A stretch of DNA of 30,889 nt from a virus (IMGVR_UViG_3300003543_000044:1-30889); one strand, 5' to 3'; numbered from the stretch's first letter, positions 1-30,889 are shown. Program-made: numbers and translations. The notes: generated by a model not told the origin, from the letters alone.

Positions 1-12
1 TGCCGTTTTCAT
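1..12 (-). CDS. start of a further minus-strand gene, cut by the window edge
   Basis: An ATG at 12-10 overlaps the TGA stop of the upstream gene as ATGA, the coupling used throughout this operon. Only four codons (M-K-T-A) lie inside the window, so no product can be named. Confidence 0.4.
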
Positions 13-194
13 CACTTCACCTCCATATCATTACACCTATCATCTATATGCTCAGCTAGTTGGTGCATAATCCAATCAGCTAGGTAGTAGCGCAAAGCAT
101 GTTCATACTCTCTGTATTCCCCTGCATCGTGTGATCCATTTCTATCGAACCCATCATTAAATGTCAATGATTCCAACCACTCATATGTATTCAT
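12..194 (-). CDS. small acidic hypothetical phage protein, 60 aa
   Basis: The product is not recognised. The chosen ATG at 194 overlaps the TGA stop of the exonuclease gene (ATGA), which argues for translational coupling and against an in-frame start five codons earlier. The protein is rich in Asp, Glu and Tyr, has no membrane segment, and its second half looks helical (residues about 28-55). It is the last complete gene at the distal end of the replication operon in this window. Confidence 0.6.
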   Translation of the reverse strand: MNTYEWLESLTFNDGFDRNGSHDAGEYREYEHALRYYLADWIMHQLAEHIDDRCNDMEVK

Positions 195-1000
195 ACTGTC
201 ACGCTCCACATCTCATCTGGCTCTCTTCGCATCCATAATAAAATACCATTCATTTCCATCACCTCCTTCCAATTATCCCCATACCTATCTTGATATACAA
301 CAGCTACATCTGTCTCAAGGTGAGGTGTCCATTCTGGCAGTAGTTTATGTGCTGTCTTAACACCTAACCCTCTGATTCCGGGGATATTATCGGTGCTATC
401 CCCTGTCAACAACTGTCTGTAGAAAGTTAAGTCGGCTTGCTCTTGGGTTACCCACTTCAACTCTTGCTTATCATAATTAAAGTTGTATCCCGGAGTGTTA
501 AGTAAGTCCTTGTCTATACTGACAATACACGTACTCTTTGGTTCAGATAGGCATTGCAAATAACTAACCCTATCATCCACCTCTTCACCATCCACACACT
601 GTGCCCCCCAATGTTTAATGAGATAGTTTCTTATCTCTTGCTCTTGTATTGGTTTGTCCCCACCATCTCTGTTTCCTTTATAGCAAGGGTAGATGTCATA
701 TCTAAAATTCCCCTTGCCTGATATAAACACCTGCCTATCTGTATGAGATAGGGCGGTGGCATTCTGCATAACTCTCTTAGCATTTGATAGGGCGTGGGCT
801 AGAGGCCCTGCTTCTTTATATTTTACAATAGAGAATGCACCATCCCCTAATGTAGACACCAATCCTTGTGCCTCTTTTAGATACTTCCTTTGCGCTACAA
901 TGCTACCATCATCGTCATCAATGATATGATAGCTCCTCTCTTCGTTCGCACATCCTGCCTTGTATATAGCACTATCTGCGTCAATTAATAATTCTAACAT
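191..1000 (-). CDS. 5'-3' exonuclease / flap endonuclease (PolA N-terminal / T7 gp6-like)
   Basis: Predicted metal-dependent 5'-3' exonuclease that would remove RNA primers and flaps during phage replication and may help degrade host DNA. The 269-residue product has the family pattern: LIDAD at residues 5-9, the FRYDIYPCYKGNR block at 99-111, acidic GEEVDD at 138-143, SIDKD at 161-165, and a helix-3-turn-helix GDSTDNIPGIRGLG starting at 200. The start at 1000 is preceded by GGGAGATAGCT; a longer in-frame start six codons upstream lacks a better site. Its start overlaps the end of the RNA ligase gene. The polymerase of this phage has no 5'-3' nuclease domain, so this separate gene supplies it, as in T7-like phages. 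Confidence 0.93.
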   Translation of the reverse strand: MLELLIDADSAIYKAGCANEERSYHIIDDDDGSIVAQRKYLKEAQGLVSTLGDGAFSIVKYKEAGPLAHALSNAKRVMQNATALSHTDRQVFISGKGNFRYDIYPCYKGNRDGGDKPIQEQEIRNYLIKHWGAQCVDGEEVDDRVSYLQCLSEPKSTCIVSIDKDLLNTPGYNFNYDKQELKWVTQEQADLTFYRQLLTGDSTDNIPGIRGLGVKTAHKLLPEWTPHLETDVAVVYQDRYGDNWKEVMEMNGILLWMRREPDEMWSVTV

Positions 1001-1002
1001 AG

Positions 1003-1536
1003 CTATCTCCCATTCCACTTACCCCCTGAATATAGTATAGTGTGCTTACTCATTCTATTGTACAACGGGGAATAACATATAAACCCCTCAGCCTTGCCTC
1101 CCAATACACTACCTCCCTCCTCTAACATAGCTAGGAGGAAAGAGATTGTTCCTTTCTCCAGCTCCCCTGTATATAAAGTAGGCACTACATCACAACACGG
1201 GGGGGTGGTGTCTCTATTCCACCTATGAGTGTTGAACAAAAAGAACTTCCTCCCTTCTACCTCATGAGGATTACCTTGTATTCCTTCCCCCACCCATTCA
1301 CCGTAGTGGTGTCCACCTCCTAGCAGTAGTAGGTTGTGCTTGTTAGCTTCCACCCAAGAAGCAAACCCAAAGTTATCATCTGTTGGAGTTATGAGTCTAC
1401 GCCTGCTCTGTGCCCCCACTTCACCAGTGGCTTCATCAACAACTATACATGCATTAGTTCCATCTAATTTCTCTGTAATAACTACATCTAATGGATTGCC
1501 TCTAGCTATCTTAGGCCATGCTGTAAACTCAATCAT
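1003..1536 (-). CDS. RNA ligase-like nucleotidyltransferase (T4 Rnl2-type core)
   Basis: Predicted ATP-dependent ligase that joins RNA ends through a covalent lysyl-AMP. Motif I is EKLDGTN at 22-28 with nucleophile Lys23; a QSR element lies at about 43-45; motif III is YGEWVG at 78-83; motif IIIa is FFLFN at 98-102; motif IV is KAEGFICY at 148-155. KxDGxN with EGFICY points to the RNA ligase/2'-5' ligase group rather than a replicative DNA ligase. At 177 residues it is little more than the adenylation domain, shorter than T4 Rnl2 (about 330), and motif V is at best degenerate near Lys164. The strong ribosome site GGAGGGAGGG precedes the ATG. A role in repairing cleaved tRNA would fit a phage carrying tRNAs, but that is inference. 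Confidence 0.85.
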   Translation of the reverse strand: MIEFTAWPKIARGNPLDVVITEKLDGTNACIVVDEATGEVGAQSRRRLITPTDDNFGFASWVEANKHNLLLLGGGHHYGEWVGEGIQGNPHEVEGRKFFLFNTHRWNRDTTPPCCDVVPTLYTGELEKGTISFLLAMLEEGGSVLGGKAEGFICYSPLYNRMSKHTILYSGGKWNGR

Positions 1537-1552
1537 CCCTCCCTCCTATTAA

Positions 1553-1831
1553 TTAATGGATACTAATCACTTTAGACTTGGTTTTATTGTGGTTGTTGAT
1601 TGCAAGTAGTTGAGAAGATAGAGCTTTATCCATACCAATCAATGACGTAATGCCACTTGGTAGGTCAGCCCCTGTCCATTCATACACACCTGTTTCTTTA
1701 TTAACTATAGCATAATTAGAAGCTATGGCTTTATCAACACCCTCGTATTGGGTGAACACCACAACCAACTCGTAGTGCAACCCCTCTTGTATTACCTCAC
1801 TCTCCGGGAGCGGGAATGAAATCTCCGTCAT
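1553..1831 (-). CDS. hypothetical protein, 92 aa, overlapping the ssDNA-binding gene
   Basis: Not recognised. The start is set at the ATG at 1831 because GGAGGAGTTG sits just upstream; an earlier TTG in frame has no site of its own. The first 35 bases overlap the end of the OB-fold gene in another frame, so the two are probably co-translated. The protein begins MTEISFPLPESEVIQEG and looks like a small soluble alpha/beta protein with no Cys and no membrane segment. Its place between the ssDNA-binding candidate and the RNA ligase suggests an accessory role in nucleic-acid metabolism, which is inference from context only. Confidence 0.65.
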   Translation of the reverse strand: MTEISFPLPESEVIQEGLHYELVVVFTQYEGVDKAIASNYAIVNKETGVYEWTGADLPSGITSLIGMDKALSSQLLAINNHNKTKSKVISIH

Positions 1832-2294
1832 CAACTCCTCCGTTGTCAATAGTTGCTTGTAATGTCAAGTAGTTACGTGCTGTCAATTCATCCACCACTG
1901 CCAGCAATAGATCATACTTATCTGCTGTCTTTGTTTTTGCTGGATAAACAAAAGCCCCTTGCTCTAACAGCACAGGGAGTAGGGCAATGGCATCCTTCCT
2001 ACAGCTTTGGTATTGGATTGATACATCTCTGGTGTTGACAGGAGCTTTCCCTGCAACGGCTGTAGGGGCAGCGGGGGCGGCTGCCGTGACACTCACATTA
2101 CTTGCCGTATCATACCCCTTAGCATCCTTCCCCATTGTATATGTTACAGTGTCTCCTTCTTTGCATGGCGGTGCTTTAAATCCATAGTTCCACCAATTAC
2201 CATCTATCTGTAGAGAGTAGGCAGTCCACGGCCCATGTGCCCCTTGCCCCGTCTTAGCATTGATTCGATCTACACGACCTGTTGTTTCACTCAT
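1797..2294 (-). CDS. OB-fold single-stranded DNA-binding protein candidate
   Basis: Likely ssDNA-binding protein of the phage replisome. Residues 1-70 read as an OB-fold barrel, with alternating hydrophobic strands around the aromatic cluster GNWWNYGF and the segment GDTVTYTMGKD. An Ala/Pro-rich linker (about 71-88) follows, then a helical domain with QYQSCRKDA and KYDLLLAVVDEL, and an acidic end DDGDFIPAPGE like the protein-interaction tails of SSBs. At 165 residues the size fits SSBs. It lies directly after DNA polymerase in transcription order and overlaps the next gene. The primary sequence is not classic SSB, so the call rests on fold pattern, acidic tail and position. Confidence 0.65.
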   Translation of the reverse strand: MSETTGRVDRINAKTGQGAHGPWTAYSLQIDGNWWNYGFKAPPCKEGDTVTYTMGKDAKGYDTASNVSVTAAAPAAPTAVAGKAPVNTRDVSIQYQSCRKDAIALLPVLLEQGAFVYPAKTKTADKYDLLLAVVDELTARNYLTLQATIDNGGVDDGDFIPAPGE

Positions 2295-2309
2295 ATCATC
2301 TTCTCTTTG

Positions 2310-4124
2310 TTAATTGTTTTCGTTTGGTATATCATACTTCTTCTCTTCTCCTTCTCCCCAATGTGTTCCCCATTTAATGCCAACTCCTAATGGCGTTTTA
2401 AAATTATAATTATACACCCTATATAAATAATTATAGCATACTTCTGAGAAAGAGTGACATATTAATTCATCAATCTCTTCTCTTTCTTCTTTGGGTGCTT
2501 CTAACTCTACGCTATCATGTACTGTATTAACCATGAATGCTTGTAGCTTTGCATCTTTTATTGCAAGCCATAGATAAGTCATGGCTATAGGTATTATGTC
2601 TGCCGTAGCAAAGCTTTGGACAGGATAGTTGCAGATGCTAGTGCTATCGGTTTGATACCCACTCCTAGTGAACTTAGTGTTAGGGAAGAAGAACTCCATC
2701 CCCCAAGGTAGCACTACAGATTTGTTTCGGTAGGCTTCGTCCAACCATCCCTCTTGCACTTTAGTTATACCGCCATACCTAGCCTTGAATGATTTATAAT
2801 AGGTCTTCTCTGCCTCTGTGCCACTACTACCTCCGTATAGGGGCTTGAACGTGTGCTGCTTAGCATCCTGTCTCTCTGTGTATTGTCCTGCCTCCGTTAA
2901 TGTATCGGCAGTTAGATCGTGTGCATCAAATTTAGGGTCAGCTATATCTATCCTGCCCTGTTCATCGTCACCAAGCTCCACCGCCACACGGAACTCTAGG
3001 TTACTGCCATCTGCCTCACAATATAGCCAATCTTTATGCCTTGTTGTGAATATCCTTTTGAATTCTCTAGCAATATTCTGTAGTTGCATCCTGTACTCTG
3101 TGCCATTAGAAGACAAGCGATGCGTTACAGTTATGTGTTGATTAAATTGAGCATACAATAAATCATCATTATCCACACAAGCTTTAAACTTATTCAGTGC
3201 CTTGGTTAGTTGTGCATTCCTACTACTCTGTTCCACTAGCAGATGTTGTATTTTCTTTTGTATTTTAGTGGTGGCTTTTAGTGCTTTGATTGTATCTATA
3301 TCTGTTACGGGAGCACCGGCAGGGGTACGCACAGGCTTACCATACTTCCTTAACTCTTTGAATTTATATGTTGTATATAATGCTTTCCCTTTTTGCTTAC
3401 CACTCCCCCAGTTGATGTCACTAATCTTACCCAGTTGGTAGCACACATCAGCATACTCTACTTTTGCCTTATTGTATTCTTCGTACACTCTTTCCCTATC
3501 TAGGAATAGCCCGTTAGTTTCTATGTCCGCCAACACTGGTGTTAATATACAACGGGTTAGCACTACCCCCACCTTACCATTAGCTATTGCTTCCTCCCTC
3601 TGCTGTAACATGATTGCTTCTGTTGTGTGTACATCATACTCACATCTACGTTGCAACAATGAGTGGGGGAGTAGGGAAGGGCACACACCCATGTTAATAC
3701 CCACATCAATCACAGGCTCTTTACCTTTAAACCCTCTACGCTTAGCCACTGCGTCTAATGATAAGGCTTTGTTAGCAGGGTTGTTACCAAGCAACACCTT
3801 CTCTGCTAACATTGTATCCCACACCATCACTTTTGATAGGTCTAGCCCTGCCTTAGCTAACCAGCGCAAATCAAACTTGATGTTGTGCCCTACTAATAAT
3901 ACATCTCCTTCTAATGTATTCAATAGTTTATCAGAGAGTGCTAATGTATCACCCCACACAGAAGTGACACCCCCTTGTTCTTTATAACAAGTTAGTATTA
4001 ATTTATTATCTGGATGTAAGCTATCACCAAAGCGTAGGTTGGTGGTTTCTACATCTAATGTTATTGTTGGTAGAGATAGCCACTTCTCTACAGATGGTTG
4101 GTTCATAAAGGCTAGTGCCTCCAT
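2310..4124 (-). CDS. family-A DNA polymerase with 3'-5' exonuclease (T7 gp5-like)
   Basis: Replicative DNA polymerase of 604 residues. The 3'-5' proofreading domain shows Exo I LDVETTN (Asp24, Glu26), Exo II GHNIKFD (Asp85) and Exo III YDVHTTEA (Asp164). The polymerase domain shows motif A DGSNLEFR (Asp372), motif B RQDAKQHTFKPLYG (Arg418, Lys422, Phe426) and motif C VHDSVELE (His536, Asp537). There is no 5'-3' nuclease domain. Phe at the O-helix position that is Tyr in T7 polymerase resembles E. coli PolA and predicts discrimination against dideoxynucleotides. The gene follows a Trp-rich small gene and precedes the OB-fold gene. A minus-strand promoter-like motif lies inside its 3' end (2430-2460). 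Confidence 0.97.
   Translation of the reverse strand: MEALAFMNQPSVEKWLSLPTITLDVETTNLRFGDSLHPDNKLILTCYKEQGGVTSVWGDTLALSDKLLNTLEGDVLLVGHNIKFDLRWLAKAGLDLSKVMVWDTMLAEKVLLGNNPANKALSLDAVAKRRGFKGKEPVIDVGINMGVCPSLLPHSLLQRRCEYDVHTTEAIMLQQREEAIANGKVGVVLTRCILTPVLADIETNGLFLDRERVYEEYNKAKVEYADVCYQLGKISDINWGSGKQKGKALYTTYKFKELRKYGKPVRTPAGAPVTDIDTIKALKATTKIQKKIQHLLVEQSSRNAQLTKALNKFKACVDNDDLLYAQFNQHITVTHRLSSNGTEYRMQLQNIAREFKRIFTTRHKDWLYCEADGSNLEFRVAVELGDDEQGRIDIADPKFDAHDLTADTLTEAGQYTERQDAKQHTFKPLYGGSSGTEAEKTYYKSFKARYGGITKVQEGWLDEAYRNKSVVLPWGMEFFFPNTKFTRSGYQTDSTSICNYPVQSFATADIIPIAMTYLWLAIKDAKLQAFMVNTVHDSVELEAPKEEREEIDELICHSFSEVCYNYLYRVYNYNFKTPLGVGIKWGTHWGEGEEKKYDIPNENN
2430..2460 (-). promoter_or_regulatory. 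promoter-like motif inside the 3' end of the polymerase gene
   Basis: On the minus strand ATGTCA (2460-2455) is followed after 19 bases by TATAAT (2435-2430) with an extended -10 TGC just before it. The core AAGTATGCTATAATTA is identical to the plus-strand motif at 12655-12685 apart from one base. It would drive the OB-fold, ligase and exonuclease genes downstream. The 19-base spacer is longer than usual for sigma-70. Confidence 0.5.
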
Positions 4125-4127
4125 ACA

Positions 4128-4439
4128 CTATCCCCACTCCATACTAAAATTCTTTCGTACAAATCTAACCCATTCATCATCCACCCTACTCCAATTAGTA
4201 GGAAATGTGTGCCCTCCGTACGCTGGGCAGCAATAAGATTTATGTAATAGTACAGACCATGAATTGTTATAGTTAATCTGGTAGTGGTTCAAGTCATCTG
4301 CCCTACCATTATATTGCATATCAGTTAGCCATGCGTCTAGTAAGTCTTTAGATGCCAACCATTGTATAAATACATACCATCCCACTGAAAAGAAAGCACT
4401 CTTATCTTCTCTTCTTAATTGATTTAGTCTACCATCCAC
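4128..4439 (-). CDS. small Trp-rich protein, paralogue A of a three-member phage family
   Basis: Function unknown. The 103-residue product shares an arrangement with the genes at 6007-6312 and 10474-10749: an N-terminal helix ending in a VFIxWLAxKDxLxAW-like segment (here VFIQWLASKDLLDAW), a middle NNSWS element, and a C-terminal NWSRVDDEW motif. This copy is the most divergent, with extra Cys residues in the middle (YCCPAYGG). The ATG overlaps the stop of the HTH gene (ATGGTAG), so translation is probably coupled. It sits between the HTH protein and DNA polymerase genes. Confidence 0.75.
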   Translation of the reverse strand: MDGRLNQLRREDKSAFFSVGWYVFIQWLASKDLLDAWLTDMQYNGRADDLNHYQINYNNSWSVLLHKSYCCPAYGGHTFPTNWSRVDDEWVRFVRKNFSMEWG

Positions 4440-4767
4440 AACCTTCCCTCCAAGTTATATCATTAACGTAATCTTCCACCACCTCTCGTGTGTCATCATT
4501 AACCTCCTCGACATGGCGTAATAAATCTACTATTGTTGTATCTCCTTTCCTCTCATAATACCTCACTATTTTATATCGTATGTGGGCCAACTCTCTTAGC
4601 ACTGTCCTATTTGTAACTCCTAATAGAGAGGCTATAGTTTTAATCTCTTTCATATCTCCTGTCTTTCTTATCATACGCAACAAGAGATTCTCTTTTATTT
4701 TAAGCACCACCCACTCTCTGTACTCATCAGGGGATAGCATTCGTTTCATCATCTCACTCTTAGTCAT
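4429..4767 (-). CDS. small helix-turn-helix DNA-binding protein
   Basis: Likely DNA-binding regulator or replication accessory protein, 112 residues. The central segment IASLLGVTNRTVLRELAHIR (about 46-65) has the spacing of a helix-turn-helix: a first helix, a Gly-containing turn and a recognition helix with TNRTV. Lys/Arg-rich helices precede it and an acidic helix follows. It is transcribed between helicase and DNA polymerase. It could repress early genes or recognise an origin; the sequence does not tell which. The ribosome site AGGAATATAC precedes the ATG. Confidence 0.7.
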   Translation of the reverse strand: MTKSEMMKRMLSPDEYREWVVLKIKENLLLRMIRKTGDMKEIKTIASLLGVTNRTVLRELAHIRYKIVRYYERKGDTTIVDLLRHVEEVNDDTREVVEDYVNDITWREGCGW

Positions 4768-4819
4768 GTATATTCCTATTGTTGTTATAAATTTTTTGGC
4801 TATTTTTCCATGAACTTTA

Positions 4820-6013
4820 TTACCTTTCTTCTACCACTGTTGTTATGTCTTGGTTAATTGTGATAGGGAATACATCGTGATTCCCACTATTCTTATTTTT
4901 TGTAAGTGATAGCATTCTCCTCCCTTGCTGTTCATACTCAGGATTCATTCCTATACCAATCATGACATCCATTTGACCCTGAACCCCAACATTTGTATAG
5001 TGCATGTTATTCTTTTCCAGCACTAGCTTTCCATGTGCATCATTATCTGCTTGGTGTACTATTATACTAACTATCTCATATCTCTTTGCTATCCTACGCA
5101 ATGCAACACTAAGCTCCTCGTTCTTCTCCACCTTAGAAAAGTCACGCATCTCCATGTTAGCCATTTGATCTATGAACATAACGTGCGGGGCACACTTCTC
5201 CACCGCTCTCCTCACTTCCGCCACACTGCCCGGCTGTCCATCCATAAAGAATAGATTGTTATACCCCCCTGCTACCGCTAACTCTTGCGCCCTTGCTGGA
5301 GTGGCTAGTATTTCATGCTTTGTCATGCCAGATAGATTGGAATAGAAGCGTAATAACATCATCTTCTTAGCATCCTCATTACCCAGATAGAGTACACGAT
5401 ACCCATCTTGTAACAACCCACATGCCATGTTGATTGCGAATAATGTCTTACCCACTTCTGTGTTAGCGTATATAGCAACTTGATTTCCCGGCACTAATCC
5501 GCCATCTAATTTATCTGCCAGTATTTGTGGGCGCACTTTGATTATGTTATCAGGAGATATACTATCTATTATATCATCTATCTCTGTCCCATTATCTAAC
5601 ACCATACCGTCATCACTCTCAACATCAGTGATTGTCTTTAGCCTGTCCATTAAGTCTAGTACGACACCTCTATCCTCTCCGTTCAGCAGGCATTCAGCTA
5701 GTCTGTGTTTTATCCCTTGTTCTTTTAGTTGCAGGTATTCTGCCACTGCATTAGGAGGGGATATAGTTTCTTCTGTTGATAGTATTATTTCAAACTGCTC
5801 AAAGTGTCTAGGATAGTCCACCTTTAATGCATCTCTAACAATTTCTACATCTACTTCAGTAGCATCTCCATCTCTCTCGTAGTAGTCTACTATTTTTTCC
5901 CACACCACCCACGCATGACGTGAAAAATCCTCCTCCTCCACTATAGGAGAAAGAGATGAATAAGCCTCCCCACTATGTAGAGCCGCTTGTATTATTCTAT
6001 TCTCTCTTACCAC
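4820..6013 (-). CDS. DnaB-like replicative DNA helicase
   Basis: RecA-fold hexameric helicase of 397 residues that unwinds DNA at the phage fork. Residues 1-110 form a helical N-terminal domain like that of DnaB, where primase binds. The motor domain has Walker A NTEVGKT (Lys189, Thr190; the first Gly is replaced by Ala), Walker B VMFIDQ (Asp282) and a DnaB-type HQ sensor (His320, Gln321). Unlike T7 gp4, primase and helicase are separate genes here. The start appears to be GTG at 6013, eight bases after GGAGGAAG, overlapping the stop of the upstream gene. Confidence 0.9.
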   Translation of the reverse strand: MVRENRIIQAALHSGEAYSSLSPIVEEEDFSRHAWVVWEKIVDYYERDGDATEVDVEIVRDALKVDYPRHFEQFEIILSTEETISPPNAVAEYLQLKEQGIKHRLAECLLNGEDRGVVLDLMDRLKTITDVESDDGMVLDNGTEIDDIIDSISPDNIIKVRPQILADKLDGGLVPGNQVAIYANTEVGKTLFAINMACGLLQDGYRVLYLGNEDAKKMMLLRFYSNLSGMTKHEILATPARAQELAVAGGYNNLFFMDGQPGSVAEVRRAVEKCAPHVMFIDQMANMEMRDFSKVEKNEELSVALRRIAKRYEIVSIIVHQADNDAHGKLVLEKNNMHYTNVGVQGQMDVMIGIGMNPEYEQQGRRMLSLTKNKNSGNHDVFPITINQDITTVVEER

Positions 6014-6312
6014 GGAACTTCCTCCAGTTGGACTCCAACCTCTCTATATCTATTATCTCTTGTTATACGAGTAGCTAATTCCCCCCATTCCCTATCTAAA
6101 TCACGCCAGTAGGTCAGCCCTTCCTCTGTATCCAGCCAAGAAAAACTATAATTTATGATATGGCGGGGATGTCTATCCTTATGAAAACCTTCCTCTCTCC
6201 CCTCTCCCCTCAAATAGAGGTTACTATTATCACACCATGCCCCTAACGCATCCTTGTGAGCGAGCCATCTTATAAATACACTACTCACTATGTTTAATTG
6301 TTCTTGGTTCAT
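6007..6312 (-). CDS. small Trp-rich protein, paralogue B
   Basis: Function unknown, 101 residues, related to the genes at 4128-4439 and 10474-10749. Shared elements are VFIRWLAHKDALGAW near the N-terminus, an aromatic NYSFSW element in the middle, and EEGLTYWRDLDREW near the C-terminus. The ATG at 6312 overlaps the primase stop as ATGA; an earlier GTG at 6321 is less likely. It sits between primase and helicase, so it may bind one of them or merely be a multi-copy accessory gene. Confidence 0.78.
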   Translation of the reverse strand: MNQEQLNIVSSVFIRWLAHKDALGAWCDNSNLYLRGEGREEGFHKDRHPRHIINYSFSWLDTEEGLTYWRDLDREWGELATRITRDNRYREVGVQLEEVPW

Positions 6313-7013
6313 ACTCCCCACCTCTCTGTTAATGTGTTGGCTAAGGCTAACATCCCTGCCACACTATCATCTTTTATATCAACTAATAGGGCATGTACAC
6401 CTATAACAAAACTCTCTTTCCGTGCAAGCTTACAGGCTTTCACTGTTGCGTCCTCATCTAGTCCTATTATACCATGTTTTATACCATTAGCTGTCATGTA
6501 TTCTATCTTACTGCTATTCAAGTTAGTTCCTAACAAGGCTACTGTAGGGAAAAAAGGATTCATCCTATTAGCACTAGATACATCCTCTACTAACAGCACC
6601 ACCTCCCCTGTGTGATGGGAGGGAAAGTGTAATCCGCACCAATCACTATCGAAATTATTAATACTCTTTGGTGTACGCACATACTCCCCTTTGTGGTTTT
6701 TCCTACTCCTGTGCACCCACCCTCTGTGCCCACCATCATTGTCATACACTGCCATCCTACCATACCCCACCATAACTTTATCAACAGCCTTAGTGGTAAC
6801 AGGAGAGGAGGAGGGGGTGTGTTTATTTATGGAGGAGGATGTTGATCCTTGCTCATTGCAAGAGGCACGAAAACAGTACCAACTAACGCCACTATTTTCC
6901 ACTAAAACACTCATTGATTTCTCTTTACTCCTCCCCCCTGTACAGGTGGGGCACATGATACGATGAGAGCCTTTTGGTAGCAGTAATAACTCATTTAATG
7001 TTTGCTTATTCAT
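6309..7013 (-). CDS. DnaG-type primase (zinc ribbon plus TOPRIM)
   Basis: Makes RNA primers for lagging-strand synthesis; 234 residues. The N-terminal zinc ribbon has Cys21, Cys24, Cys47 and Cys52 (CPTC and CFRASC) and would read the template. The TOPRIM catalytic domain shows LLVEDVSSANR with Glu143 and GLDEDAT with Asp186 and Asp188 for metal binding. It matches the primase half of T7 gp4 without the helicase half. The ribosome site GGAGGAGGT is strong. It directly follows the E1-like gene, placing the ubiquitin-like cassette immediately upstream of the replisome genes in the same transcript. Confidence 0.92.
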   Translation of the reverse strand: MNKQTLNELLLLPKGSHRIMCPTCTGGRSKEKSMSVLVENSGVSWYCFRASCNEQGSTSSSINKHTPSSSPVTTKAVDKVMVGYGRMAVYDNDGGHRGWVHRSRKNHKGEYVRTPKSINNFDSDWCGLHFPSHHTGEVVLLVEDVSSANRMNPFFPTVALLGTNLNSSKIEYMTANGIKHGIIGLDEDATVKACKLARKESFVIGVHALLVDIKDDSVAGMLALANTLTERWGV

Positions 7014-7028
7014 ACCTCCTCCATCTTT

Positions 7029-7706
7029 TCATCTACTAACTAACCAAGGGGCTGTATCCATACGGATGTGCTTCTCTTTAAAGCCTGTCTTAAGATAGTT
7101 CATCACACTCCATGAGGCAACTGCGGCGATTGTTTGTGCTGTCACTCCTACAGATAGTGATGAGCCACAACTACTCACCTCATAGGCAGGGTCATCATCA
7201 CTACCACAGGTGGAGTTCCAATAATCCACTTCCTCTGGTTGATCTGGGTTTATTAAATACACATCCCCATGACCAGAAGCCATGCGTGTGTCTACAAATA
7301 AGTCCGCCCATACATCCTGTGTTGCAGTCATTAATAGTTTACGTGCTGAGAATTTATCAACGCAACTAATAATTATATTAGTAGAAACTAATGAGGATGT
7401 GTTCTTTTCATCAATCCTACCATTAACAAAACACATGCTAGGAGGGATTAAGCCAATCTTACTTTCAGCCCAACGTTTAAGAGCAACTACTTTGTATTCT
7501 CCTATATCCTCTTGTACGTAGAGTTGATTTCCTAGGTTGTGATCCTCCACCTTATCAAAATCTATAAAGGTGATGTTCTCTAAGCCTGTGCTTATGAGAT
7601 TCTCTGCCACCCTACTGCCTATAGCCCCAGCACCAACCACAACTAGCTTTAGGTGCTGGTATAGGTGAGAATCAAACACCTCTTGGTGACGTATTGTATT
7701 AATCAT
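7029..7706 (-). CDS. ThiF/E1-like adenylating enzyme of the ubiquitin-like cassette
   Basis: Predicted to adenylate the C-terminal Gly of the small beta-grasp protein encoded at 10161-10388 and start its conjugation. The 225-residue Rossmann protein has the nucleotide loop VVVGAGAIGSR (Gly25-Gly30), acidic TFIDFDKVEDHN with Asp49, Asp51 and Asn57, Lys72 after DIGEY, and CVD with Asp117 (the ThiF/MoeB metal-proximal Asp). Candidate thioester cysteines are Cys167 and Cys180; the latter precedes GSSLSVGVTAQTIAAVAS, which aligns with the post-cysteine helix of ThiF. CxxC zinc pairs of MoeB are missing, as in many short PRTRC-type ThiF proteins. Its ATG overlaps the stop of the E2-like gene by eight bases. 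Confidence 0.92.
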   Translation of the reverse strand: MINTIRHQEVFDSHLYQHLKLVVVGAGAIGSRVAENLISTGLENITFIDFDKVEDHNLGNQLYVQEDIGEYKVVALKRWAESKIGLIPPSMCFVNGRIDEKNTSSLVSTNIIISCVDKFSARKLLMTATQDVWADLFVDTRMASGHGDVYLINPDQPEEVDYWNSTCGSDDDPAYEVSSCGSSLSVGVTAQTIAAVASWSVMNYLKTGFKEKHIRMDTAPWLVSR

Positions 7707-8529
7707 CTTTCCCTTCCTTCTCTTCGCTGAATAGCATGATGAATTTAGTTAATAGCTCACGACTGCTGGCACTAATTCTCCCTCCTGTCCCTTCTCTCCT
7801 AGCCATATTAAATGGAGGGGTGTCATCTTCGTATATTATTTTAGCCATCCGTAGTTGATCTTCTCGGTCAATGCTCACACCTCTACTATTAATACTCGCA
7901 TTGGATGTAAACTCCTCATAACTATATCCGTATTCATCTTTAGCATTAGTCCCTGTTCTAATGTAGTCACTAAACTTCATCAGGAATAAAGATAAATCAC
8001 TTAAAGCTATTGCATCGTATAGTCCATTAGAATAATGCCCGTCACAATGACCAACAGCGAAGTGTGCCCCACCATTGCTACCGGAATGAGGAATCACCCT
8101 CCCATCAATAGCAAAGGAAGAGTATAATAAGTTATACACCCTCAGCCCACTTATTTTATTTACATTAACACAAAAATACACAGGGGGTTGATAGTAGTCA
8201 TCGTAATAATCACCATCTCCATCGAATGCCTGTGCCTCGCATTCATCGTGTCGAAAATAGATGTACATGCTATCATCTGTTTCTTCATGCAAAACATAAG
8301 ACACCATCCCCATCCTGTCAGGAAAAGACACTGTTATTGGGGGTGGAGGGGTGTCCCCTCTTCGCAATGTTTCTTTGTAGTCTTTTAGCTCTGCTTCTAA
8401 TTCCAACTTCCCGTGTGTTACTAACGTAGTTAGGGTGCTGGGTTGTAGTGTGTAAGAATTAGACATCCTTTCTCGTAATTGCCTAAGGGATGGCAGTATT
8501 GGTATATAACTCACAGAGTGATTAGTCAT
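7699..8529 (-). CDS. candidate E2-like protein of the ubiquitin-like cassette
   Basis: Provisional call. The 276-residue protein lies between JAB and E1 genes, the place of protein B (E2-like, Prok-E2_D type) in PRTRC cassettes. The core resembles that family: a strand PPVYFCVNVN (about 115-124), LYSSFAIDGRVIPHSG (about 135-150), then HFAVGHCDGHY with Cys162, and a C-terminal helix SDLSLFLMKFSDY. Cys162 after the DGRV strand is the best active-site candidate; Cys97 and Cys120 are alternatives. The N-terminus has a Pro-rich PPPPI stretch and the middle an Asp/Tyr-rich patch (YYDDYY). ATG overlap with the preceding stop and GAGGACTACCA upstream support the start. It could also be an unrelated scaffold. 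Confidence 0.55.
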   Translation of the reverse strand: MTNHSVSYIPILPSLRQLRERMSNSYTLQPSTLTTLVTHGKLELEAELKDYKETLRRGDTPPPPITVSFPDRMGMVSYVLHEETDDSMYIYFRHDECEAQAFDGDGDYYDDYYQPPVYFCVNVNKISGLRVYNLLYSSFAIDGRVIPHSGSNGGAHFAVGHCDGHYSNGLYDAIALSDLSLFLMKFSDYIRTGTNAKDEYGYSYEEFTSNASINSRGVSIDREDQLRMAKIIYEDDTPPFNMARREGTGGRISASSRELLTKFIMLFSEEKEGKDD

Positions 8530-8707
8530 TGGTAGTCCTCATAAACACTGGTGTTATAGGAGTAGAGGTTGATCTCTTTGCTGCGATGTGGTCGGTTATA
8601 GGTGAAGCCCATTTTCCACTATATACAAAAGCCAACCCACTGCCGTAATCTTCAATAAACTCACAGCATATTTCCTCTGCTAAATCAACTAGTTGCGGTG
8701 TCATCAT
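8522..8707 (-). CDS. hypothetical 61-aa protein inside the ubiquitin-like cassette
   Basis: Not recognised. GGAGG (8718-8714) followed by four ATG codons in a row fixes the start near 8707 or 8704; a longer reading frame back to 8797 is just the shadow of the upstream gene. The protein begins MMTPQLVDLAEEICCEF, has a Cys-Cys pair, and continues with a short Gly/Tyr segment and a Ser/Thr-rich tail. The start overlaps the poly-Asp end of the upstream gene, and the stop overlaps the start of the E2-like gene by eight bases, so all three are probably co-translated. It may be a partner or substrate of the cassette. Confidence 0.6.
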   Translation of the reverse strand: MMTPQLVDLAEEICCEFIEDYGSGLAFVYSGKWASPITDHIAAKRSTSTPITPVFMRTTND

Positions 8708-9254
8708 CATCATCCTCCTTTTTATCATCATCGCTTGCTTCCGCAATGGAGGCATCATACTCCTCCTTAGTTGTGATGTTTGTCTCCACGTCATCAAAGA
8801 TGATGTCAGAAACAGCGATCACACTATTAATTAAATCAGTGCGGATGTTAATCAGCCCTACTATAGATGGATTATCTTCCATTAACATAGTAGTCATAGA
8901 TATGTAGTGTCTAGCCACAGCAGGGTCTGCCTCTATCTGCTTACGTATTGCATCGAAATCTATATTAGCCGTCCCAGAACTATCCCCAACACCCACTTCC
9001 CAATTAGAAGTATCTACGTTTATTGTGATACTAAGATGAGAGTTAGTTCTTTGCAAAGCTCCCATTACCCCACTATGCCATAAAGGGTGCTCCTCCTCTA
9101 ATTCTTCAACTATAGCTAAAGCTAATAGCATGTTTACATTATGATCCATAGATATAGCAGGGATGATGTTCTCATACCCTCTATCCCCTAGCAATGATTG
9201 CCATTTATCTACAATCCCCTGCATATCTTCTATGTATTCTTTTATAATATTCAT
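8685..9254 (-). CDS. hypothetical acidic protein inside the ubiquitin-like cassette, 189 aa
   Basis: Not recognised. The ATG overlaps the stop of the JAB gene as ATGA. The N-terminal half is helical (IKEYIEDMQGIVDKW; LLALAIVEELEEE), followed by a likely strand region (SHLSITINVDTSNWEV), another helical region, and a disordered tail of Lys, Glu and a run of Asp (about residues 172-189). There is no membrane segment or catalytic motif. Its position between protease and E2-like genes, where PRTRC cassettes have other partners, suggests a dedicated adaptor or target, but no sequence motif shows it. Confidence 0.7.
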   Translation of the reverse strand: MNIIKEYIEDMQGIVDKWQSLLGDRGYENIIPAISMDHNVNMLLALAIVEELEEEHPLWHSGVMGALQRTNSHLSITINVDTSNWEVGVGDSSGTANIDFDAIRKQIEADPAVARHYISMTTMLMEDNPSIVGLINIRTDLINSVIAVSDIIFDDVETNITTKEEYDASIAEASDDDKKEDDDDDTATS

Positions 9255-10081
9255 ACAATTCTCCCCATTGCTGTTACTGTTTCTAAAGATGTGCCGTCAT
9301 TAAACGCATCCCATTGATCTTCATCCCAAGCATCTCTGCTGTACACAGGGTCTAAATCCCAAGGGGTTAGTACGTCATCCACTTGTGATGTCATTGGCAC
9401 AGCCGATGTTTGGTTTGTGCATTTATTACCTTTCCATTTCTGTAGGGATGACAGTGGAGGAGGGGCACGTCTAACTCTAGCTAGTTGCATATCCAAATCC
9501 TCAATATCTTCTTCCGTAAGTACCCCTTCCACTTCAACGGGGCAATCTGCATAATATCTTCCATTCTCCCAATCCCACACAGAAGCAAATACATCGCCAT
9601 CTTTATTGTGCACTGTCTGCACATTCCATTTGACGTTCAATTCACCATCGGAATTTCTTACAGGATTTCCATCAGCATCGAAGTCCTGAAGCCGTAGCAT
9701 TTCTTGCTCATCTGTAGGAGAGGAATATACATTCATATCCACATGGCTATGACCCAACCCTGCATCCACAACGCCGGGATATAATTCCTTTCGTTGCAAT
9801 AACTCTAGCGTAGCCACTGCTCTTTCTTCCATAGTGTGTGTCCACGTAGCTGGTTCACCCACCTGAGGCATAGCCCTAGCATCAACAACACGATAGAGGA
9901 AGTCGTGTACTTTTTCCACAACTTCAATCCACCCCACTTCGTTTGGGGAATTAAAAACTAAATGCCCAACTTTTTCCCACGCACGGCGAGTGTAGTTAAT
10001 AGTTGGTTTGTCTGCATTAAATAAATAATTAGTGCGTGTTGCACTCTTTTTCTTATCACTCTTTTTACTTTTATTGCTCAT
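9251..10081 (-). CDS. JAB/JAMM-family metalloprotease (deubiquitinase-like)
   Basis: Predicted zinc isopeptidase or processing protease for the cassette's ubiquitin-like protein. The JAMM signature is complete: Glu48 in SPNEVGWIEVV, then HSHVDMNVYSSPTDE with His111, His113, Ser121 and Asp124, an exact HxH-x7-S-x2-D. The domain covers about residues 30-150; a Lys/Ser-rich N-terminus precedes it and about 120 residues follow, including VFASVWDWENGRYY, possibly a second module. The start at 10081 follows GAGGTTAAAGGTA; longer readings to 10135 lack a better site. In PRTRC and Bil-type systems the JAB protein trims the Ubl tail and removes conjugates; the terminal Ala after GGG here could be its substrate. 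Confidence 0.9.
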   Translation of the reverse strand: MSNKSKKSDKKKSATRTNYLFNADKPTINYTRRAWEKVGHLVFNSPNEVGWIEVVEKVHDFLYRVVDARAMPQVGEPATWTHTMEERAVATLELLQRKELYPGVVDAGLGHSHVDMNVYSSPTDEQEMLRLQDFDADGNPVRNSDGELNVKWNVQTVHNKDGDVFASVWDWENGRYYADCPVEVEGVLTEEDIEDLDMQLARVRRAPPPLSSLQKWKGNKCTNQTSAVPMTSQVDDVLTPWDLDPVYSRDAWDEDQWDAFNDGTSLETVTAMGRIV

Positions 10082-10160
10082 TACCTTTAACCTCACAGAA
10101 TAAAATAAAGGCATTAACATGGCTTCTACGTCCATTTAGTTAATGCTTTAGCGCACCTCT

Positions 10161-10388
10161 CTACGCACCACCGCCCGGCTTTGTCACTGTGACAATATCA
10201 CCAGCGTTAATAGCATCTCCCAGCATCATGGCTACGCCATTTGCGTTCACAGGAGTGTCTTCCGAAATACCCTTCTCACGAAGAATATCACCGACAGTAG
10301 GGTAGGTGGTTACATCAGGTGTCTCAACACCAGCGCCTTGAATTGACAGAGTGAATGCACCGTTACCAGTAATTACAGTTTGTGACAT
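10161..10388 (-). CDS. ubiquitin-like beta-grasp modifier (ThiS/MoaD type) ending in GGGA
   Basis: Small protein predicted to be conjugated to targets or used as a sulfur-carrier-like modifier. It is 75 residues with the beta-grasp order: strands at AFTLSIQGAG and VTTYP, the helix TVGDILREKG (31-40), NANGVAMML, then AGDIVTVTKPGGGA. The DGD-type turn plus hydrophobic strand before the Gly tail is typical of ThiS/MoaD and bacterial Ubl proteins. Gly72-74 followed by Ala75 implies one-residue processing to expose Gly. The start at 10388 has GAGGATAATAAT upstream, the common ribosome-site form in this phage; a longer reading to 10430 does not. It is the first gene of the cassette and has an unusual structured leader. 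Confidence 0.88.
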   Translation of the reverse strand: MSQTVITGNGAFTLSIQGAGVETPDVTTYPTVGDILREKGISEDTPVNANGVAMMLGDAINAGDIVTVTKPGGGA

Positions 10389-10409
10389 ATTATTATCCTC
10401 TAGGAAATA

Positions 10410-10461
10410 GGGGTGTCCCCCGTTGGGCACTAAGAAACAAAGAGCTTGCCCAACACTCTTT
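10410..10461 (-). promoter_or_regulatory. structured leader before the ubiquitin-like gene
   Basis: Three inverted repeats lie between the stop of the Trp-rich gene and the Ubl start: GTTGGGCA/TGCCCAAC (10422-10429 with 10447-10454), AAAGAG/CTCTTT (10439-10444 with 10456-10461), and GGGG/CCCC (10410-10413 with 10417-10420). The first two interleave and cannot form together because the connecting loop is one base, so they are alternative folds. There is no U-tract, so a simple terminator is unlikely. Confidence 0.45.
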
Positions 10462-10473
10462 GCATTTATTAAA

Positions 10474-10749
10474 CTAATTAAGCCTTAATCTCAACTTATT
10501 GTATAAACCATGCCACTTATCATCAAGTGTACTCCAATATTCAACTCCTTCCTTTGTTCCACCCCAACTAAATCCTTCTTGTAAAAACGTATATTTATCT
10601 AAAGTAAACTCGCCTGTCATATCTCGCATAATACAATAAATAGGGTAGGCACAATATTCTTGGTATGATTCTAATGCTTCGTTTTTTGTTAAGAACTCAA
10701 TAAAAACATACAAAATAATTACATTCTTATCTGCTTGCGACAATTCCAT
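10474..10749 (-). CDS. small Trp-rich protein, paralogue C
   Basis: Function unknown, 91 residues, third member of the family at 4128-4439 and 6007-6312. It has YVFIEFLTKNEALESY near the N-terminus, EGFSWGGTKEGVEYW in the middle and STLDDKW near the end. The ATG at 10749 follows AGGAGGAGGGGAGTG and overlaps the end of the Cys-rich gene. It directly precedes the ubiquitin-like cassette. Confidence 0.75.
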   Translation of the reverse strand: MELSQADKNVIILYVFIEFLTKNEALESYQEYCAYPIYCIMRDMTGEFTLDKYTFLQEGFSWGGTKEGVEYWSTLDDKWHGLYNKLRLRLN

Positions 10750-10933
10750 CACTCCCCTCCTCCTTTATGTATTTAGTGTAGCAATCTGGGGGAGAAACAA
10801 ACAGCATGATTGGAGGATTATCCATCCATTCACAAGCCGCTGTGTGCACATCTTTTGTGTATGCTCTGTGACAATTATCCCAATCAGAACAATCACTTGC
10901 ATCACAAAACGTCATATCTCTAAAGCATAACAT
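10727..10933 (-). CDS. Cys-rich small protein, possible zinc binder, 68 aa
   Basis: Function unknown. Five Cys residues fall in the first 34 positions (CFRDMTFCDASDCSDWDNC, then ACEW) and one more in SPPDCYTKY, a pattern consistent with a small metal-binding fold seen in many phage early proteins of unknown role. The ATG overlaps the upstream stop as TAATG and the 3' end overlaps the Trp-rich gene, so it is part of one coupled transcript. Confidence 0.75.
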   Translation of the reverse strand: MLCFRDMTFCDASDCSDWDNCHRAYTKDVHTAACEWMDNPPIMLFVSPPDCYTKYIKEEGSDGIVASR

Positions 10934-11163
10934 TATTTCACCTCCGTAACGTATGGTTTTATATTTCCGTCTGAGTCGAACTTCCCACTAAATCTTAAAT
11001 ATTGATAACGTCCGATAACGCGCAGCATTAGTTGATACATATCTTCCATACACTCACCTCTGCGTACTATTTCAGCCTCAGCGGCTTTGAGTTTAATGTA
11101 TGTTTCTTTTCGCTCTCTCCTAGAGCGACCAAGCATTTCTTTAGTAGATTCAAATTCGATCAT
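10933..11163 (-). CDS. hypothetical basic helical protein, 76 aa
   Basis: Not recognised. The N-terminal half is highly charged and helical (RSRRERKETYIKLKAAEAEI), probably a short coiled coil, followed by a less charged segment RVIGRYQYLRFSGKF. The start follows GAGGTGACGG. The stop shares one base with the next ATG (TAATG). Its small size and basic character suggest an early phage accessory protein binding nucleic acid or a host protein, which is speculation. Confidence 0.65.
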   Translation of the reverse strand: MIEFESTKEMLGRSRRERKETYIKLKAAEAEIVRRGECMEDMYQLMLRVIGRYQYLRFSGKFDSDGNIKPYVTEVK

Positions 11164-11181
11164 TCCGTCACCTCTGACTTG

Positions 11182-11502
11182 TTACTCATCGTTATTCTCT
11201 GCCACGAAATACCCAACAGCTTCGTCGTCATATTCAAAATCAATATCAACTTCCTCGCGGCAATATATCGCTATTGCTTTGCGAAGCGTTTGCAGCCTAG
11301 CGGTTGTCTCGTTTAGTTCTGCGCCGCATTGATGAATCTGCTTTAGTTGCATTTCAATCTTGGCATGTAATCCATTTATGCTTGTATCGACATCGTTAGC
11401 GATATACACAGAAACAAGCTTGCTCGGGTGAGACGCAAATTGTTCAGCTAATTTGGGAGACATTATGCTTACTGTCTTGTACTGCTTTAGTTTTTCACTC
11501 AT
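11182..11502 (-). CDS. hypothetical protein with central coiled coil, 106 aa
   Basis: Not recognised. Residues about 40-80 form a likely coiled coil (AKIEMQLKQIHQCGAELNET), followed by an acidic segment (EEVDIDFEYDDEA) and an acidic C-terminus. The ATG overlaps the stop of the upstream gene (ATGA). No membrane segment or enzyme motif is visible. Confidence 0.65.
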   Translation of the reverse strand: MSEKLKQYKTVSIMSPKLAEQFASHPSKLVSVYIANDVDTSINGLHAKIEMQLKQIHQCGAELNETTARLQTLRKAIAIYCREEVDIDFEYDDEAVGYFVAENNDE

Positions 11503-11684
11503 GTCGCTACCTGTTTGTCGCTGCCTGTTTGTTGCTCCACAATGTTGTAGTCAAAAACAAGCCAGTTCCATGTAGGAGATGAAACAATTGTTCCTAATCC
11601 CCCTACACTAATTTGTGTGGATTTAATCTTAAACCCATCTTCATGCGCCTGCATCACTTCAATCATTTCTTTAGTTGTTTTCAT
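11499..11684 (-). CDS. hypothetical protein, 61 aa
   Basis: Not recognised. The start at 11684 (MKTTKEMIEVMQAHEDG) is chosen for GAGGATAATT just upstream; an in-frame start four codons earlier has no site. An N-terminal helix is followed by likely strands ending in WNWLVFDYNIV. It is the first gene downstream of the tRNA cluster and is coupled to the following gene by ATGA. Confidence 0.6.
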   Translation of the reverse strand: MKTTKEMIEVMQAHEDGFKIKSTQISVGGLGTIVSSPTWNWLVFDYNIVEQQTGSDKQVAT

Positions 11685-11702
11685 AATTATCCTCATTAAA
11701 AA

Positions 11703-11779
11703 TGGTACGCCATGTAGGACTTGAGCCTACAACCAACAGATTAGAAATCTGCTACTCTATCCAGTTGAGCTAATGGCGT
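11703..11779 (-). tRNA. tRNA-Arg (anticodon TCT)
   Basis: On the minus strand a full cloverleaf is visible: acceptor ACGCCAT paired with ATGGCGT, D stem GCTC/GAGT, anticodon stem GCAGA/TCTGT with loop TTTCTAA, T stem GTAGG/CCTAC, discriminator A and an encoded CCA. Anticodon TCT reads AGA and AGG, codons this phage uses often. Confidence 0.93.
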
Positions 11780-11793
11780 GTATTTATCTAAAT

Positions 11794-11857
11794 TGGCGGG
11801 AAACGTGGTATCGAACCACCTTTGGTTTCAGCCAAAGCATTCCAATTGATAACCCAA
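11794..11857 (-). tRNA. tRNA-like element, probably degenerate; isotype unclear
   Basis: Between two good tRNAs lies a T-arm-like GGTGG-TTCGATA-CCACG, a strong CTTTGG/CCAAAG hairpin where the anticodon arm should be, and an encoded CCA end. The acceptor 5' side does not pair well with the 3' side and the anticodon loop has six or eight rather than seven bases. The D arm is short. It may be a decaying tRNA-Phe or tRNA-Gln type gene. Confidence 0.4.
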
Positions 11858-11861
11858 AAAA

Positions 11862-11938
11862 TGGTAGGGGAAGTGGGACTCGAACCCACGACCAAGGCTT
11901 TATAAGCGCCGCACTCTAACCAACTGAGTTATTCCCCT
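11862..11938 (-). tRNA. tRNA-Ile (anticodon TAT), slightly irregular
   Basis: Acceptor AGGGGAA/TTCCCCT, D stem ACTC/GAGT, T stem GTGGG/CCCAC with loop TTCGAGT, discriminator A and encoded CCA are all clear. The anticodon arm CGGCG-CTTATAA-AGCCT has only its three middle pairs intact, which makes the TAT assignment (reads AUA) probable rather than certain. Confidence 0.78.
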
Positions 11939-11941
11939 ATA

Positions 11942-12124
11942 TTAAATATCCCACTCTGCTAACGCTTGAGTGGCACTATTGTACGCATTCAATCCACCTG
12001 ATTGATTATTACCAAATACCCAAACAACTTCGACTAATAATCCCATTGAATCGGCAATAACAATCATATCTGCAACTACATCAATCGGGTGTATATACTC
12101 ATCTTCTTTTTTTAATTGTTTCAT
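11942..12124 (-). CDS. hypothetical protein between tRNA genes, 60 aa
   Basis: Not recognised. It begins MKQLKKEDEYIHPIDVV and is mostly hydrophobic and soluble-looking, with a helix-strand pattern (VADMIVIADSMGLLVEVVWVF) and a C-terminal helix. AAGGATAATC before the ATG is the usual ribosome site of this phage. It is embedded in the tRNA cluster and on the same strand. Confidence 0.6.
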   Translation of the reverse strand: MKQLKKEDEYIHPIDVVADMIVIADSMGLLVEVVWVFGNNQSGGLNAYNSATQALAEWDI

Positions 12125-12146
12125 GATTATCCTTATATTAAATTAG

Positions 12147-12216
12147 TGGAGTCTGGGGGAATCGAACCCCCATAACGCAACCGCCATTATAGCTGGTTAC
12201 GACACCTAGTCACTCC
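12147..12216 (-). tRNA. tRNA-like element, irregular
   Basis: A perfect T arm (GGGGG-TTCGATT-CCCCC) and a five-pair acceptor (GGAGT/ACTCC, two mismatches at its base) are present, with about 23 bases left for an anticodon arm. The best fold gives loop AATGGCG (anticodon TGG, Pro-like), but position 33 is A and the D loop lacks GG. No CCA is encoded. It may be degenerate or a tRNA mimic. Confidence 0.42.
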
Positions 12217-12224
12217 AATGATTG

Positions 12225-12302
12225 ACGCATGGCAGGGGAACGAACCCTAGCAGTTTTCATCGCAAACTTGTGTTACGCCTGCTCAGTCTTATTAACCATG
12301 CA
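12225..12302 (-). tRNA. tRNA-like element, irregular
   Basis: A seven-pair acceptor (TGCATGG/CCATGCG, one wobble) and a T arm (TAGGG-TTCGTTC-CCCTG) are present. An AGTTT/AAACT hairpin with loop GCGATGA could be the anticodon arm, but position 33 is C and the D region is too long. No CCA is encoded. Confidence 0.42.
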
Positions 12303-12654
12303 AATTATTTCAAAGTTTCTATTCGGTTTTTTGATAGCATTATCTCATTATAATAGGTAATGTGCTATTCACAAGTGGTAGATTGCTCTATTAAAGTAGT
12401 CTACTGGATAACCCAGACTTGCCTTATAGCTTTATGTAGGAGTTTGGAATTCCCACAACAGCCCCATTGCGGCTGTATTATATATTAAATTAGTGCTGGT
12501 TACTAGCATCCAGCGAATCTATTTCGTTGATCCAGATGGATATTCTACAACTCCAAATCCATGTAGAACATCTTTGCACGGAGGTTGTTGGCGCACAATT
12601 CTGTGTTCTGTAGACACACAAAATTATCCTTGCAAAACAAGGAGTTAAATTTAT
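12303..12654. other. non-coding stretch with several inverted repeats
   Basis: No convincing gene is seen. Small hairpins include ACAGCC/GGCTGT (about 12458-12476) and TGTGT/ACACA around 12602-12618. Two segments near 12438 and 12550 are partly complementary (GTAGGAGTTTGGA against CAACTCCAAATCC). The stretch may hold a structured RNA or more degenerate tRNA sequence, but no family is recognised. Confidence 0.35.
12347..12374 (-). promoter_or_regulatory. candidate sigma-70 promoter for the tRNA cluster
   Basis: On the minus strand TTGTGA (12374-12369) and a perfect TATAAT (12352-12347) are 16 bases apart and lie just upstream of the tRNA-like elements and tRNA genes. Not confirmed by any second copy. 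Confidence 0.4.
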
Positions 12655-12685
12655 TTGTCACCTATCTCAAAAAGTATGCTATAAT
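12655..12685 (+). promoter_or_regulatory. promoter-like motif upstream of the AT-rich block
   Basis: TTGTCA (12655-12660), a 19-base spacer ending in extended -10 TGC, and TATAAT (12680-12685), followed by TAATA. The core AAGTATGCTATAATTA is shared with the minus-strand motif at 2430-2460. It points rightward into an AT-rich non-coding block and not into any plus-strand gene. Confidence 0.5.
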
Positions 12686-12841
12686 TAATAATATAATATA
12701 TAATTATATTTACTATTATAATAATATATATAATAACATTATATTATATAAACTATTATATTATTATACTAATAATATTATATATATATTAATAACCTAT
12801 TATAAACTATGCATATTAATAATAACAATAAATATTATCAC
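12686..12841. other. extremely AT-rich block, candidate replication origin
   Basis: About 155 bases consist almost entirely of A and T, with repeated TATAATA/TATTATA units on both strands. It starts right after a promoter-like motif and ends at a strong hairpin. A promoter followed by an AT-rich unwinding tract is the layout of the T7 primary origin. The reading frame across it is low-complexity and not a gene. Confidence 0.4.
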
Positions 12842-12871
12842 ATAACGCACACTATCCGAAGTGTGCGTTAT
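12842..12871 (-). terminator. strong hairpin, probable terminator of the 187-aa gene
   Basis: A perfect 12-base inverted repeat (ATAACGCACACT, six-base loop, AGTGTGCGTTAT) lies just after the stop of the minus-strand gene at 12893. The downstream minus sequence is AT-rich but has no clean T run, so termination may be imperfect. It could also stop rightward transcripts from 12680. Confidence 0.55.
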
Positions 12872-12892
12872 AGGATAGAATTTATCCTGAGT

Positions 12893-13456
12893 TTAAGCGG
12901 CTTCTGCGAAGCTAAAATCTTTAGCCACTTCAACGCCCCATGATGCAAGGATTTTAAGGCGTGTCTTAGCATCCCATGAATCTGCAATCATTAATTCCAG
13001 ACCGGCATTTTCAGAGCACTTAACTCCCACTTGCTTTACATACTTAATGGGATCAAAATCAGCTTTAGGCTTTTTAGCGTGTACTTTTTCCACTTTCGCG
13101 TCCGCCCACTCTTTGAATTCAACGGCGATTTTCGGATCATATTTTACGACTTTGATCTGATTTTTCTTAACCGTCATTCCCTTTTTTGGGTTCTTAAAAC
13201 TAACACTATGTTTAGTTTTGTTTGACTTCCAAAGTTCCACGAGTTTTTCCGTGAAAGCATAGGGCATGAATTCAATTGCCTTTGCCGCATTTTTGATAAA
13301 ATCCATACTTGGATTGGTATCATATCGGCGCAGACATTCGTAGACATAATTAATCGAAAGCAGTTTTGCAGAATGAACCGGATTATTTCCCGAATCCAAA
13401 ACAGCGGTAACTGATTTAAAATCCTTATCACTAAGTAATTGTTTAATTTTGCTCAT
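12893..13456 (-). CDS. hypothetical early phage protein with a basic middle, 187 aa
   Basis: Not recognised. The N-terminal third is helical (MSKIKQLLSDKDFKSVTAVL), the middle is strongly basic (KNPKKGMTVKKNQIKVVKYD; KVEKVHAKKPK), and the C-terminus is helical, ending FSFAEAA. A nucleic-acid-binding role is possible from charge alone. GAGGATAATATT precedes the ATG, the gene has its own structured leader (13476-13555) and a hairpin terminator, so it looks like an independently regulated unit next to the AT-rich block. Confidence 0.7.
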   Translation of the reverse strand: MSKIKQLLSDKDFKSVTAVLDSGNNPVHSAKLLSINYVYECLRRYDTNPSMDFIKNAAKAIEFMPYAFTEKLVELWKSNKTKHSVSFKNPKKGMTVKKNQIKVVKYDPKIAVEFKEWADAKVEKVHAKKPKADFDPIKYVKQVGVKCSENAGLELMIADSWDAKTRLKILASWGVEVAKDFSFAEAA

Positions 13457-13475
13457 AATATTATCCTCATGTTTA

Positions 13476-13555
13476 CATCTATGCGAAGTGCATAGATGAT
13501 TCCATTAGATTCTATTATCCAATTATTCATTGGATATAAAAATCCAATGGGATAA
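13476..13555 (-). promoter_or_regulatory. 5' leader with alternative hairpins
   Basis: A perfect nine-base hairpin CATCTATGC/GCATAGATG (13476-13498) lies just upstream of the ribosome site of the 187-aa gene. Before it in the transcript, ATCCAAT (13517-13523), ATTGGAT (13529-13535) and ATCCAAT (13542-13548) allow two mutually exclusive hairpins, and TTATCC/GGATAA extends a third option. The layout resembles an attenuator or RNA switch; no known family is recognised. Confidence 0.4.
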
Positions 13556-14217
13556 GTTAGGCTTTACAGGCTATTGGTGGTTTGCATTAGTGCATTTACT
13601 AGCTAAGCTATCAGTGGATGCAATTAAGCACCATACTAGCCTAGCTTTCAATCATACTAGCGGTTTTATCGCTATGCATTGACCGACCCCGTATTGACTC
13701 ACAGGAAGGAGTTGTTATCCATAACTAAATAATCCATGCCCCGATAATACGCCTATCTCCCAAAGAGTCAAGCACTGTTTTACACTTTCATACAATTAAA
13801 TCATAATTCCTTTATATTTCAATAACTTATAGCTGAAAGTAATATTACACCCCTTTTTTAATAATGAACCGCGTATGCGCGTTAGCATAACATCCACCTT
13901 GTGCATATATCCCAAAAGAGATAGTACAAAATTAACCTAAACTTATAGCTTAACACATAAGCCGATTAACCTATATACCTATAAATGGATAGACGTACCA
14001 CCTGCCCTGTAATCCACCACTATATAATGATTTGCTTATGGTGTTGGAATAATAGCCATTCTAGGGCGTTTTAAGCGGTTTAAATGCATGGGGTGGTAGG
14101 GTAGGGAAGGGCGGGTGCTAATAAGGGCTAGAATGGGCTTAGAAATAGCCTAAACAGTATCATGCACTGCTACAGGGGGAGGCATAGAGGTGGGGGGTGG
14201 GGCGTAAAGGGAGTAGG
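13556..14217. other. non-coding stretch, structured and partly G-rich
   Basis: No convincing gene is seen over about 660 bases. The left part holds short inverted repeats (for example AGCG/CGCT near 13670 and GTTAT/ATAAC near 13715). The right part from about 14090 to 14215 is G-rich on the plus strand, with several runs of three to six G that could form a G-quadruplex. Confidence 0.35.
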
Positions 14218-14246
14218 CAATAAAAAGCCCCGCAAATAGCGGGGCT
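14218..14246 (-). terminator. rho-independent terminator
   Basis: On the minus strand an eight-pair GC-rich stem (AGCCCCGC/GCGGGGCT, loop of five) is followed directly by TTTTTATT. It lies just after the stop of the minus-strand gene at 14266 and ends the early transcript coming from the right. Confidence 0.88.
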
Positions 14247-14265
14247 GGGCTAAAGCACTTGAGGA

Positions 14266-14472
14266 TCAGAGTATTAATGCATTCCCAAAGTCATCGAACA
14301 CGGTCTCAAGGTCATTATAATCGCATCGCTCAAGTATAGTGTAGTCATTATATGGATGCTCCCTTTTTAATTTTTCGTATTCATTTAAGGCTTTCCATAA
14401 ATAACCACTGCCATAAGTATTTATTAATATGGAAGTGTTTACATCTTTATAATGCATTATATAGTATTGCAT
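14266..14472 (-). CDS. hypothetical protein, 68 aa
   Basis: Not recognised. The start at 14472 (MQYYIMHYKDVNTS) follows GGGGGTCAAA. The protein is rich in Tyr, Asn and Asp with a central helix (WKALNEYEKLKREH). It overlaps the end of the upstream gene by 16 bases and is the last gene before a clear terminator. Confidence 0.62.
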   Translation of the reverse strand: MQYYIMHYKDVNTSILINTYGSGYLWKALNEYEKLKREHPYNDYTILERCDYNDLETVFDDFGNALIL

Positions 14473-14960
14473 TTTGACCCCCATTTATTTAAACGCTGTT
14501 TGCTATTGGTTATTACTCTCTTTTGCCCTTTTGTCAATTCCATACCTTGTTCCTTTAATAACCGCTTATTCCCTGTATTTAATTTGCGGGCTATTGCTCT
14601 CTTATCTTTTGCCCTGTGTTCGCTCCTTGTTTTAGCTTGCTTAATATTTGGATCAAGATATGCTCCCAAACTGATAGGCGTACCATCCTGTTTATACCCA
14701 ACTGTGCGCCAATGCCCCTTAACTGTTTTAATCGGTGCTCCAGCATTTATAGCCCCGTCAAATATACCGTCGGTGTAGGGCTTATATTCTGTGTCGAATT
14801 TATGCGCCTGTAACGTTTCCGGCTTTATACCTTTAACGCCCCCTGTAAGCCTGTATATTGCTTTTAAAGCCTCGAGGCTTGTCATTCCAGTTTTAACAAA
14901 CGCCTCCAGCATATAACGCCTTTTGGCTCTTATCTCTTTACTTTTATTTGTAGCAGTCAT
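14457..14960 (-). CDS. hypothetical basic protein, 167 aa
   Basis: Not recognised. It is strongly basic, with Lys/Arg-rich helices at the N-terminus (KSKEIRAKRRYMLEAF) and C-terminus (RAIARKLNTGNKRLLKEQG; KGQKRVITNSKQR), and a Gly-rich middle (HWRTVGYKQDGTPISLGAYL). TGMTSLEALKAIYRL near residue 25 could be a helix-turn-helix-like helix pair. DNA or RNA binding is a fair guess. GAGGATAAGAGA precedes the ATG, inside the end of the small membrane peptide gene. Confidence 0.7.
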   Translation of the reverse strand: MTATNKSKEIRAKRRYMLEAFVKTGMTSLEALKAIYRLTGGVKGIKPETLQAHKFDTEYKPYTDGIFDGAINAGAPIKTVKGHWRTVGYKQDGTPISLGAYLDPNIKQAKTRSEHRAKDKRAIARKLNTGNKRLLKEQGMELTKGQKRVITNSKQRLNKWGSKCNTI

Positions 14961-14964
14961 TCTC

Positions 14965-15081
14965 TTATCCTCTTATAAGATTGATAATTGCATCGCCTAG
15001 CTTATCAGCAACATCTGGGAGTATTAATAATATAGCAATAAACAATATTGCCATTAAAGCCTCTTTAATTTCAGTGTTCAT
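14965..15081 (-). CDS. 38-aa single-pass membrane peptide
   Basis: A short gene with a clear ribosome site (GAGGATAAGAAA) before its ATG. The product begins MNTEIKEALM, has a hydrophobic stretch AILFIAILLIL and ends with an amphipathic DVADKLGDAIINLIRG. One transmembrane helix is likely. It is followed four bases later by the next gene, whose ribosome site overlaps its end. Function unknown; early phage membrane peptides often target host membrane processes. Confidence 0.6.
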   Translation of the reverse strand: MNTEIKEALMAILFIAILLILPDVADKLGDAIINLIRG

Positions 15082-15128
15082 TTTCTTATCCTCTTTTGTT
15101 TAATTTAATCATTATTAATTAAATTACA

Positions 15129-15157
15129 ATATCAGTCTGTTATTGGCAAACTGATAT
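15129..15157 (-). terminator. intergenic hairpin, possible weak terminator
   Basis: Inverted repeat ATATCAGT/ACTGATAT with a 13-base loop lies 11 bases after the stop of the minus-strand gene at 15168. The sequence after it is AT-rich but has no long T run. Confidence 0.35.
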
Positions 15158-15167
15158 GATTATTTAA

Positions 15168-15416
15168 TTAGTGCTGTTTAATCCAATCTATCACTGCCTG
15201 TTTACTGCCATATATATTAGCTGGCAAATTAGTGGATATGTAGGAAAATATAATATCCGCTTGCATGGCTGTTATTACATCGGCATTTATGCATCCCAAT
15301 AACGATGATATGTCGCCTATAAGCAATGATTGCAAAGGCGGGTGTAAGGGAAAAGCCCCCCGCTGTTTATACGCTTGTATGGCGTTTATATACATATTTA
15401 AATTATACGTGTGCAT
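15168..15416 (-). CDS. hypothetical protein, 82 aa
   Basis: Not recognised. The start at 15416 (MHTYNLNMYINAIQAYKQRG) lies one base after the stop of the upstream gene, so it is probably coupled; a longer reading would overlap that gene. The protein has mixed helices and an internal hydrophobic part (SLLIGDISSLLGCINADVI), not clearly a membrane segment. Confidence 0.55.
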   Translation of the reverse strand: MHTYNLNMYINAIQAYKQRGAFPLHPPLQSLLIGDISSLLGCINADVITAMQADIIFSYISTNLPANIYGSKQAVIDWIKQH

Positions 15417-15417
15417 T

Positions 15418-15978
15418 TTAATATGTGTCGTAGCTGGCTGAAAAATCGGGCGCGTCTTTTTGTTCCAAGTCATAAAAGTTATTATCACGCCTTTCGCTTA
15501 ATATATTGGCTTGCGTCAATATATCCGCTCCCATGCTATCAATGCTATCCGATAGCACCCCTAGCGCCTCCTTGTTGCCTTGTAATCCATCCGCCAGCGC
15601 AAGCAATGCCTTTGCCAGTGTGTCTAGCCTTTCCCCTTGCATGGCTACGCTATCAGCTAATAAGGATATTTCATCCATAATGTCGGTAGGGGTGTCGGGT
15701 TTATATATTGCGTCATTCCCTATATATTCATAATCACGTTTATTAAAATCGGCACGTGCTTTAATTGTATCGTTTATATAATTTCCGTAATTAATACAAG
15801 TTGGTTCATTTACATATTGGCTTACTTTCCACGTAACCCAATCATACGTACGCTTAACCAATACCACCATAATTAAATGCCTGTCTGTTTCCCACCTATA
15901 AGCATAATCAATTAGCGTACCCAGTTGTTCCACCTCATTAATAGCGCGGTTTAATTCGTTTTGTTTAAATGTATTCAT
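15418..15978 (-). CDS. hypothetical protein with C-terminal coiled coil, 186 aa
   Basis: Not recognised. Residues 1-90 look globular with many Tyr and Trp (YAYRWETDRHLIMVVLVKRTYDW is typical of an alpha/beta core). Residues about 95-165 have a heptad pattern (SLLADSVAMQGERLDTLAKA; LQGNKEALGVLSDSIDSMG), suggesting an oligomerising coiled coil. It begins after a weakly matched ribosome site. Confidence 0.65.
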   Translation of the reverse strand: MNTFKQNELNRAINEVEQLGTLIDYAYRWETDRHLIMVVLVKRTYDWVTWKVSQYVNEPTCINYGNYINDTIKARADFNKRDYEYIGNDAIYKPDTPTDIMDEISLLADSVAMQGERLDTLAKALLALADGLQGNKEALGVLSDSIDSMGADILTQANILSERRDNNFYDLEQKDAPDFSASYDTY

Positions 15979-16024
15979 TGTTTTATCCTGTTTATATTAT
16001 CAATTAATATTATTATCAATTGTC

Positions 16025-16052
16025 ATTGTGCTTTAAATTAATAAAGCACAAT
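16025..16052 (-). repeat. intergenic ten-base inverted repeat
   Basis: ATTGTGCTTT and AAAGCACAAT are perfect complements separated by eight bases, between two minus-strand genes. It would fold in mRNA; it may stabilise or end the transcript from 16269. No T run follows. Confidence 0.45.
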
Positions 16053-16068
16053 AGCTATTAATATCCTG

Positions 16069-16269
16069 TTAAATTGTTTTCAGATACCTATCCAATACTG
16101 TGATGTCATATTCTGACATATTAGTAAGACACACATCACCATATTGCTTACTATCATCGTCCCAATGGAAAACCCATGTACCATATGATTGCAATTCAAA
16201 CATAATATCTCGCGATACGCTCTTAATTTTAGTTGAATATGTTGTACTACTGTTATAGCTTACTTTCAT
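16069..16269 (-). CDS. hypothetical protein, 66 aa
   Basis: Not recognised. It begins MKVSYNSSTTYSTKIKSVSR and continues with strands around WVFHWDDDSKQYGDV. No Cys and no membrane segment except near the end. The ATG is 16 bases after the stop of the upstream gene. Its length and position match those of small early phage proteins with host-directed roles, but nothing specific is seen. Confidence 0.6.
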   Translation of the reverse strand: MKVSYNSSTTYSTKIKSVSRDIMFELQSYGTWVFHWDDDSKQYGDVCLTNMSEYDITVLDRYLKTI

Positions 16270-16285
16270 TTTAATACCCTGTTAT

Positions 16286-16516
16286 TTATAAAGGTGTGTT
16301 TATTGCTTGTATAGTCCATGTAATATCAGTGATGTAATCCCCCGCTATCGTGGTGTGTTCAGTATAGCCCAAGCCTTTAAATGCATCTGTGTTTATGTTT
16401 AAATTAAAGGCGTGTTTAATTGCATACTGAATACTCTCCAATCTATTTGTGAATTCAGCCCCATAAATAAGTTTATTATCATGGTGTACCCGTACAATAT
16501 ATTTGTAGTGTTTCAT
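16286..16516 (-). CDS. hypothetical protein, 76 aa
   Basis: Not recognised. It begins MKHYKYIVRVHHDNKLIYG with a likely beta-hairpin, then a helix (RLESIQYAIKHAFNLNI), and further strands. GAGAATAAAGAC before the ATG is identical to that of the upstream gene, which suggests local duplication of the leader or of the genes; both products begin with short Tyr/His-rich segments. Confidence 0.62.
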   Translation of the reverse strand: MKHYKYIVRVHHDNKLIYGAEFTNRLESIQYAIKHAFNLNINTDAFKGLGYTEHTTIAGDYITDITWTIQAINTPL

Positions 16517-16527
16517 GTCTTTATTCT

Positions 16528-16740
16528 CTATTTATTTGAGTAGATGGCTATAACATCGCTAATGGGCGTGGTGTCTTGCATCTTAATCACCCGCAGCCGT
16601 TTATATTCCCAGTTGTTTACATATGCCTTTTCTTCGATGCATTCAGCCCGTGAATAAGCACCGTATATAGCATCGTAACATTGTGCCGCTATATCGTATC
16701 CCATCAAGTAGTAATAAGGCTTGCTATGTGTGTGTGTCAT
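16528..16740 (-). CDS. hypothetical protein, 70 aa
   Basis: Not recognised. The start at 16740 (MTHTHSKPYYYLMGYDIAAQ) follows AGGAGAATAAAGAC; an alternative in-frame ATG at 16791 has a weaker site. The product has a helix around RAECIEEKAYVNNWEY and a C-terminal strand RLRVIKMQD. Its leader is the same as that of the next gene. Confidence 0.6.
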   Translation of the reverse strand: MTHTHSKPYYYLMGYDIAAQCYDAIYGAYSRAECIEEKAYVNNWEYKRLRVIKMQDTTPISDVIAIYSNK

Positions 16741-16975
16741 GTCTTTATTCTCCTGTTTAATTAATAATGCGGGTTTATTTAAATGTTTCATAATAGTAGC
16801 ACCCTATTGGGTGTCGGTGTCGTTTGGAGTGCTAAATTCTACACTATAAGGATGGTAGAAGGAGGATTTTTTTATCTTGTTGATTACAAAGCATATATTT
16901 CCTTGTGATTCCTCCTGTTTGCACCCTTTCAACGTCATTTCACCCACCCAGAAAAGAGGAAAAATATAGGTATAT
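16741..16975. other. intergenic region upstream of the 70-aa gene
   Basis: No convincing gene is seen. CACCC/GGGTG (16800-16813) and a longer-range AGGAGGA/TCCTCCT pair (near 16861 and 16910) could structure the minus-strand leader. No promoter could be assigned with confidence. Confidence 0.3.
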
Positions 16976-17098
16976 AAGCATTAGAATATATAGCATATAA
17001 AGAGAGAATAAATAGAGAGAGAAAAGAGAGTATAAAGAGAGAATAAAGAGTGTATGAACAGAGAGAGAAAAGAGAATAAACAGTGCTTAAACAATGTA
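16976..17098. repeat. polypurine tract with imperfect direct repeats
   Basis: About 120 bases are almost pure A and G on the plus strand, with AGAGAGAATAAA-type units repeated several times. A roughly 50-base block (GAGAGAATAAA ... GAGAGAGAAAAGAGA) appears twice. The minus strand is correspondingly pyrimidine-rich. Confidence 0.6.
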
Positions 17099-17193
17099 TA
17101 TATTGGGCTTAATATGATGGGGTGTGCTTGCATATTAATAGGCGATGATACGTTGATTATGTTGGACGTTAAACTAAAATCACATAAAGACAT
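16981..17193 (-). CDS. possible hydrophobic protein encoded across the polypurine tract
   Basis: Uncertain. An ATG at 17193 is preceded by AAGGATATAACG, the usual ribosome-site form here, and the frame stays open for 70 codons. The second half is made only of Phe, Leu, Ser, Ile and Tyr, as dictated by the pyrimidine-rich strand, so it may be chance. If real it would be the first gene of the minus-strand early region and membrane-associated. Confidence 0.3.
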   Translation of the reverse strand: MSLCDFSLTSNIINVSSPINMQAHPIILSPIYTLFKHCLFSFLSLFIHSLFSLYTLFSLSIYSLFICYIF

Positions 17194-17603
17194 CGTTATA
17201 TCCTTGTAAGCTATTGATTAAATTGATAAAAGTATGGATTGATATATGGGCTATAAAGGTAAACAGCTTGTATCATATGGGAGATAGCAGACGATATAAA
17301 TAAATAGCACCATGTTAGCAGACGTTAAAGCAATGCGCTTGGGGGGGGTGGGGGAAAACTGCCAGCCCTACGCGCGGGGGGAGCGTGCTGCACTAAATGC
17401 CACTATTTTGACATGATCTTTTTATACGCCACCCCGTATATTTTTATATTATACGCTATTGCGTATGGACGATTAACGTAAGAGGGATTATAGGTAAGCT
17501 GAACATAACATGAACAGGATTGAAGGGAAATAGGAAATAGAATGGGTTTTTAGTAATTATTTTGCACTTTTTTTCCTTAGTCTTTTCATACACTTACAGC
17601 CAT
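17194..17603. other. divergent intergenic region with G-rich tract
   Basis: No convincing gene is seen. TAGCAGACG occurs twice (17285 and 17316). A run of nine G followed by T and five G (about 17341-17355), then CGCGGGGGGAGCG (about 17373), interrupts otherwise AT-rich sequence. This strand-switch region about 1 kb before the terminase genes could hold a packaging site or genome end. Confidence 0.35.
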
Positions 17604-17635
17604 TTGTCACTTCACACATAAAAGTGTGGTATAAT
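17604..17635 (+). promoter_or_regulatory. promoter-like motif for the rightward structural genes
   Basis: TTGTCA (17604-17609), a 20-base spacer ending in extended -10 TGG, and TATAAT (17630-17635). The core AAGTGTGGTATAATTA is closely related to the motifs at 12655-12685 and 2430-2460. A CACAC/GTGTG inverted repeat sits in the spacer and could be an operator. It is the only plausible promoter found upstream of the terminase operon. Confidence 0.6.
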
Positions 17636-17948
17636 TAATATATAACCTTAATATAATAATACAAACACCCTAAGTGTTTGTGTATAACTAACATAATATA
17701 TTTCATAATACTATGTATTACTCATATATTAAGTTATACTTTATATGCTACTAGCTAAAGCTAGTGTTATTCTAAGCTCATTACATTCACTAAGAATAAA
17801 AGCTATAAAAGAAATACAACTTACAGCCTAAGGGCTTACAGTTGTACAGCTACGCACCTCCTCCTATGCCCGGAGGTTTGTGTGTTGTCTAGCCAAACAC
17901 TCTGCGAAAAGATGCACAGGTTTGGGTCAACCCCATTTGGAAGTTTGC
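17636..17948 (+). other. long AT-rich leader of the structural transcript
   Basis: No convincing gene is seen. It contains an eight-pair hairpin ACAAACAC/GTGTTTGT (17661-17681), AT-rich sequence, and near its end ACCTCC/GGAGGT which could mask a GGAGG before a GTG at 17880. A reading frame from that GTG runs into the secreted protein but its first 23 residues look unlike protein. Confidence 0.4.
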
Positions 17949-18296
17949 ATGAGAAGCATTGTTGTTGCATTATTATTTTTATTTACGTCTGTTGCACACG
18001 CAGGTGTGTCAACAAGAGAGTTTATACAAACAACAGCACACACTATTGTAATTGCTTACACAGGTTGTAACTCTGAGAACACATGGTTTATAGGTGGTGT
18101 TGTGGTAGATGAGTTGGCACTGGCTAATGGCTTTGAACTTAACAGTTGGCATTGGGTGACAGCATCTTCTACGGAAGATTTAATGTCAGTGTTGAGTGAT
18201 TGGTTTAGGGTGGGTGTTATAATTACACAGAAGGCTACAGTGGAACAAGGGTGGTGTGAAGAGCATAAAACAGAGGCGAAGGAGAACAGTATATGA
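17949..18296 (+). CDS. secreted hypothetical protein with signal peptide, 115 aa
   Basis: Function unknown. It starts MRSIVVALLFLFTSVAHAG: a basic N-terminus, hydrophobic core and an Ala-His-Ala cleavage site after residue 18, a typical Sec signal. The mature part (about 97 residues) has two Cys that could form a disulfide in the periplasm and the segment TWFIGGVVVDELALANGFEL. GGAAG five bases upstream supports this start. It is the first gene of the rightward operon, directly before the terminase genes, an odd place for a secreted protein; superinfection exclusion or a lysis-related role are possible. Confidence 0.65.
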   Translation: MRSIVVALLFLFTSVAHAGVSTREFIQTTAHTIVIAYTGCNSENTWFIGGVVVDELALANGFELNSWHWVTASSTEDLMSVLSDWFRVGVIITQKATVEQGWCEEHKTEAKENSI

Positions 18297-18358
18297 AACA
18301 TAAAGCTAAACGTAAGCCTATGAAAAAGAAAATGTCAGCAAAGAAGAGGTGTAAATAA
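18293..18358 (+). CDS. 21-aa lysine/arginine-rich micropeptide
   Basis: The ATG overlaps the TGA of the preceding gene (ATGA) and the TAA stop is one base before the terminase ATG. The peptide is about half Lys and Arg (MKHKAKRKPMKKKMSAK followed by KRCK). Such a composition suggests nucleic-acid binding, for example a DNA-condensing peptide or packaging accessory. No family is recognised and expression is inferred only from the tight gene spacing. Confidence 0.5.
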   Translation: MKHKAKRKPMKKKMSAKKRCK

Positions 18359-18359
18359 C

Positions 18360-18884
18360 ATGCCCTTTGAATCTAAATACACTATGGATGATAAGAGAGA
18401 GGTGTGTAATTGGATGACCATTAAAGGTGGTAATTCAATCTCTGTTATGAAACGTACAGGTGTACCGGCACAGACAATTCGTGGATGGACTAAGACGGAT
18501 TGGTGGGCTGAGATGCAGGCTGACATCCGAAAGAAACATGCAAGTAGGTTTGATGGTAAGATGACTTACGTCATGGATGCCATGATGAAAGCTCTTATGG
18601 ATAGAGTGGAGCATGGGGATGAGGTGTTGTGGGCTAAAACCGGAGAGATGATTAAGAAGGCTATGTCCGGTAGAGATTTGTCAACAGCACTTAATCAAGT
18701 TATTGAGAAGAGAGCATTGTTGAGAGGGGATGCTACATCACGTTCCTCTGCTATATCCACAGAAAAACAGATGGAGAACTTGCAGAAGAAGATGGAAGAT
18801 AGAGTGAAGGAGCACAAGGCTAAGCAACAACAAGCTATTGACGAAGCTGATAATGTAAAAGAGATTAGGAAGAAGCAAGCGTAA
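18360..18884 (+). CDS. terminase small subunit
   Basis: Likely recognises phage DNA and recruits the large terminase for packaging; 174 residues. The N-terminal third looks like a helix-turn-helix domain (DDKREVCNWMTIKGGNSISV; RTGVPAQTIRGWTKTDWW), the middle is an oligomerising helical region, and the C-terminus is a charged coiled coil (KQMENLQKKMEDRVKEHKAK). The position directly before the large terminase supports the call. It is more similar in layout than in sequence to known small terminases. Confidence 0.75.
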   Translation: MPFESKYTMDDKREVCNWMTIKGGNSISVMKRTGVPAQTIRGWTKTDWWAEMQADIRKKHASRFDGKMTYVMDAMMKALMDRVEHGDEVLWAKTGEMIKKAMSGRDLSTALNQVIEKRALLRGDATSRSSAISTEKQMENLQKKMEDRVKEHKAKQQQAIDEADNVKEIRKKQA

Positions 18885-18886
18885 CG

Positions 18887-18903
18887 ATGTGGATACACCA
18901 CAT
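18887..18903 (+). repeat. small hairpin between terminase genes
   Basis: ATGTGG and CCACAT pair around a five-base loop in the 45-base gap between the small and large terminase genes. There is no T run, so it is more likely an mRNA-processing or stability element than a terminator. Confidence 0.35.
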
Positions 18904-18929
18904 GACATACATTATAAGTGAGGCAATAG

Positions 18930-20435
18930 ATGCCAGAGAAGAAGAAGAGAGGGCCGGGACGACCAGTAGGTAGTTTTAGTAAGCAGGTGAAGAGGCTTAC
19001 AGGGGAAGCAACGAGAGGCTTCGTGGAGTTGTTCTTAAACTCTAAGTATGATGGAGCTACTCCCACCCCGGATGTACATGATGAGTGGTGGGATTTGTTC
19101 TGTTCCAACTACCCAAGGGTGGCGATAGCCGCACCAAGGGGACATGCAAAAACAACAGCCCTGACAGTAGGGTATGCACTAGCTAATATATGCTTGCGTT
19201 ATAAGAAGTATGTGGTGGTTGTTGCTAACACAGAGGAAGTTGCTAATGACTTCCTTAGTGAGATAAGAGATGCCCTTAGGGGTAATAAAGAATTACGTGA
19301 TATGTTTGGTATAAGAGGGTTGCCAACAGACGGTGCTACTAATTGTATCGTTGAATTCACAGACGGAAGTCGGGCGCGAATCAGAACAAAAGGAGCAGGG
19401 CAGAAGGTGAGAGGGATGCTATGGAATGGCACTCGCCCCGACTTAATTGTCGTGGATGACCTTGAGGATGATGAAGCGGTTGAGAGTGTAGAGAGGAGGA
19501 GAAAGCTACGTAATTGGCTAATGAAAGCCCTATTCCCTTCCATCTCACAGAGTAGAGGGGAAATTAGAGTTGTCGGCACTATATTGCACAACGACTCTGC
19601 CCTCAAGTCTTTGATTGAAAGTAAGGCATGGAAGACTAAGTTGTATAAGGCACATAAGTCCTTTGATGACTTCTCTGACTTGTTATGGCCTGATATGTGG
19701 ACTGAGCAAAAGCTTAGAGACAAGAGGCAAGAGTATATAGACATAGGTGATCCAGAGGGATACAGTCAGGAGTTTCTTAATGACCCCTCTGATCTGCAAA
19801 ACCCTTTCTTTAGAGATGAAGACTTCATCCCTATGACAGAGGATGATCATAGTAGGCCAAAGACATATTATGTTGGTTGTGACTTTGCTCTATCAGATGC
19901 TAGTTATTCTGACTTCACGGTGTTCACAGTAGGTGGGTATGACAGTGATGGGGTGTTACACATAGTTGATGAGAGAAGAGTGCGTACTAATGACACAGCA
20001 GTTGTTATAGATGAACTATTCTCCATCCTAGCTAGGTGGAATCCTGAGATGTATATATTTGAGGGTGGTGTTATTGCTAATGCAATAGAACCTAGCTTCA
20101 AGCTTGAGATGAGAAAGAAGAATAAGTGGGCAGGGATACACACTTACACTCCCATACAAGATAAAAGACTTAGAGCGGCAAGCATACAGCAACGAATGCG
20201 TAGTGGGGGAGTTAGGCATGATGCTGAGGCTGCATGGTTTGAAGACCATAAGCATGAGTTAAGGAAGTTTCCCCGAGGGAAGAAGAAAGATAGAGTGGAT
20301 GCTATAGCTTGGTTGGGCAGGGGCATTGATGAGTTCATGGAAGCAGGGACAGAAGAAGAAGAATACGAAGATGAGTGGATGAGAGAGTATGAAACTACCC
20401 TCCTTGATTCGTCCAGCAACATAACAGGATATTAA
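18930..20435 (+). CDS. terminase large subunit (packaging ATPase-nuclease)
   Basis: Motor that pumps DNA into the prohead and cuts it; 501 residues. The ATPase domain has a Walker A variant AAPRGHAKTT (about residues 69-78) and Walker B LIVVDDLEDDE. The nuclease domain has an RNase H-like YVGCDFALSDASYSD and a C-terminal KDRVDAIAWLGRG that carries a metal-binding Asp. The N-terminus is basic (EKKKRGPGRP). The ribosome site GAGGCAATAG is good. The C-terminus is acidic, a usual place for portal docking. Confidence 0.95.
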   Translation: MPEKKKRGPGRPVGSFSKQVKRLTGEATRGFVELFLNSKYDGATPTPDVHDEWWDLFCSNYPRVAIAAPRGHAKTTALTVGYALANICLRYKKYVVVVANTEEVANDFLSEIRDALRGNKELRDMFGIRGLPTDGATNCIVEFTDGSRARIRTKGAGQKVRGMLWNGTRPDLIVVDDLEDDEAVESVERRRKLRNWLMKALFPSISQSRGEIRVVGTILHNDSALKSLIESKAWKTKLYKAHKSFDDFSDLLWPDMWTEQKLRDKRQEYIDIGDPEGYSQEFLNDPSDLQNPFFRDEDFIPMTEDDHSRPKTYYVGCDFALSDASYSDFTVFTVGGYDSDGVLHIVDERRVRTNDTAVVIDELFSILARWNPEMYIFEGGVIANAIEPSFKLEMRKKNKWAGIHTYTPIQDKRLRAASIQQRMRSGGVRHDAEAAWFEDHKHELRKFPRGKKKDRVDAIAWLGRGIDEFMEAGTEEEEYEDEWMREYETTLLDSSSNITGY

Positions 20436-20449
20436 GAAGTTACGATTGA

Positions 20450-22492
20450 ATGAACATTACTGATCTACTCGAAGCAGATAATATAGCCGGACTTCTCTCT
20501 GAGAAAGAGTTGGCAGATATAGCAGAAGAAGCTAAGCAAGCCTATGACCTAGACAGAGAGAGTAGGAGTGATTGGGAAGAGGCCTACGGCAACTGGCTAG
20601 ACATGACTCTGCAAAAGATAGAGGTTAAAACGAAGCCTTGGCCCGGTGCAGCTAATATCAAATACCCGCAAATGACGCAGGCGGCTTTGCAATTCAATGC
20701 ACGTGCTCTCCCCGCACTAATTCCTAACAGCGAGCCTGTAGGGGTAGGGAAGGTGGGGCCTGACCTTAGTGGGGGTAAGACTAAAATGGCTACAGCCATA
20801 GCAGGGCACATGAACTACCAGCTAACCACTGAGATGGAGGAGTGGGAGAGTGAGTTTGACACACTACTCATGGCACTGCCGGTTAGTGGTATGGAATATA
20901 AGAAGGTGTATTATGATAGTGTTAAGGGGCGGAATGTATCTCGACACGTAACACCCTTCCATCTGGTGGTGAACTACTATGCAGATAGCCTAGCTGAGTC
21001 TAGGAAGACAGAGATACACAAATGGAATAAGAATAAGATTATCGAAGGCATAGCCAGCGGTAAGTTTGAAGAAGTGGATTGGGAGAAGATAGGAGAGCCA
21101 ACAACAGGCAAACTATCTGACACAGAAGAAGATAATGCAGAGAGAGTTGGGAGGAGAGAGCCATCAAAGGCAGACTCTTCTACGGGGTATGTTGTATTAG
21201 AGTATCATGGCTGGTTAGATTTGGATGACGATGGCTATGCTGAGCCTTATATTGTAACATACATGGAAGAGAGCCTAACTGTATTAGAGATAGTTCCTCG
21301 TTATACAGTTAATTCTATCGTTAGAACACAGACAATTGATGGAAGTGAGGGCAATTTAATCAGTATAATTGCTGATGAAAGCTATGTTAAATATGGACTT
21401 ATCCCCAATCCTGATGGTAGTTTCTACGATATAGGGTTTGGTAATCTATTATATCCCATTAATGCTGTAGTTAATACAGCAATTAACATGATGTTGGATG
21501 CAGGCGCATCTAGTATTATGAATAGTGGCTTCTTGGGTAGGGGCATCAAGATGCGCGGTGGTATGTTCACTATGGCCCCGAACACATGGATGTCTGTAAA
21601 CACATCTGGTGATGATATAAGGAAGAGCTTTGTTCCTATGCCCACCAAAGAGCCATCTATGGTGTTATATCAGTTAATGGCGTACATGGTGGAAGCAGGA
21701 CAGAAGCTGTCTGGAACTACAGATATATTCACTGGGGAAATGCCGGGACAGAACACTAAGTCTGGGGTTACACAGGCGGTGCGGGATGAGGGACAGAAGG
21801 TATTTACAGCCATACACAAAAGGCTACGCCGTGTGCTAAAAGCAGAGCTGGGCTTGTTATTCTCGCTGAATGGACAAGTGCTTGGGGCTGGGCAGGTGGC
21901 TGCCTCCACTAAGATAGCTAAGAGTGCTGCTATATTCGAAGTTACGGCAGAGATGTATTCAGCAGACAATATGATTATACAGCCATCCGCTGATCCTAAC
22001 ATAGCGATTAAGGAACAGCGTATGCAGAAAGACCTCACTGTCTACCAGATGATTAGTGAGAGTGGTATAGGGGATAAAGCTGAAGCACAGCGAAGAGTCC
22101 TCACCACTATGGAAGTAGAGAACATGGAGAAGATACAACCTGAAGGAAGTCAAGCTCCTCCAGACCCTAAGGCGCAGATAGAACAAGCCAAGGTGGAAAT
22201 GGAGAAGCAGAGCAAGCAGGTGGAAGCATCACAGGCAGACTTTGATGCGGAGATGAAAGAGAAGGAGTTTAAGCTCAAGGCGTGGACAGCTCAGATGGAG
22301 TTGAAACTAGCGTGGGCTAAGATGATGAATGGGGCAGATATGAATGCTGCTAGGTTGGGTTTGGACAAAGCCGACTTTGAATTTCAAGTAGAACTAGCTG
22401 AAGAGGCAAAGGAAAAAGATGATAATGACAACGGGGCAACCGCTCCTTCCGACACCGGATCAATGGGGGGCATGGAAGGCTCATCCATGTAG
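20450..22492 (+). CDS. portal protein
   Basis: Forms the dodecameric channel through which DNA enters and leaves the head; 680 residues, a usual size for P22-like and related podoviral portals. Features include an N-terminal helical part, a beta-rich stem region (GYVVLEYHGWLDLDDDGYAE), the tunnel segment with TGEMPGQNTKSGVTQAVRDE, and a long C-terminal Gln/Lys/Glu coiled coil (about residues 560-650), which could form a barrel inside the head. It directly follows the large terminase. The end overlaps the start of the next gene by about 70 bases. Confidence 0.88.
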   Translation: MNITDLLEADNIAGLLSEKELADIAEEAKQAYDLDRESRSDWEEAYGNWLDMTLQKIEVKTKPWPGAANIKYPQMTQAALQFNARALPALIPNSEPVGVGKVGPDLSGGKTKMATAIAGHMNYQLTTEMEEWESEFDTLLMALPVSGMEYKKVYYDSVKGRNVSRHVTPFHLVVNYYADSLAESRKTEIHKWNKNKIIEGIASGKFEEVDWEKIGEPTTGKLSDTEEDNAERVGRREPSKADSSTGYVVLEYHGWLDLDDDGYAEPYIVTYMEESLTVLEIVPRYTVNSIVRTQTIDGSEGNLISIIADESYVKYGLIPNPDGSFYDIGFGNLLYPINAVVNTAINMMLDAGASSIMNSGFLGRGIKMRGGMFTMAPNTWMSVNTSGDDIRKSFVPMPTKEPSMVLYQLMAYMVEAGQKLSGTTDIFTGEMPGQNTKSGVTQAVRDEGQKVFTAIHKRLRRVLKAELGLLFSLNGQVLGAGQVAASTKIAKSAAIFEVTAEMYSADNMIIQPSADPNIAIKEQRMQKDLTVYQMISESGIGDKAEAQRRVLTTMEVENMEKIQPEGSQAPPDPKAQIEQAKVEMEKQSKQVEASQADFDAEMKEKEFKLKAWTAQMELKLAWAKMMNGADMNAARLGLDKADFEFQVELAEEAKEKDDNDNGATAPSDTGSMGGMEGSSM

Positions 22493-22715
22493 TGAATGGT
22501 TCTTTTACGCATTGCGTAAGAACTTCCATGACATAACAGAAGAGTTTATCATGGGGGCTACAGTAAATACAGGGAGTGTTGACGAGACAGCACTAGCTAC
22601 AGTTAGAACGCAGACCGAAGCCAAGGTGTTATATATGATAGGTCAGGCTGCTTACGAAGATGTATGCGAGATGTTAGATATACCTTTAATAGATGAAGAG
22701 GATGTAGATGAGTGA
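22419..22715 (+). CDS. small conserved head-operon protein, 98 aa
   Basis: Function unknown. It overlaps the end of the portal gene in another frame, starting at ATG 22419 after AAAGGAAAAAG. The segment SEWFFYALRKNFHDITEEFI followed by a helix around TEAKVLYMIGQAAYEDV resembles small proteins found after portal genes in several podovirus genomes. It is acidic at the C-terminus and overlaps the GroES-like gene start. It may help connector assembly. Confidence 0.7.
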   Translation: MIMTTGQPLLPTPDQWGAWKAHPCSEWFFYALRKNFHDITEEFIMGATVNTGSVDETALATVRTQTEAKVLYMIGQAAYEDVCEMLDIPLIDEEDVDE

Positions 22716-23028
22716 CAAGAAGGAGACAATAGTTCCAACAGGAACAAGGGTGTTAGTCGGGAGAGAAGCCCCGGACGAAACATCAGAAGGAGGGATTATA
22801 ATCCTAAGTGATGAGGCTAGTAAGCAGAGGGAATTCTCCGCAGAAACTAGAGCTATCATCATTGCAATGGGAGGTTTGGCATTTGAAGACAACCCAAAGG
22901 ATAAGCCAGTGGTAGGAGAGCGAGTGATAATCCGTAGATACTCTGGTGTGGCAGTAGATGCTGATGCTAGATATGGGGATGTGCTTGTTAATGATATTGA
23001 TGTACTAGCTAGAATAGAAGAGAACTAG
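22708..23028 (+). CDS. GroES-like co-chaperonin
   Basis: Likely co-chaperonin that caps host GroEL to fold the phage capsid protein, comparable in role to T4 gp31. The 106-residue product has the Cpn10 layout: VPTGTRVLVGREAPDETSEG (first barrel strand and mobile-loop region), GGIIILSDEASKQREF, ETRAIIIAMGG, then GERVIIRRYSGVAVDADARY and DVLVNDIDVLARIEEN, matching the GDxVLF...Y and DILA-type ends of GroES. It lies between portal and scaffold genes, fitting a role in capsid assembly. Confidence 0.85.
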   Translation: MSDKKETIVPTGTRVLVGREAPDETSEGGIIILSDEASKQREFSAETRAIIIAMGGLAFEDNPKDKPVVGERVIIRRYSGVAVDADARYGDVLVNDIDVLARIEEN

Positions 23029-23030
23029 AT

Positions 23031-23819
23031 ATGACAGATGAGAAGAAGGAAGACATTACAGATAGTGATGTAGAGGGTAAGACTGAAGAGAAAGCAACAG
23101 AGCTGACAGCAGAAGAGCAACGAGCCTATGATAAAGGCTGGAGGCCAGAGAGTGATTATGAGGGAGATGATTGGATTGATGCAAAAGAATTCAATGGACG
23201 TGCCCCTTTATATGATGGCCTCAGTAAACAGAGTAAGCGTATCAAAGCCCTCGAAGGGGTGGTGGAGACATTAGCAGCTCAAGCTAAGAAGGCAGACAGT
23301 GTTGCACTTAAGAAGGCTAAAGCCCAGCTTAAGGCAGAGAGAGTTAAGGCACATGAAGAGGAAGACTACGATAAAGTAGTTGAACTGGAAGATAAAGCGC
23401 GTGAGTTGGATGAGGCTGAGAAGGCTGAAGCAAACACAGTGGTGGAGATTCCAGAGTTTGTAGCGTGGAGAGAGGAGAATGAGTGGTATGGCAGGAATGA
23501 GAAGGCATCTCTACTAGCAGATGCATACGCAGCCCAGCTAAACAACACCAATCATGGATTGGATGCTACAGCATTCTATCAGAAAGTTACGAAGTATGTG
23601 CAAGAGGCTATGCCTAATGAGTTCTCTGGTAAACTACCCAACAGAGGTAATGCCCCGGGGAATCAAGGTAAGGGGAGGAGCAGCAAGAAAGGTGCTTCTT
23701 TTAGTCAACTCACCAGTGACCAAAAAGCAGTGTGTAGAGAGTTAGTTAATAAAGGACTCTTTACAGAAGATGAATATATCAAGCAATTAGATGAGCTTGG
23801 CGAAATAGATAAGGGATAG
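23031..23819 (+). CDS. scaffolding-like protein
   Basis: Likely internal scaffold for prohead assembly; 262 residues. It is highly charged: an acidic N-terminus (KKEDITDSDVEGKTEEKAT), a globular part (GWRPESDYEGDDWIDAKEF), a long coiled coil around 70-135, and a C-terminal helix-turn-helix (KAVCRELVNKGLFTEDEYIK) of the type that binds capsid protein in other phages. Its position just before the head-decoration and capsid genes agrees. Similar proteins are common in podoviruses with this head operon. Confidence 0.75.
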   Translation: MTDEKKEDITDSDVEGKTEEKATELTAEEQRAYDKGWRPESDYEGDDWIDAKEFNGRAPLYDGLSKQSKRIKALEGVVETLAAQAKKADSVALKKAKAQLKAERVKAHEEEDYDKVVELEDKARELDEAEKAEANTVVEIPEFVAWREENEWYGRNEKASLLADAYAAQLNNTNHGLDATAFYQKVTKYVQEAMPNEFSGKLPNRGNAPGNQGKGRSSKKGASFSQLTSDQKAVCRELVNKGLFTEDEYIKQLDELGEIDKG

Positions 23820-23824
23820 AAACC

Positions 23825-24301
23825 ATGACAGCAGCGAAAAACGCAGGTACTCGTAAAGAAACTAAAAAGACCAAAGCGCAAATCCTCAAAGAGAGGAGAA
23901 GTATCCGTGGAGATTTAGGGAGTGATCGTGATGTAATGATTACACCAGAGATTCAGGGTATGGTAGTTAGGTGGGTCAATGATGAAATCAAGAGTGGTCG
24001 AAGTAGAGTAGATCGCCTTAAAGCATTGGGCTGGGTAGTGTACGATGGCGAAAACGTCGAGGTTGCACCGCCTAACGGTGTCTCTGATGCTAATGTTAGC
24101 TTAGGAGATGGGGCCATGATTGCAGTGGGGGTTTCTAAAGAAGGGAAATCAATCAAAGCAATACTGATGATGATACCAGAAGACATATACAGGATGGATC
24201 AAGAGCTAAAAGAGGAAGCTATCCGTGAAAAGGAAGCAGCTATCTTGGATCAAGGAAACCAGAATGGTATGTACGGTGGTGTGCGCATCGGAACAGCATA
24301 A
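23825..24301 (+). CDS. hypothetical head-operon protein, 158 aa
   Basis: Not recognised by function. A Lys-rich N-terminus (RKETKKTKAQILKERRS) is followed by a globular part and a C-terminal helix around YRMDQELKEEAIREKEAA. It lies between scaffold and capsid genes, where other phages have head-assembly factors. A gap of 57 bases with a weak hairpin and T-rich tract follows before the next gene. Confidence 0.65.
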   Translation: MTAAKNAGTRKETKKTKAQILKERRSIRGDLGSDRDVMITPEIQGMVVRWVNDEIKSGRSRVDRLKALGWVVYDGENVEVAPPNGVSDANVSLGDGAMIAVGVSKEGKSIKAILMMIPEDIYRMDQELKEEAIREKEAAILDQGNQNGMYGGVRIGTA

Positions 24302-24358
24302 CATTCTTTTGCCAAAGCAAAGGAGTGCAACTTTTTATTTTTATTTAGGAGATTTATT

Positions 24359-24928
24359 ATGGCAAACGTAGATCGAGTTAATGGGTTTAGTCCCGTTGGA
24401 CATCTCGGCTCGTCTGGCTATAACGGTCAATCGCGTGAATACGCTGTTGCTGCATCCTACGCTACTGCTCTGTTTGTCGGTGATGCCGTCAAGCTGACTG
24501 GTACTGGAAACAGTGATGGTGTACCTTATGTGGAGCAGGCTGCGGCAGGCGACACTATGGTTGGTGTTATAGTTGGAATTAAAGTGGATCGCGCTGATCT
24601 TAACACAGAACATCCGGGGTATAGTACAGCATCCACAGTTGGCACTGTGTCGGTGTGCGATGACCCGAAGATGGTGTTTGAAGTACAGGAAGATGGCAAC
24701 GCTGGTGTTGTGGCTATTGGTAATACGTTTGATCACGTAGTTGCCGCTGGCTCTACCACCACTGGTGCATCCGGTATGGAAATGGACAGCTCAGACGTGG
24801 GTACGGGGGCAGGTTGGAAAGTTGTGGGAGCTTCTAGGCGAACAGACAACGAACCGGCTAATAGCAATGCAAAGTGGTTAGTGATGATCAACGAGCATTC
24901 ATTTGATTCAGCAGTAGCAGGAGTGTAA
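24359..24928 (+). CDS. head decoration / cement-like structural protein
   Basis: Likely binds the outer capsid surface and stabilises it; 189 residues. It begins ANVDRVNGFSPVGHLG and is beta-rich, with GDAVKLTGTGN, MVGVIVGIK and VSVCDDPKMVFEVQED, the pattern of barrel-shaped cement proteins placed just before the major capsid gene in other phages. The strong ribosome site TAGGAGATTTATT and a codon use richer in C and G than neighbouring genes suggest high expression. No experimental homologue is named here. Confidence 0.7.
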   Translation: MANVDRVNGFSPVGHLGSSGYNGQSREYAVAASYATALFVGDAVKLTGTGNSDGVPYVEQAAAGDTMVGVIVGIKVDRADLNTEHPGYSTASTVGTVSVCDDPKMVFEVQEDGNAGVVAIGNTFDHVVAAGSTTTGASGMEMDSSDVGTGAGWKVVGASRRTDNEPANSNAKWLVMINEHSFDSAVAGV

Positions 24929-24929
24929 C

Positions 24930-25838
24930 ATGGCAGGAATTATTAATACCTCCAGTTTTGGTAAGGCCCTATGGCCCGGAATCAATGCTTGGTATGGTAA
25001 GGCATATAACGAGTATCCAGAAGAGTTCAAAGACCTCTTCAACACTCAGAGCACAAGTAGGGCATTTGAAGAAGATGTCGGTATTGTAGGATTGGGGCTG
25101 GCTAAGGTGAAAGCCGAAGGCGCTCCTGTGGAGTATGACGGTGAGCGTCAGGGTTTCATTACTCGCTACACTCCTATTGAGTATGCATTGGGTTTTATCA
25201 TAACTGAAATTATGATGGAAGACGATCAATACTCTGTTGTCGGTGAACGTAGAGCTAAAGGTTTGGCCTTCTCTATGCGACAGACTAAGGAGATCGTTGC
25301 GGCTAACGTGTACAACCGTGCGTTCAACTCCGCCTACACTGGTGGTGATGGCGTAAGCATGATTAACGCGGCTCACCCTAACGTATCTGGCGGTACTTGG
25401 AGTAATATCCAGAACTCAGACTTCTCCGAGCTGGCACTTGAGCAAGCATGTATTGACATTGCAAAACTCAAGGATGACAAAGGCTTGCAGATTGCGTTGA
25501 TGCCGGAAAGCTTGCACCTCCCTGTTGATCTTGTCTTCGATGCTGAACGCATCCTGAAGTCTAATCAGCGTGTGGGTACTGCGGACAATGACATCAATGC
25601 TCTGAACAGCATGGGTAAGTTTAGTCGTGGCGCTGTTGTAAACCACTACTTCACGGACACAGATGCTTGGTTTATTCGAACCAACTCACCTGATGGCTTG
25701 AAGCACATGGAAAGACGCGCAGACTACTTTAAGATGGACGAGGATTTTGATACATCCAACGCTAAGTATAAGGCCGCTGGTCGTTATGCTTTCGGCTGGA
25801 CAGACCCACGTGGCATTTATGGCAGTCCCGGCGTATAG
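24930..25838 (+). CDS. major capsid protein (HK97-fold)
   Basis: Forms the icosahedral shell; 302 residues. It begins MAGIINTSSFGKALWPGINA, with the LWPGxxxWYG and EYPEEFKDLF segments common in this class of podoviral capsid proteins. TRYTPIEYALGFIITEIMME and AANVYNRAFNS match the spine helix and P-domain regions of the family. Codon use is shifted as in the preceding gene, as expected for the most abundant protein. A terminator-like hairpin follows, as after T7 gene 10. Confidence 0.9.
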   Translation: MAGIINTSSFGKALWPGINAWYGKAYNEYPEEFKDLFNTQSTSRAFEEDVGIVGLGLAKVKAEGAPVEYDGERQGFITRYTPIEYALGFIITEIMMEDDQYSVVGERRAKGLAFSMRQTKEIVAANVYNRAFNSAYTGGDGVSMINAAHPNVSGGTWSNIQNSDFSELALEQACIDIAKLKDDKGLQIALMPESLHLPVDLVFDAERILKSNQRVGTADNDINALNSMGKFSRGAVVNHYFTDTDAWFIRTNSPDGLKHMERRADYFKMDEDFDTSNAKYKAAGRYAFGWTDPRGIYGSPGV

Positions 25839-25869
25839 GGAAACAGTAGGACAAAGGATTAATTCTAAA

Positions 25870-25900
25870 GCCCTCCTCTTAGGAGGGGGCATTTATTTTA
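25870..25900 (+). terminator. rho-independent terminator after the major capsid gene
   Basis: GCCCTCCT, a three-base loop and AGGAGGG form a GC-rich stem (with two extra G before the last C), followed by ATTTATTTTA. It probably reduces transcription of the tail genes relative to the capsid gene. Confidence 0.75.
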
Positions 25901-25943
25901 TAACATGCAGCCCTTAGCTGCAAATCAATTAAAGGAACAAGCT

Positions 25944-26144
25944 ATGGCTACAAGTTTTGACGGACACAATGACAGCACTGGTACTAAAGATGCTGCACAT
26001 AATTATACAATCAAAGACACCACCACAGGGGCGGTGCAACTAGGGGCATTAGTTAAAGACCCCGCTGTGGACGCACCCGCAGGATTCACTACAGTGGTGG
26101 TTAATGGTACATCATATCAAGTGCCTTTCTACGCAAGCGCGTAA
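25944..26144 (+). CDS. small structural-operon protein, 66 aa
   Basis: Not recognised. The start at 25944 (MATSFDGHNDSTGTKDAAHN) follows AAAGGAACAAGCT; a longer frame from 25905 has no site. The product is Thr/Ala-rich and beta-like (TFTTVVVNGTSYQVPFYASA-type end). It is probably a minor virion protein by position. Confidence 0.6.
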   Translation: MATSFDGHNDSTGTKDAAHNYTIKDTTTGAVQLGALVKDPAVDAPAGFTTVVVNGTSYQVPFYASA

Positions 26145-26155
26145 GGAGATAAGAC

Positions 26156-26416
26156 ATGGCAGCAATAGTATTAGCTAAAGTGGCAGTGCTTCCGGGGGCA
26201 ACATCTGCCTTTGCAGATACAAGCACTTCTTCTAACATTGTGTGCGGCGCAAGTGCTAAGAGTTTTAAAGTTGTATATAAACTAGGTAGTGATATAGAGT
26301 ACGAAGAGGTGGCTACACGCCAAGGGGCCAGCACCGTAACGCTAGTCAAAGCCTCTTCTACAGCTATCAAGAATACTTCTAGCACCGAGACTATTAACGT
26401 AGAAATTTGGGCATAG
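26156..26416 (+). CDS. small structural-operon protein, 86 aa
   Basis: Not recognised. Beta-rich, Ala/Ser/Thr-rich (AAIVLAKVAVLPGATSAFAD; SFKVVYKLGSDIEYEEVATR). AAGGAGATAAGAC precedes the ATG. It ends one base before the next gene. Likely a minor virion protein. Confidence 0.62.
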   Translation: MAAIVLAKVAVLPGATSAFADTSTSSNIVCGASAKSFKVVYKLGSDIEYEEVATRQGASTVTLVKASSTAIKNTSSTETINVEIWA

Positions 26417-26417
26417 C

Positions 26418-27026
26418 ATGACCTTCCATCCCACCTTCTTACCAACTATCTCTCCTTCTATATCTTCGACGAATATAGATGGTAATACACCCGCGTGGTT
26501 GCTGGAAGATGACCCCGCTCCCGTAGGGATGTCCGCTAAATCTGTAATATTTGATATTGCAGATGATTGGGGTCGCGCCATAGCGTTAGGGGTGCGCTCA
26601 ATAGAATTCTCTTTGGGGGGGTCAGTGATACCCCTATTGTCATCGGATTTCACAGCGTACGCAACTAACTCGGCAAATTCAGACTCTCTGCCTGAATTTT
26701 CGTTCGACACATCACTTAGCAAAGTAGGGGATACAACATTAGTTTCATGGAATACTTCGTTCTATACTAGCACGAATCAACGGTTAATTATTGTTTTTAA
26801 TTCTGAACAAACATTTGATGAAATTATAATAAACAACTATCACCGCTTAGGATACTATCCCGACAGCGGCGCAAAGAATGTAAAAATCACAACATCAACC
26901 GACGCAATAACAGACGTTACATATAACGCAGCAATAGCAAATTCAACAGTGCTTAACAACACTGCATGGCCTGAGCATGTTGCATTAGACATTGCAGATG
27001 ACCAGACTGTTTGGGCATCTGCGTAA
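26418..27026 (+). CDS. structural protein with a possible discoidin-like domain, 202 aa
   Basis: Likely virion or fibre protein. After a Pro/Ser-rich N-terminus, residues about 45-195 are beta-rich; the segment around LIIVFNSEQTFDEIIINNYH and SGAKNVKITTSTD resembles the core strands of F5/8-type (discoidin) domains, which often bind sugars. The assignment is weak. Its position after the capsid genes suggests a head-fibre or tail component. Confidence 0.5.
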   Translation: MTFHPTFLPTISPSISSTNIDGNTPAWLLEDDPAPVGMSAKSVIFDIADDWGRAIALGVRSIEFSLGGSVIPLLSSDFTAYATNSANSDSLPEFSFDTSLSKVGDTTLVSWNTSFYTSTNQRLIIVFNSEQTFDEIIINNYHRLGYYPDSGAKNVKITTSTDAITDVTYNAAIANSTVLNNTAWPEHVALDIADDQTVWASA

Positions 27027-27063
27027 CGCGACAGCCCCCACATAACACTAAATACTATACATT

Positions 27064-27513
27064 ATGGCACAAGGAACAATAACATTATTCACTAGATTTT
27101 CAGAAGTATTAGGAGAAGGGGGACACAATCTATCTTCAGATAGCTTTAAGGTTATGCTAATAGATAATACAGTTGTGGCTACAGCCTCTGATGCTAATGC
27201 TGATGCATCATTATACACAGAAGTGTCTGGTACTAACTATACGGCAGGAGGTCAAGCTCTCACTATGAGTTGGGATAAGGTGTCTAACACTATGTATTTT
27301 AATGTAACATCTGGGTCATCTTCATGGACATCTGCGGCAGGAGCACCCACTAATATTTATCAAGCTATTGTGTACAACACAACCACAACAGAGGATAACG
27401 CAGTGGGGTTTGTAGACATGACTGTTGATGGGGGGGTCACTCCTCTAAATCTAGCATCTGCTGGAATTACAATGACATACAATCCTGCACTGTTTAGAGT
27501 GGCCTCTATCTAA
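27064..27513 (+). CDS. structural protein, 149 aa
   Basis: Likely virion protein; it begins MAQGTITLFTRFSEVLGEGG and is beta-rich with many Thr, Ser and Asn (SDSFKVMLIDNTVVATASDA; TAGGQALTMSWDKVSNTMYF). Proteins of this form are common in phage structural operons, but their exact place is not clear. It overlaps the next gene by one base (TAATG). Confidence 0.65.
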   Translation: MAQGTITLFTRFSEVLGEGGHNLSSDSFKVMLIDNTVVATASDANADASLYTEVSGTNYTAGGQALTMSWDKVSNTMYFNVTSGSSSWTSAAGAPTNIYQAIVYNTTTTEDNAVGFVDMTVDGGVTPLNLASAGITMTYNPALFRVASI

Positions 27514-28028
27514 TGGCAGGGCCGGGAGTAACAGTTAATGTAACGCGATATGATGAATTCTTTTTCACATCTCCGGTACAGGTTGTTGCAACTACAGAAG
27601 TAACAGCAAGCAGCGATGCTATAACCATCACTACAGCCACTATAGATATAGATGATAATGTTATAGATAGACTAGCTCCTACAGGAGATTGGTTACGTGT
27701 ACTAGATGGAGGGGCATTTGTTTGTGCTATTGACGGCATGAACTACCCACAAAAAGATATGCGTAAGAGATGGGATGGGGTGTGGGTACATAAGAAGAAC
27801 TGGGAACAGCGCCATCCACAAGATTTGATTAAGAGCGTTAAGGAAAAAGATAGACGACCTGATAGCATAGTAGAGCAAGGGTATGGTAGTGATCAAGGGG
27901 AAGAGTACCTATTTGTAGAGGGAGCGAGCACACCACCATTCTCTCTCGCAGCTTCTAGTGGGGATATAATAGTAACAGGAGAGGGTGTTATACTTACAAC
28001 CCCACCAACAGCAATGAGCTTAACATGA
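27513..28028 (+). CDS. structural protein with a basic HPQD segment, 171 aa
   Basis: Likely virion protein. The middle, NYPQKDMRKRWDGVWVHKKN followed by WEQRHPQDLIKSVKEKDRRP, resembles a conserved segment of phage structural proteins (W-D/T-G-x-W/R-V-H-K ... RHPQD). The N-terminal part is beta-rich and the C-terminus Gly/Ser/Thr-rich. It overlaps the following gene start (ATGA). Confidence 0.7.
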   Translation: MAGPGVTVNVTRYDEFFFTSPVQVVATTEVTASSDAITITTATIDIDDNVIDRLAPTGDWLRVLDGGAFVCAIDGMNYPQKDMRKRWDGVWVHKKNWEQRHPQDLIKSVKEKDRRPDSIVEQGYGSDQGEEYLFVEGASTPPFSLAASSGDIIVTGEGVILTTPPTAMSLT

Positions 28029-28918
28029 GTAATCCAAACACAATAGAAATAAAAGGCCTAGACACTTTGATCACATATACGGGGACAGAGTGGACAGTGG
28101 TACAGGACACTGCGGGCAAGTCATGGAAGATACAGTCTCAGACGTTTGTGGGGCCTGCGGGGCCTGTAGGAAACGTAGAGCCATACATAGACACCTATTC
28201 CCTAGCCTATATGGCCCCGAGTGTTACTAAGGCCATCACAGTAGTGGGAGGTAACTTTGACAGCAGAACAACCGCTGCTGCCCCTACAGGAATGACAATA
28301 GATAGCATTACAATCGACAGTAACACTACGATCACACTATCCGTAACAACGCTATCGGGCTGGACTGGTGGTGTTATAGATATATTAAATGGCACGTCTA
28401 GCTCCTTCGGCACAAGCATCTCCATTGACGAACTAGGCACTGCCGTAGATATTCCCGGAGACACAGCTACATGGGATAACGTAGATACTGTCACCACATC
28501 AGCGGGTAGTGTGAGCTTTGCTTACGATTCAAATCCTTCGGTAACAGGGATAGCGTCATTTGGGGCAACCGCTAATGACTTAGATTTTACGCTAGAATTT
28601 ATATTAGGGGACATGAGGGGCGCTATCTATGTGGCGAACTCTGATACTGCCGCTGCTCTCTATACAATAGTAGCTAATTACGGAGCAACCACATTCACAG
28701 CGTTTGGTACTACAGTGAGTTATGTTAAGAATGTGGATGTAATTAAAATGATAAAGCAATCTAGTAGTATTATCATAACTAAGAATGGAGCTACTGTGGC
28801 TTCTACAACGGGGACAGTAGACACTACCCCTTTAACAATATATTTTAATTTCGCACAGGATGCCGCAGGGCCGTCTACAGTAAGTGGTATATCATTAACC
28901 ACGCAGAGAATAGTGTGA
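28025..28918 (+). CDS. fibre-like structural protein, 297 aa
   Basis: Likely receptor-facing fibre or appendage protein. After a short N-terminal domain there is a brief collagen-like GPAGPVG stretch (about residue 43), then beta-sandwich regions rich in Thr, Ser and Val; AYMAPSVTKAITVVGGNFDS and TTLSGWTGGVIDILNGTSSS resemble an IPT/TIG-type immunoglobulin fold. The C-terminal part looks like a lectin-type sandwich (DFTLEFILGDMRGAIYVAN). No catalytic motif is visible. Confidence 0.62.
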   Translation: MSNPNTIEIKGLDTLITYTGTEWTVVQDTAGKSWKIQSQTFVGPAGPVGNVEPYIDTYSLAYMAPSVTKAITVVGGNFDSRTTAAAPTGMTIDSITIDSNTTITLSVTTLSGWTGGVIDILNGTSSSFGTSISIDELGTAVDIPGDTATWDNVDTVTTSAGSVSFAYDSNPSVTGIASFGATANDLDFTLEFILGDMRGAIYVANSDTAAALYTIVANYGATTFTAFGTTVSYVKNVDVIKMIKQSSSIIITKNGATVASTTGTVDTTPLTIYFNFAQDAAGPSTVSGISLTTQRIV

Positions 28919-28999
28919 TCACAGAAGAATTAAAGGAATTATTATAATAATGTCGTTAGGTTGGCTTGGTTTTAATTAAAAATGGTTAGGAGTAGTAGT

Positions 29000-29260
29000 A
29001 TGTTTAAGTGGAAATTTGCAGGTGTTGGGTATGTATTAGTGTTTGTATTATCCTTTATTTTATATGGCTGTGGTGAAACCATTAGCCAGAGTTCGACGGG
29101 GGGTGGTAGTAATGTTGTAAATACAGGGGATAGTGGCGTGTCTAGTGTAGTGCCAGCCCCTGTGGTGGTATCATCTTCCGGTGGTAGTGCGAATGGGCTA
29201 CCTATATGTGACGGTACATCCCCCACCGCAGAAGAACAGGATAGGTGTGTAGCCCCGTAA
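29000..29260 (+). CDS. small lipoprotein in the lysis region, 86 aa
   Basis: The start at 29000 follows AGGAG by seven bases. The signal peptide (FKWKFAGVGYVLVFVLSFIL) ends in a lipobox-like LYGC, so Cys is the likely lipidated residue. The mature part is Ser/Gly/Val-rich and disordered, with two more Cys near the end (ICDGTS, DRCVAP). It sits immediately before the endolysin gene but is separate from the Rz1-like lipoprotein, so it may be a superinfection-exclusion or lysis-timing factor. Confidence 0.68.
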   Translation: MFKWKFAGVGYVLVFVLSFILYGCGETISQSSTGGGSNVVNTGDSGVSSVVPAPVVVSSSGGSANGLPICDGTSPTAEEQDRCVAP

Positions 29261-29264
29261 GTAA

Positions 29265-29966
29265 ATGCGACTCTCTGAGAAAGGTAGGAAGTTTATCCAG
29301 CAATGGGAGGGATTAAGGCTACGCGCCTATCGACCTCTCCCTACTGATGTCTACACTATAGGATGGGGACACACCCTAACTGCTGTAGAGGGGATGAAGG
29401 TAACTCCTCAAGAAGCTGAGATATTATTCATAAGTGATGTAGCTGAATTTGAGAAGTGTGTAACACGAGGTGTGCCTGTCGGTCTAAGTCAGGATCAGTT
29501 CGATGCTCTTGTATCTCTTGCTTTTAACATAGGATGCAGGGCATTCTTACGCAGTACGTTGTTACGTGAGTTGAAGGCAGGGCATTATGATAGAGTGCCT
29601 CAGCAGATTAGACGATGGAATAGGAGTGGAGGGAAGGTAGTTAGAGGATTGGTTGCTAGGAGAGAGGCGGAAGCTACACTCTGGACAGAGCCAACAGCTA
29701 CACTAGCATCTAACACAAGACCAGACATCCCTAAAGGAAAGAGAGTTGGTAGTATCCTAAAGGAAAGCAAGACAGCTAAAGCCTCTGGTGCTATAGGGGT
29801 TATGGCTATTGCAGATCAAGCATCCATCCTATCAGGACAAGCCGCCACTGTTGCGGATAATGTAGGGTTTTCTTCCTCTTCTATGTTTGGTGTTGGGATT
29901 ATAGCTATCGTTGGATATTTAATATACAACAGGTGGAGAGACAGTGATATGGGTAGGGCTTATTAA
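29265..29966 (+). CDS. endolysin, GH24 lysozyme with C-terminal membrane segment
   Basis: Cleaves peptidoglycan to free progeny. The GH24 catalytic domain (about residues 1-145) shows KFIQQWEGLRLRAYRP with the catalytic Glu15, then VYTIGWGHT and QFDALVSLAFNIGCRAF, and RRWNRSGGKVVRGLVARRE, typical of T4/P22-type lysozymes. Beyond it lies a linker and a hydrophobic segment MFGVGIIAIVGYLIYNRW (about 208-225), a likely transmembrane anchor at the C-terminus, with a charged end. Usual phage lysozymes are soluble or carry an N-terminal SAR signal, so this arrangement is unusual. Confidence 0.9.
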   Translation: MRLSEKGRKFIQQWEGLRLRAYRPLPTDVYTIGWGHTLTAVEGMKVTPQEAEILFISDVAEFEKCVTRGVPVGLSQDQFDALVSLAFNIGCRAFLRSTLLRELKAGHYDRVPQQIRRWNRSGGKVVRGLVARREAEATLWTEPTATLASNTRPDIPKGKRVGSILKESKTAKASGAIGVMAIADQASILSGQAATVADNVGFSSSSMFGVGIIAIVGYLIYNRWRDSDMGRAY

Positions 29967-30328
29967 TGTGGGGGTTTATCCTACGTTTGGTGGGCAAAGC
30001 TAGTACAGGGGGTATAGCTCGCACTATAGTTGGTAGTGTGCTAGTTGCCGTGCTGTCCTTATCCTTTGGTGTGTATAAAACCTACACTACAGAAAAGGCT
30101 ATAAGAGAGAGTGTTGAATTACAGATTAACCTAGAGGCAAGTGAGGCTAGGAGAAAAGAATTAGAAGATAGTATTGCGTTGTTAGACAGCATTGCTATCA
30201 ATAAGAAAGACAGAGAGGTAGCTTGGAAAAGAGAAGCATTACAATGGAAGAATAAGTATAAGGAGATGAGAAATGACCCTGCTATTAAAGAGTGGGCTGA
30301 TAGTAATTACCCTGCTGATCTTAACTAG
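29966..30328 (+). CDS. Rz-like inner-membrane spanin (i-spanin)
   Basis: Predicted inner-membrane part of the spanin complex that fuses the membranes in Gram-negative lysis. The 120-residue protein has a hydrophobic N-terminal segment TIVGSVLVAVLSLSFGVY (about 21-38) followed by a coiled coil (KAIRESVELQINLEASEARR and on), and ends KEWADSNYPADLN. The start overlaps the endolysin stop (TAATG). The Rz1-like gene begins inside its 3' end, a common Rz/Rz1 layout. Confidence 0.85.
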   Translation: MWGFILRLVGKASTGGIARTIVGSVLVAVLSLSFGVYKTYTTEKAIRESVELQINLEASEARRKELEDSIALLDSIAINKKDREVAWKREALQWKNKYKEMRNDPAIKEWADSNYPADLN

Positions 30329-30563
30329 CTGCGCTAGTATTGATAGAATAACTGAACCATTAATAGACAGATCAATACCAGAGTATGTACTTAGGATGCC
30401 AACAAAACCAGCAACACCTGTCCCTCCGAGGACTAATGGAGAGATGTATATGTACAGGAAAGAGATGGAACAATACACATGCAAGATTGAATCTTTGCTA
30501 AGTGATGTCGTTAGGTATGCTACTAGAGGAGAACAAAACGCTCCGTCTTCGTGCGGGGATTGA
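30273..30563 (+). CDS. Rz1-like outer-membrane spanin lipoprotein (o-spanin)
   Basis: Predicted outer-membrane lipoprotein of the spanin pair. It begins MTLLLKSGLIVITLLILTSC, a lipoprotein signal ending in the lipobox LTSC (Cys20), followed by a short Pro-rich part (PTKPATPVPPR) typical of Rz1. It overlaps the i-spanin gene by 56 bases in another frame. At 96 residues it is longer than lambda Rz1 (60), with an extra C-terminal helix. Confidence 0.83.
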   Translation: MTLLLKSGLIVITLLILTSCASIDRITEPLIDRSIPEYVLRMPTKPATPVPPRTNGEMYMYRKEMEQYTCKIESLLSDVVRYATRGEQNAPSSCGD

Positions 30564-30564
30564 T

Positions 30565-30798
30565 ATGACAAAGGAAGCTATACTAACTACGGTACAAGAG
30601 ATTGTGCAGCAGAAGTCAGCTATTGCCTCTATGGGTAGTGGGATAGGGGCGGCATCAACATGGTATATAGATGGTATATCCCCACACATTCCTATCCTAA
30701 GCTTTATAGCTATGCTGGTGTTTGGATTTATTAACGTATGGATTAACTGGAAGAAATTAAAAGCAGTGAAGGCGGGAGCATCTAATGGCAATAAGTAA
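30565..30798 (+). CDS. holin candidate, 77 aa
   Basis: The start at 30565 follows GGGGATTGAT; a frame back to 30502 lacks a site. The product has one clear hydrophobic segment (IPILSFIAMLVFGFINVWI, about 42-60) and a weaker one (AIASMGSGIGAASTWYI), with a basic C-terminus, as in small class II holins. The lysis-gene neighbourhood supports the call. It overlaps the next gene. Confidence 0.7.
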   Translation: MTKEAILTTVQEIVQQKSAIASMGSGIGAASTWYIDGISPHIPILSFIAMLVFGFINVWINWKKLKAVKAGASNGNK

Positions 30799-30889
30799 TA
30801 ACTACGCATACACTGTAACTAAGCAGTCTTTAATAAAGGATGCTCTGATAGAGGCTGGGGTCATAACGGATGACCAAGAAGTTGATGGC
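30785..30889 (+). CDS. N-terminus of a further structural protein, cut by the window end
   Basis: Thirty-five codons are present. The sequence (MAISNNYAYTVTKQSLIKDA then LIEAGVITDDQEVDG) resembles the N-terminus of head-tail adaptor or DNA-stabilisation-type proteins of podoviruses, where a Y-T/F-x-x-T/R-D/K-x-I/L-I-K-D-A-L motif is common. It starts inside the end of the holin candidate gene. Confidence 0.6.
   Translation, partial: MAISNNYAYTVTKQSLIKDALIEAGVITDDQEVDG

Follow-up and report, generated by a model that had tools for sequence, protein, structure and literature searches.

A cassette of six genes occupies positions 7029–10388 of the window, the whole 30,889-bp stretch of DNA analysed here, an IMG/VR virus record that may be a fragment. 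All six genes lie on the minus strand (Table 1), at the coordinates given in the initial annotation, and together they look like a complete small kit, a phage-borne Ubl/JAB/E2/E1 cassette within a DNA-replication operon, with two further proteins (u1 and u2) encoded between JAB and E2. Neighbouring genes overlap at JAB/u1, u1/u2, u2/E2 and E2/E1, as annotated, whereas a short gap lies between Ubl and JAB in place of the ATG/stop overlap proposed for the cassette. The cassette lies immediately upstream of the primase gene and is transcribed in the same direction, with 15 nt from the E1 stop to the primase start and the helicase and DNA polymerase genes further on; its earlier placement inside a replication operon is upheld. 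The minus strand of the record carries exonuclease, RNA ligase, DNA polymerase, DnaB-type helicase and primase genes, and the plus strand terminase, portal and head genes. Contig L001 is near-identical to the window and its encoded proteins are 100% the same; the phage collection held no near match. Among the cassette proteins, searches with Pfam, PHROGs and NCBIfam recognised ThiF alone.

Table 1. Genes of the cassette and of the adjoining replication module, with predicted products.
Feature	Coordinates	Strand	Description
Ubl	10161..10388	-	75-aa beta-grasp modifier-like protein, C-terminus KPGGGA
JAB/JAMM metalloprotease	9251..10135	-	E66, HSH 129-131, S139, D142; likely start ATG 10081
Unknown 1 (u1)	8685..9254	-	189 aa, acidic tail
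Unknown 2 (u2)	8522..8713 (about)	-	about 62 aa
E2-like protein	7699..8529	-	276 aa, predicted catalytic C162 in GHC-D-G-H, divergent HPN-type region
ThiF/E1-like adenylating enzyme	7029..7706	-	225 aa, GxGxxG, D49, N57, Q61, K72, D117, predicted catalytic C180
DNA primase homologue (context, next gene)	6309..7013	-	phrog_47 3.4e-7
DnaB-like helicase (context)	4820..6013	-	phrog_19 2.6e-47
DNA polymerase (context)	2310..4124	-	phrog_17 1.8e-71

The 225-aa protein matches the Pfam ThiF family (PF00899) at 4.5e-25, in agreement with its annotation as a ThiF-type Rossmann protein, and is recovered at E=7e-61 by an E1 profile built without the window. Seven residues (G25, G27, D49, D51, N57, K72 and D117) do not vary among the 103 phage E1s taken from cassette loci, and C180 is present in 102 of them; examination of the adenylation site found the ATP-site residues present, K72 and D117 in all 103 sequences. 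The best solved relatives include UBA5 (1.4e-7) and MoeB (1.8e-7). The assignment as an E1-like enzyme, with the predicted catalytic residues intact, is firm. In the E1 tree the window falls near L110, L120 and the L019/L131 group; a pairing with LR756511 was set aside because its branch is very long (4.86). The position of MoeB Arg73, a residue named in PMC12355090, corresponds by alignment reading to N60 in the window E1; it is mostly Asn in the phage E1s, where Arg is absent from the five commonest residues, and Asn at this position is a notable departure.

The JAB assignment is likewise firm, and its predicted catalytic residues are intact. The annotated JAMM motif, HSH-x7-S-x2-D, is present as H129-S-H131-x7-S139-x2-D142 with E66 ahead of it, and the ATG at 10081, with GAGG/AAAGG upstream, is the better-placed start. 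A profile of 107 phage JABs that excludes the window finds the window JAB at 6.5e-27, and H129, H131, S139 and D142 are almost invariant across 105 JABs. The PADLOC JAB model matches the window protein at 3.2e-4, and the family alignment including it matches Rpn11 at 6.8e-8. A single-sequence search with the window JAB found no relatives in the phage collection and the twin alone among viral contigs. Profile searches of the PDB with family alignments such as this one count the window protein as one row, and their results therefore tell more about the family than about the window.

Assignments of the Ubl and the E2-like protein are weaker than those of E1 and JAB, yet better than shuffled controls. 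The 75-aa Ubl ends, as annotated, in a run of glycines followed by one residue (KPGGGA). Its match to the Pfam G5-linked-Ubl model (0.012) is below the cut-off, and a phmmer comparison with the second-cassette Ubl of L028 gave E=0.0011. With the first-iteration Ubl profile none of 4,919 shuffles scored as well as the window Ubl, and with the third iteration 2 of 4,941 did; over all 9,812 ORFs the profile places it at E=0.14, which is weak in database terms. The best solved matches of the alignment including the window Ubl are SAMP2 (1.8e-5), PF1061, RnfH, MoaD and ThiS, and the Pfam models matched by its phage relatives are ThiS, Ub-Mut7C, SAMP2 and RnfH; an hhalign comparison of the Ubl-family alignment with the window Ubl was discounted, since that alignment contains the window Ubl itself. 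The case for a beta-grasp protein is good but indirect, because the family was reached through phmmer to L028 and a profile; the fold proposed in the initial annotation stands by remote homology, while the window score alone is weak. Related Ubls often end in Gly plus 1–3 residues (KGN, GGK, GGR, GGVY or GA), and some are tandem, as in L026, where two Ubl units are divided at IKGNQ. A sizeable group ends in NA and not in Gly, and the C-terminal chemistry may therefore differ.

For the E2-like protein each test is modest, but the tests jointly indicate a UBC/RWD-like fold and a predicted E2-type cysteine. The 276-aa protein has no match in Pfam, PHROGs or NCBIfam, and its phage relatives match none of the Pfam/NCBIfam E2 families. 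A single-sequence search found nothing at E<=10 in the phage collection and the twin alone among viral contigs; pairwise comparisons with the relatives yielded nothing significant, hhalign was weak, and BLASTP of the window E2 and Ubl against the L019 cassette gave nothing useful. A profile of 111 phage sequences built without the window places the protein at E=0.0042 among 9,812 ORFs (single-protein p about 4e-7), directly below the true members and barely clear of noise, with the rows that follow (0.0066 and 0.008) matching outside the Cys region. No shuffle among 2,573 reaches its score, and the neighbouring u1 scores nothing. The annotated DGRV strand and GHC motif are both present, the Cys being C162, and C162 and G164 align to the invariant C-x-G of the 111 phage E2-like proteins. 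In relatives the motif often reads HPHxxxxGxxClGN, near the canonical HPN...C of E2s (HPNVTLNGHVCFGS in L033); the window protein has H165 and H148, and relatives have HPH/HSH before the Cys.

Structural modelling is consistent with this assignment. The AlphaFold2 model of the window E2 is of low confidence (pLDDT 56, pTM 0.57) and is not a fully independent test, because the alignment held relatives; its Foldseek matches have Cdc34 and other E2s on top, and in a second structural search the best 18 rows are all E2s (UFC1, UBE2O, Ubc6, UBE2Z, UBE2J2), at low structural Z (up to 5.5). For the confident core model of the L122 E2 (pLDDT 88.8, pTM 0.84), most matches are to RWD, UEV and E2 domains and to the E2 portion of Cap2 (Z 3.5–5.5). 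Foldseek E-values are not significant for either model, and it is the coherence of the matches alone that counts. As for the two remaining proteins, no relative of u1 was found in Pfam, PHROGs, NCBIfam or by phmmer against the relatives' loci, and none that convinces for u2, whose start was placed at an ATG run behind AAGGAGG.

The cassette is not unique to this phage and is part of a broad phage class. Over a hundred further phage sequences have related cassettes, among them those of cultured crAss-like phages of the gut. Scanning viral contigs for E1 and JAB yielded 160 loci. E1, JAB, E2 and Ubl occur together in 63 of the 70 distinct loci found through JAB (within the fetched flanks), so that an absence of co-occurrence in related phages, named in the initial annotation as an outcome that would tell against it, was not observed. 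The Ubl count is partly circular, since the Ubl training set was drawn from cassette loci alone; the E2 search was not restricted to such loci, and for 137 of its 165 hits at E<1 a JAB is found no more than 1.5 kb away. The commonest arrangements are Ubl-E2-JAB-E1 (45), Ubl-E1-JAB-E2 (10) and E2-JAB-E1-Ubl (10); thus the four parts recur elsewhere, whereas the order of the window, Ubl-JAB-u1-u2-E2-E1, was not seen in the relatives' loci. Cultured carriers are crAss001 (gp78 E2, gp77 JAB, gp76 ThiF), DAC15 and other Steigviridae, Flavobacterium phage FpV4 (Fipvunavirus) and Xanthomonas phage PhiXhv-15, in whose module no JAB was found. Their proteins are annotated as hypothetical, metalloprotease or thiamine biosynthesis, and their Ubl-like genes (e.g. 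crAss001 gp79) were assigned by eye, the Ubl profile calling none. The Steigviridae module sits between primase and uracil-DNA glycosylase (UDG), and in the nearer kin of the window (L019, L131, L178, L110) the cassette lies beside DNA polymerase or helicase. In bacteria, the cassette E2 was found in 5 of 291 genomes of one class, a count in which prophages are not set apart.

It is likely that the cassette is a phage-owned Ubl-conjugation pathway within the replication module, and probably a reversible one. We observed the homologies, the conservation of catalytic residues, the operon structure and the repeated co-occurrence; the families to which the proteins belong suggest each of the biochemical steps. 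The JAB protease would cut the residue or residues behind the C-terminal glycines of the Ubl (GGG|A in the window), after which ThiF/E1 would adenylate the Ubl with ATP and load it on C180. The Ubl would then be handed to C162 of the E2-like protein and joined by it to target proteins, with or without u1 and u2 as partners, and JAB could take it off again. The likeliest use, given that the replication module contains the cassette both here and in its relatives, is the modification of phage or host proteins in phage DNA replication or takeover, although this is a guess with appreciably less than an even chance of being right; that distant phages share this position makes replication or host-takeover proteins likelier targets than virion proteins. 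More broadly, Ubl conjugation may be widespread among tailed phages, as a core function tied to replication that crAss-like phages, those of Flavobacterium and Xanthomonas and many uncultured ones have in common. It would employ a phage UBC-fold E2 family so far absent from Pfam/NCBIfam, and the window would be a divergent case that differs in gene order and has two additional proteins; we hold this wider proposal tentatively, at slightly short of evenly balanced.

The main rival of the replication/takeover reading is that the phage pathway, or just its JAB, counteracts Ubl defences of the host (Bil or type II CBASS, for example) by undoing or outcompeting them. Related enzymes do serve bacteria against phages (PMC10097602), and a JAB could strip host Ubl off phage proteins, but a complete activating and conjugating set exceeds the need for removal, the cassette is placed with replication genes and not in an accessory region, and its conservation across the examined Steigviridae records suggests a core role; we consider such an anti-defence function unlikely. 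A sulfur-carrier system, in which ThiF would thiocarboxylate a ThiS/MoaD-like Ubl for a modified nucleotide, tRNA or cofactor and JAB would trim it, accords with the closest solved relatives, which include MoaD and ThiS for the Ubl profile and MoeB for E1, and with the location among nucleotide-handling genes. It is nevertheless very unlikely, as a UBC-like protein with an invariant Cys, superfluous for sulfur carriers, accompanies E1, JAB and Ubl in most loci, and no ThiG, MoaE or tRNA-thiolation gene was recognised in the partial set of window proteins examined.

The initial annotation had linked the cassette to PRTRC cassettes, which we take to be operon type 6d of Iyer, Burroughs and Aravind 2006. 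Protein models argue against this link. PRTRC_B (TIGR03737) has no match at E<=10 in the window and none in 30 phage E2 relatives, and the phage E2 family gave no match to Prok-E2 models. The window JAB is without any NCBIfam match at E<=1, and PRTRC_A (TIGR03735) matches one JAB relative only (0.008). PRTRC_ThiF (TIGR03736) scores 48.3 bits against the window E1, far below its cut-off of 144.75. The PRTRC ParB-related protein (TIGR03734 / ParB_N) has no match in the 30.9-kb record, which is possibly a fragment; the annotated absence of this gene was correct. Plasmid searches with the window ThiF returned distant ThiFs only, and those with the crAss001 E2 nothing, so that they supplied no PRTRC protein for direct comparison. 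PRTRC membership was rejected on the protein models. Their results also weigh against a captured defence or superinfection-exclusion cargo of the PRTRC/Iyer-6d kind, aimed at other phages, which is quite improbable even though its part list is the same as that of type 6d (PMC1779556): the cassette recurs in phages, yet is present in only the few bacterial genomes counted above.

In bacteria, Ubl tagging is known as an anti-phage weapon and from scattered operons. No description of a phage E1/E2/JAB/Ubl cassette was found in the open-access (CC-licensed PMC) papers searched. If phages run a complete pathway of their own during replication, the usual picture of Ubl tagging as an anti-phage weapon would be reversed, and crAss001, DAC15, Flavobacterium FpV4 and Xanthomonas PhiXhv-15 would offer cultured systems for a target search. 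The phage E2 family, together with Ubl precursors that have a short tail behind Gly and are sometimes tandem, would then also be relevant to how ubiquitin signalling arose in eukaryotes.

The Ubl profile best matches SAMP2 and PF1061, a likeness to SAMP/JAMM1 of archaea and to ThiS/MoaD; neither of these systems is known to have a dedicated E2. E1 and JAB are homologous to Cap2 and Cap3 of type II CBASS, and the modelled L122 E2 matches the Cap2 E2 domain in fold, whereas in the window E1 is stand-alone (225 aa), E2 is a separate gene and no CD-NTase is found among the cassette genes; type II CBASS was rejected for want of an E1-E2 fusion and of a CD-NTase beside the cassette. PADLOC models were matched by no window proteins except E1 and JAB, and a comparison with Bil (PADLOC 2023) yields general E1-E2 and JAB matches only. 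Bacterial immune versions of such pathways exist (PMC10097602, PMC13373217), and the immune or stress operons have Ubl, E1, E2 and JAB parts (PMC13373217), as the window has, but the window cassette is in a phage.

Ubl/JAB/E2/E1 operons of bacteria were predicted in 2006 (PMC1779556), where, in the portion used here, the sole phage case concerns tail assembly, with its Ubl and JAB. The window resembles lambda-type TAPI/TAPK in pairing a phage Ubl with a JAB; in PMC1779556, however, TAPI/TAPK lie in a tail cluster, with JAB joined to NlpC and no E1/E2, and this identity was rejected since the cassette is in a replication operon and its JAB has no NlpC match. Type 6d comprises a small Ubl with a C-terminal Gly, a JAB, a helical protein, an E2-like protein and an E1 (PMC1779556). 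The window likewise encodes together a Ubl with a C-terminal Gly, a JAB, an extra uncharacterised protein, an E2-like and an E1-like protein (Ubl and E2 by remote homology), but is phage-borne and in a replication module, and its gene order differs from that which the initial annotation gave for PRTRC. The type 6d E2 is described there as having no upstream His and a conserved His after the Cys (PMC1779556); a downstream His is absent from the reported invariant columns of the phage E2s. Although the E2s of the cultured phages are larger than that of the window, with HSH/HPH before the Cys, and the Steigviridae Ubl-like domain, recognised by eye but not called by the Ubl profile, forms the N-terminal part of a longer protein, the window shares with Steigviridae, FpV4 and PhiXhv-15 a module between or beside replication genes, an E2 of the same profile family, a ThiF and, PhiXhv-15 apart, a JAB.

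The Ubl gene of the window is adjoined by one of three genes for small related proteins (about 92–104 aa) that are dispersed along the replication operon. These proteins match one another in phmmer at 1.7e-7 to 0.09, and their only relatives in the fetched loci lie in the near-identical twin contig. An RNA-ligase-like gene shares the operon with the cassette.

In crAss001 (gp76–gp79) and the viral loci L010–L016, Ubl-like, E2, JAB and ThiF genes are flanked by primase and UDG, an arrangement kept across the Steigviridae records examined; here the Ubl-like gene was assigned by eye, and existing labels for the module are hypothetical, metalloprotease or thiamine biosynthesis. In 43 loci of the gut-type clade, whose gene order is Ubl-E2-JAB-E1, the E1 gene is followed immediately downstream by a gene of reverse-transcriptase type (phrog_1423/2825) that carries a YADD motif. 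A distinct phage class, comprising many of L036–L096, pairs ThiF with a short JAB carrying the motif HTHPFGxAYFSGTD, and no E2 or Ubl was recognised in it.

Features of the window and of the compared viral loci
Feature	Locus	Position	Match
RNA-ligase-like gene	window	1003-1536	phrog_548, 1.9e-25
Small related protein 1	window	4128-4439	
Small related protein 2	window	6007-6321	
Small related protein 3	window	10474-10752	
Reverse-transcriptase-like gene, YADD	L122	7603-8724	
Reverse-transcriptase-like gene, YADD	L029	7785-8912	
Reverse-transcriptase-like gene, YADD	L097	7024-8190	
E2-like protein, Cys-rich C-terminal part	L002	13745-15745	
E2-like protein, Cys-rich C-terminal part	L005	5310-7988	
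E2-like protein, Cys-rich C-terminal part	L174	3207-4232	
Tandem Ubl units or over-long Ubl gene	L026	6675-7088	
Tandem Ubl units or over-long Ubl gene	L135	2264-2896	
Tandem Ubl units or over-long Ubl gene	L157	7465-7896	

The C-terminal parts of the E2-like proteins of L002, L005 and L174 are Cys-rich and zinc-finger-like, and are possibly built-in E3-type domains. Large phage contigs (L002, L021, L022, L025 and L028) carry paired adjacent Ubl/E2 blocks, with an SbcC/Rad50-like ATPase, recognised by eye, between the two blocks of L002. Elsewhere, single genes contain tandem Ubl units or are over-long (L026, L135 and L157), and in this they resemble polyubiquitin precursors.
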